A DNA stretch of 64,000 bases from Rhodocyclaceae bacterium (GTDB lineage: Bacteria; Pseudomonadota; Gammaproteobacteria; Burkholderiales; Rhodocyclaceae): positions 19,335 through 83,334 of the forward strand of contig JAGRGD010000037.1 in assembly GCA_020445665.1 (NCBI GenBank), in the 5' to 3' direction. Below the pieces are notes generated by a model. That model had not been told where the DNA came from, did no database searches, and saw nothing but the letters and a program-made list of their open reading frames with translations. Below are positions 1 through 64,000 of this stretch, one piece after another (position 1 is the stretch's first letter; every line of letters starts with the position of its first letter). Both the position numbers and the translations under genes were made by a program.

Positions 1-888
1 TGGTTCTCGGAGAAAAGCCTGTTCGACACCGGCCTCGTCGAGCGGGCGGTAGGCGAACTGGAAAAGCGCGGCCACATCTACGTGCAGGACGGTGCTCGCT
101 GGTTTCGCTCGACCGACTTCGGCGACGAGAAGGACCGGGTCGTCCAGCGCGACAACGGTCTCTATACCTACTTCGCCTCCGACATCGCCTACCACCTCAA
201 CAAGTACGAGCGCGGCTTCGACCGGATCATCGACATCTGGGGCGCCGACCATCACGGCTACATCCCGCGCGTCAAGGGCGCGATCCAGGCCCTCGGCCTG
301 CCGCCGGAGAAGCTCGAGGTCGCCCTGGTGCAGTTCGCGGTGCTCTACCGCAACGGCCAGAAGGCGGCCATGTCCACCCGCTCGGGCGAGTTCGTCACGC
401 TCAGGGAGCTGCGCCGCGAAGTCGGCAACGACGCCTGTCGATTCTTCTACGTGCTGCGCAAGAGCGACCAGCACCTGGACTTCGACCTGGATCTGGCCAA
501 GAGCCAGAGCAACGAGAACCCGGTCTACTACATCCAGTACGCCCATGCGCGTATCGCCAGCGTGCTCAAGCAGTGGGGCGGCTCCGCCGAGGACCTGCGC
601 GGCGTCGACACGGCCCCGCTCGCGAGCGAGCGCGAGATGGCCCTTTGCGGCCGCCTGGGCGCGTTTGCCGAAGTGGTCGCATCGGCGGCATCCGACTACG
701 CGCCGCACCAGATCGCCTTCTATCTCAAGGACCTCGCCGGCGAGTTCCACAGCTGGTACAACGCCGAGCGGATGCTGGTCGAGGACGAAGGCCTGATGCA
801 GGCGCGCCTCGCCCTGGCCGCCGCGGTACGCCAGGTGCTGGCCAACGGCCTGTCCCTGCTCGGGGTGTCCGCGCCCGAGAGCATGTAA
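1..888 (+). CDS. argS: Arginyl-tRNA synthetase, C-terminal part (5' end outside window)
   Basis: Open from the first base, so the start lies upstream; 295 C-terminal residues are visible. The enzyme charges tRNA-Arg with arginine in the cytoplasm. The segment around residues 70-95 ([16 protein letters not shown]) and the KMSKS-equivalent loop AAMSTRSGE, followed by the block [13 protein letters not shown], are typical of bacterial class I ArgRS. The last 130 residues form the helical DALR anticodon-binding domain, including [12 protein letters not shown]. The SPOR-domain gene follows 15 bases downstream, so the two are probably cotranscribed. Identification is firm; only the N-terminal catalytic half is missing because of the window edge. 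Confidence 0.97.
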
Positions 889-903
889 TCCACGGAAAAC
901 ACC

Positions 904-1473
904 ATGAGTGAAAAGCGCAAGCCTCGCGCCAAGCAAGCACCGAAGAAATCCAGCGCCGGCGGGATGCTGGTCGGCCTGTTCATCGGCCTGATGCTGGGCG
1001 CGGTCGTCGCCGTCGTGGGCGCCTGGTACTTCACCCAGAACGCCCCGTTCAAGACCGACGGACGCAGCCAGGAGCGCGAGCCCGTGCCCGGCAACGACAA
1101 GCCGATCGCCCTGCCTGGCCGCCCCGGCGGCAAGCCGGTCGAGAAGCCCCAGTTCGACTTCTACAAGATCCTGCCCGAGGGCGAGTCGGCCACCGCGCCG
1201 CCGCCCGCGAGCCGCCCGCCCGCCCCGCCCGTTGCCGTGCAGCGCTTCTTCCTCCAGGCCGGCGCCTTCGAGAACCCGTCGGAGGCCGACAACGTCAAGG
1301 CCCGCCTCGCCCTGATGGGCGTCGAAGCCAGCGTGTCGCGGGCCGAGGTGAGCGGCAAGGGCACGGTGCACCGGGTCCGGATCGGCCCCTATGACGACGA
1401 AAGGATGCTCGACGAGGCCCGCCGCGAGCTCGCCGACGCCGGCATCTCGACCGTGCCGATCCGGGTGCAGTGA
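904..1473 (+). CDS. SPOR-domain membrane protein (FtsN-like)
   Basis: A 189-residue protein with a short Lys/Arg-rich cytoplasmic head (residues 1-18), one membrane helix (about 20-43), a Pro-rich linker (about 95-112) and a C-terminal SPOR domain (about 113-189) starting at AVQRFFLQAGAFENP. SPOR domains bind denuded peptidoglycan glycan strands at the division septum, so a periplasmic role in cell division or wall remodelling is inferred. The topology matches FtsN, but it is shorter than E. coli FtsN (319 residues) and position next to argS is the main further hint. The start ATG at 904 lies 15 bases after the argS stop. Confidence 0.85.
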   Translation: MSEKRKPRAKQAPKKSSAGGMLVGLFIGLMLGAVVAVVGAWYFTQNAPFKTDGRSQEREPVPGNDKPIALPGRPGGKPVEKPQFDFYKILPEGESATAPPPASRPPAPPVAVQRFFLQAGAFENPSEADNVKARLALMGVEASVSRAEVSGKGTVHRVRIGPYDDERMLDEARRELADAGISTVPIRVQ

Positions 1474-1580
1474 TTCGAAAAGTCCGGTAAAGCCGCGTTA
1501 GCATCGGCAAGCGCGCGGAACCGTTGCCCGCCCACAGACTCCCACTCACCGACATCGTCTCAATCACGGAGGAACCCCGC

Positions 1581-2213
1581 ATGGATCGTCGTCAAGCGTT
1601 GAAACACGTGGCCGCGGCAGCTGGCCTGGCCGCCATCGGCATGCCGGCCCTGGCCCAGCGCGAACCATTCAATACGCTCGACCCGGTGCAGAGCACCGAG
1701 GATCCGTCACGGATCGAAATCATCGAGTTCTTCCATTACGGCTGCCCCCACTGCCGTGACTTCGACCCCCTGCTCGAGGCGTGGCTCGTCAGCCTGCCCA
1801 AGGATGTGTACTTCAAGCGGGTGCCGGCGATCTGGGGCAATCCGAAGCTCAAGGCGCTGGCCCGCTTCTACTACGCGGCAGAGGCCACCGGGGACCTGCA
1901 CACCCTGCACGGCGACGTCTTCGCCGCCTTCCAGACGGCCCACGTGGCCCTCGACAAGCCCGAGGGGGTCCAGGAGTGGGTGGCCAGCAAGGGCGTGGAT
2001 GCGGACAAGTTCATGGCCGCCTACAAGTCCTTCGGCATCGAGTCCAAGCTGTCGCGGGCAGACCAGCTGGCGCGCAACTTCCGCGTTCAGGGCGTGCCCA
2101 CCGTCGCGGTCAACGGGCAGTACACCACCTCCGCCTCGCTCACCGGCAGCCACGAGAACACCCTCAAGGTCGTCGACGAACTGATCGCCAAGGTCCGCCA
2201 GTCCCGCGGCTGA
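1581..2213 (+). CDS. dsbA: Periplasmic thiol:disulfide interchange protein DsbA
   Basis: A 210-residue thioredoxin-fold oxidase that introduces disulfide bonds into exported proteins. The active site CPHC lies in FFHYGCPHCRDFDP (about residues 52-65), and the cis-Pro loop is in FRVQGVPTVAVNG. The N-terminal export signal ends near PALAQ; it opens DRRQALK, an Arg pair resembling a twin-arginine motif, so the route (Tat or Sec) is open. The start at 1581 is chosen because CGGAGGA lies 8-14 bases upstream; a longer in-frame start at 1524 lacks a ribosome-binding site and would bury the signal peptide. The SDR gene follows after 16 bases. Confidence 0.93.
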   Translation: MDRRQALKHVAAAAGLAAIGMPALAQREPFNTLDPVQSTEDPSRIEIIEFFHYGCPHCRDFDPLLEAWLVSLPKDVYFKRVPAIWGNPKLKALARFYYAAEATGDLHTLHGDVFAAFQTAHVALDKPEGVQEWVASKGVDADKFMAAYKSFGIESKLSRADQLARNFRVQGVPTVAVNGQYTTSASLTGSHENTLKVVDELIAKVRQSRG

Positions 2214-2229
2214 GTCCCGGACCCGCCGC

Positions 2230-3009
2230 GTGGCGTCCCCGCACACCGCCCGGCGGGTCGTGATCACCGGTGCCTCGAGCGGTATCGGCGCGGCGCTCGC
2301 ACGAGCCTACGCCCGCCGCGGCGCGCGGCTGTTCCTGATCGGGCGCAACCACGAACGCCTCACCGCGGTCGCCGCCTCGGCCGGCGGAGACGCCCGCTGC
2401 CTGACGGCCGACGTGGGTGACGTGGCGGCCATGCAGGCCTGCGCCGAGCAGATCCTCGAGGACGGCACGCCGGACATCGTGATCGCCAACGCCGGGGTGT
2501 CAGTGGGCACCCTGGCCGGCGATCGGCATGACCTCGCCGCCCTGTCGCGCGTCATGCAGACCAACGTGATCGGCCTCGCCGCGAGTCTCCAGCCCTTTGT
2601 CGCGCCGATGCGGGCGCGGGGCCGGGGTACCCTGGTCGGCATCGCCTCGGTGGCGGGCATCCGCGGCCTGCCCGGCTCCGGTGCCTACAGCGCCTCGAAG
2701 GCCGCTGCGATCGCGCTGCTCGAATCGATGCGCGCCGAACTGCGCAGCGACGGCATCCGTGTCGTGACCATCGCGCCGGGCTACATCGACACCCCGATGA
2801 CCCGCGTCAACCGCTATCCGATGCCCTTCCTGATGGACGCGGACGAGGCCGCCGAGCGCATGTGCCGGGCCATCGACAGGCAGACCCGCTATTGCGTGAT
2901 TCCCTGGCAGATGGGCATTGTCGCCAAGCTACTGCGCCTGCTGCCCAATCCCGTCTTCGACCGCCTCTTCGAGCGCGCCGGCCGCAAGCCGCGGGGACTG
3001 CCCCTGTAG
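2230..3009 (+). CDS. Short-chain dehydrogenase/reductase (classical SDR)
   Basis: A 259-residue NAD(P)-dependent oxidoreductase of unknown substrate. The cofactor motif TGASSGIG begins near residue 13, the NAG motif appears in VIANAGVSVG, the catalytic Ser lies in IASVAG and the YxxxK pair in AYSASKAAA. The C-terminal tail with FLMDADEAAERMCRAI resembles SDRs of the YdfG/Gox type seen beside housekeeping genes in proteobacteria. GTG is taken as start, 16 bases after dsbA; the first eight residues are not conserved in the family. It ends convergently 10 bases before the hybrid kinase gene. Confidence 0.88.
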   Translation: MASPHTARRVVITGASSGIGAALARAYARRGARLFLIGRNHERLTAVAASAGGDARCLTADVGDVAAMQACAEQILEDGTPDIVIANAGVSVGTLAGDRHDLAALSRVMQTNVIGLAASLQPFVAPMRARGRGTLVGIASVAGIRGLPGSGAYSASKAAAIALLESMRAELRSDGIRVVTIAPGYIDTPMTRVNRYPMPFLMDADEAAERMCRAIDRQTRYCVIPWQMGIVAKLLRLLPNPVFDRLFERAGRKPRGLPL

Positions 3010-3019
3010 CGATCGGGCG

Positions 3020-5305
3020 TCAGGCGGGAAGGCGCTCCTGGGCACAGAGGGCGGCATAGTGCCGCTCGAGATCTTCGAAGGCCCGCCGCGCGGCGTCGAG
3101 ATCATCTCGCCGCGCCTGGGCTTCGATCTCGGCGCAGGCCGCGGCGGCTGGCTCAGCACCGACCACCGCAAGGCTCGACTTGAGGCGATGGGCCACGTCG
3201 CGTACCGGCTGGGCGTCGGCCGCATCGAGTCCGGCCCGGATCAGGGGCAGGTCGGTGTCGGCCTGCTCCCACAGCATCCCGATCAGCTCCCGCCACAGCC
3301 CTTCGTCGCCCCCCAGGTTCGCGACCGCTTCTGCCCGGTTGACCGGTTGCGGCGGGGCCTCCGATACCGGTTCGGGGGCGCCCTCACCGGCCGCTGGGCG
3401 CGCCTCCGCCTGCCCCGCCGCCGGGTCCGCGACCCGGGCCAGCATGGCCAGCAGCGCCGGCGAGCGCACCGGCTTCGACAGGTAGTCCGTCATGCCGTGG
3501 GACAGGCACTCGTCGCGGATGCCTTCCATCGCGTGGGCCGTCAGACCGACGATGGGCAGGGTCTCACCGGCGGCCCGAATCCGCTCGGTGGCCTCGAAAC
3601 CGTCCATGCCGGGCATCTGGACGTCCATCAGCACCACGTCGTGCCCACCGGCCAGCACCGCTTCGACTGCGGCGGCGCCGTTGTCCACCAGGGTCACCTC
3701 ATGCCCGGCGCGCCGCAGCGTATGAGAAAGGAAGACCTGGTTGACCTCGGTATCCTCGGCCAGCAGCACCCGCAGGCCCTGGTGACCGGCGTCGGGCACA
3801 GGCGCGGCCAGCTCCGCGGCGGCCTGTTCGTCGGCGCGCCCGAGGGGCAGTTCGAAGCAGAAGGTGCTGCCGTGCCCGGGCACGCTGTCCACCCAGATAC
3901 GCCCTCCCATCAGTTCGCATAGCCGCGCGCAGATGGTCAGCCCGAGCCCGGTACCCCCGAAGCGCCGCCCGATCTGCGCATCGCTCTGGGTGAAGGCCTC
4001 GAAGATCGAGCGCTGGCGTTCGGGGGAGATGCCGATCCCGGTGTCCACCACCGCGATACGCAGCAGGACCCGACCGTCGTCGGCTGGGGTCGCCGTGACG
4101 CGAACACTGACGCCGCCCTGTTCGGTGAATTTCAGCGCATTGCCGATCAGGTTGATCAGAATCTGGCGGATGCGGGTCGGGTCACCCACCAGCCAGCGAG
4201 GCGGATCACCGACGTTGTCGAGATCCAGCGACAGGCGCCGGTTGGCCGCCTGCCAGCGCAGCGGCTGCAGGGTTTCTTCCAGCAGGGCCGCACAGTCGAA
4301 GGGGATCGACTCGATGACGAACTTGCCGGCCTCGATCTTGGAGAAATCGAGCAGGTCGTTGATGATCACCAACAGCCCCTCGGCCGAGGCGTGGGCCATC
4401 TCGATGAAGCGCTTCTGCTGGGCATCGACCGCCGCCTCCGCGGCGATCTCGGTCATCCCGAGAATGCCGGCCATCGGGGTGCGGATCTCGTGGCTCATCA
4501 TTGCCAGGAACGACGCCTTGGCCCGCTCCGACGCCGCCGCCGCGTCACGCGCGGCGGCCAGTTCCTGCTCGTGGCGGATCCGCTCGGTGATATCGATGCA
4601 GGTCAGCACCCGCCCCCGGACCTGATCCTGCATCAGCAGCGGGCGCGCCCGCACGCGGATCGTGCGCTCGTCGCGCAGGGAGAGCTGGGCTTCAACCTCA
4701 TCCTCGTCGCGGGACAGCAACACGCGCCACGGCGACGCCTCGCCCCGGCTCAGCCGGCACATCCTGACCATGTGGCGCAGCACGCTGCGGTCGTCCCGCA
4801 TGCTGTCGCCGGCGAGGGACCAGATCTGGGCGAAACGATGGTTGAAGTTCATGATCCGCCCGTCAAGCTCGAGCACCAGCAGGCCATCGGCGGTGGACTC
4901 GAAGATCGCGCGCAGCAGCGAGGTAGAGGCTTCGAGTTCGTCGGCCGCCGCGGTGCTGGCACGGGCATCCGAAGCCCGCAGCACCAGCAGGGCTCCCCCC
5001 TCCGTTTCATGCACGGTGATCGACTTGGTGACCGGCAGCATCTCGCCGTCGCCGCGGGCCAGCAGCCCCTCGACCTCATGCAGTTCCACCAGGCGGCCTC
5101 CGGCCACGTCGTCCCAGTAGAAGGCGTCCTGAAGGGCGCACTCCAGATCGGTGATTGGTCGGCCGATCAGATCATCGATGGCGTAGCGGAGCTCACGTGT
5201 CGCGGTGTCATTGGCGTCGACGACGAGGCGCGTGGCGGCCTCGACGAGCAGGAGGATCTCCTCGCTCCCCGAGAGCAGCACGCGGGCACGGGCGAGGTCG
5301 CTCAC
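3020..5305 (-). CDS. Hybrid sensor histidine kinase: PAS-PAS-HisKA-HATPase-REC-HPt
   Basis: A 761-residue cytoplasmic sensor with a complete phosphorelay. Two PAS-like sensor regions (about 1-115 and 125-240) precede HisKA with phosphorylatable His272 in MMSHEIRTPM. The ATPase domain has the N box (QILINLIGNALKF), G1 (DTGIGI) and G2 (GGTGLGL). A receiver domain carries Asp561 in VLMDVQMPG, and an HPt domain carries His706 in VAHRLKSS. No DNA-binding output is attached, so phosphate must pass to another response regulator not seen here. No membrane segment is visible. The GTG start at 5305 overlaps the stop of the HD-GYP gene by four bases (GTGA); the frame stays open upstream but that part lies over the HD-GYP gene and has no domain similarity. 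Confidence 0.92.
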   Translation of the reverse strand: MSDLARARVLLSGSEEILLLVEAATRLVVDANDTATRELRYAIDDLIGRPITDLECALQDAFYWDDVAGGRLVELHEVEGLLARGDGEMLPVTKSITVHETEGGALLVLRASDARASTAAADELEASTSLLRAIFESTADGLLVLELDGRIMNFNHRFAQIWSLAGDSMRDDRSVLRHMVRMCRLSRGEASPWRVLLSRDEDEVEAQLSLRDERTIRVRARPLLMQDQVRGRVLTCIDITERIRHEQELAAARDAAAASERAKASFLAMMSHEIRTPMAGILGMTEIAAEAAVDAQQKRFIEMAHASAEGLLVIINDLLDFSKIEAGKFVIESIPFDCAALLEETLQPLRWQAANRRLSLDLDNVGDPPRWLVGDPTRIRQILINLIGNALKFTEQGGVSVRVTATPADDGRVLLRIAVVDTGIGISPERQRSIFEAFTQSDAQIGRRFGGTGLGLTICARLCELMGGRIWVDSVPGHGSTFCFELPLGRADEQAAAELAAPVPDAGHQGLRVLLAEDTEVNQVFLSHTLRRAGHEVTLVDNGAAAVEAVLAGGHDVVLMDVQMPGMDGFEATERIRAAGETLPIVGLTAHAMEGIRDECLSHGMTDYLSKPVRSPALLAMLARVADPAAGQAEARPAAGEGAPEPVSEAPPQPVNRAEAVANLGGDEGLWRELIGMLWEQADTDLPLIRAGLDAADAQPVRDVAHRLKSSLAVVGAEPAAAACAEIEAQARRDDLDAARRAFEDLERHYAALCAQERLPA

Positions 5306-6573
5306 GGCCGGTTCCCGTCCTGGGACTTGCTGGGGTCGAAGTAGTAGGTGACGCGCTTGCGCGGGCTGAGATAGTCGAATATCTGGCGTGGCAGCTGGTT
5401 GGGGCGGATGGCCTTGGCGACCCCGACATCGGTTTCGGTGTCGAGGTCCACGATGATGGCCTCCTCCTTCGGCACCTGCTCGTCGTACACCATCACGACC
5501 GGCCGCAGGGGGCGCGCCGAGTTGATCGACAGCACCATGCCGAAGCTGTCGTTGGACAGCCGCACCACGGTCCCCGGCGGATAGACGCCAAGCATCTGGA
5601 TCAGCTTGCCCAGCATCTGTTCGTCGTAGCGGGGCCGGTGCTTCGCGTACATCAGGGAGAGCGCCTCGTGGGGCGTGATGGCAGCCGCCTGATTGACCGG
5701 ATTGCACAGGTTGTCATAGGCATTGACGAGCCCGATGAGCCGCGCCAGCCGCGGGATCGCCTCGCCCTTCAGGCCCTTGGGGTAACCGCTGCCGTCCATC
5801 AGTTCGTGGTGGAAGCCGATGACCTGCAGGACGGGCTCGGGCAGGCCTGCCCGCTTGCCGTGCTCGATGCCGTAGACGCAGTGCTGACGCAGGAATTCGT
5901 CCTCGGCCTTGGTCAGAGTCTCCTTCTTCAGCAGGATCTTGTCCGGCACGTCGACCTTGCCGATGTCGTGGAACAGGGCGGACACCCCGACCACGTTGAG
6001 GATGTCCTGCGACAGGTCAAGCGCCTTGCCCAGCAGCAGGGCCAGCATCGCGACGTTGAGGGAGTGGTAGTACACCTCCTCGCCGGCGACCTTGTCGTTC
6101 ATCAGGTGCACCATCACGTCCCGGTCCATCATCAGGGAGTCGGTCACCTGCTTGATCAGGGCGTTGGCGCTGGCGAGCGCCTTCTTCGGATCCGAGAAGA
6201 GATCCTTCGACAGCTCCCGGCAAACCGTGGCGGCCTGCAGGAACTCCCGTTCGCAGGCGTTGATCCGGGTACGGACCTCCCGGTTGCGCTCGACCCGCGC
6301 GCGCTTCTCGAGCATCACCGTGTCGGGCTCGGGCTCCTTCTCCGGCGCGACCGGGGCCGGCGCTGCCGGCGCCTCCTCGGCGACCTTGCTGCGCGCAAGA
6401 TCGATCCGGATGCGCTGGAGCCCGAGGGCGCGCACCTCCCGCAACTGCTCGGGCGTGCGGATCAGGAAGCTGTTGAACGAGAACGGATGGTCGAGCCAGG
6501 ACAGCTCGAGGCAGATGTAATGCCCGACCCGCAAATCGTCGCAGGAGATGTAGGTCCCGTCGCTCTCCGCCAT
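5302..6573 (-). CDS. HD-GYP c-di-GMP phosphodiesterase with N-terminal DUF3391
   Basis: A 423-residue protein. Residues 1-110 resemble the DUF3391 region that precedes many HD-GYP domains; a charged linker with an Ala/Pro stretch follows. The HD-GYP catalytic core (about 150-340) has the metal-binding pair His202-Asp203 in LFHDIGKVDVPD, then His255-His256 in HHELMDGSGYP, with Gly263-Tyr264-Pro265 completing the signature. All metal ligands that can be judged are present, so hydrolysis of c-di-GMP is expected. It is the first gene of a two-gene unit with the hybrid kinase, coupled by a GTGA overlap. A sigma28-like promoter lies upstream at 6609-6635, and GAGG about 14 bases before the ATG can serve as ribosome-binding site. 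Confidence 0.93.
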   Translation of the reverse strand: MAESDGTYISCDDLRVGHYICLELSWLDHPFSFNSFLIRTPEQLREVRALGLQRIRIDLARSKVAEEAPAAPAPVAPEKEPEPDTVMLEKRARVERNREVRTRINACEREFLQAATVCRELSKDLFSDPKKALASANALIKQVTDSLMMDRDVMVHLMNDKVAGEEVYYHSLNVAMLALLLGKALDLSQDILNVVGVSALFHDIGKVDVPDKILLKKETLTKAEDEFLRQHCVYGIEHGKRAGLPEPVLQVIGFHHELMDGSGYPKGLKGEAIPRLARLIGLVNAYDNLCNPVNQAAAITPHEALSLMYAKHRPRYDEQMLGKLIQMLGVYPPGTVVRLSNDSFGMVLSINSARPLRPVVMVYDEQVPKEEAIIVDLDTETDVGVAKAIRPNQLPRQIFDYLSPRKRVTYYFDPSKSQDGNRP

Positions 6574-6608
6574 TCAGGCGCCTGCCTCGTCATGAAGTCC
6601 AATACGGG

Positions 6609-6635
6609 GTATCGGCGCAGGGCGCGACAGCTTGA
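6609..6635 (-). promoter_or_regulatory. Sigma28 (FliA)-type promoter before the HD-GYP gene
   Basis: On the minus strand TCAAGCTG (6635-6628) is followed after exactly 11 bases by GCCGATAC (6616-6609). The enterobacterial FliA consensus is TAAAGTTT-N11-GCCGATAA, and TCAAG is a common -35 core. Transcription would start near 6602, about 28 bases before the HD-GYP ATG. A second site of the same form and spacing lies at 15709-15735. The match is visual; no start site is known. Confidence 0.6.
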
Positions 6636-6654
6636 GAGGCGCACCCGGCGCGAG

Positions 6655-7203
6655 TCACGTGGATTTCAGCTCCAGTGGCAGGCCGGCGACCACCAGCGTG
6701 ACCCGCTCGGCCAGCGCCGCGACCCGCTGGTTGAGGCGCCCGGCCTCGTCCCGGAAGAGCCGGCCCAGCGGCGTCTCGGGTACCACGCCGAACCCCAGCT
6801 CGTTGCTGACCAGCAGGATGCGACCTGGCAGGCCGGGCAAGGTGCGCAACAGGGCCTCTCGCTCCGCCACCAGTTCGGGCAGGTGTTCGGCGTCGTGGGG
6901 GTGGCGGGCCGGGTCGAGCCCGACCATCCGGTTCGACAACCACATGGTCAGGCAGTCGACCACGAGCACCCGTCCCACCGCAGCCTCGGCGGCCAGCACG
7001 CCGGCAAGCCCCCCGGGGGCCTCGATGGTCCGCCAGTGGCCAGGCCGATCCCGGCGGTGACGCTCGATGCGCAGCGCCATCTCGGGATCGAGCGCCTCGG
7101 CCGTCGCGATCACGACCACCTCCCGGCCGTCGTCCCGCGCGCGCGCCTCGGCGAGGCGGCTCTTGCCCGACCGGGCCCCGCCGATGACCAGCTCACATGC
7201 CAT
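6655..7203 (-). CDS. cobU: Adenosylcobinamide kinase / adenosylcobinamide-phosphate guanylyltransferase
   Basis: A 182-residue bifunctional enzyme (CobU/CobP) that phosphorylates adenosylcobinamide and then attaches GMP, forming the lower-ligand acceptor for cobalamin synthesis. The P-loop GGARSGKS lies at residues 7-14, the conserved Glu/Leu region is RTIEAPGGL, and VDCLTMWLSN and LVSNELGFGVVPE are family signatures. The start at 7203 places the P-loop at the usual distance from the N-terminus; an upstream in-frame start at 7272 would add 23 uncharacteristic residues. It diverges from the riboswitch-btuB unit and is therefore not downstream of that riboswitch. The rest of the lower pathway (cobT, cobS, cobC) is found at 31.1-33.4 kb. 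Confidence 0.94.
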   Translation of the reverse strand: MACELVIGGARSGKSRLAEARARDDGREVVVIATAEALDPEMALRIERHRRDRPGHWRTIEAPGGLAGVLAAEAAVGRVLVVDCLTMWLSNRMVGLDPARHPHDAEHLPELVAEREALLRTLPGLPGRILLVSNELGFGVVPETPLGRLFRDEAGRLNQRVAALAERVTLVVAGLPLELKST

Positions 7204-7274
7204 GCCGCCCCCGCGACGCCACGCGACGGCGCGGCTCGCCGACAGTCTGCGCAATTCGCAGGCATGCCGCAATG

Positions 7275-7303
7275 CAAAAAAAGGGCAGACGATCTGGTAT
7301 CAT
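7275..7303 (+). promoter_or_regulatory. Probable promoter (extended -10) for the riboswitch-btuB transcript
   Basis: TGGTATCAT at 7295-7303 is an extended -10 element (TG-N-TATCAT). The -35 position around 7275-7280 is an A run rather than TTGACA, which is acceptable for an extended -10 promoter. A start near 7310 would put the riboswitch about 30 bases into the transcript. Inferred by eye only. Confidence 0.45.
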
Positions 7304-7340
7304 CCGCGGCGCACCCGTGATCGTTGCGGGTGTTGAGCAG

Positions 7341-7545
7341 CCGAGGTGCCCCGACGCCATCCAGGCCAGGGGTTGAACGGGAAGCAGGTGCGCGAAGCCC
7401 GCCTTCGCAAGGCCTGCGCTGCCCCCGCAACGGTAAGTGGAATGCGGGTCCATCTTCCGCCACTGGACGTTTCGTCCGGGAAGGCGATGGACCCCGGCGT
7501 GGCCCGCCCGCCATCCACGAGCCCGGATACCGGCCCGACTGCCAA
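7341..7545 (+). promoter_or_regulatory. Cobalamin riboswitch
   Basis: The conserved landmarks of the B12 riboswitch appear in order: GGGAA followed by GGTGCGAAGCC-type sequence near 7379-7400 (GAAGCAGGTGCGCGAAGCC), the GCTGCCCCCGCAACGGTAAG core at 7419-7438, GCCACTGG near 7459-7466 and CCGGGAAGGCGATGG near 7477-7491, then the B12-box region GAGCCCGGATACCGGCC at 7519-7535. It precedes btuB-btuC-btuD and should repress them when adenosylcobalamin is plentiful. Outer helix limits are approximate. Bases 7204-7713 contain no gene apart from this element and the hairpin at 7668-7695. Confidence 0.93.
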
Positions 7546-7667
7546 CGTCGTGCCCCTGCCTGACGACAGGGTGCGCCACGAGCTGTCGGGCCGCGGGGAG
7601 GCGGCCACGGGCGCGGCATCCCTTTCGCTCCTGTGTCACTCCCGCGTTCCCGATCCATGTCGAAAAC

Positions 7668-7695
7668 GGCCGGCCTCGCGGGTGCGCGACCGGCC
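7668..7695 (+). promoter_or_regulatory. Hairpin abutting the btuB ribosome-binding site
   Basis: GGCCGG (7668-7673) pairs with CCGGCC (7690-7695), and TCGC (7676-7679) with GCGA (7686-7689), leaving a two-base bulge and a six-base loop. The hairpin ends one base before AGAGGGAG, the likely ribosome-binding site of btuB. It could be the translational expression platform of the cobalamin riboswitch, but no run of T follows, so it is not an obvious terminator. Confidence 0.4.
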
Positions 7696-7713
7696 AGAGG
7701 GAGCGAATCAAGC

Positions 7714-9675
7714 ATGTCATTCCGCCTGTCGGTGGCCGCCCTGGCCGCCTTTTCCGCCTGCGCTCAGGCTTCCGATATCCCGGCCGTCCGCGGCGAAGCC
7801 GTTGTCGTCACCGCCTCGCGCTTCTCCGAATCCGAGCGCGCCACCCCTGCCAACGTCTCGGTCATCGACCGCGACGAGATCGCACGCAACCCGTCCCTCT
7901 CGATCCCGGATCTGCTCAAGACCCGGGCGGGCATCGATTCCCGCCCCCTCTACGGCCCGCTCGGCCTCGACGCCACGGTGGACATGCGCGGCTTCGGCGA
8001 CGCCGCCACCAGCAACACGCTGGTGCTGATCGACGGCGTCCGCCTCAATCCGGTGGACGCGAGCGGCATCAACTGGTCAGCGATCCCTCGTGACGCCATC
8101 GAACGCATCGAGATCGTCCGTGGCACCGGTGCGGTGCTCTACGGCGACCGTGCAGTCGGCGGGGTGATCAACATCATCACCGACAAGAGTGCCCGCAAGC
8201 GGGCCAGCGTCGAAGCCACCGTGGGCAGCTACGACTATCGCGGCATCGACGTCACCGCCAGCGGCGGCACCGGCGAATTCACCTACCAGGCCGCCGCCGA
8301 CTGGGCGGCAACCGAGGGCTGGCGCGACAACAACGACGGCGACCGCCGCTCGGGCAACGCCCGGCTCGGCTGGTTCGTTGGCGATGACAGCGAGCTGTAT
8401 GTGGACCTCGCGGCATTCGGCGACAGCACCGGTCAGCCCGGCTCGATCGCCGAAGCCGACTATCGAAGGCACCCGACCTTCGCCCGCACGCCGGATGACC
8501 GGGGCCGCAGCGAAGGCTACCGGATCCGGCCCGGCTTCACCCACCGCCTCGGCCAGTCCCTCGAGCTGGCGCTCGAGAGCGGCGTCGAGCACCGCCGCGC
8601 CATCTACGAGTCCCCGTTCTTCGACTCGGTGCGGGACAGCGATACGGTATTCGTCACGCCCCGCCTGCGCTGGCAGCACGGGCTCGGCGAACTGGCCAGC
8701 GAGACGGTGATCGGCCTCGACTGGTACCACGCCAGGATCGACGCGGCCTCGCTCAGCAGCTTCTCGGGTGAGAACCTCCAGACCGGTCGGCAGATCAGCC
8801 GCGCCGCCTATGTCCAGAACACCACGCGTCTGCCGGCCGACGTGACGCTCAGCCTTGGGCTGCGCAGACAGGAGGTGGACCAGCGCGCCACCGATCGTCA
8901 GGCGGATCTCGTCGGCCGGGCCACCCGCGCACGCACGGCCTACGAACTCGGTGCCTCGTGGCAGGCCAGCGAGGCCGTGCGCGTCTTCGCCCGCAGCGGC
9001 AAGGTGTTCCGCTTCGCCAACACCGACGAGCTGTTCGGCTTCGACCCGGTCACCTTCGAATCGGTCTTCGCCGGTGACCTGAAACCCCAGCAGGGACGCA
9101 GCCACGAGGTCGGCGGCGCGATCCACGGCGAGACCACCAGCCTGCGCGTGGCCCTGTTCCGCCTCGACCTCGAGGACGAGATCGGGTTCAACAGCGAGAC
9201 CTTCGCCAACCAGAACTTCGACGACACCCGCCGTCAGGGCATCGAGGTGGAAGGCGACTGGCAGGTCACGGAAACCCTCAGCGCGCGGCTGGCGATGACG
9301 CGCCAGACCGCACGCTTCCGTGAAGGTAGCTGGTCCGGCAACGACATCCCGATGGTGCCGCGCCACCAGACCACCCTGAGCGCCACCTGGCAGGGCGAGG
9401 CCCTGGGCACCTGGACGGCCGTGCTGCGAGACGTCGGCGAGCGCCGCTACTCGGGCGACTTCACCAATGCGCTGAAGCCGCTCGACGGCTATACGACGAT
9501 GGACCTGCAGGCCCAATGGCGGCACCAGACCTGGTCCTTCGGCATGAAGGTCCTGAACCTGTTCGACCAGCGCTATGCGCCATTCGCGCTGTACTCGAGC
9601 TTCCAGGGCGATTTCTTCTATTTCCCGGCGGACCGCCGCACCGTGTACCTCAGCGCGCGCTACGCGTTCCGCTGA
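7714..9675 (+). CDS. btuB: TonB-dependent outer-membrane cobalamin receptor BtuB
   Basis: A 653-residue outer-membrane receptor. A signal peptide (about residues 1-21, ending AQAS) is followed by a TonB-box-like stretch EAVVVTASRF, the plug domain (about 35-150; MRGFGDAATSNTLVLIDGVRLNP and IERIEIVRGTGAVLYGDRAVGGVINIIT) and a 22-strand barrel ending in the aromatic-rich TVYLSARYAFR. Phe is nearly terminal, followed by Arg. It imports corrinoids with energy from TonB. Its place after a cobalamin riboswitch and before btuC-btuD supports the substrate. The start at 7714 has AGAGGGAG about 10 bases upstream and gives a normal signal peptide; in-frame ATGs at 7633 and 7657 would fall inside the leader. 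Confidence 0.94.
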   Translation: MSFRLSVAALAAFSACAQASDIPAVRGEAVVVTASRFSESERATPANVSVIDRDEIARNPSLSIPDLLKTRAGIDSRPLYGPLGLDATVDMRGFGDAATSNTLVLIDGVRLNPVDASGINWSAIPRDAIERIEIVRGTGAVLYGDRAVGGVINIITDKSARKRASVEATVGSYDYRGIDVTASGGTGEFTYQAAADWAATEGWRDNNDGDRRSGNARLGWFVGDDSELYVDLAAFGDSTGQPGSIAEADYRRHPTFARTPDDRGRSEGYRIRPGFTHRLGQSLELALESGVEHRRAIYESPFFDSVRDSDTVFVTPRLRWQHGLGELASETVIGLDWYHARIDAASLSSFSGENLQTGRQISRAAYVQNTTRLPADVTLSLGLRRQEVDQRATDRQADLVGRATRARTAYELGASWQASEAVRVFARSGKVFRFANTDELFGFDPVTFESVFAGDLKPQQGRSHEVGGAIHGETTSLRVALFRLDLEDEIGFNSETFANQNFDDTRRQGIEVEGDWQVTETLSARLAMTRQTARFREGSWSGNDIPMVPRHQTTLSATWQGEALGTWTAVLRDVGERRYSGDFTNALKPLDGYTTMDLQAQWRHQTWSFGMKVLNLFDQRYAPFALYSSFQGDFFYFPADRRTVYLSARYAFR

Positions 9676-9694
9676 GGCCGGGAGCGGCTACCCG

Positions 9695-10666
9695 GTGCGC
9701 GCCCGCGCCCTCACCGTCCTGCCCACGCTGATGCTGGCCGGCATCGGCGCGCTGGCGTGGGCGCTGCTGTCGGGCGAGTTGCCAGGGGGCTGGCCGGCGC
9801 TGGCCGGCGCCCTCGGTGGCAGCGACGACTACGCCGCGGTCGTGGTGCGCGAACTCCGCCTGCCGCGGGCCCTCGCGGCCTACGCGGGCGGCGCCATGCT
9901 GGCGGTCGCCGGCGCGCTGATGCAGATCCTGCTGCGCAACCCGCTGGCCGACCCCTATGTGCTGGGGGTCTCGGGCGGCGCCGCGGTCGGCGCGCTCGGG
10001 GCGCTGACCCTCGGCCTGGGCGGCCTGGCCATGGATGCCTCGGCCTTCTGCGGCGCCCTCGCCGCGATGCTGCTGGTCTTCGGCCTGGCTCGCGGCGACG
10101 GCACCTGGACCCAGACCCGCCTGCTCCTGACCGGCGTCATCGTCGCCGCCGGCTGCGGCGCCGCAGTCACCCTGATGCTCGCGCTCGCCACGGACACCCG
10201 CGTCCATTCGATGCTGTTCTGGTTGATGGGCGACGCCTCTGCCGCGCGCAATCCGTGGCCCGCCCTGCTGGTGCTTGCGGCCGCCCTGGCGGCGTGCATG
10301 CCCCTGGCCCGCGATCTCAATGTCCTCGCCCGGGGAGAGCTGGGTGCGCGCGCCCTCGGCGTGCCCGTGGACCGCCTGCGCCACGGGGTCTTCGTGCTCG
10401 CCTCGGCCCTGACCGCGGTGGCCGTGACGCTGATCGGCACGGTCGGCTTCGTCGGGCTGGTGGTGCCCCACCTGGTGCGCCTCGCCATCGGCAACGACCA
10501 GCGCCTGCTGCTGCCGGCCGCCGCGCTGGCAGGCGGCGCGCTGCTGGTGGCTGCCGACACCGCTGCCCGTCTCGTCCTGTCGCCGCTCCAGCTGCCGGTC
10601 GGGGTGCTGACGGCCTTGATCGGCGTACCGGTCTTCCTCTTCCTGCTGGCAAGGCAGTTCCGATGA
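9695..10666 (+). CDS. btuC: Cobalamin ABC transporter permease (FecCD family)
   Basis: A 323-residue polytopic inner-membrane permease with about ten hydrophobic segments. Family signatures are LRLPRALAAYAGGAMLAVAGALMQ, written here as its core RLPRALAAYAGGAMLA, then NPLADPYVLGVSGGAAVGAL and TVGFVGLVVPHLVRL. It moves B12 across the inner membrane with BtuD. The GTG at 9695 follows GGGAGCGG and lies 20 bases after the btuB stop; earlier in-frame starts would lie inside btuB. The stop overlaps the btuD ATG (ATGA). No periplasmic binding protein BtuF gene is seen nearby. Confidence 0.93.
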   Translation: MRARALTVLPTLMLAGIGALAWALLSGELPGGWPALAGALGGSDDYAAVVVRELRLPRALAAYAGGAMLAVAGALMQILLRNPLADPYVLGVSGGAAVGALGALTLGLGGLAMDASAFCGALAAMLLVFGLARGDGTWTQTRLLLTGVIVAAGCGAAVTLMLALATDTRVHSMLFWLMGDASAARNPWPALLVLAAALAACMPLARDLNVLARGELGARALGVPVDRLRHGVFVLASALTAVAVTLIGTVGFVGLVVPHLVRLAIGNDQRLLLPAAALAGGALLVAADTAARLVLSPLQLPVGVLTALIGVPVFLFLLARQFR

Positions 10667-11442
10667 GGCAGCCCGCCAGCGCACTGCTCGAAGCCGACCG
10701 GGTCGCCTTGCAGGTGGGCAGCCGCTGGCTGTGCCGCGAGTTCAGCCTGCGTCTGGATGCCGGCGAATGTCTTGTCCTGCTCGGCCCCAATGGCGCGGGC
10801 AAGACGACCCTGCTCCACACCCTCGCCGGCCTGCGCCCGGCAGAGGCCGGCGAGGTGCGCCTGGCGGGCACCCCCTACGGCGGGCGAAGCCCGCGCGAGA
10901 CTGCCCGCCTGCGCGCCGTCCTGCCCCAGATCCAGCCCGACCCGTTCCCCGCCAGCGTGCTCGAGACCGCCCTGGTCGGACGTCACCCCCACCTCGGTCG
11001 CTGGGCATGGGAGGGCCGCGAGGATCAACGCATCGCCCATGCGGCCCTGGACCGCGTCGGCATGGCGGCTTTCGCCGAGCGGGATCTGCAGAGCCTGTCG
11101 GGGGGCGAGCGGCAGCGGGTCGCGATCGCGGCACTGCTCGCTCAGCAGCCCGCGCTGTACCTGCTCGACGAACCCCTCAACCACCTCGACCTGCACTACC
11201 GTATCCGGGTGCTCGAGCTGTTCCGGTCGCTGGCGACGGAGGGCGCCGGCGTGGTCCTGGTCCTTCACGACATTGACCTGGCGGCCCGCTATGCGGACCA
11301 TGTGATCCTGCTCGATGGGCAGGGCGGCGTGACCGCCGGCACTGCCCAAGCGGTGCTGCAGGCCGACCGCCTGAGTGCGGCCTACGGTCACCACCTGCGG
11401 CGCGTCGAGGTGGCCGGCCGCACGGTCTTCCTCCCGGAGTAG
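10663..11442 (+). CDS. btuD: Cobalamin ABC transporter ATP-binding protein
   Basis: A 259-residue ABC ATPase that powers BtuC. It has Walker A GPNGAGKTT (about residues 40-48), Q-loop LPQIQPD, signature LSGGERQR, Walker B LYLLDEPLNHLD and the H-switch LVLHDIDLA. The start at 10663 overlaps the btuC stop by four bases. This frame stays open far upstream across btuC, but only the part after 10663 codes for the ATPase. The adenosyltransferase gene starts five bases after its stop, so import and adenosylation are probably coexpressed. Confidence 0.95.
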   Translation: MRQPASALLEADRVALQVGSRWLCREFSLRLDAGECLVLLGPNGAGKTTLLHTLAGLRPAEAGEVRLAGTPYGGRSPRETARLRAVLPQIQPDPFPASVLETALVGRHPHLGRWAWEGREDQRIAHAALDRVGMAAFAERDLQSLSGGERQRVAIAALLAQQPALYLLDEPLNHLDLHYRIRVLELFRSLATEGAGVVLVLHDIDLAARYADHVILLDGQGGVTAGTAQAVLQADRLSAAYGHHLRRVEVAGRTVFLPE

Positions 11443-11446
11443 CCAC

Positions 11447-12058
11447 ATGAACGACAGCACGGCCGACAGGGATGCCCGCCACACCACGCGGATGCAGCGA
11501 CGCAAGGCGGTGGTGGACAGCCGCATCGCGGCCGCCACGACAGTGCGGGGCGTGCTGGTGGTGAACACCGGCAACGGCAAGGGCAAGTCGAGCGCGGCAT
11601 TCGGCGTCCTCGCGCGGGCCCTTGGCCATGGCCAGCGCGCCGCAGTCGTCCAGTTCGTCAAGGGGTGCAGCGACACCGGCGAGGAGGGGTTCTTCCGCAC
11701 CCATCCCGCGGTCGAATGGCACGTCATGGGCGACGGATTTACCTGGGAAACCCAGGACCGCGCGGCCGACATCGCCTCCGCAGAAGCCGCCTGGACAACG
11801 AGCTGCGCGCTGCTCGCCGACCCCTCGCTTGATCTGGTGATCCTCGACGAGCTCTGCATCGCGCTGAAGATGGGCTATCTCGACACCGCCCGGGTGGTTG
11901 CCGATCTGCGCGCGCGGACCCCGTCGCAGCATGTCATCGCCACCGGTCGCGGGGCACCGGCAGCGCTGATCGACGCCGCCGACACGGTCAGCGTCATCGA
12001 GGCACGCAAGCACGCCTTTCAGTCCGGCATCCAGGCCATGCCGGGGCTCGAGTACTGA
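11447..12058 (+). CDS. cobO: Cob(I)alamin adenosyltransferase, CobO/BtuR type
   Basis: A 203-residue ATP:corrinoid adenosyltransferase that attaches the 5'-deoxyadenosyl group to the cobalt. The ATP-binding loop NTGNGKGKSSAAFG (about residues 41-54), QFVKG, the H-containing segment EWHVMGDGFTWETQD, LVILDELCIALKMGYLD and VIATGRGAP are all hallmarks of CobO/BtuR. The C-terminal KHAFQSGIQAMPGLEY is the usual family ending. ATG at 11447 lies five bases after btuD. It completes a riboswitch-controlled uptake and activation unit. Confidence 0.95.
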   Translation: MNDSTADRDARHTTRMQRRKAVVDSRIAAATTVRGVLVVNTGNGKGKSSAAFGVLARALGHGQRAAVVQFVKGCSDTGEEGFFRTHPAVEWHVMGDGFTWETQDRAADIASAEAAWTTSCALLADPSLDLVILDELCIALKMGYLDTARVVADLRARTPSQHVIATGRGAPAALIDAADTVSVIEARKHAFQSGIQAMPGLEY

Positions 12059-12195
12059 GACCGCAACGCGGCGTGGCGCACGGGCGTGCGCGGCACCTTG
12101 TGCTATCCTCATCGACCCTGCCGGACCCCCGCCGGCACCGGTCCGGCAGCCGTGGCTCCGCCCGGTCGACCGACCCCGCTTTCGATCCCGTCATC

Positions 12196-13710
12196 ATGAA
12201 CGAACACGCTCCTGCCCTCGAGGTCACGCCCGATCTGACCGTGCCCGCCGACCTCGCGCCGGCACTGTCTGCCGGCTCCGATGCGGCCCGGAACGGCGAC
12301 CGGCCCGCCCCGGACGAAACCATCGCGCCCCCGGCCGAGCCATCCCGGCGGCGCACCCCGGCGCGACACCGCAAGCGCGAAGCACAAGCGCGTCAGGCCC
12401 GGCAGGCGGCGGAAGCCGAGGCACGTGCCAACGCCATCAGCCCGACCGAGGCGGCACCGTTGACCGAGACCGTGGCGGACGCATCGCCGGCAGATCTGTC
12501 GGAAGCGGCGGTCGTCGAGGCGGAGCCCCTGCCGACGCCCGCCGAGACGGCGATCCTTGCGCGGGTCGATGTGGTGAGCGACAGCGACCGCGCCATCGAC
12601 CTCTGCGCCTTCGACGGCGTGCTTGTGGCCAGCGATCTCGCCTTGCCCGCCGGCATCTCCGCCGAGCGCCTGCCCGACACCCTCGACGCCCTCGACGAAC
12701 GGCTCCGGGCCGCCGGCACCGGCCACTTGGTCATCGTCGTGCCGGGTGACCCGCTCGCGACAGGCCCGGGGCGTGCCCTGCTCTCCGCGCTCGGTCCGGA
12801 TCAGGTCCGTCTGCACGCGGGCGTCAGCGACCTGCAGACGGCGCTGGGGCGAATCGGATTCGCCGTCGAGGATGTGACCACCCTGCGCGTCGAACGTCTG
12901 GGTCGCGAGGGTGTCTCCGCGCGCCTTCGGCGCGGCCGCCTCTACGCCATCGATCCGACGCCTCTCGATCCCCAGTCTGTCGGCCAGCTGCTCGAGGATG
13001 CCGGGCTGCATCAGGCCCGCGTCTGGGTGGTGAGCCCCACGCCGGAGGCACCGGTGTCGGCCATGATGGCCTTCGAGCTGACCGACGCGCCGAATGACTT
13101 CCCGCCGGGCAGCCAGGTGGTCGCCTACACGATAGGGGCCGACGGCAGTTGTCGCGACTGGCCGGGCATCCCGGCCACCGAGATCCCCGGCGCGCTGCCC
13201 GAGGCGGCCCGCCTGCTGGCCCTGGCCTGGCTGCAGCCCGGCAGCGAAGAGTGCGGCTGGTGCATCGAGGGGCCCCAGCCGGCCCTTGCGCTGGACTGGG
13301 CCAGGGAGCGGCCCGAGGCGGCGGTATATTGCATCGGTTGCGACGAGGCCACGCTTGCCACGGCGCTGGTCCGCCATGGGGCCGGCGAGCACGCGGAGGC
13401 GGTCTCCGGCGGCAGCTTCCACAGCCTGGAGCCGCTGGCCGATCCGAACGTGGTGTTCATTCGCGCCGGCGAGGAGTTCACCCAGCAGGTGCGCACCGCC
13501 TGGACCCGGCTGCGCCCCGGCGGGCGCATGGTCGTCGTCGCGGAGGGTGAGGCCGCACGGCTCGAGCTGATGCAGTTTGCGCATCGCACCCCCCCTGGTC
13601 TGTGGCAGGACCTGAGTGTCGCCGCGGGTGACGCGGAAGCGCGCCCGATCCGACTCTCGGCGCCGACCTCGGTCAGGCTGATGGGCTGGACCAAGCCCCC
13701 CCGCGGCTGA
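12196..13710 (+). CDS. Degenerate CobL-like (CbiE-CbiT fusion) protein with disordered N-terminus
   Basis: A 504-residue protein. Residues 1-115 are Ala/Pro/Glu/Arg-rich and look disordered. Residues about 125-320 follow the CbiE layout (VVPGDPLATGPGRALL, HAGVSDLQTALGRIGF, RRGRLYAID). Residues about 330-500 follow CbiT (LLALAWLQPGS, then AWTRLRPGGRMVVVAEG). In CobL/CbiT the SAM loop reads roughly WDIGAGSGSVAIE; here the aligned segment is GWCIEGPQPALALD, so the glycine-rich loop is lost. Methyl transfer or decarboxylation in corrin synthesis is therefore doubtful. It lies between cobO and a SUMT. The start at 12196 is preceded by a weak ribosome-binding site; a GTG at 12073 is possible. Similarity is judged by eye. 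Confidence 0.6.
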   Translation: MNEHAPALEVTPDLTVPADLAPALSAGSDAARNGDRPAPDETIAPPAEPSRRRTPARHRKREAQARQARQAAEAEARANAISPTEAAPLTETVADASPADLSEAAVVEAEPLPTPAETAILARVDVVSDSDRAIDLCAFDGVLVASDLALPAGISAERLPDTLDALDERLRAAGTGHLVIVVPGDPLATGPGRALLSALGPDQVRLHAGVSDLQTALGRIGFAVEDVTTLRVERLGREGVSARLRRGRLYAIDPTPLDPQSVGQLLEDAGLHQARVWVVSPTPEAPVSAMMAFELTDAPNDFPPGSQVVAYTIGADGSCRDWPGIPATEIPGALPEAARLLALAWLQPGSEECGWCIEGPQPALALDWARERPEAAVYCIGCDEATLATALVRHGAGEHAEAVSGGSFHSLEPLADPNVVFIRAGEEFTQQVRTAWTRLRPGGRMVVVAEGEAARLELMQFAHRTPPGLWQDLSVAAGDAEARPIRLSAPTSVRLMGWTKPPRG

Positions 13711-13760
13711 CTGCGCCGCTCACGACGCACCCGCCGACCGGACCCATTGGACGCACGCCC

Positions 13761-14543
13761 ATGATCATCCCGGACGAAATTCTCCGCACTGCGGCCCAGA
13801 ACGGCACGGTCTACCTGATCGGCGCGGGGCCGGGTGCGCCCGAGTTGCTGACCCTGCGCGCAGCCCAGTTGCTGCAGCAAGCCGACGCCGTGGTGTACGA
13901 CAATCTGGTCAGCCCGGAGGTGATGTCCCTGCTTCCCGTCCAGTCGGAGCGGATCTACGTGGGCAAGAAGGCCGCGGACCATGCGCTGCCCCAGCGCGAC
14001 ATCAACGCCCTGCTGATTCGCCTCGCGCGAGCCGAACGCCGGGTGGTGCGGCTCAAGGGCGGGGATCCCTACGTGTTCGGGCGTGGTGGCGAGGAAGCCG
14101 GCGACCTGGCGGCCGCGGGCATTCCGTTCGAGGTGGTACCCGGTGTGACGGCCGCCTCGGGCATCGCCGCCTACGCTGGGATTCCACTGACGCATCGGGA
14201 TCATGCCCAGGCGGTGATTTTCGCAACCGGCTACCTGAAGGATGGTTCGGTGGCCCTGGACTGGCCGATGCTCGCGCGGCCACGACAGACCATCGTGATC
14301 TACATGGGAATCAGCCGCTTGGCAGAGATCTGCAGCCAGTTGATTGCCCACGGCCTGCCGGCGTCCACGCCGGCGGTGGTCGTGCGCCACGGCACCACCC
14401 GGGATCAGCGCGTGCTCACCCGCTCCCTCGACGCGCTCGCGGAGGCAGCGACAACGTCGGGAATCAAGCCGCCTGCCCTGCTGATCGTCGGCGAGGTGGT
14501 CGGCTTGCAGCAGAACCTGTGCTGGTTCGCGTCGTCAGACTGA
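13761..14543 (+). CDS. cobA: Uroporphyrinogen-III C-methyltransferase (SUMT)
   Basis: A 260-residue SAM-dependent methyltransferase that turns uroporphyrinogen III into precorrin-2, the branch to siroheme, heme d1 and cobalamin. Signatures are VYLIGAGPGAPELLTLRAAQ near the N-terminus (core IGAGPGAPELLT), VYDNLVSPEVM, VVRLKGGDPYVFGRGGEE, VPGVTAASGIAAYAGIPLTHRD and the C-terminal PALLIVGEVVGL. Length equals stand-alone SUMT rather than CysG. It may serve siroheme or heme d1 synthesis rather than cobalamin, since no full corrin-ring pathway is visible. The CobL-like gene ends 50 bases upstream. Confidence 0.93.
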   Translation: MIIPDEILRTAAQNGTVYLIGAGPGAPELLTLRAAQLLQQADAVVYDNLVSPEVMSLLPVQSERIYVGKKAADHALPQRDINALLIRLARAERRVVRLKGGDPYVFGRGGEEAGDLAAAGIPFEVVPGVTAASGIAAYAGIPLTHRDHAQAVIFATGYLKDGSVALDWPMLARPRQTIVIYMGISRLAEICSQLIAHGLPASTPAVVVRHGTTRDQRVLTRSLDALAEAATTSGIKPPALLIVGEVVGLQQNLCWFASSD

Positions 14544-14580
14544 CGAAGGGGCCCACTCCCCGGATTCCTCAGGAGCCACC

Positions 14581-15033
14581 ATGCTGAAGAGCATTCTCGA
14601 CTTTTTCCAGCAATCTCTCGCACCGGAAGGCGCGAAAGCCGAGTCCACCGAGCGCCGCCTGCAACTCGCGACCGCGGCCCTGATGCTGGAGATGTCGAAA
14701 GTGGATGGCGTGGTGTCAGAGCCGGAATTGCTGGCCATGCGCCAGGCGCTGGCGGAGCAGTTCGACCTGGCTGAGGATGCGATCGGCCGTTTGCTTGACC
14801 TCGCCGACGCGGAAGCGCGGGATTCGGCCGGCGACTACGCCTTCACCTCGCTGATCAACAAGGGCTACTCGCCGGAAGAGAAGGTCCGGGTCTTCGAGTA
14901 CATGTGGCGCATCGCCTACGCCGATGGGCATGTGGATGCCCACGAGAATCATTTCATGCGCAAGCTCGCCGACCTGCTCTACATCTCCCGCGCGGATTAC
15001 GCGGAGGCCAAGCGGCGGGCGCGGGAGGGCTGA
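14581..15033 (+). CDS. TerB-like (COG4103) protein
   Basis: A 150-residue, all-helical, acidic soluble protein. The repeated half-motif MSKVDGVVSEPELLAM and AYADGHVDAHENHFM places paired Asp/Glu residues as in the metal-binding TerB fold, hence the family call. Family members are widespread beside housekeeping genes and most have no proven role in tellurite resistance. The ATG at 14581 is preceded by CAGGAG. It ends convergently three bases before the small secreted protein gene. Confidence 0.8.
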   Translation: MLKSILDFFQQSLAPEGAKAESTERRLQLATAALMLEMSKVDGVVSEPELLAMRQALAEQFDLAEDAIGRLLDLADAEARDSAGDYAFTSLINKGYSPEEKVRVFEYMWRIAYADGHVDAHENHFMRKLADLLYISRADYAEAKRRAREG

Positions 15034-15036
15034 GCC

Positions 15037-15450
15037 TCAGTCGAGCATCGCCACTTCAACGGGGCGCCAGAAGGTCACGTCGCAGTCGGCCTTGCCAAAG
15101 CACACCGAGAAGTTGGCCAGTTGCTCCATCAGTTCGCCGCCTTCGTCGGGGTGGTTGAACATCGGAATCGACACCTCGGCATCGAGCAGTTCCGCCTCGG
15201 CACGGATGATCTCGCGAACGTTCGGCGGCAGGGGCTTGGCGCCCGGAACGGGCTGGGCGATCTTCACCGCGCGCTCGGCGGCATCGCTGTCGGCGGCCGC
15301 GGCCTGAAGGACGCAGCGCACCGTCATGTCGTTGTTGTACCAGCAGACCCAGCGCGTCATGCCCGTCTGCTGGGCGAACGCCGGAGAGGCGGCCATGATG
15401 AAACCGATGCATGCCAGGATGATGCCGAGTTCTTTCGCCAGATTCCGCAT
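15037..15450 (-). CDS. Small secreted protein of unknown function under a c-di-GMP riboswitch
   Basis: A 137-residue protein. Residues 1-26 form a clear Sec signal peptide ending SPAFA. The mature part has four Cys (36, 46, 117, 123) that could form two disulfides in the periplasm, with WVCWYNNDMTVRC near the start and CFGKADCDVTFW near the end. I do not recognise a family. It sits alone on the minus strand downstream of a sigma28-type promoter and a c-di-GMP-I riboswitch, so its level should follow motility state and c-di-GMP. The ATG at 15450 has GAGG eight bases upstream; an in-frame ATG at 15501 would hide the signal peptide and lies inside the leader. Confidence 0.8.
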   Translation of the reverse strand: MRNLAKELGIILACIGFIMAASPAFAQQTGMTRWVCWYNNDMTVRCVLQAAAADSDAAERAVKIAQPVPGAKPLPPNVREIIRAEAELLDAEVSIPMFNHPDEGGELMEQLANFSVCFGKADCDVTFWRPVEVAMLD

Positions 15451-15456
15451 GTCCGT

Positions 15457-15522
15457 CGCCTCGTGCTGGGCGGGACCGGTTGCGGACAGGGGATGCGGCA
15501 AGGGGACACCCGCGACGAGGCG
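15457..15522 (-). promoter_or_regulatory. Possible ribosome-binding-site sequestering stem (riboswitch expression platform)
   Basis: On the minus-strand RNA, CGCCUCGU (from 15522-15515) is perfectly complementary to ACGAGGCG (15464-15457), which contains the GAGG ribosome-binding site eight bases before the ATG at 15450. The pairing would close a 50-base loop and block translation. Which ligand state favours it cannot be told from sequence alone. Confidence 0.45.
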
Positions 15523-15529
15523 AGCGCTT

Positions 15530-15626
15530 CCCGTGGAAGCCCGGCAATCCCGCTGTCGTAGAACCGTAGTCCCTTAGACCGGTGACTTTGCGCCCCCGCC
15601 TTTCGGTCGGGTTTGCCCTTTTCGGG
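15530..15626 (-). promoter_or_regulatory. Class I cyclic di-GMP riboswitch (GEMM-I)
   Basis: Read on the minus strand, the conserved GEMM-I core is present in order: AGGGCAAACC, a GACCGAAAGGC stem with GAAA tetraloop, GGCGCAAAG, CACCGGUCUAA, and later ACAGCGGGAUUGCCG, which corresponds to the UAGCGGGGUUACCG segment of the Vibrio Vc2 aptamer. Flanking CCCG...AAG and CUU...CGGG can form the closing helix P1. It stands about 80 bases before the ATG of the small secreted protein and about 75 bases after the predicted sigma28 start. Bases 15451-15766 hold no gene, only this leader and its promoter. Confidence 0.9.
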
Positions 15627-15708
15627 TGGGTACGCATCAGCTAGCGCTGCGAGCACCCCTCCTTCTCAATTTGTCGGCCGACCGGTTTCCCGGCTGGCCT
15701 TGGGAGAG

Positions 15709-15735
15709 CTATCGGCCCCCCCTTGCCCGACTTGA
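15709..15735 (-). promoter_or_regulatory. Sigma28 (FliA)-type promoter before the c-di-GMP riboswitch
   Basis: On the minus strand TCAAGTCG (15735-15728) is separated by exactly 11 bases from GCCGATAG (15716-15709), close to the FliA consensus TAAAGTTT-N11-GCCGATAA. It lies in the intergenic space just after the alaX stop and points at the riboswitch and the secreted protein. Same form and spacing as the site at 6609-6635. Confidence 0.7.
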
Positions 15736-15766
15736 TACGGGCTGCGGACAGTGGGCGTGATCCATG

Positions 15767-16477
15767 TCACACCGGGTCATCGGCAAAGATCAGGGTCACC
15801 CGCTTGTTGCGCCGACCCTCGCTGCGGATCCGTGCCACACGCAGCCTGCCGATCTCGCCGGTGCGCTTCAGGTGGGTGCCGCCGCACGGCTGGTAGTCCA
15901 CGTCGCCAACCCGGATGGTGCGCACGCTGCCCTGGCCCCGGGGTGGCTGCACCGACATGGTCTTGACCAGGCCGGGGTTGGCATCCAGTTCCTCGTCCCG
16001 GATGGCACCGGCCTCCACCGGAAGATCGGCCTCGACCAGCGCATTGAGGCGGGCCTCGATGACGCCGGCGTCCAGCAGGGACATGTCGATGTCGAAGTCC
16101 AGATGGGCCTTGTCCTCCGCCATCCTGCCACCGGTCACCGGTGCGTCGACGACGGCACAGAGCAGGTGCAGAGCGGTGTGGAAGCGCATCAGGCGATGGC
16201 GGCGCGACCAGTCGATGGTGGCCGATACCGCCTGACCCACCGCGAGCGGCGCGAGGCCTTCGACCTGATGGATGACTTCGCCGCCTTCCCCTTTGACGGT
16301 TCCCACGACCCGGATCTCCCGACCACCCGCCACGAGGCTGCCGGTATCACCCGGCTGCCCGCCCCCGGTCGGATAGAAGATGCTGCGGTCGAGCACCACC
16401 TGCCCCGGCTCGACACGCACGACCATCGCGTCGCACTCGCGGGCATAGGCATCATCGTGGAACAGGGCAATCGTCAT
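15767..16477 (-). CDS. alaX: Alanyl-tRNA editing protein AlaX
   Basis: A 236-residue free-standing relative of the AlaRS editing domain that hydrolyses Ser (or Gly) mischarged to tRNA-Ala. The zinc site is visible as HTALHLL (HxxxH, about residue 100) and QPCGGTHLKRTGEIG (CxxxH, near residue 200). FYPTGGGQPGDTG near the N-terminus is typical of AlaX-M, which is longer than the minimal AlaX-S. Its ATG overlaps the stop of the AEC transporter gene by four bases, so the two are probably one transcript. Confidence 0.93.
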   Translation of the reverse strand: MTIALFHDDAYARECDAMVVRVEPGQVVLDRSIFYPTGGGQPGDTGSLVAGGREIRVVGTVKGEGGEVIHQVEGLAPLAVGQAVSATIDWSRRHRLMRFHTALHLLCAVVDAPVTGGRMAEDKAHLDFDIDMSLLDAGVIEARLNALVEADLPVEAGAIRDEELDANPGLVKTMSVQPPRGQGSVRTIRVGDVDYQPCGGTHLKRTGEIGRLRVARIRSEGRRNKRVTLIFADDPV

Positions 16478-17379
16478 GGCATGGCTCCGGGCGGGTTCGT
16501 GAATTCAGGCAGCGCGACCGCCAGCGCGACGGACAGGAAGAGCAGCGACGCGACATTGCCGATCAGCACCATCGAGGCCACCTTCTCCGGCTCCTGCGCA
16601 TAGCGCTCGGCGAAGATGTAGTTGAGCACCGCGGGCGGCAAGGCCCCGAAGACGAGCAACAGCGCCTCCTGGCGCGGCGGCAGCTCGATCACCAGGATCG
16701 CCAGCCAGGCCAGGGCCATGCCCATCAGCGGCCTGAGCGCCGCGCCGATGAGGCCAAGCCGGATCTCGGAGATCCGGGAGTCGGTCAGACGCACGCCCAG
16801 ACTGAACAGCATCAACGGAATGCAGATGTCGCCCAGCATCCGGATCGCATGCATCAGCGGCGGCCAGATCTCGATGCCCAGCAGGCCGATGCCGAGGCCG
16901 ACGAAGGTGGCCCACACGGAAGGAATCTTCCAGACGTCGCGCAGGCGGACGTTGTGGTCGAGCAGCCAGGCCCCGAAGGAGAAGTGCAGCAGGTTGGACA
17001 CCATGAACATCACCACCGCCGGCGCCAGGGCACTGTCGCCGAAAGCGAGCACCGCCAGCGGCAGCCCGAGGTTGCCACAGTTGTTGAACATCATCGGTGG
17101 CACCAGCGTCCGGGCGTCGACACCGATGGCCCGTGCGACGCCCCAGGCGACCGGACCGGAGGCAAGCACCACCAGCAGGGTGGCCGCCGCGAGGGGCAGG
17201 AAGTTGGTGATCTGGAAAGACTTGCTGGCCAGCGCGCCAATCACCAGGGCCGGCACGAAGACATCCATGTTCAGCTTGTTGGCGTGGGTGAGATCTGGCT
17301 TCATGTGTCGACCGACGAAGAAGCCCAGCGCCGCGATGGCGAACAGCGGGAACAGGATGGAAACGATGCGAATCAGCAT
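16474..17379 (-). CDS. AEC-family transporter (auxin efflux carrier-like)
   Basis: A 301-residue membrane protein with about ten hydrophobic helices in two similar halves. NNCGNLGLPLAVLAFGD and the second-half segment PLMGMALAWLAILVIELP fit the AEC/BART fold. Bacterial AEC proteins carry malate, malonate or other small acids; no substrate can be assigned here. It heads a unit with alaX, which begins inside its stop codon, and lies 69 bases downstream of hslU. Confidence 0.85.
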   Translation of the reverse strand: MLIRIVSILFPLFAIAALGFFVGRHMKPDLTHANKLNMDVFVPALVIGALASKSFQITNFLPLAAATLLVVLASGPVAWGVARAIGVDARTLVPPMMFNNCGNLGLPLAVLAFGDSALAPAVVMFMVSNLLHFSFGAWLLDHNVRLRDVWKIPSVWATFVGLGIGLLGIEIWPPLMHAIRMLGDICIPLMLFSLGVRLTDSRISEIRLGLIGAALRPLMGMALAWLAILVIELPPRQEALLLVFGALPPAVLNYIFAERYAQEPEKVASMVLIGNVASLLFLSVALAVALPEFTNPPGAMP

Positions 17380-17448
17380 GACGATGGCATTGCTCGCGGA
17401 TATCCGCCCAGACCTTGAGGCCAGGGGCAGACGTCGCGTGCTGGACGA

Positions 17449-18783
<1,335 letters not shown>

Positions 18784-18849
18784 GGCAGGACTCTGGAGCG
18801 GGCCGTGGTCTACCTGCACGGCCTGCGTTCGTGGCAGGGGTGGTTGGCT

Positions 18850-19389
18850 TCAGCCTTCGATCACTTCGATGACGTGACTCTGGTTGGTATAGATGCACAG
18901 ATCGCCGGCGATCGTCAGGGCCTTCGAGACGATCTCTTCGGGCGGAAGGTCGGTGTTCTCCAGCAGGGCGCGGGCCGCCGACTGGGCATAGGCACCACCG
19001 CTGCCGATCGCGACGATGCCCTGTTCCGGCTCGAGGACATCGCCATTGCCGGTGATGATCAGGGAGTGCTCCCGGTCGGCCACGGCCAGCATTGCCTCGA
19101 GACGACGCAGCATGCGGTCGGTCCGCCAGTCCTTGGCAAGCTCGACCGAGGCGCGCAACAGGTTGCCCTGGTGCTTCTCGAGCTTGGCCTCGAAGCGTTC
19201 GATCAGCGTGAAGGCGTCCGCCGTGCCGCCGGCGAAACCCGCCAGGATCCGGTCCTGGTAGATGCGTCGCACCTTGCGCGCGCTGGCCTTGACGACGATG
19301 TTGCCGAGGGTGACCTGACCGTCCCCGCCGAGGGCGACACGATTGCCGCGCCGCACCGAGAGGATGGTGGTGCCGTGATACTGTTCCAT
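18850..19389 (-). CDS. hslV: HslV, peptidase subunit of the HslVU protease
   Basis: A 179-residue N-terminal-nucleophile threonine peptidase. After a six-residue propeptide MEQYHG the mature chain begins [10 protein letters not shown], with Thr7 the expected nucleophile. [22 protein letters not shown] and [15 protein letters not shown] are family signatures. It assembles into a double hexamer with HslU to degrade misfolded and regulatory proteins in the cytoplasm. A STAS protein gene ends 28 bases upstream on the same strand. Confidence 0.97.
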
Positions 19390-19417
19390 GAGACCGTCCG
19401 GGAGACGGCCGCGGCGG

Positions 19418-20566
19418 CTATCGGCGGGTGACCAGCTGGGCGACCTGATGGACCCCCATGACCCGCAGCAGGGCCGCGACCATGTTGTTCACTTTCTTGA
19501 AGGTCACCAGTTTACCCTGCGCCTGCAAGTTGGCGAGGACATTGAACAGCGTACCGGCCGAGGCGAAGTCCACCCGCCGGAGGTTGGAGCAGTCTACGTC
19601 GATCATGGTGCGGGTCGAGGCGAACGCCGCCAACTCCCGCACCTGCGCCTGCGCGCTGGATGAAATCTCGCCCTCGAGATGGAAATCGGCCTGCCGGCCG
19701 GACGATATCGAGGTGGTCGCGATGGACTCGACGGCATCCGCTGCGTCCGGCGCGCGGGATGGGTCCCACGACGGCGGCGACTCCTCGAAGGTGATCGCGT
19801 AGTCGATGGCGTACTGCTCGAAGCGGTCGAATTCGCCAGCCCGCTGCAGCAACTCGAAAAGCATCAGCCAGACTTCCCGCTTCTCCGGCTTGCCGCAGGA
19901 CACCTGCTTGAGGAGCATGTTGCCGAGGGTCGCGCAGTTGAGCAGGGTGATCGGCACGTGATCCTGCTCCAGTTCGCGAACCACGCCGCGCAGCAGCTTG
20001 CAGCCCTTGTCATCGGCGCTGCGCAGACGCCCCAGGTCGATCTTGACGCCGCCGTTCTCGCGAGCGAATTCGACGAGCTTGCCGAACTGCACCTCGACCT
20101 GCCCAGACAGACTGCCGTTGAGCGCCACGGTGGGCGTCGCGTCTTCCGCGACTTCCTCGCTCGGCTTGGAGAGGTCCTCCCACTGGGGCGGTGATTTCTC
20201 GAAGCGCGCCGAGTAGGTCGCGCCGCGCTGGTCAAAGCGCTGGCGGTCGCCGGCAAGGCGGTGCAGATCCAGCAGCATCAGCCACAGTCCCTCACCGGCC
20301 TCGTCGCCCACCGCCCCGTCGAGGGTCGCCTCGAGGACCTGGGCGGCCTCCTCGTCCTGGCCGCTGGCGAACAGCATCGAGGCTTCCTCGGCGACGGCCA
20401 TCAGCGCGTCGCCACCCTCGAGCACCTGGACCTTCTCGGCGCACTGGGCGAGCGCCCATGCGTCGCCGCCGCCCGTGAAATCGAGCGAAGACAACTCGGA
20501 CGGCGGCCCCGACTTCTTGCGGGAACCGCCGTCCTCAGACTTTCTCTGATTGCCCTGCATCGCCAT
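19418..20566 (-). CDS. Protein with duplicated TPR/FimV-like and STAS modules
   Basis: A 382-residue cytoplasmic protein built as a tandem duplication. Each half has a helical module ending in a near-identical motif, first [19 protein letters not shown] with FEKSPPQW and then [19 protein letters not shown] with FEESPPSW, followed by a STAS domain. The helical modules resemble the short TPR-like region of FimV proteins. STAS 1 spans about residues 145-225 and STAS 2 about 300-382; the second has [21 protein letters not shown] domains act in anti-sigma-antagonist, transporter and MlaB-type systems, so no role is assigned. The ATG at 20566 has AGAGG upstream. Confidence 0.75.
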
Positions 20567-20802
20567 TACTGCGCCTCTGGCCACATCCGGCCCAGTGGAT
20601 ATCCATCCTTGAGTAAAGCTTAACACCCGCCGTTCGCGCAAAGTCGGAACTGTTTCGCATAGCCCGCCACGAGCGACGCACGGCGGCGGCGCACCGCCGC
20701 CCGAGGGATCGGCCAGGACCGGCCCGAAAACCCTAACCTCCGGTGACAAATACGGCAGGAACCCCGGAAGATTAAGGTTCTTTATCAGGTAGAATCCGGC
20801 CG

Positions 20803-21243
20803 ATGCAAGCTCCCCGAGATCGTTCAGGCATGCGGCCGGGTGCGGAGTTCCGCACACCGGTCCGCGTCTATTTCGAGGATACCGATGCGGGTGGCGTCGT
20901 CTACTACGCCAACTATCTGAAGTTCTGCGAGCGGGCGCGTACCGAGTGGCTGCGGGAGCGGGGGTTCGAGCAAGCTCAGCTGCTGCGCCACGACGGCATC
21001 GCCTTCGTGGTGCGAAAGGTCGCAGCCGACTTCCTGTCGCCAGCCCGCCTCGACGATGAACTCCAGGTCGTGACCCGGATCGAACGGCTCGGTGGCGCCA
21101 GCATCGTGTTCGCGCAGCGCGTCGAATGTGCTGGCAACAGCCTCTTCGAGGCGCTCGTCACGATCGCCTGCATCGACATCGGCCGCCACGCGGCAACGGC
21201 AATTCCCCGCGCGATCCGCCAGCGTCTGGCCGATCCGGATTGA
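20803..21243 (+). CDS. ybgC: YbgC acyl-CoA thioesterase of the Tol-Pal cluster
   Basis: A hotdog-fold thioesterase of up to 146 residues, first gene of the Tol-Pal operon. The motif YFEDTDAGGVVYYANYLKFCERARTEWL (core EDTDAGGVVYYANYL) contains the catalytic Asp. Two starts are possible: ATG 20803, and ATG 20830, which gives 137 residues and better fits the family length (E. coli 134). TAGAAT at 20790-20795 could be a -10 element; if so, 20803 would be almost leaderless and 20830 is preferable. tolQ begins 16 bases after the stop. Confidence 0.93.
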   Translation: MQAPRDRSGMRPGAEFRTPVRVYFEDTDAGGVVYYANYLKFCERARTEWLRERGFEQAQLLRHDGIAFVVRKVAADFLSPARLDDELQVVTRIERLGGASIVFAQRVECAGNSLFEALVTIACIDIGRHAATAIPRAIRQRLADPD

Positions 21244-21259
21244 ACAAGAAGAAAAGCGA

Positions 21260-21934
21260 ATGGAAGTCACCACCGACCTGTCGATCCTCAGCCTGATCAG
21301 CAACGCCAGCATTCTGGTCAAGCTGGTGATGGCCCTCCTGCTGCTGGTCTCCCTCGTGTCCTGGTACTGGATCTTCCGCAAGTGGTTCGCGATTCGCGGG
21401 GCCCGGACCAAGACACTCGCCTTCGAGCGGGAGTTCTGGAGTGGCGGCGACCTCAACGCCCTGTTCCAGAGCGCCGCCAACGATCGCCACCACTCCGGCC
21501 CGATGGAGCGCATCTTCGAATCCGGCTACCGCGAGTTCGCCAAGCTGCGAAGCAAGAACGCGGACAGTAGCAGCACCATCGAAGGGGCCCAGCGGGCCAT
21601 GCGTGCGACGTACCAGCGCGAGGTTGACGACCTGGAGGCCCACCTTGCCTTCCTCGCCTCGGTCGGTTCGGTCTCGCCCTACGTCGGCCTGTTCGGCACC
21701 GTGTGGGGCATCATGAACGCCTTCCGGGGCCTCGCCAACGTCACCTCGGCGACCCTCGCCCATGTCGCGCCGGGCATTGCCGAGGCCCTCGTCGCCACCG
21801 CCATCGGCCTGTTCGCGGCCATCCCGGCCGTGGTGGCCTACAACCGCTTCGCCCACGACATCGATCGCCTGTCCGTGCGCCTCGAGAGCTTCATGGAAGA
21901 GTTCTCCAATATCCTGCAAAGGCAGCTCCGCTGA
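21260..21934 (+). CDS. tolQ: TolQ, proton-channel subunit of the Tol-Pal system
   Basis: A 224-residue inner-membrane protein homologous to MotA/ExbB. A membrane helix lies at about 15-38, a cytoplasmic region follows, and two further helices sit at about 130-155 and 168-192, with SVSPYVGLFGTVWGIMNAF and AEALVATAIGLFAAIPAVVAYN as signatures (cores GLFGTVWGIM and ATAIGLFAAIPA). With TolR it uses the proton gradient to drive TolA during cell division. The ATG at 21260 follows AAGAAGAAAAG; its stop overlaps the tolR ATG. Confidence 0.96.
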   Translation: MEVTTDLSILSLISNASILVKLVMALLLLVSLVSWYWIFRKWFAIRGARTKTLAFEREFWSGGDLNALFQSAANDRHHSGPMERIFESGYREFAKLRSKNADSSSTIEGAQRAMRATYQREVDDLEAHLAFLASVGSVSPYVGLFGTVWGIMNAFRGLANVTSATLAHVAPGIAEALVATAIGLFAAIPAVVAYNRFAHDIDRLSVRLESFMEEFSNILQRQLR

Positions 21935-22338
21935 TGCGCCAGCGTCGCCTGATGAACCAGATCAACGTCGTGCCCTACATCGACGTGATGCTGGTCCTGC
22001 TCGTGATCTTCATGGTTACGGCGCCGATGATCCAGGTCGGCGCGGTGGACCTGCCCAGCGTCGGCAAGGCCTCGCAGGTCACCGTCGAACCGATCGAGGT
22101 CATCGTCGCCGCCGACGGCGCACTGGCCATCCGCGAGCGCAGCGAAGCCCCGCGCAAGCTGTCCCGCGACGACCTGCTGGCCGAACTCCGCCGCCTCCAG
22201 CAGGCCAATACGGAGCAGCCCGTCCTGATCGCGGGCGACAAGGCCGCCCGCTACGAAGCCGTGCTCGATGTCATGGACCTGCTCCAGCGCGAGGGCATCC
22301 AGAAAATCGGCCTGCTGGTCCAACCGGGCAAGAACTGA
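21934..22338 (+). CDS. tolR: TolR, proton-channel subunit of the Tol-Pal system
   Basis: A 134-residue inner-membrane protein of the ExbD/TolR family. NQINVVPYIDVMLVLLVIFMV (core VPYIDVMLVLLVIF) holds the single transmembrane helix with the proton-carrying Asp. The periplasmic domain ends GIQKIGLLVQPGKN. The ATG at 21934 shares bases with the tolQ stop (TGATG). tolA follows seven bases after the stop. Confidence 0.96.
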   Translation: MRQRRLMNQINVVPYIDVMLVLLVIFMVTAPMIQVGAVDLPSVGKASQVTVEPIEVIVAADGALAIRERSEAPRKLSRDDLLAELRRLQQANTEQPVLIAGDKAARYEAVLDVMDLLQREGIQKIGLLVQPGKN

Positions 22339-22344
22339 CCGGGC

Positions 22345-23271
22345 GTGTCGGCGATGATGCACTATCCGGCCGCCCAGGACCCCGGCAAGTGGCCGTCAGT
22401 CCTCCTCACGATTCTGGTCCATGGCCTGCTGGCCGCCTTCCTGTTCTACGGCATCCGCTGGCAGGCCCGCCCGCCCGCGGTCGTCGAGGTGAGCCTCGTA
22501 CAGGCGGTCCCCTCGCCGGTAGCACCGCCTCGCCCTCGCCCAGCCCCACCGCCCAAGCCGGTCGAGGCGCCGCCGCCCGAGCCAAAGCCCGAGCCGATCC
22601 CCGAGCCGCCGCCACCGCCGCCGCCCAAGCCGATCCCGAAGCCGCCCCCGCCGCCTCCGCCGCCCAAGGTCGAGATCGAGCAGAAGGTGGAACCGCCCAA
22701 GCCGGAGCCGAAACCAGAGCCCAAGCCGGAACCCAAACCAGAGCCGAAACCGGAGCCGAAACCGGAGCCCAAGCCGAAACCGGAGCCCAAGCCGAAACCT
22801 GAGCCGAAACCGAAACCGAAACCAGAGCCCAAACCGAAGCCCAAGGGCCCGACACCGGAGCAGCGTGCCGCCCAGGAGCAGGCGCAGCGCATGCAGGAGT
22901 TGCTCGCCCAGGAGGCCCAGATGGCGCGCCAGCAGGCCCTGCTGCGCGAGGAGTCCCTGCGCGCTGCCGATGCGCAGCGAGCCGCCCAGCGGGGACGGAA
23001 CGCGGCCAACTACATTGGCCGAATCCAGGCCAAGGTCAAGGGCAACATCGTGCTGCCCCCGGGCGTCAGCGGCGATCCATCCGCTCAGTTCAATGTGGAC
23101 CAGTTGCCGGACGGAACGGTGCTTGATGTGAAACTAAAGCGCTCATCCGGCAACCCGCAGCTGGATCTGGCAATCGAACGGGCGATCCGCAAGTCGAGTC
23201 CGTTGCCACTACCGGACGCCAAAGACCTGTTCGATCGGAACTTGGAACTGACCTTCTGGCCTCTGAGATGA
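22345..23271 (+). CDS. tolA: TolA with a proline-rich periplasmic spacer
   Basis: A 308-residue (GTG start) or 305-residue (ATG 22354) inner-membrane protein that links TolQR to TolB and Pal. One membrane helix lies at about residues 18-38. The spacer (about 50-172) is almost entirely Pro/Lys/Glu/Arg, first polyproline and then KPEP repeats, instead of the Ala/Lys-rich long helix of E. coli TolA. A short charged helix (about 172-215) leads to the C-terminal TolA/TonB-like domain (about 216-308: YIGRIQAKVKGNIVLPPG, LDLAIERAIRKSSPLPLP). The spacer makes it look TonB-like, but the neighbours tolQR and tolB identify it. Confidence 0.92.
   Translation: MSAMMHYPAAQDPGKWPSVLLTILVHGLLAAFLFYGIRWQARPPAVVEVSLVQAVPSPVAPPRPRPAPPPKPVEAPPPEPKPEPIPEPPPPPPPKPIPKPPPPPPPPKVEIEQKVEPPKPEPKPEPKPEPKPEPKPEPKPEPKPKPEPKPKPEPKPKPKPEPKPKPKGPTPEQRAAQEQAQRMQELLAQEAQMARQQALLREESLRAADAQRAAQRGRNAANYIGRIQAKVKGNIVLPPGVSGDPSAQFNVDQLPDGTVLDVKLKRSSGNPQLDLAIERAIRKSSPLPLPDAKDLFDRNLELTFWPLR
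22687..22848 (+). repeat. Degenerate repeat coding for Lys-Pro-Glu-Pro in tolA
   Basis: Alternating AAGCCGGAGCC- and AAACCGGAGCC-type 12-base units, with drift to KPKP units near the end, encode the proline-rich spacer. Synonymous codon switching between copies suggests expansion followed by divergence or selection against slippage. Copy number may vary between strains. Confidence 0.8.
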
Positions 23272-23288
23272 CCGGCCGGGCTGCATCG

Positions 23289-23316
23289 GTGACAAGCCAT
23301 CCCACTCGGCTATAAT
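23289..23316 (+). promoter_or_regulatory. Probable internal promoter for tolB-pal
   Basis: GTGACA at 23289-23294 and TATAAT at 23311-23316 are separated by 16 bases, a near-consensus sigma70 pair in the 66-base tolA-tolB gap. Transcription would begin near 23323, about 15 bases before the tolB ATG. An internal promoter ahead of tolB is also known in E. coli, although at another place in the operon. Confidence 0.5.
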
Positions 23317-23337
23317 CGCGCGAACCGGAAAATCGTT

Positions 23338-24609
23338 ATGAAACATAAGCTTTTTGCCCACATCCTGTTGCTCGCAATGCTCCTGGCCAGCATCGCGGGC
23401 GCCCGAGCCCAGCTGGCGATCGAAATCACCGGCGCGGGCGCCAATCAGATCCCCGTGGCGATTGCCCGATTCGACGGAGAATCGGTGCTCGCCGGCGGCG
23501 TGACCGACGTGGTGCGGGCAGACCTCCGCCGCAGCGGCCTGTTCAGCCTGATCGAGACCGGCCCGCAGCCAATCTCGGAAACTGCGGTACCCGATCTGGT
23601 CAACTTCCGCATCCGCGGTGCGGACGCGATGCTCGTCGGCTCGGTCGTCGCCATGGAGGGCAAGCGCTACGAGGTCCGCTTCCGCCTCTTCGACACCCAG
23701 CGGCAGGCCGAACTCGGCGCGCTCGCGCTGCGGATGAATGAAGGTCAGCAGCGGGCCACCGGCCACCGCATTGCCGACTTTGTCTACGAGAAGCTGACCG
23801 GGCTGCCCGGCGTGTTTTCGACCCGCATCGCCTACGTGGTGAAGACCGGGGAGCGCTATCAGCTCCAGATCGCCGACGCCGACGGAGAGAATCCGCAGAC
23901 GGCGCTGGCCTCCCGGGAACCGATCATCTCGCCGGCGTGGTCGCCGGACGGCAGCAAGCTGGCCTACGTTTCGTTCGAAGCCAAGAAGCCGGTCATCTAC
24001 ATCCACTCCCTGGCCTCCGGCCTGCGCAGCGTGGTGGCCAATTTCAAGGGTTCCAACTCGGCACCGGCATGGTCGCCGGACGGCAGCAAGCTGGCGATCG
24101 TCCTGACCAAGGATGGACAGTCCCAGCTCTACACGGTGAACGCCGACGGCTCGGGCGTGAAGCGCATTGCCTCGTCGGCCGGCATCGACACCGAACCCTT
24201 CTGGTCGGGTGACTGGATCTATTTCACCTCCGATCGCGGCGGCACGCCGCAGATCTATCGCGTCACCCCGACCGGCGGCAATCTTCAGCGCGTGACCTTC
24301 GACGGCAGCTACAACGTGACCCCGCGCCCCTCGCCCGACGGCAGCAGCCTGGCCTTCATCACCCGCAGCGGAGGGCGCTTTCAGGTGGCGGTGATGGACC
24401 TCGCCTCGCGCCAGGTCACGATCCTGACCGACACGTCACGCGACGAGTCGCCGAGCTTTGCCCCGAACGGCAGAATGATCCTGTATGCGACAGAAACGGG
24501 TGGGCGAGGCGTCCTCGCGGCGGTATCCTCCGACGGTCGCGTCAAGCAGCGTCTGTCGGTGAAGGCCGCCGACGTCCGAGAACCGGCATGGGGCCCGTTG
24601 CCCCGATAA
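23338..24609 (+). CDS. tolB: TolB, periplasmic beta-propeller of the Tol-Pal system
   Basis: A 423-residue periplasmic protein with a signal peptide of about 24 residues (ending GARAQ), an N-terminal alpha/beta domain (about 25-160) and a six-bladed propeller. The blades show the repeated SPAWSPDGSKLAYVS and APAWSPDGSKLAIV motifs, with later RPSPDGSSLAFI and SFAPNGRMILYA. It binds Pal and TolA. A near-consensus promoter lies just upstream, and pal follows 30 bases after the stop. Confidence 0.97.
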   Translation: MKHKLFAHILLLAMLLASIAGARAQLAIEITGAGANQIPVAIARFDGESVLAGGVTDVVRADLRRSGLFSLIETGPQPISETAVPDLVNFRIRGADAMLVGSVVAMEGKRYEVRFRLFDTQRQAELGALALRMNEGQQRATGHRIADFVYEKLTGLPGVFSTRIAYVVKTGERYQLQIADADGENPQTALASREPIISPAWSPDGSKLAYVSFEAKKPVIYIHSLASGLRSVVANFKGSNSAPAWSPDGSKLAIVLTKDGQSQLYTVNADGSGVKRIASSAGIDTEPFWSGDWIYFTSDRGGTPQIYRVTPTGGNLQRVTFDGSYNVTPRPSPDGSSLAFITRSGGRFQVAVMDLASRQVTILTDTSRDESPSFAPNGRMILYATETGGRGVLAAVSSDGRVKQRLSVKAADVREPAWGPLPR

Positions 24610-24639
24610 CCCAGAATCAACACACTTCAGGAGCTTCTG

Positions 24640-25182
24640 ATGCGCAAGACCCTCGTTGTACCTGCTGTGCTGCTCGCCCTGTTGTCCGGCTGCGGCTCGA
24701 CCCCGATGTCCAGCGACACGGGAGCGACGGTCGAGGACCGCAACGCCACCCCGGCAGTGCAGACGCCGCAGGTCACGACCGTCACGCCGGCCGAACCGAC
24801 CGGCGGTTCGTATATGGATGAGCTGACCAACCCGAGCAGCCCGCTGTCGAAGCGTAGCGTGTTCTTCGACTTCGACAGCTTCGTGCTGCGCAGCGAGTCC
24901 CAGCCACTGGTTGAGGTCCACGCTCGCTTCCTGGTCGGTCACCCGGACGTGCGCATGCTGATCCAGGGCAACGCCGACGAGCGCGGCAGCCGCGAGTACA
25001 ACCTGGCACTCGGCCAGAAGCGCGCCGACGCCCTGCGCCGTGCGCTGAACCTGCTCGGCGTGCCGGACAGCCAGATCGAATCCGTCAGCCTCGGCGAAGA
25101 GAAGCCGCGCTGCACCGACGCGAGCGAGGGCTGCTGGGCAGAGAACCGCCGCGCCGACATGCTCTACACGGGTGAGTTCTGA
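24640..25182 (+). CDS. pal: Pal, peptidoglycan-associated outer-membrane lipoprotein
   Basis: A 180-residue lipoprotein. The lipobox LLSGC gives Cys at about residue 19. A disordered Thr/Pro linker leads to an OmpA-type domain (about 70-180) with VFFDFDSFVLRSE, QGNADERGSREYNLALGQKRA and ENRRADMLY. It anchors the outer membrane to peptidoglycan and binds TolB. The ATG at 24640 follows AGGAGC. Its stop overlaps the start of cpoB by one base. Confidence 0.97.
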   Translation: MRKTLVVPAVLLALLSGCGSTPMSSDTGATVEDRNATPAVQTPQVTTVTPAEPTGGSYMDELTNPSSPLSKRSVFFDFDSFVLRSESQPLVEVHARFLVGHPDVRMLIQGNADERGSREYNLALGQKRADALRRALNLLGVPDSQIESVSLGEEKPRCTDASEGCWAENRRADMLYTGEF

Positions 25183-25919
25183 TGGCGATGCGTCGGGCGC
25201 TCCTGACCACGGCGGCGGTCCTCGGCCTGACGGCCGCGGGCCCGTCCGCCGCGGGCATGTTTGACGACGAAGAGGCGAGGAAGGAAATCGTCCGGCTGCG
25301 CGACGGCTACGGCGCGCGGCTCGACCAGCTCGAGATCACTGCCAAGGCGCAGTTCGAGCTCGCCAACGAGTTGCAGGCCCTGAAGGAAGAGATCGCCAGG
25401 CTGCGAGGCCAGATCGAGGTCCTGACCTACCAGGTCGAGTCCTCCGAGAAGCGCCAGAAGGATTTCTACGTCGACCTGGACAACCGCCTGCGCGTCATCG
25501 AAAACGCAGCGCTCAACCCCTCCGCGGCCGCCCAGCCTATCGACCCGGTGGCCGAGGCGCGGGACTACGAGGGTGCCCTCGGCCTGCTCAAGGCGGGCAA
25601 GAACCGCGAGGCCGGCGCCGCCTTCGAGGCCTTCATTGCCGCCTACCCGGGCAGCAGCTTCCTGCCCAGCGCTCACTTCTGGGCAGGCAATGCGTGGTTC
25701 CAGGAGCGCGAGGCCGCCCGGGCGAGCGATCTCTACCGCGCGGTGGTCGACCAGTGGCCCGATGATCCCCGCGCGCCGGACGCGCTGCTCGGTCTGGCCA
25801 GCAGCCAGCAGGCGATGGGCGACAAGAAGGGCGCTCGAGAGACCCTGCAGCGGATCGGCAGCACCTACCCGGAAAGCTCGGCTGCCCAGATGGCCAAGCA
25901 GCGCCTGGGCTCGAACTGA
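25182..25919 (+). CDS. cpoB: CpoB/YbgF, Tol-Pal cell-division coordinator
   Basis: A 245-residue periplasmic protein with a signal peptide of about 25 residues (ending SAAG), a trimerising coiled coil (about 35-110, e.g. LQALKEEIARLRGQIEVL) and a C-terminal TPR domain (about 125-245; three repeats with AFEAFIAAYPGSSFLP and ALLGLASSQQAMGDKKGA). It coordinates peptidoglycan synthesis with outer-membrane constriction through TolA. It closes the Tol-Pal set; queE begins two bases after its stop, so the queuosine genes are probably on the same transcript. Confidence 0.95.
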   Translation: MAMRRALLTTAAVLGLTAAGPSAAGMFDDEEARKEIVRLRDGYGARLDQLEITAKAQFELANELQALKEEIARLRGQIEVLTYQVESSEKRQKDFYVDLDNRLRVIENAALNPSAAAQPIDPVAEARDYEGALGLLKAGKNREAGAAFEAFIAAYPGSSFLPSAHFWAGNAWFQEREAARASDLYRAVVDQWPDDPRAPDALLGLASSQQAMGDKKGARETLQRIGSTYPESSAAQMAKQRLGSN

Positions 25920-25921
25920 GG

Positions 25922-26590
25922 GTGACGACGGCCGGTCCCGGCAAGACCCCGGTCTCGCTCCGCCTGACCGAGATCTTCCTGTCCCTTCAGGGCGAGTCGA
26001 CACGGGTCGGCCTGCCGACCGTGTTCGTCCGACTGACCGGCTGCCCGCTGCGTTGCCGCTGGTGCGACACCGCCTACGCCTTCGAGGGCGGCGAGACCGT
26101 GGCCCTCGAGACGGTGCTGGCGCGCGTGGCGGCATTCGAGGTGCCCACCGTCTGCGTGACCGGTGGCGAACCCCTCGCGCAATCGGCCTGCCTGCCCCTG
26201 CTGACGGCCCTGTGCGATGCCGGCCACTCGGTCTCGCTCGAGACCAGCGGCGCCATCGACATCTCGGCGGTCGATCCCCGGGTCTCCCGCATCATGGACC
26301 TCAAGGCACCGGGATCGGGCGAGGTTGCCGCCAATCGCCTTGACAACCTGCGCCTGCTCGGTCCAGGCGATGAACTGAAGATCGTGCTGGCGGACGAGAC
26401 GGATTACATCTGGGCCCGGACACGCATCGACGCCGACGATCTGGCCGGGCGCTGCACGGTGTTGCTGTCGCCTGTGGCCGGCGAACTGTCGCCGGACGAC
26501 CTCGCCGACTGGATCATCCGCGACCGCCTGCCGGTGCGGATGCAACTGCAGCTGCACAAGCTGATCTGGGGCAACCAGCCCGGGCGCTGA
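25922..26590 (+). CDS. queE: 7-carboxy-7-deazaguanine synthase QueE
   Basis: A 222-residue radical-SAM enzyme that contracts 6-carboxy-tetrahydropterin to 7-carboxy-7-deazaguanine on the way to queuosine. The iron-sulfur ligands lie in CPLRCRWCDT (CxxxCxxC, about residues 41-48), preceded by FLSLQGESTRVGLPTVFVR (core QGESTRVGLP). VTGGEPLAQ and SLETSGA complete the SAM-binding region. The start is a GTG two bases after the cpoB stop. It precedes queC by 32 bases. Confidence 0.95.
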   Translation: MTTAGPGKTPVSLRLTEIFLSLQGESTRVGLPTVFVRLTGCPLRCRWCDTAYAFEGGETVALETVLARVAAFEVPTVCVTGGEPLAQSACLPLLTALCDAGHSVSLETSGAIDISAVDPRVSRIMDLKAPGSGEVAANRLDNLRLLGPGDELKIVLADETDYIWARTRIDADDLAGRCTVLLSPVAGELSPDDLADWIIRDRLPVRMQLQLHKLIWGNQPGR

Positions 26591-26622
26591 CGGCGGCGCA
26601 CCGATAACCGCAAGGAACCACC

Positions 26623-27336
26623 GTGGAGCCGACTTCCCTGAGCCATTCCCCCCGCCGCGCCGTGGTGCTGCTGTCCGGCGGCCTCGATTCCACCACCTGC
26701 CTGGCGATCGCGCGAGAGCAGGGCTTCGAGTGCTATGCCCTCTCGGTGGAGTACGGCCAGCGCCATGCTGCCGAGCTGACCGCGTCGCGCCGTGTCGCGC
26801 AGGCGTTCTCGGTGCGGGAGCACCGCTTCGCCCGGGTGGACCTGGGCCAGTTCGGCGGCTCGGCACTGACCGACAGCGGCATTGCGGTGCCCATGGAGGG
26901 CCCCCAGCCCGGCGTGATTCCGGTGACCTACGTGCCGGCCCGCAACACGGTCATGCTGTCCCTCGCCCTGGGCTGGGCCGAGGTGCTCGGCGCCTGCGAC
27001 ATCTTCATCGGCGTCAACGCGATCGACTACTCCGGCTATCCGGACTGCCGGCCCGAGTACATCGCCGCCTTCGAGACGATGGCGAACCTCGGCACCAAGG
27101 CCGGCATCGAGGGCGCCCGGCTGCGCATTCATACGCCGCTGATCCGGCTGACGAAGGCCGAGATCATCGCCCGCGGACTCGAACTCGGCGTCGACTACGG
27201 GCTGACCGTGTCCTGCTATCAGGCGGATGGCTCCGGTCGCGCCTGCGGCGCCTGCGACGCGTGCCGGCTGCGTCACGCAGGCTTCGAGGCTGCCGGCCTG
27301 CCGGATCCGACGCCCTACGCGCACCCACCCGTGTAA
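26623..27336 (+). CDS. queC: 7-cyano-7-deazaguanine synthase QueC
   Basis: A 237-residue ATP-dependent amidoligase that makes preQ0 from the QueE product using ammonia. The PP-loop [11 protein letters not shown] lies at about residues 18-28, and the zinc-binding Cys cluster is [20 protein letters not shown] (core [10 protein letters not shown]). [17 protein letters not shown] is a family signature. The start is GTG with AAGGAACCACC ahead. A tRNA-Lys with its own promoter follows. Confidence 0.96.
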
Positions 27337-27350
27337 TTGTCGATACGACG

Positions 27351-27379
27351 TTGACCGACCGCTCGTCGGTGCCTATAAT
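27351..27379 (+). promoter_or_regulatory. Near-consensus sigma70 promoter for tRNA-Lys
   Basis: TTGACC at 27351-27356 and TATAAT at 27374-27379 are 17 bases apart. Transcription should start near 27386, nine bases before the mature tRNA. A GC-rich discriminator (CGCGGC) follows the -10, as is usual for stringently controlled stable-RNA promoters. Confidence 0.8.
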
Positions 27380-27394
27380 TCGCGGCTCTTTACC

Positions 27395-27470
27395 GGGTCG
27401 TTAGCTCAGCTGGTAGAGCAGCGGACTTTTAATCCGTTGGTCGTAGGTTCGAATCCTACACGACCCACCA
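27395..27470 (+). tRNA. tRNA-Lys (anticodon TTT)
   Basis: A 76-base tRNA with all elements: acceptor GGGTCGT pairing with ACGACCC, D-arm GCTCAGCTGGTAGAGC, anticodon loop CTTTTAA with anticodon TTT, T-arm GTAGGTTCGAATCCTAC and encoded ACCA end. It closely resembles E. coli tRNA-Lys. It has its own promoter upstream and a strong terminator 14 bases downstream. Confidence 0.98.
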
Positions 27471-27483
27471 GGCTTCACGCCGA

Positions 27484-27515
27484 GGGCCGACTCATCGAGT
27501 CGGCCCTTTGCTTTT
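27484..27515 (+). terminator. Rho-independent terminator after tRNA-Lys
   Basis: GGGCCGACTC (27484-27493) and GAGTCGGCCC (27497-27506) form a perfect 10-bp stem with a three-base loop, followed by TTTGCTTTT. Confidence 0.85.
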
Positions 27516-27693
27516 GTGCCCGCCCTCCCCGCCTCGGCTTCCCGCAATCCGCGACATACGCCACACCTTCAGCCCGCTTCCGGGCACGCCCCCTGCGCGA
27601 GCGCGACATAGCGCACAGCGCCCCGCCGGACTAGTTCTTAAGTTATAGGCTCCATCCACGACCCGGGGATCACGAGTCCCAGGAGCCAGACCG

Positions 27694-27969
27694 ATGACGA
27701 CGCCAGAAGCGACCGATACCCGAGCGCTCTATGCGCGCTTCCCCCACCTGATCCGCATCGAGCTGCTGTGGGGCAGCCTCGAGTGCCGCCAGTTTCTGTC
27801 CGGCCTGCTCACCGACGACCGCGGTGACCACCGCACGGGCTTTCCCGCGGAGCACGCCAAGACGATCTTCGCCCTGCTGATGGAGCACGACGCGGCCTTC
27901 CCGGAGTTCGATGCATCGCAGGCCCAGTCCCCCTGGCACGACGGCTTCCAGCGGAGCGCGATGCGCTGA
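27694..27969 (+). CDS. Small protein of unknown function (91 aa)
   Basis: A 91-residue soluble protein with no signal peptide or membrane helix. It is acidic and rich in aromatic residues (FPHLIRIELLWGS, FPEFDASQAQSPWHDGF). I recognise no family. AGGAG lies about nine bases before the ATG and codon use matches the neighbours, so it is probably real. The DUF2007-like gene begins 15 bases downstream. Between the tRNA terminator and this gene only a weak promoter-like TTAAGT...TATAGG stretch is visible. Confidence 0.65.
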   Translation: MTTPEATDTRALYARFPHLIRIELLWGSLECRQFLSGLLTDDRGDHRTGFPAEHAKTIFALLMEHDAAFPEFDASQAQSPWHDGFQRSAMR

Positions 27970-27984
27970 TATAGTCGGCCCGTC

Positions 27985-28308
27985 ATGGGCTGGAAATTTC
28001 TCACGCGACGCAGCACCCTGATCGAGGCACAGCACTGCGCCAACCTGCTTGAGTCCATCGGGATCCGGGCGCAGGTGCGCAACCGCTTCCTGTCCGGCGC
28101 GCTCGGCGAGATTCCCCAGGTAGAGGCCTGGCCGCAGGTGTGGATTCCCGAGGGCCGGGATACAGCCGAAACCCTTGCGGCACTCGAGGCCGCCGCCCAG
28201 GACCTCAGCGACCGCGCGCCCCACTGGGCCTGCGAGAGCTGCGGAGAGTGGATCGAGCCCCAGTTCGCCGCCTGCTGGCAGTGCGGCGCCCCGCGCCGCG
28301 CCCCCTGA
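27985..28308 (+). CDS. DUF2007-like protein with C-terminal zinc ribbon
   Basis: A 107-residue protein. Residues 1-72 resemble the DUF2007 fold (LIEAQHCANLLESIGIRAQVRNRFL and PQVWIPEGRD), thought to have a signalling or protein-binding role. A zinc-ribbon-like tail has CESCGEWIEPQFAACWQCG, four Cys in two CxxC pairs. It ends convergently six bases before gor. A function cannot be given. Confidence 0.75.
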   Translation: MGWKFLTRRSTLIEAQHCANLLESIGIRAQVRNRFLSGALGEIPQVEAWPQVWIPEGRDTAETLAALEAAAQDLSDRAPHWACESCGEWIEPQFAACWQCGAPRRAP

Positions 28309-28314
28309 CGGCCC

Positions 28315-29670
28315 TCAGTCCCGCGGCGTGCGCAGCAGCACGAACTCCTCAGCCGTGGTCGGGTGCACGGCCAGGGTCCGGTCCAGGTCGGCCTTGCGCG
28401 CGCCCATCGTGATCGCGATCGCCAGGGTCTGCATGATCTCTGCGGCATCCGGGCCAATCATGTGGGCGCCGAGCACGCGGTCGCTGGGGCGATCCACGAC
28501 CACCTTCATGTAGGCCCGCTCCTCACGCCCCGAGATCGTGTTCTTCATGGGCCGGAAGCCCGCCTCGAAGACCTGGCAGTCGTGCCCGGCCGACAGCGCG
28601 TCCTGCTCGCTGAGGCCGATGGTCGCGATCTGCGGCTGTGAAAACACGGCGGTCGCGATCAGCGCGTGGTCCACCGCGACGTCAAGGCCGCCGAACTCGG
28701 TGTCGGCGAAGGCCCGCCCTTCGGCAATCGCGACCGGCGTCAGCGCGGCCCGGTCGGTGACATCGCCCACCGCGTAAATGCCGTCGACCGACGTGCGGGA
28801 GTATCGGTCGACCTCGATCGCACCGCCCTTCGCGCGGGTGCGCACGCCGAGCGCCTCCAGGCCCAGCCCGGCCGTGTTCGGGTGACGGCCGAGGGCCGCG
28901 AGGATCGCGTCGGCGACGATCTCGTTGCCATCGCCGTCAATCGCGGCAAAGCCACTGCCGCGACGTTCGATCCGGACCGGCTCGAAGCCGGGGCGGACAT
29001 CGATGCCACGCGCCGCCATGCCGTCCGCCAGACGGACGCGCAGATCCTCGTCGAAGCCGCGGATCGGGCGCTCGCCCCGGAAGGCCAGCGTGACCCGACT
29101 GCCGAAGCCCCGGAAGATGCCGGCGAACTCGACCGCGATATAGCCGGCGCCCAGGACCAGCAGGTGGCCGGGCTGCGCCGCGAGATCGAGCAACTGGTCG
29201 GAATCGAGGGCCAGTTCAATACCCTCGATGGGCGGCCGACTGACCGCACCACCGCTGGCGATCAGCACTCGGCCAGCCGTCAGCTGCCGCCCCCCCACCT
29301 CGACCGTGTGGGCATCGACAAGGCGCGCCCAGCCTTCGATCAAGGTCACGTTCCCGTCCGCGAGCATGCGCCGATAGATGCCCTCCAGCCGGTCCGTCTC
29401 CGCGTTCTTGGCCGCGACAAGGGTCGCCAGATCGAAGCGTGGCTCACCGAACTGCCAGCCATAGGCGGGCGCATCCTCGAGCGCCTCGCCGAACTGGGAC
29501 GCATACATCAGGATCTTCTTCGGTACACAGCCACGGATTACGCAGGTGCCGCCAACCCGGCTGCCTTCACAGATCGCGACACGAGCGCCATGGAGGGCGG
29601 CGCGACGGCTGGCGGCCACCCCGCCGCTGCCGGCGCCGATGGTGATCAGGTCGTAATCGAACTCGGACAT
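28315..29670 (-). CDS. gor: Glutathione-disulfide reductase
   Basis: A 451-residue flavoprotein that reduces glutathione disulfide with NADPH. FAD motif GAGSGGVAASRRAA lies near residue 12, the redox disulfide in GGTCVIRGCVPKK near 41-53, the NAD(P) motif GAGYIAVEFAGIFRGFG near 170, FAD-binding YAVGDVTDRAALTPVAI near 295, and the catalytic His in VHPTTAEEFVLLR near the C-terminus. GTCVIRGCVPKK rather than GTCLNVGCIPSK points to glutathione reductase and away from lipoamide dehydrogenase. It diverges from the cytochrome c4 gene across 201 bases. Confidence 0.94.
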   Translation of the reverse strand: MSEFDYDLITIGAGSGGVAASRRAALHGARVAICEGSRVGGTCVIRGCVPKKILMYASQFGEALEDAPAYGWQFGEPRFDLATLVAAKNAETDRLEGIYRRMLADGNVTLIEGWARLVDAHTVEVGGRQLTAGRVLIASGGAVSRPPIEGIELALDSDQLLDLAAQPGHLLVLGAGYIAVEFAGIFRGFGSRVTLAFRGERPIRGFDEDLRVRLADGMAARGIDVRPGFEPVRIERRGSGFAAIDGDGNEIVADAILAALGRHPNTAGLGLEALGVRTRAKGGAIEVDRYSRTSVDGIYAVGDVTDRAALTPVAIAEGRAFADTEFGGLDVAVDHALIATAVFSQPQIATIGLSEQDALSAGHDCQVFEAGFRPMKNTISGREERAYMKVVVDRPSDRVLGAHMIGPDAAEIMQTLAIAITMGARKADLDRTLAVHPTTAEEFVLLRTPRD

Positions 29671-29871
29671 CCGTCTGTGCCTCGGGACAATGGGGATGCG
29701 TCACGCTACCACAGCCCGACCAGGCTACCGCCACCGCCAATCGGGGGGCCACGGGGCGAGAGGGTGCCCAAGCGCGAGACGAGCGGCTAGACTAGCTTAA
29801 GGAAGCGGCCAGGCGAAGGAGGCCCCGGCGATGTACCGGGCGCCCGCGGCAGGCCACGGAGGAGAGACACC

Positions 29872-30468
29872 ATGCGCCATGCAGCCTTCATTGCGTTGAC
29901 AAGTCTGGCCTTGCTGGCGGATCTGGCCAGTGCGTCGGAGCGCCCGGCACGGGAGATCGTCGAGGCGCGCTGCCAGAACTGCCACGGCATGACGGGCCAG
30001 AGCAGCAGCCCCAACTACCCCAAGCTGGCCGGACAGAACGCCCAGTATCTACAGCGCCAGTTGTTCAACTTCAAGTCGGGCCGGCGCGAGAACGGCGAAA
30101 TGAAAGCTCAGGTCGCCGACCTGAGCGGCGCCGAGATCGAAGCGCTGGCCGAGTACTTCAGCAGCAAGGACGTGATCGCCGATGTCGCGTTCGACCCGGC
30201 CCTGGCCGAGATCGGCAAGCAGCTCTACGAGAACGGCAACGCCCAGAGCGGCGTGACCGCCTGCAGCACCTGTCATGGCCCACGAGCACGTGGTGCCCTG
30301 TTCCTGCCGCGCCTGGCCGGACAGCACGCCAGCTATATCGAACGCCAGGTGCAGGCCTTCATCGACCACACGCGCGAAGCGCCGGACATGGTCATGCATT
30401 CGGTGGTGACCGGCCTGACCGAGGCCGAGATCATCGCGGTGGCCCAGTACCTCAGCGGGCTGGAGTGA
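29872..30468 (+). CDS. Diheme cytochrome c4-type protein
   Basis: A 198-residue periplasmic electron carrier. A signal peptide of about 20 residues (ending ASAS) is followed by two similar cytochrome c domains. Heme sites are CQNCH (about 34-38) and CSTCH (about 130-134), with distal Met candidates in ENGEMKAQ and VMHSVV. PKLAGQNAQYLQRQLFNFKSG and PRLAGQHASYIERQVQAF (cores KLAGQNAQYLQRQL and RLAGQHASYIERQV) reveal the domain duplication of c4 cytochromes. It probably passes electrons from the bc1 complex to terminal oxidases or reductases. AGGAGAGA precedes the ATG. Confidence 0.92.
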   Translation: MRHAAFIALTSLALLADLASASERPAREIVEARCQNCHGMTGQSSSPNYPKLAGQNAQYLQRQLFNFKSGRRENGEMKAQVADLSGAEIEALAEYFSSKDVIADVAFDPALAEIGKQLYENGNAQSGVTACSTCHGPRARGALFLPRLAGQHASYIERQVQAFIDHTREAPDMVMHSVVTGLTEAEIIAVAQYLSGLE

Positions 30469-30472
30469 CTGC

Positions 30473-30493
30473 GCGGCCCGCGCGGCGGGCCGC
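30473..30493. terminator. Strong hairpin between convergent genes
   Basis: GCGGCCCG (30473-30480) and CGGGCCGC (30486-30493) form a perfect 8-bp GC stem with a five-base loop between the stop codons of the cytochrome c4 and CBS genes. No T run follows on either strand, so termination is only inferred. Confidence 0.35.
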
Positions 30494-30503
30494 CTGCCAG
30501 CGC

Positions 30504-30938
30504 TCAGAGGATCTCGGCGAGCCCTTCACGCAGCAGCAGATCCTGCTCGAAGTCGAGCACATCGAGGCCAAGCGCGTCGCGGGCCGAAACAAGGCCCAGC
30601 GGCGCACCGTCCGGGCCGACCACCGGCACGTGGCGGAAGCCCCCCTCGAACATCAGGTGGAGGGCGTGACCGAAGGGCTTGTCCAGGGTGATCGTGACCG
30701 GGTCGGCGGTCATGATCTCGCCGATCGGCGTGGTGGCGGGGTCGGCGCCCGCGGCGACCACCTGGAAGACGATGTCGCGCTCCGTGCAGATGCCGATCAG
30801 GCGGCCGGCCTCGACGATCAGGACGGCCCCCTCGTGTTGCTCCTTCAGCATCCGCGCGGCCTCCTTCACCGGCAGATCACGGGGCGCCATGACGAAAGGC
30901 TTGTGTTCGATGACGTTCTTGACGGGACGGTCAGGCAT
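30504..30938 (-). CDS. CBS-domain pair protein
   Basis: A 144-residue soluble protein made almost wholly of two CBS domains (about 8-65 and 75-135). The repeated motifs are GAVLIVEAGRLIGICTERDIVFQVVAAG (core GRLIGICTERDIVF) and RHVPVVGPDGAPLGLVSARDALG (core APLGLVSARDAL). CBS pairs bind adenine nucleotides and usually act as energy sensors; the partner is unknown. It diverges from cobT. Confidence 0.88.
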   Translation of the reverse strand: MPDRPVKNVIEHKPFVMAPRDLPVKEAARMLKEQHEGAVLIVEAGRLIGICTERDIVFQVVAAGADPATTPIGEIMTADPVTITLDKPFGHALHLMFEGGFRHVPVVGPDGAPLGLVSARDALGLDVLDFEQDLLLREGLAEIL

Positions 30939-31081
30939 GAGATGTCTCCTCTCTCAGGTTGTGCGGCATTCGCCACACGAATGCAGCCGCGATCCCTCTT
31001 TCGGGGCGCGGACGGTCGAGCCTCACGATTGGCAAGGCGGGTGCTAACATGCGCCGCCGCTACGACTCAGGACAGATCCGG

Positions 31082-32116
31082 ATGCAGCTTTCCATCGACG
31101 CGCTCGACAGCGCGCTCGCCGAGACGGTGAAGCAAAAAATCCACCAAAAGACCAAGCCGCCAGGCAGCCTTGGCCGGCTCGAAGCCCTGGCCCTTCAGGT
31201 GGCGCTCGTCCAGAACACCGAGGCTCCCTCCCTCAACAACCCGCAAGCTGTTGTATTTGCTGGCGATCACGGCGCGGCGCGGGCCGGCGTTTCGGCCTAC
31301 CCGCAGGATGTGACGTGGCAGATGGTGACGAACTTTCTGACGGGCGGCGCCGCCATCAATGTCTTCGCCCGCCAGGCCGGTCTGGGCCTGACCGTGGTGG
31401 ACGCCGGCGTGGCGCACGACTTCGGTGCAACGCCCGGCCTGCTCGGCGCCAAGGTGGCGCATGGCACGCGCGACTACCTGACCGAGCCGGCGATGACCGC
31501 TGCCCAGCGCGACACCGCCATCGACCGCGGCCGCCGCCTCGCCCATGACCTCGCCGACGATCGCTGTCAGGCGCTCGTTCTCGGCGAGATGGGCATCGGC
31601 AACACCGCCTCGGCCTCGCTGCTGACCCACTGCCTCACCGGTCTGCCCCTCGACGCGGTCACGGGCCGCGGCACCGGCCTCGACGACGCCGGTCTGGCCC
31701 GCAAGCGGGACCTGCTCGCGCGGGCACTGTCGCGCGGAGGCCGACCGCAAGCCCCTCTCGATGCGCTGGCCGAGTACGGCGGCTTCGAGATCGCGATGAT
31801 GGCCGGCGCGATGCTCGGCGCTGCCGAGCGCCGGATGCTGATTCTGGTGGACGGCTTCATCGTCACCGCCGCACTGCTGGTGGCCCACGCCCTGGCGCCG
31901 GCCGTGCTGCCCTATTGCGTGTTCTGCCATGCATCGGCGGAGGGCGGCCACCGCCTCCAGCTCGATCACCTGGGCGTGGCGCCGCTGCTCCAGCTCGACC
32001 TGCGCCTCGGCGAAGGGACCGGCGCGGCGCTGGCCTTCCCGCTGCTGCGCGCGGCCGTGGGCTTCCTCAACGAGATGGCGAGCTTCGCCTCGGCCGGCGT
32101 CAGCGACCGGATCTGA
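31082..32116 (+). CDS. cobT: Nicotinate-nucleotide:dimethylbenzimidazole phosphoribosyltransferase
   Basis: A 344-residue enzyme that makes alpha-ribazole phosphate, the lower-ligand precursor of cobalamin. [15 protein letters not shown] near the N-terminus, [40 protein letters not shown] and the C-terminal [21 protein letters not shown] (core [14 protein letters not shown], with the catalytic Glu) are family hallmarks. The ATG at 31082 has CAGGACAG upstream; a start at 31049 would add eleven residues. cobS follows after five bases. Confidence 0.95.
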
Positions 32117-32121
32117 CGCCG

Positions 32122-32892
32122 GTGCGCCACCAGCTCGAGCTGTTCCTGACCGCGCTGGCCTTCTTCACCCGCCTGCCGGTGCCTGCCTGGCTGCCGTGGT
32201 CGCCGGAGCGGCTCAACCATGCCGCGCGCTACTTCCCCTGGGTGGGCTGGATCGTGGGCGGCGCCTGCGCCGGCCTGTTGTGGCTGCTTCTTCTGGCCCT
32301 GCCGCCGAGCGTCGCGGTGGTGCTGTCGATGGCCGCCGGCCTGCGCCTGACCGGCGCCTTCCACGAGGACGGCTTCGCCGACGCTTGCGACGGCCTCGGT
32401 GGGGGCTGGGATCGCAGCCAGGTGCTGACCATCATGAAGGACTCGCGGATCGGCAGCTACGGCGCGGCCGGGCTGATCCTGATGCTGCTCGCCAAGGCCG
32501 CCGCGCTGACCGAGCTGGCGACCCTGTCACCGGCATACGCTGTGTTGGCGCTGTGCGTCGCCCATCCCCTCTCGCGGCTGGCGTCCACCAGCCTGATCCA
32601 CCGCCTCACGTACGTCCGCGACGACCTCGACGCCAAGGCCAAGCCCCTGGCGCGATCGCTGAGCGGGCGCGAGCTGCTGATCGCAAGCGCCGGAGGCGGC
32701 CTGCCGCTGCTGCTCGTGCCGCCGGTGGCGGCGGGCCTGGCCCTGCTGCTGGTGGCCATCGTCACGGCCTGGTTCGCCCGCCTGCTCGTGCGTCGCCTCG
32801 GCGGTTATACCGGCGACTGCCTCGGCGCCACCCAGCAACTGACCGAACTGGCCTGCTACGTCGCGCTGCTTGCCGCATGGACCTCTTCCTGA
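32122..32892 (+). CDS. cobS: Adenosylcobinamide-GDP ribazoletransferase (cobalamin synthase)
   Basis: A 256-residue membrane enzyme that joins adenosylcobinamide-GDP and alpha-ribazole (phosphate). FFTRLPVP near the N-terminus, [19 protein letters not shown] with the metal-binding acidic residues (core [15 protein letters not shown]), [11 protein letters not shown] and [17 protein letters not shown] are typical, with six or more membrane helices. The start is GTG at 32122. It overlaps cobC by 16 bases. Confidence 0.94.
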
Positions 32893-33440
32893 TCCGCCAC
32901 CCCCGCCCCGACGTCGCGCCGGGCACCTGCTACGGCGTGAGCGATGTCGGCCTGGCCGAACCGGTCGGGCCGGTGGCCGCGCGCCTGCGCCCGCTGCTAC
33001 CCTCCGGCACGGTGGTCTACAGCAGCCCGCTGGGCCGTGCCCTGCGACTGGCCGAAGCGCTCGGCGCGCCCCGGCTGGACCCGAGATTGCGAGAGATCGA
33101 TTTCGGCAGCTGGGAGCTGCAGCCCTTCGATGACCTGCGCGGGGCGCTCGACGCCTGGGCCGCCGACCCGCTGGGATTTCGCGCGCCCGGCGGCGAGTCG
33201 GCGCGGGAGATGGCGCTGCGGGTCGATGCCGCGCTGGACGATATCCTTGCCGCCCACCCGGACGGGGCTGTCGCCGTCGTGGCCCACGGCGGCCCGCTGC
33301 GGGCGATCGCCGGGCGACTGCTCGGCCTGCCCCAGGAACGCTGGCTGGGCCTCGACTTCGCGTTCGGCGCCATGACCCATCTGCACGTCGCATCCTGGGG
33401 CACGGTGCTGAAGGCCTTCAACCGCGCGGCCGTCTCCTGA
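32877..33440 (+). CDS. cobC: Alpha-ribazole phosphatase family protein (histidine phosphatase)
   Basis: A 187-residue histidine-phosphatase-superfamily enzyme, likely removing phosphate from alpha-ribazole-5'-phosphate or adenosylcobalamin-5'-phosphate. The N-terminal LIRHPRP holds the phosphoacceptor His (the canonical RHG reads RHP here), [15 protein letters not shown] follows, [11 protein letters not shown] carries the acid region and [13 protein letters not shown] the second His. Assignment to CobC rests on the cobT-cobS context. Its ATG lies inside cobS. Confidence 0.87.
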
Positions 33441-33558
33441 CCGCAACACCCCCGCCCCGCAATCGCGCCGATTCGCGCCGCATGCACGGCCTGCGGCGCT
33501 AAGCTCCTGTATACTCCGGGGTTTCGGGCGGGATGGACCTGCCAATCCATCGCTCTCC

Positions 33559-34221
33559 GTGCCCAAGAACCTCGACACCCCGACACGCCGCATCCTCGCC
33601 TGGCTCGACATGCACCTGGTCGACCATGGCTGCGTGCGCGCGGTGTACAACAACTTCTACCCGCTGGGCGGCGACATGTACCGCTCCAGCCAGCCCAGCC
33701 CCCGGCAGATTCGCACGTACCAGCGCCGGTTCGGCCTCAAGAGCATCGTCAACCTGCGCGGCCGCCACGACTACGGCTCCTTCCTCTACGAGGAGGAGGT
33801 GTGCGCCGAACGGGGCATCGCGCTCCACAACGTCAAGCTCTATTCCCGCACCCCGCCCTCGGTCGAGGAAGTCCACGCCATGGACGACCTCTTCCGCCAG
33901 CTCGAGTACCCGGCCCTGATGCACTGCAAGTCGGGCGCCGACCGGGCCGGGCTGGGCGCCGCGCTGTACCGCATCCTCCACCTCGACCACCCTGTCGCAG
34001 AGGCCATGAAGGAGCTGGACTGGCGCTATGGCCACTTCAAGCAGGCCAAGACCGGCGTACTGGATTTCTTCTTCACCCAGTACCTGGTAGACAATGCCCG
34101 CACGCCGATCGGCTTCCTCGAATGGGTGGACACGGTGTATGACGAGAAGGCATTGAAGTCGCAGTTTCACGAAGAGGGCTGGGCCAGCCTGGTGGTGGAC
34201 AAGGTGCTGCATCGCGAATGA
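33559..34221 (+). CDS. Protein-tyrosine/dual-specificity phosphatase-like protein
   Basis: A 220-residue cytoplasmic protein with the Cys-phosphatase P-loop HCKSGADRAG: Cys123 and Arg129 fit CX5R. YRSSQPSPRQIRTYQRRFGLKSIVNLRG (core YRSSQPSPRQI and SIVNLRG) matches bacterial phosphatases of the DSP/DUF442 type. It is the first gene of an eleven-gene polysaccharide chain and its stop overlaps the msbA start (ATGA), suggesting a role in controlling capsule or LPS synthesis, although the substrate is unknown. GTG start at 33559. The 118-base gap before it contains a TATACT -10-like element and GATGGA/TCCATC arms near 33532. Confidence 0.82.
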   Translation: MPKNLDTPTRRILAWLDMHLVDHGCVRAVYNNFYPLGGDMYRSSQPSPRQIRTYQRRFGLKSIVNLRGRHDYGSFLYEEEVCAERGIALHNVKLYSRTPPSVEEVHAMDDLFRQLEYPALMHCKSGADRAGLGAALYRILHLDHPVAEAMKELDWRYGHFKQAKTGVLDFFFTQYLVDNARTPIGFLEWVDTVYDEKALKSQFHEEGWASLVVDKVLHRE

Positions 34222-35996
34222 AATCGTCGCTCGCCCTTTACCGGCGGCTGTTGGGGTCGATCCGGCCGTACCGGCGGGTGGTCGGGCTGTCGGTGCTGGC
34301 CATGGTCATCGCCGCGGCACTGGAGCCCGTCCTCCCTGCGCTGCTCAAGCCGCTGGTCGATGAGAGCCTGATCAACAAGAACGCCACCGCCCAGTGGCAG
34401 ATTCCGTTGTTCCTGCTGTTCGCCTTTCTGTTCAAGGGCCTCGCCGAGTACGCTGCCAGCGTGTCGAGCCAGTGGATCGCCCACAAGGCGATCACCGACC
34501 TGCGCCAGCAGGTCTTCCGCCACCAGATGCACCTGCCGATGGCGACCCACCTGGGCGAGTCGGGCGGCCGCATGCTGTCGCGCATCCTCTACGACATCCC
34601 GCAGGTCGGCTCGGCCCTATCCAATGCCTGGATCATCGTCATCCGCGATTCGATGGTGATCGTCGGGCTGACCGCCTACCTGGTCTACACGGCCTGGGAA
34701 CTGACCCTGATGATCGTCGCGATCGCCCCGGTGGTGGCGTGGCTGATCCGCGTTGCGAGCCGCAAGCTGCGCGGCTCCAACCGGCAGATGCAGGAGACCA
34801 CCGGCCAGCTCACCGGCGCGGTCGAGGAGTCGCTGGCGGGAATCCGCGAGATCAAGCTGTTCGGTACCCATGACCACGAGGATCGCCACTTCGCCGGCAT
34901 CGCCGAGCGCCTGCGCCAGCAGACCATGCGCACGGTGCGGGTCTCCGCCGCCAACGTGCCGTTGGTGCAGGTGCTGGCCGCCGCCGCGGTGTCCGCGGTG
35001 ATCTGGACCGCCACCGCGCTGTCGGCCCAGGACAAGCTCACGCCCGGCGAGTTCGTCGCCTTCGTCACCGCGATGTCGATGCTGTTCGAGCCGATCCGCC
35101 GGCTGACCAACATCAACGCGGTGATCCAGAAGGGCCTCGCCGGCGCCCAGAGCCTGTTCGAGCTCCTCGACACCCCCGCCGAACCCGACACCGAGAGCGG
35201 CGAGCGGGGACGGGTGCGCGGCGCCCTGCGCTTCGACCGGGTGTGCTTCCGCTACCCCGGGCAGGACGACTGGGCGCTGGAGGACCTCAGCCTCGACATC
35301 GAGCCCGGCCGCACCGTCGCGCTGGTGGGCGCCTCGGGCAGCGGCAAGACCACCCTGGTGAACCTGATCGCCCGCTTCTTCGAGCCGGAGCGGGGTCGCA
35401 TCCTGCTCGACGACGCGACCCTGTGCTCGCTGCCCCTGGGCTGGCTGCGCGGCCAGCTCGGCTGGGTCGGCCAGCAGGTGGTGCTGTTCGACGACACCGT
35501 CGCCGCCAACATCGCCTACGGCCAGCCGGACATCCCGCGGGAGGCAATCGTCGCTGCGGCCCGCGCCGCCCACGCCTGGGAGTTCATCGAGAAGCTGCCC
35601 GACGGGCTCGAGACCCGCGTCGGCACCAACGGGAGCCAGCTCTCGGGTGGCCAGCGCCAGCGCATCGCGATCGCCCGCGCCTTCCTCAAGGACGCCCCGA
35701 TCCTGCTGCTCGACGAGGCCACCTCGGCCCTCGACAACGAATCGGAGCGGGCGGTCAAGGACGCCCTGGTGCAGTTGCGCCGCAACCGCACGGTGCTGGT
35801 CGTCGCCCACCGCCTGTCCACGATCCGCGACGCGGACGAGATCGTCGTGATGGAACGCGGCCGCATCGTCGAGCGGGGCAGCCACGACGCCCTGCTCGCC
35901 CAGGACGGCGCCTACGCCCGCCTTCTGCGCAGCGGCGAGGAGGTGCTCGCCGACCTGACCCCGCGGGGCGCCGAGGCGGAGGTCGGGGGGCGATGA
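34218..35996 (+). CDS. msbA: Lipid A export ABC transporter MsbA
   Basis: A 592-residue half-transporter with six membrane helices (about 15-310) and an ATPase domain. Walker A GASGSGKTT, signature QLSGGQRQR, Walker B ILLLDEATSALD and the H-loop VVAHRLSTI are intact. It flips lipid A-core across the inner membrane. LGESGGRMLSRILYDIPQVGSALS (core GRMLSRILYDIPQV) in the first half is typical of MsbA. It overlaps both neighbours by four bases (34218-34221 and 35993-35996). The family also contains general lipid or multidrug exporters, but the glycosyltransferase context favours MsbA. Confidence 0.93.
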   Translation: MKSSLALYRRLLGSIRPYRRVVGLSVLAMVIAAALEPVLPALLKPLVDESLINKNATAQWQIPLFLLFAFLFKGLAEYAASVSSQWIAHKAITDLRQQVFRHQMHLPMATHLGESGGRMLSRILYDIPQVGSALSNAWIIVIRDSMVIVGLTAYLVYTAWELTLMIVAIAPVVAWLIRVASRKLRGSNRQMQETTGQLTGAVEESLAGIREIKLFGTHDHEDRHFAGIAERLRQQTMRTVRVSAANVPLVQVLAAAAVSAVIWTATALSAQDKLTPGEFVAFVTAMSMLFEPIRRLTNINAVIQKGLAGAQSLFELLDTPAEPDTESGERGRVRGALRFDRVCFRYPGQDDWALEDLSLDIEPGRTVALVGASGSGKTTLVNLIARFFEPERGRILLDDATLCSLPLGWLRGQLGWVGQQVVLFDDTVAANIAYGQPDIPREAIVAAARAAHAWEFIEKLPDGLETRVGTNGSQLSGGQRQRIAIARAFLKDAPILLLDEATSALDNESERAVKDALVQLRRNRTVLVVAHRLSTIRDADEIVVMERGRIVERGSHDALLAQDGAYARLLRSGEEVLADLTPRGAEAEVGGR

Positions 35997-37018
35997 GCCG
36001 GGTCGCGCTCTATTTCGTGGCCTCGCCGCTGCAGTATCTGGCGGCCCGCCGCATCGCCGAGTCCCACGAGGCCGGCGCCCGCCAGGTGCTGGTGTGGTAC
36101 AAGCGCGGCGTCACGCCTGTGGTCCAGGAAGGTGAGTGGGACGTCGCCAGCTATATGGCCTGGCCCCGCTGGGAGCCCCTGCCGGGCGCCTTCGGCCGGC
36201 ACCGCCGCCTGCGCGCCAACATCCGCCAGGTGGCCGCGCTGGTGGGCCCCTGCGACGAGCTGGCGATCCACAGCGCGGTGTTCGACACCGAGGCCATCAA
36301 CTACTTCCTGCGGGCGTTGCCGCGGGCCTGCGGGGCCCGCACGATGCAGGCCCGGATCCTGCCCGACGGCATCATCAGCGTCCGGCGCTATCCGCTCAAC
36401 GCGTCGAAGCGCCTGGCCCAGTTCGCCCGCAAGCTGCGCCGCCTGGCTGCGCCAGAGCTTGACTACTGGTGCTTCGCCGGCGACCGCATCGGGTCGGACG
36501 CCCCGTTCTGCGACCGCATCTACGTGCTGCCGGGCCTGCCTCACGAGTATCCCGACGACAAGGTCGTGCGCCTGCCGGCGCTGGTGGATGCCGGCGCCCG
36601 GAAGGGCGACGCCGACACACCCCGTCGCGCGCTGATCATCGGCCAGCCCCTGTTCGGCACCGGCCTGCTGTCGGCCGCCGATCGCGACGCGGTCGGCCGC
36701 GAGATGCGCGACTGGCTGGCCCGCCACGACATCACCGCGGTGGACTACAAGGGCCACCCCAAGGACCCGGCGCGGGAGCTCTGCGGACCGGACGACCAGA
36801 TCCTCGAACTGGACGAACCGCTCGAGGTGTGGATGAGCCACACGCCCTACGCCGCCGTGCTCGGTGTGCGCTCCTCCGCCCTGCTCTTCGCCCGTCAGCT
36901 GTACGGGCCCGCCACGCCGGTGCTGGCCTTCGGCTGGGACCGGGTCCGCTTCAAGTCGGCGTCGGAGCGGCGCGACATGGAGCGGACCTTCCGCGCGTGT
37001 GGCGTGGAGCTCGAATGA
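35993..37018 (+). CDS. Polysialyltransferase-like glycosyltransferase
   Basis: A 341-residue soluble protein. Its opening VALYFVASPLQYLAARRIAES and the segments LAIHSAVFDTEAINYFLRAL, ILPDGIIS and VDYKGHPKDP fit the polysialyltransferase family of sugar transferases (longest runs given are short cores). Members add sialic acid or related acidic sugars to capsule or LPS. No sialic acid synthesis gene is in the window, so the sugar is unknown. It overlaps msbA and the O-antigen ligase gene by four bases each. The family call is by eye. Confidence 0.55.
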   Translation: MSRVALYFVASPLQYLAARRIAESHEAGARQVLVWYKRGVTPVVQEGEWDVASYMAWPRWEPLPGAFGRHRRLRANIRQVAALVGPCDELAIHSAVFDTEAINYFLRALPRACGARTMQARILPDGIISVRRYPLNASKRLAQFARKLRRLAAPELDYWCFAGDRIGSDAPFCDRIYVLPGLPHEYPDDKVVRLPALVDAGARKGDADTPRRALIIGQPLFGTGLLSAADRDAVGREMRDWLARHDITAVDYKGHPKDPARELCGPDDQILELDEPLEVWMSHTPYAAVLGVRSSALLFARQLYGPATPVLAFGWDRVRFKSASERRDMERTFRACGVELE

Positions 37019-38307
37019 CCGTGGCCGCGTTGCCCGAGCGGTTCCATGCCCGGCCCCTGCCCTCCGGCGTTCACCCCGCCGCCTGGGCGGCCTGCGCCGC
37101 GGTGGCGCTGCTGATGGTGTTCCCCGCCGCCAGTGGCGCGATCCTCGCGGTCCTGGCCCTGTGGGGCATCGGCCTGCTGCTGCGGGAGGGCGCGCTGTCC
37201 CGGCCCGAACGCCAGTTCGGACTCGTCTGCCTCTTGCTCCCGGCGGCGGTGGCCTTCAACATGGCGCAGACCGGCTGGGCCTTCCACCTGCTCGATCGCC
37301 CCATGCACCTCATCTATGCCGCCTTTGTCGCCCTCCTGCTGGCCCGCCGCGGACTCGGCCTGCGCCCCTTCGTGGCGGCGGTGATCCTCGCCGCACTGGC
37401 CGCCGGAGGCGTTGCCCTGGTCGAGGGCGTGTGGCTGGACCATGGGCGCGTGCATGGCCTCGACGGCCGCTGGAACGCGGTGCCCTTCGGCAACTTCGCC
37501 CTGCTCCTCGGCTGCCTCGGGCTGGCCGGCGGCCTGGCCCTGGCCCGTGACGAGCGCGCCGGCCGCTGGTGGTTGCTGGGCGGCGTCGCCGCGCTGGGCA
37601 GCGCCGGCCTCGCCTCGATCCTCTCCTCGACCCGGGGCGGCTGGATCACGCTGCCGGTGCTGCTGCTCGTCGCCAGCCTGGCGCGCCGCGATTTCCGCAG
37701 GTCGGCGCGGCTCGCACTGGTTGCCGCGGTGCTGGCCATTGCCGCCGCCGGCTATCACCTCTCACCCCAGGTTCAGGGTCGGGTCGGCGACGCGATCGCC
37801 AACGTCAGTCGTTTCGTCGAAGCACCCGACGCCCTCGACAGCATGGAAAACGCCACCGGAATCCGCCTGGCCATGTGGCGCTGGGGCCTCGCCCGTTTCG
37901 CCGAATCGCCCTGGCAGGGCGTGGGCTACGCGAACTACGCGCAGCGGCGCGCCGAATCGGTCGAGCGCGGCGAGTTGCCTGCCCACTTCAACGACCTCGC
38001 CAACCTCCACAACGAGATCATCAGCAGCCTGGCCTTTGCCGGCCTGCCCGGCGGCATCGCACTGCTGGCCTTCTGGGCGCTGGCGCTGCGCTTCTTCGCC
38101 TCGCGCCTCGGTCGCGGCGACGACCCTGCGAGCCGCTACTTCGCCACGGCGGGCCTGCTGGTGGTGGTCGGCACGGCCCTGTTCTCGATGACCGAGGGCC
38201 TGCTCGGCACCCGCTCCGGCACCTACGGCTTCGCCCTGCTGCTGGCCCTGCCCGCCGCCGCCCTGATGGCCCGCGAGCGCGCGCTTTGCGACGGGGAGGG
38301 CTCATGA
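37015..38307 (+). CDS. O-antigen ligase family protein (WaaL-like)
   Basis: A 430-residue inner-membrane protein with about ten to twelve hydrophobic helices and one larger periplasmic loop (about 265-335). The SSTRGGWI motif matches the conserved Arg of Wzy_C/WaaL proteins, and LANLHNEIISSLAFAGLPG in the loop carries the conserved His (core NLHNEIISSLAF). It probably joins undecaprenyl-linked polysaccharide to lipid A-core on the periplasmic face, although polymerases (Wzy) share these features. Coupled to its neighbours by ATGA overlaps. Confidence 0.82.
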   Translation: MTVAALPERFHARPLPSGVHPAAWAACAAVALLMVFPAASGAILAVLALWGIGLLLREGALSRPERQFGLVCLLLPAAVAFNMAQTGWAFHLLDRPMHLIYAAFVALLLARRGLGLRPFVAAVILAALAAGGVALVEGVWLDHGRVHGLDGRWNAVPFGNFALLLGCLGLAGGLALARDERAGRWWLLGGVAALGSAGLASILSSTRGGWITLPVLLLVASLARRDFRRSARLALVAAVLAIAAAGYHLSPQVQGRVGDAIANVSRFVEAPDALDSMENATGIRLAMWRWGLARFAESPWQGVGYANYAQRRAESVERGELPAHFNDLANLHNEIISSLAFAGLPGGIALLAFWALALRFFASRLGRGDDPASRYFATAGLLVVVGTALFSMTEGLLGTRSGTYGFALLLALPAAALMARERALCDGEGS

Positions 38308-39344
38308 GCGCGTCGGCCGCCGCTTCGCCCCGCACCGTCGTGGTTCACCACCGCAGCGGCATCGGCGACCTGGTCTGGCACATCCCCTACTTCCGCGCCG
38401 TCGCGGCGACCAGCCTCGATGGCCGGGTGTCGGTAATCGCCCGCCCGTCCTGCTGCGCCACCGATCTGCTCAGCGCCGAGCCCTGCATCGAGACGGTTAT
38501 CGAGTACGACCGGCGGCCACGGCCGAGCGAGCAGCGGCAGGGCCGCCACGACAGCCTGAAGTCCCAGCTCGCCTTCGCCCGCGAATTGCGCGGTCACGGC
38601 TTTGACCGCGCCGTGATCTTCTCCGGCCGGATGCGCTACGGCGTCCTCGCCTGGCTGGCCGGCATCCGCCGCCGCTCCGGCTTCGGCTTCAGCATTGGCG
38701 AGCGCCTCTTTCTCAACGACCCACCCTTCATCCAGCGCTACCGGGGCGGGGGGAGCTGGGTCTATCCGGAGGCCACCGACTTCGCTATCGCCCACGGCTT
38801 CGTCGATGCGCCGCAGCTCCCCCGGCTGCACGTGCCGGACGAACTCGCCGCAGACGTCGGCAGCGCGCTGGCCGCGCTGCCCCGGCCCCTCTACGGCCTG
38901 GCCATCGGTGCCTCCGACCCGCGCAAACGCTGGCCCGTCTCGCACTTCGCCGAGCTGGCGCGGGATCTGCGCGAGCGCGGCATCGGCGTGCTGCTGATCG
39001 GCGGCCCCGGCGACACCGACGACGCCGAGTCGATCCTGCGCGCCCTGCCGCCGGAGTTGCGTCCCGGCGCCACCGCCCTGAACCAGCGCTCGGTGTTGCG
39101 CAGCGCCGCGGCGCTCACCCACTGCGATTTCTGCGTCGGCAACGACACCGGCATCCTCAACGTCAGCGCGGCGGTCGAGTGCGCCAGTCTCGGCCTCTTC
39201 GGCGCCACCCGGCCCCTCACCCACGACCCGCAGATCCATGCCGTCGAGGGCGACGGCATGGAGACGATCCACGCCGACCGGGTGCTGGCGCGCCTGGCGA
39301 TGATCGGCGCGCCGGGTTTCGCGGCCGGGGCGGAGGAGGGCTGA
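38304..39344 (+). CDS. GT9-family glycosyltransferase (heptosyltransferase-like)
   Basis: A 346-residue GT-B enzyme. VVVHHRSGIGDLVWHIPYFRA is the GT9 N-terminal motif (core HRSGIGDLVWHIP), and GASDPRKRWPVSHFAEL and CDFCVGNDTGILNVSAAV (core VGNDTGILNVSAA) form the nucleotide-sugar site. Members transfer heptose from ADP-heptose to the LPS inner core; it is WaaF-like, but acceptor specificity cannot be read. A second GT9 gene lies three genes on. Starts inside the ligase stop; its own stop overlaps the next start by one base (TGATG). Confidence 0.85.
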   Translation: MSASAAASPRTVVVHHRSGIGDLVWHIPYFRAVAATSLDGRVSVIARPSCCATDLLSAEPCIETVIEYDRRPRPSEQRQGRHDSLKSQLAFARELRGHGFDRAVIFSGRMRYGVLAWLAGIRRRSGFGFSIGERLFLNDPPFIQRYRGGGSWVYPEATDFAIAHGFVDAPQLPRLHVPDELAADVGSALAALPRPLYGLAIGASDPRKRWPVSHFAELARDLRERGIGVLLIGGPGDTDDAESILRALPPELRPGATALNQRSVLRSAAALTHCDFCVGNDTGILNVSAAVECASLGLFGATRPLTHDPQIHAVEGDGMETIHADRVLARLAMIGAPGFAAGAEEG

Positions 39345-40246
39345 TGCGCTACCTGGCCCTCGAGTACCTGGGCGAGCCATTCGACCGGGTCTTCAATCTC
39401 GGCGACGATGTCCAGACCCTGGCCGTGGAGCGCCTGCTGCCCCGGGTGGACGGCCACGTCTCGCGCGAAGGGCTCGACCAGATCCGCGAGCCCGCGATCG
39501 TCGCGATGAACGGCTTCTTCATGCAGTCGGACCACTGGCCGCCGGCCGCCGCCGTGACGCCGCTGTTCTTCGCCTTCCACGTCGCGCCCGGCAAGCGCGA
39601 CGTGATCCTCTCGCCAGAGGGCGTCGCCTACCTCAAGCGCCACGCCCCCATTGGCTGCCGCGACGAGGGCACCGTCGCGCTGCTGCGGGCGCAGGGCATC
39701 GACGCCTGGTACAGCCGCTGCGTGACCCTGACCTTCGAGCGCCGTGAGCAGGCGCCCAGGGCGGGCAAGGTGTTCCTGGTGGCCGGCACCAGCATGGACT
39801 TCGACAGCATCATCCCGCGCAGCCTGCGGCGCGAGGCGGTCTATGTGAACCAGGCGAAGCTGCGCCTGCCTCACTTTTCGGCCACCCTGCGCCGTCAGAT
39901 GGCCGCCGAACTGCTGGCCGCCTACCGGGATCACGCGCGGCTGGTGATCACCACCAAGATCCACTGCGCGATGCCCTGCATCGCGATGGGCATCCCGGTG
40001 GTGTTTCTCTACGACGCGGCCAAGCGAGACGACTACCGGGTCCGACTGATCGAGGAACTCGTCGGCATCCAGTACGTGGACGACTCGCCGCTGCGCGGGC
40101 GGGCGCTCAACCCGCTGCGCAGCGGCAAGATCGACTGGTCGCCGGCAGCCCCCGACATCGAGGCACTGAAGGCCGACATCCGCCGCGACTTCGGCGAAGC
40201 CCTGGCACGGGCCGAGGCCCGATTCCGGGCAGGGGTGGCGGCGTGA
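39344..40246 (+). CDS. Polysaccharide pyruvyl transferase family protein
   Basis: A 300-residue protein. LEYLGEPFDRVFNLGDDVQTLA near the N-terminus (core NLGDDVQTLA), GCRDEGTVALLRAQGI, and RLVITTKIHCAMPCIAMGIPVVFL (core TTKIHCAMPCIAMGIP) match the pyruvyl-transferase/WcaK-like fold, in which the H of the last motif is conserved. The family adds pyruvate ketals to exopolysaccharide sugars, but many members have other substrates. It is coupled on both sides (1-base and GTGA overlaps). Confidence 0.78.
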   Translation: MRYLALEYLGEPFDRVFNLGDDVQTLAVERLLPRVDGHVSREGLDQIREPAIVAMNGFFMQSDHWPPAAAVTPLFFAFHVAPGKRDVILSPEGVAYLKRHAPIGCRDEGTVALLRAQGIDAWYSRCVTLTFERREQAPRAGKVFLVAGTSMDFDSIIPRSLRREAVYVNQAKLRLPHFSATLRRQMAAELLAAYRDHARLVITTKIHCAMPCIAMGIPVVFLYDAAKRDDYRVRLIEELVGIQYVDDSPLRGRALNPLRSGKIDWSPAAPDIEALKADIRRDFGEALARAEARFRAGVAA

Positions 40247-41313
40247 AGATCCTGCAGATGCTCCACAACCACAAGACAGGGGGCGCCGAGCACCACCTGG
40301 TGGCCCTGTGCGAGGGTCTGCGAGAACGCGGTCACGAGGTGGAATTCGCCGGCGCCGCCAGCTCCTGGATCGGTCAGACCCTGGCCGGCAGCGGCTTTCC
40401 GGTGCACGACTTCGACTTCCGCGGCCACTACGACGTCGCCGCGATGCTGCGCCTGCCGAGGCTGCTGACGCGCAATGGCTACGACCTGGTCCACACCCAC
40501 CTCGTGAGGGCTGCGCGTTACGCCCAGTTGGCGGTGCGATTTACCGGCACGCCGCTGGTCTGCAGCGTTCACGACCTCCTGACCTGGCGCCACTACCCCC
40601 GCCGACACGCGCTGATCGCGGTCTCCGACGCGGTGCGACGCCACCTGGTCTCGCGGGGCTTCTCGCCCGAGCGGGTGCAGGTCATCCACCCGGGCGCCCG
40701 CGACTGCGGCCTCGGCCCGCACACCGCCGCCTTGCGCGACGTCGCCCGCGCCAGCCTCGCGATCGCCGACGATACCGTCGCCATCGGCCTGGTCGGGCGC
40801 GTCGCCGAGGTCAAGGCCCACGACATCGCGATCGCGGCGGTCGCACGCCTCGCCGAACAGGTGTCGCGCCCATTCAGGCTGTTCGTCATCGGTCCCCTCA
40901 CCGGTTGGGGGCGGGCCCAGCAGGCTGCCTGCACCCGCGCCGAGGTCGAGTGGCTCGGCGCGCGCAAGGACATCCCGCAACTGCTTGCCGCCATGGACAT
41001 CTGCATCCAGCCCTCGCGCAGCGAGGGCATGCCGCTCGCCGTGATGGAGGCAGCTTCGGCCGGCAAGCCGGTGATTGCGAGCCGCGTCGGCGGTGTGCCG
41101 GAGATCATCGAGGACGGGGTCAGCGGCCTGCTGGTCGAACCCGGCTCCAGCCGCGAACTGGCCGACGCCCTGGCTCGCCTGATCGAGACTCCCGGGATGG
41201 GCCGTGGGCTGGGAGACACCTTGCAGCAGCGCTTCGGGCGGGAGTTCTCCCTGCCGGTCATGATCGAGCGTACCGAGCGCCACTACGCCACGGTGCTGGG
41301 CGGGGCGCGATGA
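40243..41313 (+). CDS. GT4-family glycosyltransferase
   Basis: A 356-residue GT-B enzyme. The N-terminal KTGGAEHHLVALCEGLRERGHEV core (TGGAEHHLVAL) binds the acceptor side; the donor site has IGLVGRVAEVKAHD and QPSRSEGMPLAVMEAASAGKPV (core SRSEGMPLAVMEAAS, an EX7E motif). VHTHLVRAARYA is also typical. Sugar donor unknown. GTG start overlaps the previous stop (GTGA). Confidence 0.88.
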   Translation: MKILQMLHNHKTGGAEHHLVALCEGLRERGHEVEFAGAASSWIGQTLAGSGFPVHDFDFRGHYDVAAMLRLPRLLTRNGYDLVHTHLVRAARYAQLAVRFTGTPLVCSVHDLLTWRHYPRRHALIAVSDAVRRHLVSRGFSPERVQVIHPGARDCGLGPHTAALRDVARASLAIADDTVAIGLVGRVAEVKAHDIAIAAVARLAEQVSRPFRLFVIGPLTGWGRAQQAACTRAEVEWLGARKDIPQLLAAMDICIQPSRSEGMPLAVMEAASAGKPVIASRVGGVPEIIEDGVSGLLVEPGSSRELADALARLIETPGMGRGLGDTLQQRFGREFSLPVMIERTERHYATVLGGAR

Positions 41314-42344
41314 AGCGCGTGCTGATCGTGCGCGCCTCGGCGATCGGTGATGTGGTCTTCGCCTCGCCCTTTGCGGCGGCGCTCAAGCGCAGCCACCCGG
41401 ACGCCCACCTCACCTGGCTGGTCGAGCCCGGCATCGACGAATTGCTGCAGGCCGATCCGGCCATCGACGCGCTGGTTCTGTGGCCCAAGGCCGAATGGAA
41501 GCGCCTGTGGAAGACGCATCGATACGTTGAGCTGCTGCGCCAGATCCGCGCGCTGCGGCGCACCCTCCGGGCCGGCGCCTTCGACGTCGCGATCGACCTC
41601 CAGAGCCTGCTCAAGAGCGGCCTGCTGACGCGCCTTTCCGGGGCCCCCCGGCGGATCGGCCTCGGCTCGCGAGAGGGCAGCCAGTGGCTGATGACCGAGG
41701 TCGTGCCCAAAGGGGGCCCGGAGCGGCGCATCAGCTCCGAGTACCTGCACCTGGCCGGGCACCTCGGCCTCGACACCGCTGATTTTCTGCCCCGCCTGCA
41801 CGTGGCCGACGATGTCGCCCTGCGCAGCCGCGCGCTGCTCGCCGAGCACGGCCTTGCCCCCGACGGCTACGCGGTGCTGGCGCCGTTCACCACGCGCCCC
41901 CAGAAGCACTGGTTCGAGCACCACTGGCAGGCCCTGCTGCCGATGATCCGCGACGAGTTCAACCTGACGCCGGTGCTGCTCGGCGGCCCCGCCGACCGGG
42001 ACGCCGCGGCCCGCATCGCCGCCGCCATGCCCGGCGCGGTGTCGCTGGCCGGCCGCACGCGGCTGCCCGAAGCAGCCTCGCTGGTGCGCGACGCCGCGCT
42101 GCTGATCGGGGTCGACACCGGCCTCACCCACATGGGCATCGCCTTCGCGACGCCGACGGTGGCCCTGTTCGGCTCGACCCGGCCGTATCTCGACACCGGC
42201 CGCGCCAACGCCCGCGTGATCTGGCTCGGGCTTGCCTGCTCGCCGTGCCGGCGTCGCCCCACCTGCGACGGCGCCTTCACCTGCCTGCGCGACATCCAGC
42301 CGCAGCGGGTCGTCGAGGAAGCCCACCGGGCCCTCGCCGCATGA
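41310..42344 (+). CDS. Lipopolysaccharide heptosyltransferase (GT9, WaaC-like)
   Basis: A 344-residue GT9 enzyme. VLIVRASAIGDVVFASPFAAAL (core RASAIGDVVFASP), LTWLVEPGIDELLQ, DLQSLLKSGLLT and LLIGVDTGLTHMGIAF (core GVDTGLTHMGIA) match heptosyltransferase I more closely than the first GT9 gene does. It should add the first heptose to Kdo2-lipid A. A CxxC...C set near the end (ACSPCRRRPTC and FTCL) is common in this family. Four-base overlaps at both ends. Confidence 0.9.
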   Translation: MKRVLIVRASAIGDVVFASPFAAALKRSHPDAHLTWLVEPGIDELLQADPAIDALVLWPKAEWKRLWKTHRYVELLRQIRALRRTLRAGAFDVAIDLQSLLKSGLLTRLSGAPRRIGLGSREGSQWLMTEVVPKGGPERRISSEYLHLAGHLGLDTADFLPRLHVADDVALRSRALLAEHGLAPDGYAVLAPFTTRPQKHWFEHHWQALLPMIRDEFNLTPVLLGGPADRDAAARIAAAMPGAVSLAGRTRLPEAASLVRDAALLIGVDTGLTHMGIAFATPTVALFGSTRPYLDTGRANARVIWLGLACSPCRRRPTCDGAFTCLRDIQPQRVVEEAHRALAA

Positions 42345-43420
42345 AGGTCCTGCACGTCGAATCCGGCCGCTTCCTCTACGGCGGCGCACGGCAGGTCCAG
42401 TACCTGCTGGAGGGGCTGCGCGCCCGCGGCGTGGACAACCTCCTCGCCTGCCCACAGGGCAGCGATATCGCCACCGCGGCGCGGCCGTTCGCCCGGGTGA
42501 TCGAGATGCCGATGCGCGGCGACGCCGACTTCCGGCTCGCCGGGCGCCTCAGTGCCCTGATCCGCGCCGAGGCACCCGATCTGGTGCATCTCCACAGCCG
42601 CCGCGGGGCCGACCTCTGGGGCGCCCTCGCGGCACGTCGCTGTGGCACGCCGTGCATCCTCTCGCGCCGGGTCGACAATCCCGAACCGCGCTGGCTGGCC
42701 GCGGTGAAGTACCGCCTTTTTGATCACATCGTGACGATCTCCGAGGGCATCCGGCAAGTGCTTCTGGACGAAGGCGTGCCGGCAGGAAAGGTGAGCTGCG
42801 TGCGCAGCGCGGTAGACCCCACCCCCTACCTGCAGGCCTACGACAAGGCCGCCTTCCGGCACAGGCTCGACCTGCCCGAGACCGCATTGCTGGCAGGCGT
42901 GGTGGCCCAGCTGATCGAGCGCAAGGGCCACCGGCACCTGCTCGCCGCCCTGCCCGATGTGCTTGCCCGCCATCCGGATCTGGTGGTGCTGATCTATGGC
43001 CGCGGCCCCCTTGAGGGTCGGCTGAAAGAGCAGATCGCCGCTGCCGGACTGGGCGACGTGGTGCGATTGATGGGCTTCGTCGAGGATCTACCCGCGCAGC
43101 TCGGCTGCCTCGACCTGCTGGTCCATCCGGCGGACATGGAGGGGCTCGGTGTATCGCTGCTGCAGGCCGCCGCGGCGCGGGTGCCAGTGATCGCCAGCCG
43201 CGCCGGCGGCATGCCGGAAGCGGTGCGGGATGGCATCAATGGCCTGCTGATCATGCCGGGCGACGTGGCCGGTCTCGGCCGGGCCATGGATCGCCTGCTG
43301 GGCGACGCAAGCCTGCGCGCGGCCATGGGCGACGCCGGCCGGGCGCTGGTGCAGCGCGAGTTCTCGGTGGACGTGATGTGCGAGGGCAATCTCGCCATCT
43401 ACCGGCAGGTGCTGGCATGA
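42341..43420 (+). CDS. GT4-family glycosyltransferase
   Basis: A 359-residue GT-B enzyme. The N-terminus VESGRFLYGGARQVQYLLEGL (core GRFLYGGARQVQYLL) and VHLHSRRGADLWGALA are acceptor-side motifs; VAQLIERKGHRHLLAALP and HPADMEGLGVSLLQAAAARVPV (core PADMEGLGVSLLQAA) form the donor site. Donor and acceptor unknown. ATGA overlaps with both neighbours. Confidence 0.88.
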   Translation: MKVLHVESGRFLYGGARQVQYLLEGLRARGVDNLLACPQGSDIATAARPFARVIEMPMRGDADFRLAGRLSALIRAEAPDLVHLHSRRGADLWGALAARRCGTPCILSRRVDNPEPRWLAAVKYRLFDHIVTISEGIRQVLLDEGVPAGKVSCVRSAVDPTPYLQAYDKAAFRHRLDLPETALLAGVVAQLIERKGHRHLLAALPDVLARHPDLVVLIYGRGPLEGRLKEQIAAAGLGDVVRLMGFVEDLPAQLGCLDLLVHPADMEGLGVSLLQAAAARVPVIASRAGGMPEAVRDGINGLLIMPGDVAGLGRAMDRLLGDASLRAAMGDAGRALVQREFSVDVMCEGNLAIYRQVLA

Positions 43421-44487
43421 AGTCGCTGCACCTCCTCGGCAGCAAGCAGATGGGCGGCGCCGAGCGCTGGTTCGCCCGCTTCCTGCCCGCCATGCTCCGC
43501 CACGGCGAATCGGTCGAGGCCGTGGTGCGGCGCGATTCCGAACTCGCCCGTCACCACCTCGCCAACGTGCCCACCCGCATGCTGGGATTCCGCACCGTGT
43601 GGGATCCGCTCTCGCGCCACGAGGTGCGCCGCCTGATCAAGGCGAGCGACGCACCGATCGTACAGACCTACATGGGCCGCGCCACCCGCCTCACCCGCCT
43701 GCCCCGCGGCGGCGGCAAGGTCCACGTCTCACGCCTCGGCGGGTACTACAAGCTGGATCCCTTCGTTCATGCCCACGCCTGGATCGGCAACACCCTGGGC
43801 CTGTGCGACTGGATGATCCGCGGTGGGCTCCCCGCTGAGCGGGTTTTCCACATCACCAACTTCGCGGACCCGGCCCGTAGCGTGCCGACCGCCGAACTCG
43901 ATGCCCTGCGGAGCCGCATCGGCCTGACGGCGGGCGACTGGCTGATGGTCACCGCCGGACGGCTGATCGACGTCAAGGGCCACCGCTATCTGGTCGACGC
44001 CTTGTCACGCCTGCCGGCTGAACTCGGCGGCCGGCGCCTGCGCCTGGCGGTGCTCGGCGACGGCGACCTTCGACCGGCCCTGGAAGCCCAGGCCCGGCAG
44101 GCCGGCGTCGCCGACCGCATCCTGTGGGCCGGCTGGCAGCACGAGCCGGCGCCCTGGTTCCAGCTTGCCGACATGGTGGTCTTCCCCAGCCGCGACCCGG
44201 AGACCCTCGGCAACGTCATCCTCGAGGCCTGGGCCTACGGCAAGCCCCTGGTGTGCACGGCCTTCCGCGGCGCCCGCGAGATCACCCGGCATGGCGAGGA
44301 CGCCTGGATCGTCCCCTGCGACGACGGCACGGCGCTGGCCGCAGGGATGCGGCACGTGATCGGTAACGCCGATCTCCAGCGGGACTTCGTCGCGCGGGGC
44401 CTGGCACGCATCGAGAAGGATTTCAGCGAGGCGGCCGTGATCGGCCAATATCGTGCGCTGTACGGGAAATTGCTGGAGAATCGCTAG
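43417..44487 (+). CDS. GT4-family glycosyltransferase
   Basis: A 356-residue GT-B enzyme. GSKQMGGAERWFARFLPAM near the N-terminus, VTAGRLIDVKGHRYLVDAL in the donor domain and PSRDPETLGNVILEAWAYGKPLV (core RDPETLGNVILEAWAYG, the EX7E-type site) mark the family. The stop is followed at once by the ATG of the deacetylase gene. The substrate is unknown. Confidence 0.88.
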   Translation: MKSLHLLGSKQMGGAERWFARFLPAMLRHGESVEAVVRRDSELARHHLANVPTRMLGFRTVWDPLSRHEVRRLIKASDAPIVQTYMGRATRLTRLPRGGGKVHVSRLGGYYKLDPFVHAHAWIGNTLGLCDWMIRGGLPAERVFHITNFADPARSVPTAELDALRSRIGLTAGDWLMVTAGRLIDVKGHRYLVDALSRLPAELGGRRLRLAVLGDGDLRPALEAQARQAGVADRILWAGWQHEPAPWFQLADMVVFPSRDPETLGNVILEAWAYGKPLVCTAFRGAREITRHGEDAWIVPCDDGTALAAGMRHVIGNADLQRDFVARGLARIEKDFSEAAVIGQYRALYGKLLENR

Positions 44488-45303
44488 ATGGACAGCGCGG
44501 GCATCAACATCCTGATGTATCACCAGGTGGGGCGGTTCAAGCCGATGAAGGCCCACCGCTCGACCTACTGCGACCACCGGCGCTTTGCCTCGCAGATGGC
44601 CTACCTCAAGCGCTTCGACTACCACGTGATCTCGCTGCCGCAGGCTCTCGCCTGCCTGCGCGGCGAAGCCCCGGTACCGCCCCGCGCGGTGGTGCTGACC
44701 TTCGACGATGGCTACGAGAACTTCTACGAGTACGCCTGGCCGGTGCTGCAGGCCCATGGCTTTCCGGCGATGGTGTACCTGATCGCGGGCATGCTCGGCG
44801 AGCCGTCGCGATGGTTCGCCGCCGACGGCCGCGACACCCCGCCCCTGATGAGCGCTGAGCGGGTGCGCCAGCTGCGCCGCGAGGGCGTCGACTTCGGCGC
44901 CCACTCGGTCAGCCACATCCGTCTTGCGCAGCAGCAGGAGACGCGACAGATCCGCGAGGAGGTGTTCCAGTCACGCGCCCTGCTCGAGGACGTGCTCGGA
45001 GAGCAGGTCCTCCATTTCTGCTACCCCTACGGCAGCCATGACCGGCGCGTCGTCGATGCCGTGGCCGACGCCGGCTTCGAGACCGCGACCACCTGTGTGC
45101 GCTCGCCGGCGACGGTCGCTGACGACCCGCTGACCCTGCCGCGCAAGGCGGTAAGCTTCGGTGACAACCTGCTCGGCTACTTCTGGCGCCTGCACGTCAA
45201 GAACACATCGAAGGTGCCCGCCATCCGGCGCGAGGGCATGCGCTTCCTCGATACCGCGTCAGAGGGTCCGCGTATCGAGACCGCGGGCGGCTCAGCCCGC
45301 TAG
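44488..45303 (+). CDS. Polysaccharide deacetylase family protein (NodB domain)
   Basis: A 271-residue carbohydrate esterase 4 protein without a signal peptide. The metal and catalytic residues are visible: Asp73-Asp74 in TFDDGY, His139 and His143 in HSVSH, and CYPYGSHDRR as the later motif. Members remove N-acetyl or formyl groups from LPS, capsule or exopolysaccharide. Lack of a leader suggests action on a cytoplasmic or lipid-linked precursor. Last gene of the chain; its end overlaps the convergent dgkA gene by 12 bases. Confidence 0.88.
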   Translation: MDSAGINILMYHQVGRFKPMKAHRSTYCDHRRFASQMAYLKRFDYHVISLPQALACLRGEAPVPPRAVVLTFDDGYENFYEYAWPVLQAHGFPAMVYLIAGMLGEPSRWFAADGRDTPPLMSAERVRQLRREGVDFGAHSVSHIRLAQQQETRQIREEVFQSRALLEDVLGEQVLHFCYPYGSHDRRVVDAVADAGFETATTCVRSPATVADDPLTLPRKAVSFGDNLLGYFWRLHVKNTSKVPAIRREGMRFLDTASEGPRIETAGGSAR

Positions 45304-45672
45304 GACCAGCAGCCAGGTCGCAGCGGCCGCCAGAATCGCAACCAGCACTGCGGCGCTACCAATATCCTTGGCCCGCTTGGACAGGGGGTGGCGCGCTTCC
45401 GAGATGCGGTCGACGGCGGCCTCGATGGCCGAATTGAAGAGCTCCACGATCAGCACCAGCAACAGGCTGGCGAGCAGCAGCGCGCGCTCCGGACCGCTCT
45501 CCCCGAGCCACAGCGCCAGCGGCGCAAGCAGCGCACAGGCCAGCACTTCCTGGCGGAAGGCCGCCTCACCACGGAAGGCCGCGGCGAGGCCCGCGAGCGA
45601 ATAGCCCATCGCGCGCCATACCCGCGCCAGGCCATCGTTGCGCTTGTATCCGCTGGGCGATTGGTCTTCCAT
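45292..45672 (-). CDS. dgkA: Diacylglycerol kinase
   Basis: A 126-residue inner-membrane enzyme with three helices (about 30-50, 52-75, 98-122). FRGEAAFRQEV and VELFNSAIEAAVDRI carry the conserved Glu residues of DgkA; the NSAIE motif is diagnostic. It recycles diacylglycerol, released when phosphatidyl groups are moved to membrane glucans or LPS, back to phosphatidate. Length is normal (E. coli 122). It diverges from the PAS-GAF gene. Confidence 0.95.
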   Translation of the reverse strand: MEDQSPSGYKRNDGLARVWRAMGYSLAGLAAAFRGEAAFRQEVLACALLAPLALWLGESGPERALLLASLLLVLIVELFNSAIEAAVDRISEARHPLSKRAKDIGSAAVLVAILAAAATWLLVLAG

Positions 45673-45841
45673 GGAGGGATCGGGGAGGAAAAGGCGCCCA
45701 GCTTACGCCGCCACCGCTCGGCAGACCAGCCGCTCGGCCGGCGATGGCTTCAACTTTTTGGGCGTCGCACCGTTATCTATCGGACCGACGACAAGCGGGC
45801 GAGACAGCCCGCGGCAACTGCGCGCCGCTGGCAAGCGGACG

Positions 45842-47233
45842 ATGGAGCGGGACATCAGACCCACCAACCACCCGACACCCGTGCCTCACGAAGATGAGGG
45901 CGCGAGCTTCCGCTACTCGATCTATGAGTCCGAGCGGCCGGCCCGCGTCGGCTTTCAGCAATTGTGGAAGGCCATGACCGCCGTGGTTCAGCTCGATGGC
46001 GGCTGGATCTGGGTCCAGGACGCCGACTTCCGCTTCGTAGACATCACCTATGGCGGCCCGTGCCGGCCCCGCATGTCCGCCCGCAGCGCCACCGGGCGGC
46101 GGCGCTGGGACCTGCCCCTCGAGGGCGTCACGCCCGAAGCGCTGGCCGCCCACCAGGCCGCATGCGAGCGCCACGAACCCTTCTCCTGCTTCGAGTACCG
46201 GATCCGCGACGAAGACGACCGCCTGCGCTGGATCTCGGTCAGCGGTACGCCCTACTTCGACGAGCATGGCGGCTTCCTCGGCTACATGGGCATCGGCCGC
46301 GACGTTTCGGCCCACCATGCCCTGCACGAGGAGGTGTGGAACTGGGAGCAGCGCATGCGCAGCTTCGCCGAGTATTCGCCGGGGTGGTTCTGGGAGCAGG
46401 ACACCCAGTTCCGCTTCGTGCGCTTCTGGGGCCAGTCCCTCGAGAAGAGCCAGTCGCCCTACAGCCAGCCCATCGGCCTGACCCGCTGGGAGATGGGGCT
46501 GCAGGGGCTCAGTCCAGAGCAGATGGCCGCCCACCGGGCGACCCTGGAACGCCATGCGGCCTTCCACGACTTCCAGTACATGCTCAAGAACGGCGACGGT
46601 GGGGAAGAGTGGTATTCCATCAGCGGCCGCCCCACCTACGACCAGCACGGCGCCTTCGCGGGCTATCGCGGCGCCGGCACGCGCATCACGCCCCAGAGGA
46701 CCATGCAGGCCGAGGTCGCCCGCTACCAGCAGGTGCTCGCTGCCGTCAATGCCATGGCCGAGGGTCTGAACGCCACCCGCAGACTCGAGGACGTTCTTCA
46801 GGACATCGTCGAGCGTGCCCAATCCCTGACCGGGACCACCAGCGGCTTCGTGTATCTGGCCGGGGCGAACGCCGACGCCATGCGTCTCGTCCTCGCCCTG
46901 GGCGACATTCGCGACTTTCTCGGCACCCGCCTTCAGCCGGGGGAAGGTGTCAGCGGCATCGTGTGGCAGACTGGTCGCCCGCTGCTGGTCAATGACTACC
47001 CCCGCTGGCCGTGGCGTTCGCGCCAGTTCCATAACTCGGGCATCCGGGCGATCGCCGGCGTGCCCCTGTCGGTCGGCGGCCAGGTGTTGGGCGTTCTCGG
47101 CGTCGCCCAGACCGAGCCCGAACGGCGCTTCGAAGCCCAGGTACTGACCGGCCTGGAGGCGTTCGCGCCGCTCGCTGCGCTGGCGATCCAGCACAGCCAG
47201 GACCTGCCCCCCACAAACGGTGACGCCCCATGA
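45842..47233 (+). CDS. PAS-PAS-GAF sensory protein without an output domain
   Basis: A 463-residue cytoplasmic protein. Two PAS domains (about 50-160 and 165-285) share WIWVQDADFRFVDI and WFWEQDTQFRFVRF, showing they are duplicates, and each ends in a PAC-like GYMGIGRDVS or GYRGAGTRIT. A GAF domain (about 300-455) has LQPGEGVSGIVWQTGRPLLVNDY (core GVSGIVWQTGRPLLV) and AIAGVPLSVGGQVLGVLGV (core GVPLSVGGQVLGVL). No kinase, GGDEF, EAL or HTH is present. Its stop overlaps the ATG of the GGDEF-EAL gene, so it may supply signal input to that enzyme. The start at 45842 is chosen because upstream codons overlap dgkA and lack homology; an N-terminal extension is possible. Confidence 0.8.
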   Translation: MERDIRPTNHPTPVPHEDEGASFRYSIYESERPARVGFQQLWKAMTAVVQLDGGWIWVQDADFRFVDITYGGPCRPRMSARSATGRRRWDLPLEGVTPEALAAHQAACERHEPFSCFEYRIRDEDDRLRWISVSGTPYFDEHGGFLGYMGIGRDVSAHHALHEEVWNWEQRMRSFAEYSPGWFWEQDTQFRFVRFWGQSLEKSQSPYSQPIGLTRWEMGLQGLSPEQMAAHRATLERHAAFHDFQYMLKNGDGGEEWYSISGRPTYDQHGAFAGYRGAGTRITPQRTMQAEVARYQQVLAAVNAMAEGLNATRRLEDVLQDIVERAQSLTGTTSGFVYLAGANADAMRLVLALGDIRDFLGTRLQPGEGVSGIVWQTGRPLLVNDYPRWPWRSRQFHNSGIRAIAGVPLSVGGQVLGVLGVAQTEPERRFEAQVLTGLEAFAPLAALAIQHSQDLPPTNGDAP

Positions 47234-50200
47234 CGGCGCCTACCCCGGCCACCCGACCGACCGTCGCTCCCGACGACTCGCCGCGCCTCGAGTACGAGGC
47301 CATCCTGGCCAACGCCTTCGTCGGCATCGCATTTACCCGGGACCGGGTGGTGCGCAACTGCAACCCCCGCTTCGCCGAGATCTTCGGCTGGGAGCGCGAG
47401 GCGCTGCTCGGCCAGCCCGGCTCGGTCTTCTACGCGTCCGAGGACAGCTACGAAGCGGTCGGGCGCGAGGCGGGCCCGATCCTGGCTGCCGGAGGGGTCT
47501 TCGAGACCGAGACCCAGCTGCGGCGGCACGACGACGCTACCATCACCTGCCATGTGCGGGCCAAGGCGATCGACCCCAACGATACCGCCGCGGGCACGAT
47601 CTGGATCGTCGACGACGTCAGCGCCGAGCGCATGCACCAGCATCAGATGGAAGCCCTGATGCAGAACGCGCCGATCGGCATCCTCCACGCCCGCGCAGGA
47701 CGCGTCATCGCCTGCAATGACGAGTTCGCGCGGATGTGTTCGAACGAGCCGGCCGAGGCCCTCGTCGGTCGTGAGACGGCGAGCTTCTTTGCCTCCGACG
47801 AAGAGTACGAACGACTCGGCGAGCGTGCCGCCCCGCTGCTTGGCGCCGGCAAGCCCTGGACCGGCGAGATTCGCCTGCGCCGCGGCAACGGTCAGGCGTT
47901 CTGGGTACAGGTCGTCGGCTATGTCCTCGACACCGAGAACCCAGCCCAGGGCACCTACTGGCTCGTCCTCGACATCACCCAGCGCAAGCAGTCCGAGCAG
48001 GGTCTTCAACGGGCGCTCCAGACTCAGGAGGCCATTCTCGAAAAAGCAGGCATCGGCATCACGCTGCAACGGGATCGCCGCTTCGTCCAGTGCAATCAAC
48101 ACCTCGCAGAGCTATTCGGCTACTCGCGCGAGGAACTGATCGGCCGGTCCACCCGCGTTCTGTTTGCGGACGAGGCCAGCTGGGAGGCCGCGGGTCAGCT
48201 CGTCTACGACAATGAAGCGGCCGCATTCGACGACGTCATGGCGTACGTGCGACGCGACGGGACGCCGATCACCTGCCACATCAGCGGGCGCCGTATCGAT
48301 ACCGATGATGAAGAAGAGACGGCCAACACCTGGCTGTGGCTCTACCAGGACGTGACCCGCGACCGGGAGCTGAGAGCGCACCTGCTCGAGGCCAAGACCG
48401 ACCTGGAAACCCGCGTCAGCGAGCGCACCGCAGCGCTGGCCACCGCCAACACCGCGCTGCGCGAGCAGCTGAGCTTCGTCGAGCAGTTGATCGATGCGCT
48501 GCCGCTCGCGGTCTATTACAAGTCGACGGAAGGCCGCTATCTCGGATGCAACCAGGCATTCGTGGCCTACACCGGGGTGCTGCGCGAGGACCTGCTCGGC
48601 AAGTCGGTATTCGACATCGCGCCGCCCGAGCACGCCGCACGCCAACAGGCGCGGGACCAGGAGTTGCTGAAGAATCCCGGCCAGCAGAGTTACGACACCA
48701 CCGTCCGGCGGGCCGATGGCAGCCGCCGCGAGGTGGCCTTCTCGCGCGCCACCTTCCACCACGTGGATGGCTCCCTCGCCGGCATTGTCGGCTCGATCGT
48801 CGACATCACCGAACGCAAGCGGGCCGAACAGGCAATGCAGGAACAGTCGGATCGGCTGCGCCTGTACTTCGACCTGCCGATGATCGGCATGGCCCGGCTG
48901 GGCCTGAAGGACGGCTGGCTCGAGATCAACGACAAGCTGTGCCAGATCGTCGGCTACCCGCAGGATCAGCTGGCGGGCCTGGCGTGGATGGACCTGGTCC
49001 ATCCGGACGACTCCGCAGCGGAGATCCGGCGCTTCTCCGATGCCCTCTCGGGCGCGACCGACGGCTACGCGTGCGACCTCAGGCTGCTCCGCTACGACGG
49101 TAGCGCGATTCATTGCCACGTCATCATGCGCTGCGTGCGCGACGACGACGGCACCCTCGAATACTTCGTCGTCATGGTCCAGGATATCTCGGAGCGCAAG
49201 CGGCTTGAAGACAGCCTGCGACTGTCGGCCACCGTCTTCGAGCACGCTGCCGAGGGCGTCATGATCGTGGACGCCGACACCTGCATCGTCGCCGTCAACC
49301 GGACCTTTACCGAAATCACTGGCTACAGCGCCGACGAGACCCTGGGGCGCAACCCGCGCTTCCTGCAGTCGGGCAAGACCCCGCCCGAGACCTACCGCGA
49401 CATGTGGCAGCAGGTCCAGGACAAAGGCATCTGGCGCGGCGAGCTGTGGAACCGCCGCAAGGACGGCACGCTCTTCGCCGAATTGCTGACCATCAGCGCG
49501 GTGCGCGATGAAGCCGGCGCAACCACCCACTACGTGGGCCTGATCTCGGACATCACCACCATCAAGCGCTCTCAGGAGACCCTCGACTACCAGGCCCACC
49601 ACGACCCGCTCACCGACCTGCCCAACCGGCTGCTGTTCGAGGACCGTCTGGGCCACGCCCTGCATCGCGCCCGCCGCAGCGACCGCCAGCTGGCCGTCCT
49701 GTTCATCGACCTGGACCGCTTCAAGATCATCAACGACACCCTCGGCCATCCGGTCGGCGACGACGTCCTGTGCGGCGTGGGGCAACGCCTGCTCGCCTCG
49801 CTGCGCGAGTCCGATACCCTGGCCCGCCTCGGCGGCGATGAGTTCATCCTGCTGCTCGACTCGATCGAGGACGAGGAAGATGCCGCGATTGTCGCCAGCA
49901 AGCTGCTCGACGATTTCCGCGAGCCGGTCTTCGCCGCCGGCCAGGAGTTCGTCGTGTCGGCCAGCATCGGCATCAGCCTCCACCCGCGCGACGGGAACGA
50001 CGTGGCGACCCTGGTGCGCAACGCCGACGCCGCCATGTATCGGGCGAAGGAGCGCGGCCGCAACAGCTTCGACTTCTATCACGCGGAACTGACCTCGTCG
50101 GCCCGCAAGCGCTTCACGCTCGAGTCGGAACTGCGGCGGGCGCTGGAGCGCAATGAGCTGCTGCTCCACCTGCAACCCCAGAAGCGGGTCGCGGACGGCC

Positions 50201-50886
50201 GCCTCTCGGGTGCCGAGGCGCTGCTGCGCTGGCAGCACGCGAGCCGCGGCTGGATCTCGCCGGCGGATTTCATCCCGCTGGCCGAGGAAACAGGGCTGAT
50301 CGTGGACATTGGCGCCTGGGTCCTCGAAACGGCGTGCGCACAGCTGGGCCAGTGGCTCCGCGCCGGACTGCAGCCGCCGCCCCTGTCCGTGAACATCTCC
50401 GAGGTGCAGATCCGCCGCGGCACCCTGGTCACCCTGGTGGGCGAGGTGCTCGAACGGCACGCGATCCCGCCCGGCCACCTGGAACTGGAGATCACCGAGA
50501 GCTTCATCATGCACCAGTCGGAAGAGCGGGTCAGCCAGCTCGACCAGCTGCGGGACATGGGCGTGCGCCTGGCCATCGACGACTTCGGTACCGGCTACTC
50601 CTCGCTCTCCTACCTCAAGCGCTTCCCGATCGACTGCCTCAAGATCGACCAGAGCTTCGTTCGCGGCCTGCCCGGCGACTCGGACGACGCAGCCATCTGC
50701 CGTGCCATCATCGCCATGGGGCGCAGCCTCGGCCTGCGCACGATCGCCGAGGGCGTGGAGCAGGCCGAGCAGCAGGTCTTCCTGCACGAGGCCGGCTGCG
50801 AGTACATCCAGGGCTACCACTACGCCCGGCCGATGTCCTTCGAGGCCTTCGAAAGCCAGTTCCTGTCCGCGCGGCGTACTGCCTGA
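47230..50886 (+). CDS. Six-PAS GGDEF-EAL protein (diguanylate cyclase/phosphodiesterase)
   Basis: A 1,218-residue cytoplasmic c-di-GMP enzyme. Six PAS domains lie at about 17-130, 140-255, 262-385, 420-535, 540-660 and 662-780, with a coiled coil near 390-415. The GGDEF domain (about 785-945) has GGDEF at 868-872 and the inhibitory I-site RESD placed five residues before it. The EAL domain (about 955-1210) has Glu996-Ala-Leu in AEALLRW and DDFGTGYSSLSYL. All signature residues for both activities are present, so the net direction cannot be read. Coupled by ATGA overlap to the PAS-PAS-GAF gene. Confidence 0.93.
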   Translation: MTAPTPATRPTVAPDDSPRLEYEAILANAFVGIAFTRDRVVRNCNPRFAEIFGWEREALLGQPGSVFYASEDSYEAVGREAGPILAAGGVFETETQLRRHDDATITCHVRAKAIDPNDTAAGTIWIVDDVSAERMHQHQMEALMQNAPIGILHARAGRVIACNDEFARMCSNEPAEALVGRETASFFASDEEYERLGERAAPLLGAGKPWTGEIRLRRGNGQAFWVQVVGYVLDTENPAQGTYWLVLDITQRKQSEQGLQRALQTQEAILEKAGIGITLQRDRRFVQCNQHLAELFGYSREELIGRSTRVLFADEASWEAAGQLVYDNEAAAFDDVMAYVRRDGTPITCHISGRRIDTDDEEETANTWLWLYQDVTRDRELRAHLLEAKTDLETRVSERTAALATANTALREQLSFVEQLIDALPLAVYYKSTEGRYLGCNQAFVAYTGVLREDLLGKSVFDIAPPEHAARQQARDQELLKNPGQQSYDTTVRRADGSRREVAFSRATFHHVDGSLAGIVGSIVDITERKRAEQAMQEQSDRLRLYFDLPMIGMARLGLKDGWLEINDKLCQIVGYPQDQLAGLAWMDLVHPDDSAAEIRRFSDALSGATDGYACDLRLLRYDGSAIHCHVIMRCVRDDDGTLEYFVVMVQDISERKRLEDSLRLSATVFEHAAEGVMIVDADTCIVAVNRTFTEITGYSADETLGRNPRFLQSGKTPPETYRDMWQQVQDKGIWRGELWNRRKDGTLFAELLTISAVRDEAGATTHYVGLISDITTIKRSQETLDYQAHHDPLTDLPNRLLFEDRLGHALHRARRSDRQLAVLFIDLDRFKIINDTLGHPVGDDVLCGVGQRLLASLRESDTLARLGGDEFILLLDSIEDEEDAAIVASKLLDDFREPVFAAGQEFVVSASIGISLHPRDGNDVATLVRNADAAMYRAKERGRNSFDFYHAELTSSARKRFTLESELRRALERNELLLHLQPQKRVADGRLSGAEALLRWQHASRGWISPADFIPLAEETGLIVDIGAWVLETACAQLGQWLRAGLQPPPLSVNISEVQIRRGTLVTLVGEVLERHAIPPGHLELEITESFIMHQSEERVSQLDQLRDMGVRLAIDDFGTGYSSLSYLKRFPIDCLKIDQSFVRGLPGDSDDAAICRAIIAMGRSLGLRTIAEGVEQAEQQVFLHEAGCEYIQGYHYARPMSFEAFESQFLSARRTA

Positions 50887-50937
50887 CGCGACGTGAGCGT
50901 GGGCTGGCATCGGGCGCCTTTCCGCAAAGCGGTAAAG

Positions 50938-50988
50938 CGTACGGTCGTACGTGCGATTGTTGCGCAATGTCCGCAGCGGCCCGGACAT
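50938..50988. repeat. Two inverted repeats between the GGDEF-EAL gene and tpsB
   Basis: CGTAC (50938-50942) and GTACG (50947-50951) flank GGTC, and ATGTCCG (50967-50973) and CGGACAT (50982-50988) flank an eight-base loop. Both are perfect. They could be operators for the secretion locus or a hairpin ending the GGDEF-EAL transcript; no T run follows. The rest of 50887-51107 shows no gene. Confidence 0.35.
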
Positions 50989-51107
50989 ATTCAACGCTTG
51001 CGTACCCGGTCATCCTGCCTTCTGCGCGACGGACTGTTATGGTTTGCGCAAAAGCTGACGGGTCCGATGCTGGGCGCGCCATGATTTCCCGGGCGGAGAG
51101 AAAATCA

Positions 51108-52787
51108 GTGAGCTTCATTCTTCCCTGGCGCCGCGTCTGCGTGGGTACGGCCGTCGCCATCGCATCGGGCCTCACCCTGGCCCAGACCTCTGGCGTCGTG
51201 CTGCCTGGTCAGGTCGAACGCCAGTTCCGGATGCTGCCGCAGCCCCGCACCGATGGGAAGGTTCCCGAAGCGCCGCTGCCGGTCGAGCCCGTTCCCGCCA
51301 ACGCCGACGAGATCCGCTTCGAGGCCCGGGAGATCGTGGTCGACGGCGCAACGCGGCTTCCGGAAGGCCGCCTCCAGCAACTGACGGCGCCCTATCTCTC
51401 GCGCAACATCAGTCTCGCCGATCTGTATCGCCTGGCCGCCGAACTGACCACCACCTATCGTGAATCCGGCCATCTCCTCTCGCAGGTCACCGTACCGGCT
51501 CAGGAGATTCGTGACGGCGTGATACACCTGCGGGCCGTTGAGGGCTTCATCGATCAGGTGATCGTCGAGGGCGGCGACGCCGACGAGCGCGACCTCGTCG
51601 CCCGCTTCGGCATGAAGATCCGCAGCGAACGCCCTCTCACCAGCGCGGTGCTCGAGCGCTACATGCTGCTCGTGAACGACCTGCCCGGTGTCTTCGCCTA
51701 CGCGACCCTGTCGCCATCGGGCGACCGCTTCGCGGCGGCCGACCTGCGCATCCACCTGACAGAACGGCGGCTCGACGCGGGCCTCACCGCCGACAACCGG
51801 GGCGGCCGCGTCCTTGGCAACGAGCGCATCATCGCCGACGTGGCCGTCGCCGATCTCCTCGGAAGACGCGACAACACCTCGCTCAAGGCCGTCGCCTCGC
51901 CGGGTGGCGAACTCGCTTACGCCGCCCTGCGCCACGACCAGCCCATTGGCGCTGAAGGGAGCCGCCTCGCCCTGACGCTCAGCGCCACACGCGCGCGACC
52001 CGAACAAGACGGCTTCTTCGCCCTCGACCTCGAGACGCGCTCGCGGGCCTGGGAACTGGCCTACCTGCATCCGGCCCTGCGTAGCCGCAGCGAAAACGTC
52101 TATGTGCGCGTGGCCCTCGATGCCCACGACGGAGAAGAGCGGGTGTTTGGCACGCGAGACCGCGAAGATCACGTCCGCTCGCTGCGCTTCGGGCTCACCT
52201 GGGATGTCCAGGATGCTCTCGGCGGCACCAATATCGTCGACATCGAGGGGAGTGCCGGCCTTCGGGCCCTCGGCGCCTCACGCAACGGCGACCCGCTCCT
52301 GACCCGCGACGACGGACGCACCGACTACAGCAAGCTCAGCTTCTTCGCGGCGCGCCTGCAGGATCTTTCCGCCCGCTGGTCCCTGCTCGCAGCAGCGGCC
52401 GGCCAGCATGCCCACACCGCCTTGTTGTCGTCCGAACTTTTCGCCTTCGGCGGAGAGCCCTTCGGCCGCGGCTACGACCCGTCGGAGCTGGTAGGCGACC
52501 ACGGTGCGGCCGCCAAACTCGAATTGCGATACGCGGGGCATTTCGAGCTTGGTCGCCCTATGACCTATCAGGCCTACGGTTTCTACGACATCGGCCGCGT
52601 CTGGTCCCGCATGCCGGGCCAGGACGACGGAGATGCCTCGGCGGCCAGTGTGGGCATCGGCACTCGGCTGGTCTTCGGCCCCAGCGTCAATGGTTTCATC
52701 GAGATTGCCCGCCCCCTCACGCGGCCCGTCGCCGCCGAGGGCGACAAGGACGCCCGCATCTACGCCGGCTTTTCGGCCCGGATGTGA
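51108..52787 (+). CDS. TpsB outer-membrane transporter (FhaC/ShlB family)
   Basis: A 559-residue Omp85-type pore that secretes the partner exoprotein. A signal peptide (about residues 1-27, ending LTLAQ) precedes a linker, POTRA 1 (about 60-135; IVVDGATRLPEGRLQQL), POTRA 2 (about 136-215; VEGFIDQVIVEGG) and a 16-strand barrel. FGGEPFGRGYDPSELVGDHG holds the RGY motif of the barrel cap (core FGRGYDPSE). The barrel ends IYAGFSARM. GTG 51108 is chosen because GGCGGAGAG lies seven bases upstream; an ATG at 51081 has no such site. tpsA follows; the tpsB stop at 52787 lies before its predicted ATG. Confidence 0.9.
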   Translation: MSFILPWRRVCVGTAVAIASGLTLAQTSGVVLPGQVERQFRMLPQPRTDGKVPEAPLPVEPVPANADEIRFEAREIVVDGATRLPEGRLQQLTAPYLSRNISLADLYRLAAELTTTYRESGHLLSQVTVPAQEIRDGVIHLRAVEGFIDQVIVEGGDADERDLVARFGMKIRSERPLTSAVLERYMLLVNDLPGVFAYATLSPSGDRFAAADLRIHLTERRLDAGLTADNRGGRVLGNERIIADVAVADLLGRRDNTSLKAVASPGGELAYAALRHDQPIGAEGSRLALTLSATRARPEQDGFFALDLETRSRAWELAYLHPALRSRSENVYVRVALDAHDGEERVFGTRDREDHVRSLRFGLTWDVQDALGGTNIVDIEGSAGLRALGASRNGDPLLTRDDGRTDYSKLSFFAARLQDLSARWSLLAAAAGQHAHTALLSSELFAFGGEPFGRGYDPSELVGDHGAAAKLELRYAGHFELGRPMTYQAYGFYDIGRVWSRMPGQDDGDASAASVGIGTRLVFGPSVNGFIEIARPLTRPVAAEGDKDARIYAGFSARM

Positions 52788-52807
52788 GCGACAGGAGAAC
52801 CCTGCCC

Positions 52808-55800
52808 ATGCAAGCTGCCCCGCCCACCCGCCACTGCCCTCGCGACCCGTGTCGCCTGCGCCCCATGCCCCTGCTGTTGATGGCCGCCGGCCTGGCGAGC
52901 CCGCTGGCCCACGCCGGGCCGGACGGAGGCATCGTCAGCGCCGGCCAGGCGCGCATCAGTCAAAGCGGCGGCCACACCCGAATCGATCAGGCCAGCCAGC
53001 GCGCCATTATCGACTGGCGCGGCTTCGATGTCGGCGCGGCAGAATCCGTGCGCTTCCGGCAACCGGGCGCCGGCTCGGCCACCCTCAACCGCGTCCGCCG
53101 TGGCGGTGCCTCACGCATCGACGGCCAACTGAGTGCCAACGGGCAGGTGTTCATCGTGAACCCGGCCGGCGTGATCTTTGGCCAGGGCGCCTCCGTGAAT
53201 GTCTCGGGCCTCGTCGCCACCACCAGCCAGATCGACAACCGCGATTTCATGGCCGGCCGCCTCGACTTCCGTGGCGACGGCAGCGCGGGCGAGGTGCGCA
53301 ACGAGGGCACCATCCAGGCTGCGGACGGCGGCTTCGTCGCGCTGGTCGGCCCGAGGGTACGCAACGATGGCACCATCGTGGCGCGACTGGGCCGAGTTGC
53401 GCTCGGCAGCGGCGAGACCTTCACTATCGACCTGGACGGCGATCAGCTGGTGCAGTTCGTCCTTTCCGAACAGGACGCCCGCGCCCTGGAACAGCAGGGC
53501 GAGATCGCCGCCGACGGCGGCACGGTGATCCTCCTCAGCGCCGACAGCGCACGCCAGGTCGTCAGCAACGTGGTCAACCTGGGCGGCGTGGTTCGAGCCG
53601 ACACGGTCGAGCAACGCGAAGGTCGCATCATCCTTGGCGCTGCCGGCGCCGGCGCCACGGTCAACGGCGAGTTGCTGGCGCGGGGCCTGGCGTCAGACAG
53701 CCGTGGGGGGAGCATCGACCTGCGGGCCGGCGAACTGTCCCTCGACGGGGCCACGCTCGACGCCAGCGGGGCCGCCGGAGGCGGCACAGTGCACGTGGGC
53801 GGCGCCTGGCAGGGACATGGCGACGGACCCACAGCAGCGCGTGTCCGCGTTTCGGCCGACAGCCGGCTCGCGGCCAACGCCACGGTGGCCGGCGACGGCG
53901 GCGAGGTCGTGGTCTGGGCCGACGACCACACCCGCTTCGACGGCCACATCACGGCCCGCGGCGGTGCCGCCGGCGGCAATGGCGGCTCGGTCGAAGTGTC
54001 CGGCAAGGGGCAGCTCGATTTCCGCGGTAACGTGGATGCCGGTGCACCGGCCGGCCAGGCCGGCCACCTGCTTCTGGACCCCCTCGATATCACGCTCGGC
54101 GCGAGGGACGCCGGCAACATCAGCCGCATGCTCCGCACCGGTACGACCCTGCAACTGCAGGCGGACCGCGACATCACCGTCAACGCCGCCATCGACGGGC
54201 GCGGTGGCGTGGACGGCGGCGGGCTGTCCCTGTCGGCCGGCCGCGACATCGCCATCAACGACTTCATCGTCACCGCCAACGGTGCGGTCAGCCTGCTCGC
54301 CAGCACCGGAAGCATCCGCTTCGCGTCCGGCAAGGCGATCTTCGCTGGCTCGGCGCCGATCAGCCTGACCGCGGGCGGCCTGCTGTCCAGCGGCGCCCTG
54401 CTCACCAGCGGGACGACGACCCTGCGCTCGACCGGCGGCGCGGTCCACATGGACGGTGTCATCGACCCTGCGAATGGGGATCTCGTCATCGACGCGGCTG
54501 ATGGTGTCGAGATCAACGCCCCGGTCCTGAACCTCGCGTCGGGCGCCAACGTGGGCATCAGTGCTGGCGGCGACGTGTCCATCAACGCGCCCATCAACGG
54601 CTTCGAGGCGCCGGTTTCCGGCGGCACGGTCCGCGTCGAGGCCGGCGGCAGCGTGGCCGTCAACGACTTCGTCGTGACGAGTGACGGCGAGATCTTCTTT
54701 GCCGCGGGTGCCGACGTCCGCTTTGACGCCGACGCCGCCCTGCTCGCGGGTGCCGCACCGATCGATATCACGGCGGCCAACCGGCTCGAGGCCGGCGCCA
54801 CCGTCACCTCGGGGACGGTCCACTTGACCTCCACCGGCGGAGACGTCGTCCTGGGTGCCGCGGTCCAGCCCGGCAACGGCGATCTCGTGGTCAACGCGGC
54901 GGGCGATGTCGCGGTGGCCGCACCGGTGGTGAACCTCCTGGCGGGCAGCGACGTGGACCTCCGCGCCGGAGGCAACCTCGACGTCGATGCGGAAATCAAC
55001 GGCACGGGCGCCCCGGTCGCCGGCGGCACGGTCCACCTGCAGGCCGGCGACATGCTGCGCCTGAACGACCACGTGGCGACGGCCGACGGCGCCATCCACC
55101 TTGAGGCCGGACAGACCATCGAGCAGTCCGCCGAAGCCATCGTCAGCAGCGGCAGCGCGGACCTTGAGGTGATCAGCGGCGGCCAGCTGGTCACTGGCAT
55201 TCTGCTCAGCACCGGACGGATCACTCTCGATGCGAACGCCGGCATCGACGTGGCGGGCCTCATCAGCCAGACGAACGGCGATCTGGTGGTGCGCTCGGGC
55301 GGCGACGTGCGGATCCTGGCGCCGGTCGCCAACCTGCGTGCCGGCAGCAATCTGGACATCGATGCCGGCGGCGACCTGATCGTCAGCGCCCAGATCGACG
55401 GCCTCGGCGCCACCCAGGCCGGCGAGGCGCGGTTGGTGGCGGACGGTGACGTGCTGCTGGATGCCCTCGTCGCGACACGCCTCGCACCGATCATCGTGGA
55501 CGCCGGCGGCCGGCTCACCCTTGCGAGCGGCGGCGGCACCTACTCGGAAGCCGGGGACATCACCCTGCAGGCCGGAGGCCCGATCATCCAGCGAGGCACG
55601 ATCCAGTCGCCGGGCGACATGGACATTCGCTCGCGCAGGAGCGACGTCTCGCTGCTCGCGGGGCTTCCCGCCGGCGGCAGGGTCACGGTGGACGCGGCCG
55701 GCACCTTGCGGGTCGAAGCGCCTTTGGCAAGCCCCGCGGGCGGGCAGACCCTGACCCTGTCCGCCAACGGCGACATCGTAATCAATGCCCAGATCGAAGG

Positions 55801-58800
55801 GCGCGGAGGGGCGCCCGGTGGCGGTGTCGTCATCGACGCGGGACGGCTGCTCACGGTGAACGGTGCGATCGCAACCGGGAGCGGGAGCATTCTCATCGAC
55901 GCCGCCGCATCTGCCAGTTTCAGCGGTACCGCCACCCTGTTTTCCGGCAGCGGCACGATCGATGTGCACAGCGGCGGCCCCCTCGTCAGCGGGCCGGTGA
56001 GCACCGCAGGCAGTGCCAGCCTGCGCTCGACCGGCAACAGCCTGACCGTCGATGGCCCGATCTCGGCCGGCAACGTGACGCTCCAAGCCGCCACCACCGT
56101 GCGAATCAATCGCAACGTGGTGGCCAGCGGCAATCTGTCGGTCACTGGAGGCAGCGGCATTACCACCTCGGCGCCGATACAGGGTGGCAGCGTCACGCTC
56201 GCTGGCGGTGCCGTCTATACAGGCGCACCGGTTGTCGGCGGCAGCAGCCTGTCCGTGTCCGGCGACTCCGTCGTCGGCGCCGGCGGGCTGTTCAGCGGGG
56301 GAGGCCTGGCCGTATCGGCAACCGGGAGTCTTGCGACCGGCAACCTGTCCGCCAGTAGCGGGCTCACAGTGTCGAGCGGCGGTAGCCTGACCGTCACGGC
56401 GGCGATCGGGAATATCAGTGGCAACGTCAGCTACTCGGCCGGCGGCGACCTGACCCTCGCGGCGCCGGTGGCCGATCTGGGTGGCAACGTCACCCTCGGA
56501 GCCGGTGGCGATGTCGTCATCGACGAGCGCCTTGACGACATTGGCGGCGGCGTGCAGATCAGCGCAGGGGGCGACGCCCACCTGAACAATCATGTGGTCA
56601 CGGTCGACGCGCCGATCAACGTGTCAGCCGGCGGCACCATCGTGCACCTGGCGGACGGCGTCGACGGTTTCGGCGCCCCGCAGACGGTTCAGCTCCGGGC
56701 CGGCACCGGGAGTATCTCGGAGACCACCGGCGGCACGGTCAGCACCGGCTCGATGGTGACCACTGGCAGCGTCAGCGTGACGTCCACGGGCGGCGACATC
56801 AACGTGGATGTGCCGATCTACGAGACGACGGGCCTGACGACACTGACCGCGGCGGGCGACATCAACATCAACCAGGTCATCGCCAACACCACGACCGGCG
56901 CCAACCTGATCCTCGACGCCGGTGGCGACATCAATATCGACGCCAAGGTCGGGCCGTGGGACCGCAGCACCGGCACGACCATCGGGCGCAATGCCCTGCC
57001 CGGCGGTGACATCACGATGACCGCCGTCGGCAGCATCAACATCGGCGCCGACGTTGCCACATTCCGCGACACGCTGAGCGGCGATGTGGCCCGGCTCAGC
57101 CTGACCTCCACCGCCGGCTCGATCGGATTCAGCGCCGCCGACATCCGTGTCATGTCGGATTCCGGCACGGTCGCGATCAGTGCCTTCAACGACTTCGTCA
57201 ATGGCCCATCGCTGGCGAACGTGAATGCCACGCCGACGGCGGGCTACTACACGACCGGCCACCTGAGCCTCGCCTCGACCGGCGGTGACGTCACCATCGC
57301 CAGCCTGATCCCCAATACGACCGGCTCGGTCGAGATCACGGCCGCAGACGCAGTGCAGGTCAACCAGCGGATCTACACCGACAACGGGGACATCACCATC
57401 ACCGCCGGCGCTGGAGGCATCACCCAGAACCCGACGGCCGACCCGAACCCGGATCCCTTCCTCAGTACCGGGGTCGTCAGCGATATCGACAGCGGCACCG
57501 GCAACCTGACCCTCGTCGCGGCCGGCGACATCAACCCGACCGTGCTCCGCACCGCGTCGACGCTGACGGTCAAATCCACGGCTGGCGCGATCAACGGCGG
57601 CACGATCGAGTCGAGCCGCGAGGTGGTCACCGTGCTGCCCCTCGCCATCAACGAGCTCGGCTTCCCCAGCCAGGTCAATCTGGCGGGATTCAGCGGCATC
57701 ACCAACTTCAATACCAAGGACGCCGACAGCATTGCGGCGATCTCGACGGCAGGTTCGATCACCAATCTCGCCTTCCACTTTCCGCAAAGCGTGCTGCTGA
57801 TCGCCGGCGTGGACATCAACGATCCCTCGACCATCTACGGCGGCACGGTCCGGATGTACGCCGGGCGCGACATCCTGCTCGACAGCATCGAAAACGCGAG
57901 CACCATCGAACTGCGCAGCGGTCGCCACCTCTCGATTGGTCCGGTAGGCGATCTGGGCCATGTCGTCGTCGGCAGCAGTGCCGTCATGACGGCTGGCATG
58001 GATCCCTTCGCGACGCTCGCAGGCACGACGATCGCCGGCGTATCGGCCCCCAGCTGGGGCGGTCCGGCCGGTCCGGGCAACCTCAGCATCACGAACAGCG
58101 GCAGCATCGTCTGGCTGGCGGGAAGCGGCGGCCTGACGGCCTCGGCGACCGGCGACCTCACGCTCCCGCGCCTCCACGTCGCCGGCCTGTCGGCCAACGA
58201 CACCTCGAGCCCGGTCACGCTCTCGGCCGGTGGCAACATCACGGTCCGGCAGTTCGAGACCCTCGGCGATGTCAGCGTGATCTCGACCGGAGGGGACATC
58301 ACGGTCAATTCGACGATCGGCCCCCACTACGCAGCACCCGGACCGCTCGATCCCGACTGGAACACCCTCGACCTGGGCGTCGCGAGCCTGGTGATGCGCG
58401 CAGACAGCGGCAACATCGCGATGCATGAGGCGCGGGCCGAGGGCGACATCACGATTCAGGCGCTGGCCGGTCAGGTCGCTTTCCTTGGCGGCTTCAACGG
58501 CGTCGAGGCGGGCGGCACACGCATCGTCCAGGACTCGGACGGCGTCGTAGTCAGCAACGCCATCCAACTGACCAACGCATCGCGACTGCCCGGTCCGAGC
58601 CTGGTGTCGCCCGTGGTGGCCCCCGGCCCGACCAACGTCGGTCCCGGTGCCCCTGCCGTGCCAGGCGCCATCCCGCCGGTGGGCCCGGCTGGCATCAGCG
58701 TCTCCATGGCCACCGGCGCGTCCGTCAGCGCCAGCGTTGGCGCCCCGGGTGCGAGCGGTGTCGACGGCACGACCCCGGGCGGCGTCGATGGGGGCGTAGC

Positions 58801-59254
58801 GGGTCTTGGTGCCGCTGGCGGCGTCGAGTCGACCCAGGCGCCGGACGGAGGCGACGGTTTCGGTGAGATTTTCGTGGCCGAGTCCGACCAGGTGGTTGCC
58901 GAGACCCGCGATCCGGTCCGGGTCGAGACACGGCAGGAGTCGGACGAGCCCGCCGCCGGCGCGGACGATGAGGGCACGAGCGAAACGACAGGCTCGGCCA
59001 GTGGTTCGGACCCGGGAGGCGACGACAACGAAGGCGGCAATCAGGACGGCGAGCCAACCCGGCTCGCGGCCGGCCAGCCGGGCGACGAAACGGCCGGAGA
59101 GGACAAGGAGGACGACGAAGAGGACGATGCCGGGACCCGTGCCCGGGAAGATGCCGACCAGCAGTTCGTCGTCTTTGCCGGCGGACGTGGCGACGCGCGC
59201 GAGCGGGACTTCGGACGGGGGCTGCCCTTTGAAGACGGTCGCGTTCGTCCTTGA
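52808..59254 (+). CDS. TpsA filamentous-haemagglutinin-like exoprotein
   Basis: A 2,148-residue secreted protein, substrate of TpsB. A long signal region (about 1-37) ends PLAHA. The TPS domain (about 38-290) begins GPDGGIVSAGQARISQSG (core GGIVSAGQA) and has RVRRGGASRIDGQL and FIVNPAGVIFGQGASVN, where NPAG is the usual secretion motif NPNG/NPAG. Residues about 455-1105 contain five 133-134-residue repeats; more irregular beta-helix follows to about 1930. The last 150 residues are Gly/Ala- and then Asp/Glu-rich, with no VENN pretoxin or recognisable toxin. Adhesin or biofilm matrix role inferred. AGGAG precedes ATG 52808; an earlier GTG at 52784 is possible. Confidence 0.9.
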   Translation: MQAAPPTRHCPRDPCRLRPMPLLLMAAGLASPLAHAGPDGGIVSAGQARISQSGGHTRIDQASQRAIIDWRGFDVGAAESVRFRQPGAGSATLNRVRRGGASRIDGQLSANGQVFIVNPAGVIFGQGASVNVSGLVATTSQIDNRDFMAGRLDFRGDGSAGEVRNEGTIQAADGGFVALVGPRVRNDGTIVARLGRVALGSGETFTIDLDGDQLVQFVLSEQDARALEQQGEIAADGGTVILLSADSARQVVSNVVNLGGVVRADTVEQREGRIILGAAGAGATVNGELLARGLASDSRGGSIDLRAGELSLDGATLDASGAAGGGTVHVGGAWQGHGDGPTAARVRVSADSRLAANATVAGDGGEVVVWADDHTRFDGHITARGGAAGGNGGSVEVSGKGQLDFRGNVDAGAPAGQAGHLLLDPLDITLGARDAGNISRMLRTGTTLQLQADRDITVNAAIDGRGGVDGGGLSLSAGRDIAINDFIVTANGAVSLLASTGSIRFASGKAIFAGSAPISLTAGGLLSSGALLTSGTTTLRSTGGAVHMDGVIDPANGDLVIDAADGVEINAPVLNLASGANVGISAGGDVSINAPINGFEAPVSGGTVRVEAGGSVAVNDFVVTSDGEIFFAAGADVRFDADAALLAGAAPIDITAANRLEAGATVTSGTVHLTSTGGDVVLGAAVQPGNGDLVVNAAGDVAVAAPVVNLLAGSDVDLRAGGNLDVDAEINGTGAPVAGGTVHLQAGDMLRLNDHVATADGAIHLEAGQTIEQSAEAIVSSGSADLEVISGGQLVTGILLSTGRITLDANAGIDVAGLISQTNGDLVVRSGGDVRILAPVANLRAGSNLDIDAGGDLIVSAQIDGLGATQAGEARLVADGDVLLDALVATRLAPIIVDAGGRLTLASGGGTYSEAGDITLQAGGPIIQRGTIQSPGDMDIRSRRSDVSLLAGLPAGGRVTVDAAGTLRVEAPLASPAGGQTLTLSANGDIVINAQIEGRGGAPGGGVVIDAGRLLTVNGAIATGSGSILIDAAASASFSGTATLFSGSGTIDVHSGGPLVSGPVSTAGSASLRSTGNSLTVDGPISAGNVTLQAATTVRINRNVVASGNLSVTGGSGITTSAPIQGGSVTLAGGAVYTGAPVVGGSSLSVSGDSVVGAGGLFSGGGLAVSATGSLATGNLSASSGLTVSSGGSLTVTAAIGNISGNVSYSAGGDLTLAAPVADLGGNVTLGAGGDVVIDERLDDIGGGVQISAGGDAHLNNHVVTVDAPINVSAGGTIVHLADGVDGFGAPQTVQLRAGTGSISETTGGTVSTGSMVTTGSVSVTSTGGDINVDVPIYETTGLTTLTAAGDININQVIANTTTGANLILDAGGDINIDAKVGPWDRSTGTTIGRNALPGGDITMTAVGSINIGADVATFRDTLSGDVARLSLTSTAGSIGFSAADIRVMSDSGTVAISAFNDFVNGPSLANVNATPTAGYYTTGHLSLASTGGDVTIASLIPNTTGSVEITAADAVQVNQRIYTDNGDITITAGAGGITQNPTADPNPDPFLSTGVVSDIDSGTGNLTLVAAGDINPTVLRTASTLTVKSTAGAINGGTIESSREVVTVLPLAINELGFPSQVNLAGFSGITNFNTKDADSIAAISTAGSITNLAFHFPQSVLLIAGVDINDPSTIYGGTVRMYAGRDILLDSIENASTIELRSGRHLSIGPVGDLGHVVVGSSAVMTAGMDPFATLAGTTIAGVSAPSWGGPAGPGNLSITNSGSIVWLAGSGGLTASATGDLTLPRLHVAGLSANDTSSPVTLSAGGNITVRQFETLGDVSVISTGGDITVNSTIGPHYAAPGPLDPDWNTLDLGVASLVMRADSGNIAMHEARAEGDITIQALAGQVAFLGGFNGVEAGGTRIVQDSDGVVVSNAIQLTNASRLPGPSLVSPVVAPGPTNVGPGAPAVPGAIPPVGPAGISVSMATGASVSASVGAPGASGVDGTTPGGVDGGVAGLGAAGGVESTQAPDGGDGFGEIFVAESDQVVAETRDPVRVETRQESDEPAAGADDEGTSETTGSASGSDPGGDDNEGGNQDGEPTRLAAGQPGDETAGEDKEDDEEDDAGTRAREDADQQFVVFAGGRGDARERDFGRGLPFEDGRVRP
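54170..56120 (+). repeat. Five tandem repeats of about 400 bp within tpsA
   Basis: A recurring motif of the form I-[ND]-G-x-G-x-P-x-x-G-G is coded at 54194, 54596, 54998, 55397 and 55796. Spacings are 402, 402, 399 and 399 bases (134, 134, 133 and 133 codons). Within each unit LRSTGG/LTSTGGDV and NGDLVVNAAGDV-type segments recur. Unit limits are approximate, and the fifth copy is the most divergent. Confidence 0.85.
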
Positions 59255-62132
59255 GCTGCTGCTCATCGCGCTGGCGGGCCTGATCCCCGCCAGCGCCGCC
59301 GAGCCACCGACGACACCGATCCTGCGGGTCGAGACCGGCAACCATACCAGCACCATCCGCCGCATCGTGGTCGATCACACCCACGGGCGCGTGATCACCG
59401 CCGGTGACGACAAAACGGTGCGAATCTGGCAGATGCCGGAGCAACAGCTCGTCCGTACCCTGCGGGTGCCCATCGACGTCGCCCACGAAGGCCAGCTGTT
59501 CGCCCTGGCGGTATCACCCGATGGCCGCGAGGTGGCGGTGGGCGGCTGGACCGGCTGGGATTGGGACCGCAAGGGCTCGGTCTATGTCTTCGACGCGGAT
59601 AGCGGCGAACTGGCGCGCCGGCTCGGGGGCTTCGAGGACGCCATCCACGCCCTCGCCTGGTCGCCGGACGGCGAGCGGATCGCGGTGGGTTTGCAGGGGC
59701 GGGCCGGTCTGGTCGTGGTCAAGGCGGGTGACGGCAGCCCGGTGGCGCATGACCCGCAGTACCGTGACAAGCTCACCGACCTGGACTTCGCCCCTTCCGG
59801 ACGTCTCGTGGCGGCCGGCCTCGATGGCATGGTTCGCCTCTATAACACGGAGTCGCGCCTGATCGGACGGCGCATGGTTCCCGGTGGCAAGCAGCCGGTC
59901 GTGGTCCGCTTCGCGCCCGATGGCGAACACATCGCCGTGGGCTTCTACGATGCCGGCCACGTCACCGTGGTGTCGGCCCGCGACCTCGAGCCGGACGCGA
60001 CCCTGTCGCCCGGGCCCGTATCCGGCCTGCTACGGGCACTGGCTGTTGGCTGGGCGGCAGACGGACAGGCCCTCTATGCCGCGGGTGACGCCGGACAATC
60101 ACCCGACAACTGGGTCTTTCGCTGGACACGCGGCGAGCGTGACAGTCGCCAGGCCATCCGTGCGGCGCGCCAGCGCATCAGCGAGATCCAGCCACTCGCC
60201 GACGGCCAGGTGGTGTTCTCCGCCGAGGATCCGGGATTCGGCGTCATCGACCGTTCAGGCCGGATCGCCGCGTTTCGGGCACCCGACATCCTCGACTACG
60301 CCCGACTGCACGGCCACCTCGAGGTCTCCCGCGATGGCACCACGGTGCGCTATCCGATGGCCGATGCGCAGCCCGCGGTCTTCTCGGTCACCTCCGGCCC
60401 GGCCCAGGACCCACCGGCCAGCCGGGCCAACGTCGCGCTGGCGGGGCCACGCCTCGATAGCCCCGGCGTGGCGCTCACCGGGTGGCGCGACCAGCCCCGC
60501 CCGGTGCTGAACGGTACGCCCCTGACCCTGGATGACTACGAGGTGGTGCGCAGCTACGCGATCACGCCCGATGGTGCGCACCTCGTGCTCGGCACCGAGT
60601 GGGCGCTGCGCATGCTCACGCCGGACGGGCAGTCGCTCTGGACCCGCAAGCTCGCCGCCGTGGTTCGCGCCGTGACTGTCAGCGGCGATGGCCAGGTCAT
60701 TGTCGCGGCCCTGTCCGACGGCACCCTGCGCTGGTTCCGCGCCGCCGACGGCGCGCCCATCCTCGCCTACTTCCCCCACCGCAACCAGCGTGACTGGATT
60801 GCCTGGGAGCCCCGCGGCCACTACATGTCGTCCTATTTCGGCGACAACTACGTCGGCTGGCATGCCAACCGCGGCCGCGACACCACGCCGGATTTCTACC
60901 GCGCCGTCCAGTTCGATCGCCTTCTCTACCGGCCCGACCTCGTCATGGCGGCGTTCGAGGCCGGCCGCCGCGGCGACCGCGGCGCCACCGTCGACGGTGG
61001 CGTTCGGCTCTTCGACATTTCGCGCCTGCCCGAGATCGCCCCGCCTCGGCTGCGGGTGATCGCCGGCGAGGTGCGCCGCCAGGGCCGGCAGGCCAGCGTG
61101 GACCTGGTGCTGCGGGGCGAGATGGGGGGGGCGCGTACGCAGGACTTCGCGGTCTACGTCAATGGCATTCCGGTCACGCCCGGCAACGAGCGCACCCTCG
61201 AGGGCGGGGAGGGCGAGCGCTTCACCCGCCGGGTCATCGTGCCGCTGAACGGGACCGGCAACGTGATCCGGGTCGAGGCCTTCAACGGTCTGTCGATGGG
61301 CGTCGACGAGACCTACGTGGCGCTGCCGGGGGGCACGCCTCCCGAGCGGCCTACCGGCGATCTCTACCTGCTCGCCATCGGCGTCAATGAATTCACCCAC
61401 CTGCCCGCCGACACGCACCTGGCCTTCGCCGCCCAGGATGCCGAGGCCATGGCGGAGGCGCTTCGCCAGCAGGGTGAGCGTGTCTATCGCAAGGTCCATG
61501 TGCGCCTGATCAACGACAGCGCCCGAACCAAGCCCGACCGCGAAGCCATCGAGGCGAGCCTCGACTGGGTGAAGCAGGCGCGCGGCACGGACACCGTGGT
61601 CATTTTCCTGGCATCCCACGGCATCAGCGACACCCAGGGCAATTACTACTTCGTGCCCCGTGATGCCAGCGCCGAGGACATCGACCGTCTGGTCACCGGC
61701 GGCAAGATCGAGACGCTCGTGCCGTGGACGACCTTCTTCAACGGCCTGCGGATGGCGGCCGGACGGCGCCTGCTGATCGTCGACACCTGTCAGGCAAGCA
61801 AGATCGAGGGGCGCTTCGAGTCCCACGCTTTCCTGAAGCGTTCGGCGGCCTCGTTGTTCTCGCTGATGCTGGCCTCGAAGGGCGGCGAGTACTCCCAGGA
61901 ACACGAAGCGACCGGCCACGGCCTGTTCACCTATTCGCTGCTCGAATCGATGAGCCAGCGCGCCGACGCGGACAAGGATGGCCTGCTCACCCAGGAAGAG
62001 CTGTTCGCCAGCGCAGCGACACTCGTCGACCGCAACCACGACCGCCGGGCCGGGCCGCAGACACCCCAGTTGGTCGCGCCATCCCCCTTGGGCAACACAC
62101 CGCTCGTAGGCGTCAACCAACCGCCGATCTGA
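59229..62132 (+). CDS. Exported WD40-caspase-like protease (peptidase C14 family)
   Basis: A 967-residue protein from a TTG start. A signal peptide (about 1-27, ending IPASA) points to export. Residues 30-560 are WD40-like (VITAGDDKTVRIWQMP, LAVSPDGREVAVGGW, LAWSPDGERIAVGL). About 600-710 looks like a beta-sandwich linker. The C14 caspase-like domain (about 712-950) has His797 in FLASHGISDTQGNYYFVPRD and Cys854 in LLIVDTCQASKIEG, an intact dyad. An EF-hand-type loop DADKDGLLTQEE lies at 913-924. The start is unsure: GTG 59187 and ATG 59151 are in frame. TTG 59229 overlaps tpsA by 26 bases, so expression is probably coupled. Confidence 0.85.
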   Translation: MKTVAFVLELLLIALAGLIPASAAEPPTTPILRVETGNHTSTIRRIVVDHTHGRVITAGDDKTVRIWQMPEQQLVRTLRVPIDVAHEGQLFALAVSPDGREVAVGGWTGWDWDRKGSVYVFDADSGELARRLGGFEDAIHALAWSPDGERIAVGLQGRAGLVVVKAGDGSPVAHDPQYRDKLTDLDFAPSGRLVAAGLDGMVRLYNTESRLIGRRMVPGGKQPVVVRFAPDGEHIAVGFYDAGHVTVVSARDLEPDATLSPGPVSGLLRALAVGWAADGQALYAAGDAGQSPDNWVFRWTRGERDSRQAIRAARQRISEIQPLADGQVVFSAEDPGFGVIDRSGRIAAFRAPDILDYARLHGHLEVSRDGTTVRYPMADAQPAVFSVTSGPAQDPPASRANVALAGPRLDSPGVALTGWRDQPRPVLNGTPLTLDDYEVVRSYAITPDGAHLVLGTEWALRMLTPDGQSLWTRKLAAVVRAVTVSGDGQVIVAALSDGTLRWFRAADGAPILAYFPHRNQRDWIAWEPRGHYMSSYFGDNYVGWHANRGRDTTPDFYRAVQFDRLLYRPDLVMAAFEAGRRGDRGATVDGGVRLFDISRLPEIAPPRLRVIAGEVRRQGRQASVDLVLRGEMGGARTQDFAVYVNGIPVTPGNERTLEGGEGERFTRRVIVPLNGTGNVIRVEAFNGLSMGVDETYVALPGGTPPERPTGDLYLLAIGVNEFTHLPADTHLAFAAQDAEAMAEALRQQGERVYRKVHVRLINDSARTKPDREAIEASLDWVKQARGTDTVVIFLASHGISDTQGNYYFVPRDASAEDIDRLVTGGKIETLVPWTTFFNGLRMAAGRRLLIVDTCQASKIEGRFESHAFLKRSAASLFSLMLASKGGEYSQEHEATGHGLFTYSLLESMSQRADADKDGLLTQEELFASAATLVDRNHDRRAGPQTPQLVAPSPLGNTPLVGVNQPPI

Positions 62133-62213
62133 CCCCCTCGACAACCTGAAAAACCTCTTTGTTTCAAGAGATTTCAGACACTTCCCGCGCCGCACAAGGG
62201 CTTTCCCGCGATC

Positions 62214-62235
62214 CCCCGTTATAATGACAACGGGG
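62214..62235 (+). promoter_or_regulatory. TATAAT box inside a perfect inverted repeat upstream of vgrG
   Basis: CCCCGTT (62214-62220) and AACGGGG (62229-62235) flank an eight-base spacer, and TATAAT occupies 62220-62225. A repressor or activator bound to the arms would cover the -10 box. No good -35 is seen at 16-18 bases. The rest of the gap 62133-62362 holds only a weak CTCTT...AAGAG hairpin near 62150 and no gene. Confidence 0.4.
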
Positions 62236-62362
62236 TGACATGAGATTTAATGCTTGGGCCGCCAGAATGACGACGGCACGCATTAGAATCGCGGTCCTGG
62301 CAGGATCGAACGCGCGTGCGCTTCGCGTCCCACGCCAGCCGACACTCCCGGAGAACACGCCC

Positions 62363-64000
62363 ATGGCCGGCCCGCGCGCCTACAAGCTGACCACGCCACT
62401 CGGCGAGGACGTCCTGCTCTTCTACCGCATGGAAGCGGAGGAGACGCTCTCGCGCATTCCCGAGTTTTCCCTCGAGTGCCTGTCCGAGAATCCGGCCATC
62501 GACCCCGACGCGATCCTGGCCAAGAACATCACGATCACGCTGCGCCTGCCCGATGAATCCCCGCGCGACTTCGCCGGCTACGTTACCCGCTTCGCCCAGG
62601 CCGGCATGCACGGTCGCTTCCATCGTTATCAGGCCACCGTCCGGCCCTGGACCTGGTTCCTGACGCGCACCTCGGACTGCCGCATCTTCCAGCACCTCAC
62701 CGTGCCCGAGATCGTCAAGCAGGTCTTCGCCGACCACGCCACGGCCGAGTTCGAGGACCGCCTGACCGCCACCTACCCGGTGCGCAAGTACTGCGTGCAA
62801 TATCGCGAGACCGACCACGCCTTCGTCTCGCGCCTGCTCGAGGAGGAGGGCATCTATACCTTCTTCGAGTACAGCGGCAAGAAGAACACCCTGGTACTGG
62901 CCGACTCCCTGGCTGCCCACAACCCCTTCCCCGGATACGCCAGCGTGCCCTTCGTGCGGCCGCGCAATATCGCCCGCACCGAAGTCGAGCACATCGCCCA
63001 GTGGCGCTTCCAGCGGGAGGTGCAGCCCGGCCGCTTCGTGCATACCGACTACGATTTCAAGAAGCCCGGCGTCAAGCTCGAAGCCAGCACCCTGATGCAG
63101 CGCAAGCACGAGCACGCCGACTACGAGGTCTTCGACTTCCCCGGCGAGTACTACGAGAAGGGCGACGGCGACGTCTACGTCAAGACCCGCCGCGACGAGG
63201 CCCACAGCGGCTTCGAGCTGGTCGACGGCGTGACCAACGCGCGCGGCATCGCCACCGGCTGCCTGTTCGCCCTGACCGACCACCCCCGCGCCGACCAGAA
63301 CCGCGAGTACCTGCTGACCCGCAGCGCCTTCATCTGCCAGATCGAAGGCTACGAATCGGACGAGCCGGTCAAGGGCGCCACCTACGACTGCCAGTTCACC
63401 GCGCTGGCCACCGACCAGCAATTCCGCCCGGCGCGCACGACCCCGCGCCCGATCGTCAAGGGCCTGCAGACCGCCGTCGTGACCGGCCCCGCCGGCGAAG
63501 AGATCTACACCGACGAATGGGGTCGCGTGAAGGTTCAGTTCCACTGGGACCGCTACGGTCAGATGGACGAGAACACCTCCTGCTGGATCCGCGTCTCCCA
63601 TCCCTGGGCCGGCAAGAACTTCGGCATGATGTCGGTGCCCCGCATCGGCCAGGAAGTGGTCATCGAGTTCATCGAGGGCGACCCCGACCGCCCCCTGATC
63701 ACCGGTCGCGTCTACAACGCCGATCAGATGCCCCCCTGGGACCTGCCCGGCAACAAGACCCAGACCGGCGTGCTCACCCGCTCCAGCCAGGGCGGCGCCT
63801 ATGGCAACGCCAACGCCATCCGCTTCGAGGACAAGGCCGGCGAGGAGCAGCTCTGGCTGCACGCCGAGAAGGACCAGCTCACCGAGGTCGAGCACGACGA
63901 GGACAAGTGGGTCGGCAACGACCGCCGCAAGACCATCGACCGGGACGAGACCACCCAGGTCCACCGCCACCGCACCGAGACGGTGGACGGCAACGAGACC
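62363..64000 (+). CDS. vgrG: Type VI secretion spike protein VgrG (TssI), 3' end outside window
   Basis: 546 codons are visible and the frame is still open at the window edge. The gp27-like N-terminal part includes GYVTRFAQAG, RPWTWFLTRTSDCRIFQ and YRETDHAFVSRLLEEEGIYTFFEY (core ETDHAFVSRLLEEEGI). The gp5-like OB fold contains DEWGRVKVQFHWDRYG and CWIRVSHPWAGKNFG, then PRIGQEVVIEFIEGDPDRPLITGRVYN (core RIGQEVVIEFIEGDPDRP). The start of the Gly/Asp/Thr repeat needle follows. It forms the trimeric tip of the type VI needle and may carry an effector. GGAGA lies before ATG 62363. Any C-terminal effector extension lies beyond the window. Confidence 0.96.
   Translation, partial: MAGPRAYKLTTPLGEDVLLFYRMEAEETLSRIPEFSLECLSENPAIDPDAILAKNITITLRLPDESPRDFAGYVTRFAQAGMHGRFHRYQATVRPWTWFLTRTSDCRIFQHLTVPEIVKQVFADHATAEFEDRLTATYPVRKYCVQYRETDHAFVSRLLEEEGIYTFFEYSGKKNTLVLADSLAAHNPFPGYASVPFVRPRNIARTEVEHIAQWRFQREVQPGRFVHTDYDFKKPGVKLEASTLMQRKHEHADYEVFDFPGEYYEKGDGDVYVKTRRDEAHSGFELVDGVTNARGIATGCLFALTDHPRADQNREYLLTRSAFICQIEGYESDEPVKGATYDCQFTALATDQQFRPARTTPRPIVKGLQTAVVTGPAGEEIYTDEWGRVKVQFHWDRYGQMDENTSCWIRVSHPWAGKNFGMMSVPRIGQEVVIEFIEGDPDRPLITGRVYNADQMPPWDLPGNKTQTGVLTRSSQGGAYGNANAIRFEDKAGEEQLWLHAEKDQLTEVEHDEDKWVGNDRRKTIDRDETTQVHRHRTETVDGNET

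Follow-up and report, generated by a model that had tools for sequence, protein, structure and literature searches.

In enteric bacteria, the sigma factor FliA (sigma28) is freed upon completion of the flagellar hook-basal body. Accounts of how c-di-GMP controls motility generally place its action above the flagellar cascade. A c-di-GMP riboswitch tied to flagellar control is found in Clostridioides difficile, where a class I (GEMM-I) element in the flgB operon leader reportedly acts upstream of sigD, so that c-di-GMP is said to control the sigma factor. At the locus described here, this relation would be turned round, in that transcription of the riboswitch would itself depend on the sigma factor. 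The nearest published case in the passages compared is the attack phase of Bdellovibrio, which has FliA as a global regulator and massive expression of merRNA, a c-di-GMP riboswitch RNA (PMC3627812). In those passages, the Bdellovibrio FliA-type promoters read TTAAG-N16-CCGATA, and merRNA is non-coding, has a table row that lacks the FliA-promoter mark, and is followed by no conserved ORF that the authors found (PMC3627812). The likeness to the present locus is that FliA-type promoters and c-di-GMP riboswitch RNA appear in one motility programme. By contrast, the riboswitch here precedes a protein gene, and a sigma28-type site is located upstream of it.

Among described coding GEMM-I elements (RF01051), none stands behind a sigma28 promoter in the passages compared. 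The locus shares with this family an aptamer that matches over its full length and exceeds the curated score, but differs from described members in having no intrinsic terminator in a scan of 14900-15900. A literature search returned no report of sigma28 promoters before c-di-GMP riboswitches, which is weak evidence in that subscription papers were mostly outside the search. Riboswitches and promoters of these two kinds are both known; what is new, as far as we found, is their systematic union.

We consider it likely, from the arrangement of sequence elements, that this leader has two inputs, with FliA setting transcription and a c-di-GMP riboswitch setting the output level. FliA-RNA polymerase would transcribe the gene in cells at a late stage of flagellum assembly, and the transcript would begin about 75 nt upstream of the riboswitch, which would then tune the amount of protein, probably by acting at translation. 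The product would be a small, probably secreted protein, perhaps with two disulfides. The same arrangement of sites also precedes other genes, including those of DUF1631 proteins and peptidases. Because FliA is freed upon completion of the hook-basal body, flagellated cells would be the ones that make the leader RNA. The preliminary description of this DNA further proposed that agreement of both conditions would be required for the protein to be made, a reading that is supported in its anatomy and hypothetical in its logic. If the proposal is true, then the late flagellar sigma factor writes a riboswitch RNA, and a single leader reads both that the flagellum is finished and the level of c-di-GMP.

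The leader and its protein in a Rhodocyclaceae genus

The locus lies within a 64,000-nt stretch of a Rhodocyclaceae genome (the window), and its features are collected in Table 1.

Table 1. Coordinates of the leader elements and of the downstream gene in the window.
Feature	Position	Strand	Basis
-35 element, sigma28-type, TCAAGTCG	15728..15735	-	Read directly; T.AAG invariant in five orthologous leaders
-10 element, sigma28-type, GCCGATAG	15709..15716	-	Read directly; GCCG invariant in five orthologous leaders
Predicted 5' leader, putative start (~15702) to aptamer	15628..15702	-	Deduced from promoter position
c-di-GMP-I (GEMM-I) aptamer, RF01051	15540..15627	-	cmscan, 78.7 bits, E 8.7e-14
Expression platform, 89 nt	15451..15539	-	Folds
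P0001, 137 aa, probably secreted four-Cys protein, no named family	15037..15450	-	Translation

The preliminary description had read a GEMM-I aptamer from the letters and had suggested a covariance search with the Rfam model. This search gave a strong match (Table 1) that spans model positions 1-87, which is the whole model, against a gathering score of 35. The closing helix of the aptamer (P1) is formed by CCCG (15626-15623) and CGGG (15543-15540); it is CCCG/CGGG in four orthologues and CTCG/CGAG in G002, a single compensatory pair in an aptamer that is almost invariant in the alignment of the five orthologous leaders. GGGCAAAC in the window aptamer has G at every candidate counterpart of the ligand-discriminating position (G20 of Vc2; G versus A). 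In the passages compared, a G20A GEMM-I structure was solved with cGAMP (PMC6274999). We infer that the RNA at 15627-15540 binds c-di-GMP and would serve as its sensor. The source genome (4.79 Mb in 341 contigs) contains two GEMM-I elements, and the second has TCAAG-N14-GCCGAAG 40 nt upstream and precedes a long ORF whose product looks secreted by eye.

The sigma28-type promoter of the preliminary description was also recovered, as TCAAGTCG-N11-GCCGATAG is present with 11 nt between the octamers. Its cores end 82 nt upstream of the aptamer and match at all 12 positions scored in our core test (TMAAG and GCCGAWA with 14 nt between cores). We take TMAAG-N14-GCCGAWA to be the sigma28 (FliA) consensus, and we compared it with the flagellin loci of the order. 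Use of this promoter by FliA is predicted from these letters. The source genome encodes FliA (TIGR02479, 279.5 bits against a cut-off of 189.6; G000:C86:15019-15684) and has three flagellin-domain genes, one of which has TCAAGTTA-N11-CCCGTAAT 109 nt before the domain, with a closely resembling site in G001 and G003. A flagellin gene of the genus thus also has C as the second base of its -35 element. The other two flagellin-domain genes of the source genome have no upstream site above 9 of 12.

Among 30 flagellin loci of the order, each scanned over 400 nt, 18 scored at least 10 on the forward strand and 6 on the reverse strand. A flagellin matrix was trained on 16 promoters that we chose from these 30 loci (score at least 10, 66-121 nt upstream). 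The window site scores 13.5 with this matrix, compared to a training range of 16.0-26.0; the orthologous sites score 7.0-7.7 (G001, G002, and G003) and 10.4 (G005), and the site before the second GEMM-I of the source genome scores 3.4. The low scores in G001-G003 and at the second GEMM-I arise because their -10 elements read GCCGAAA, GCCGTAG, or GCCGAAG.

Sequence comparison confirmed that the riboswitch, the promoter-like site, and the protein are conserved in this genus. In five of the six genomes (G000, G001, G002, G003, and G005), a GEMM-I precedes an orthologue of the protein, the G005 gene being truncated by a contig end, and G004 gave no match to the protein or the riboswitch. Before the orthologous riboswitch, TMAAG-N14-GCCGAWA is exact in G000, G001, G002, and G005, and G003 matches at 10 of 12 positions. 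In the five-leader alignment, invariant columns make up 8 of 9 in the cores (TNAAG plus GCCG), compared to 0 of 14 in the spacer, and 15 of 85 from GCCG to the aptamer.

The third element of the preliminary description, a small four-Cys protein of no named family, held as well: P0001 matched no Pfam and no NCBIfam family at E up to 1. By eye, it has a signal-peptide-like start containing one Cys, followed by four more, so that it is probably secreted and perhaps stabilised by two disulfides. Compared to its G003 orthologue, dN is 0.12 and dS is 0.63, which suggests that P0001 is a real gene under constraint. A structure predicted from a four-row alignment had a mean pLDDT of 46.8, and a 14-member family profile gave no credible match among PDB sequences (best E 0.45). 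A profile search for the family gave 17 matches in 11 of 121 genomes. Nine family members follow a GEMM-I (the five genus orthologues, those of G014, G017, and G033, and one of two in G057), and six of these nine have a sigma28 site scoring at least 10 within 150 nt, those of G014, G017, and G057 having none at this score and distance. By comparison, none of the eight members without a GEMM-I has an upstream site scoring at least 10, which implies that promoter and riboswitch tend to co-occur in this family.

Sigma28-type sites before GEMM-I elements of the order

In the order (Burkholderiales in GTDB terms), 57 genomes have GEMM-I elements that exceed the cut-off, 111 in all, and we scored the DNA upstream of each; the source genome was included, three weaker matches were excluded, and six of the aptamers had variant cores. 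A sigma28 site of at least 10 of 12 was present within 150 nt upstream of 28 of the 111 elements, compared to 2 of 111 on the reverse strand and 0 of 111 far upstream (-500 to -300). The same score was reached on the forward strand of 1 of 30 TPP riboswitch leaders of relatives (30 of the 47 matches listed). At a score of at least 11, the count within 150 nt was 17 of 111 versus 0 on the reverse strand, and a 300-nt version gave 17 versus 0, with 4 in 2220 mononucleotide shuffles. When the distance between the cores was varied from 8 to 20 nt, 28 elements were positive at 14 nt and 0-6 at the twelve other distances. Moreover, a motif-free count of 4+4 dyads with gaps of 8-22 ranked TCAA-N15-GCCG first (13 of 111), and 19 of 111 reached a score of at least 12 with the flagellin matrix, compared to 3 on the reverse strand, none far upstream, and 0.6% of shuffled sequences. 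Positives occur in 21 of the 57 genomes, and nine of the 28 belong to the genus of the window. Two are probably due to chance, namely L122 (AAAGG core, 114 nt away) and L037 (from a genome without FliA above the cut-off).

A second sample consisted of 88 further GEMM-I elements, two with variant cores, among the matches listed for previously unused genomes of the order; 28 of these came with their DNA, and 60 we picked, mostly in rank order and with their upstream DNA not yet seen. In this sample, which includes a few tandem neighbours with overlapping upstream DNA, 13 of 88 were positive at 14 nt; every other distance gave 0-3, and the reverse strand gave 1 of 88. The 13 positives are spread over 12 genomes and 6 genera, some of which are shared with the first sample. 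In both samples together, the sigma28 arrangement occurs at 41 of 199 GEMM-I elements. In the rest of the class, 1 of 29 new loci among the matches listed scored at least 10 (0 on the reverse strand), and the flagellin matrix at a score of at least 12 gave 2 of 29 forward and 1 of 29 reverse. These counts imply that the coupling is a feature of the order in these samples rather than a general GEMM-I trait. By genome, the association was suggestive: FliA was above its cut-off in 99 of 121 genomes, and GEMM-I was above its cut-off in 51 of these 99, compared to 6 of the 22 without FliA (p = 0.058).

The reverse strand of the TPP leaders gave 5 of 30 sites scoring at least 10, and four of these are directed at a single divergent gene that recurs between genomes and whose product looks secreted by eye. 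This protein lies opposite the TPP riboswitch in four genomes of other genera (L165, L167, L168, and L175) with the sigma28-type site upstream, and a similar-looking protein with an exact sigma28-type site occurs in the source genome (L066). The sites of the divergent genes have TCAAG-N14-GCCGAAA or a near variant, a form that they share with the GEMM-I sites of the genus, and the protein is likely a FliA target without a name. Read as real promoters, these sites support the GCCGAAA form of the -10 element in this family; they also imply that sigma28 sites occur outside GEMM-I leaders.

The sigma28-like site before a real riboswitch might instead be a chance match or a relic, with transcription starting at some other promoter that escaped recognition or running on from the same-strand gene upstream. 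Exact matches to TMAAG-N14-GCCGAWA number 17 over both strands of the genome, compared to 2 for a reversed control pattern, and the -10 element of the genus deviates from the flagellin form. The exact pattern by itself was dropped as evidence, as one match that recurs in the genus is antisense inside a long ORF, which looks by eye like that of a penicillin-binding protein. Even so, 17 matches correspond to about 0.0003 expected per 150 nt of one strand. A chance site is also hard to reconcile with cores that are invariant around an unconserved spacer in five genomes, with the order-wide enrichment at a single distance that was repeated in the second sample, and with the 0 sigma70-type sites found in 14900-15900. 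Thus, we regard a chance site as improbable and favour a functional sigma28 promoter before the riboswitch. The broader proposal is that Burkholderiales have repeatedly joined sigma28 and the c-di-GMP riboswitch into one module, a coincidence gate that would sense flagellum completion and c-di-GMP within a single 5' leader, placed before genes of secreted and DUF1631 proteins with roles in the motile-to-attached transition; here we see the balance as even. Because the pairing recurs in several genera, standard reporter constructs could address the question.

Genes downstream of the coupled elements

The 28 sigma28-positive elements precede, besides the five genus orthologues, 23 proteins, among which are 9 DUF1631 proteins, 4 M12-type peptidases, 3 members of the S8 peptidase family, and 2 proteins with a carbohydrate-binding domain. 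The 82 other downstream proteins, from which the ORF of L034 was excluded as too short, include 10 DUF1631, 6 S8, and 4 M12 proteins. DUF1631 is therefore somewhat commoner among the positives (9 of 28 versus 10 of 82; p = 0.02). Under the two-input reading, these genes become candidates for the motile-to-attached transition, and the DUF1631 proteins and an unnamed protein family become likely FliA targets.

Among all proteins encoded after GEMM-I elements in this set, DUF1631 is the family seen most often (L018, L021, and 17 more proteins), and it has few mentions in the part of the literature covered by our search. At L122 (G034:C1:408766-410850), a GEMM-I at G034:C1:410266-410350 lies directly before a FliA/WhiG-like gene (409495-410142; 149 bits with the FliA/WhiG model, which is below the cut-off). 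This c-di-GMP riboswitch may control a FliA-like sigma factor.

Expression platform and direction of switching

No terminator-like site was found in 14900-15900, and the ribosome-binding-site region had a mean openness of at most 0.49 in predicted folds of the five orthologues, such that at least half of it is paired on average. Together, the apparently terminator-free leader and this partial pairing suggest control at translation, and the c-di-GMP input probably acts there, to judge from these models. Intrinsic terminators were few after the 111 aptamers as a whole (4 of 28 sigma28-positive and 12 of 83 other elements, several of poor quality).

The sign of the response was weighed from the folds and the downstream genes. 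High c-di-GMP might close the ribosome-binding site, so that motile cells with low c-di-GMP make the protein and the two inputs are concordant. This OFF response, which we put only just short of an even call, is consistent with the ability of CGCCTCGT (15522-15515) to pair with ACGAGGCG (15464-15457), which contains the ribosome-binding-site-like GAGG and could close the region in the window, and with unconstrained folds of G002 and G005, in which the 3' half of the aptamer pairs with the platform. However, locking the aptamer hardly altered the opening of the ribosome-binding-site region in the window (0.20 to 0.17), and folds with and without a locked aptamer revealed no switch in the five orthologues. 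Alternatively, the mRNA might be made in flagellated cells and translated as c-di-GMP rises, in which case the protein would mark surface contact. The peptidase families among the downstream genes are consistent with an ON response, as is Vc2, a known ON-type element for which the passages compared describe positive, c-di-GMP-responsive regulation of a reporter (PMC4545359). The folds give it no structural support, and we hold it as a tentative reading, possible but less than even. If the leader is of the OFF type, the protein would mark motile cells; if it is of the ON type, the protein would mark flagellated cells with rising c-di-GMP, as upon surface contact.

Several other riboswitch arrangements were seen in the genomes searched. 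Tandem GEMM-I pairs on the same strand, about 140-180 nt apart, occur at G480:C1:2670311/2670551, G469:C62:19744/20008, and G170:C36:975/1197. Two divergent pairs face away from each other, one at G008:C18:88577 (-) and 89017 (+), about 350 nt apart, and one at G041:C41:35925 (-) and 36244 (+), about 240 nt apart. One genome of the class (G268) has 15 GEMM-I matches, most of which are unusually long at about 104-114 nt. The window itself also contains a cobalamin riboswitch at 7329-7549 (+; 85.1 bits), and several ORFs between 11 and 14.5 kb resemble, by eye, cobalamin-biosynthesis genes.
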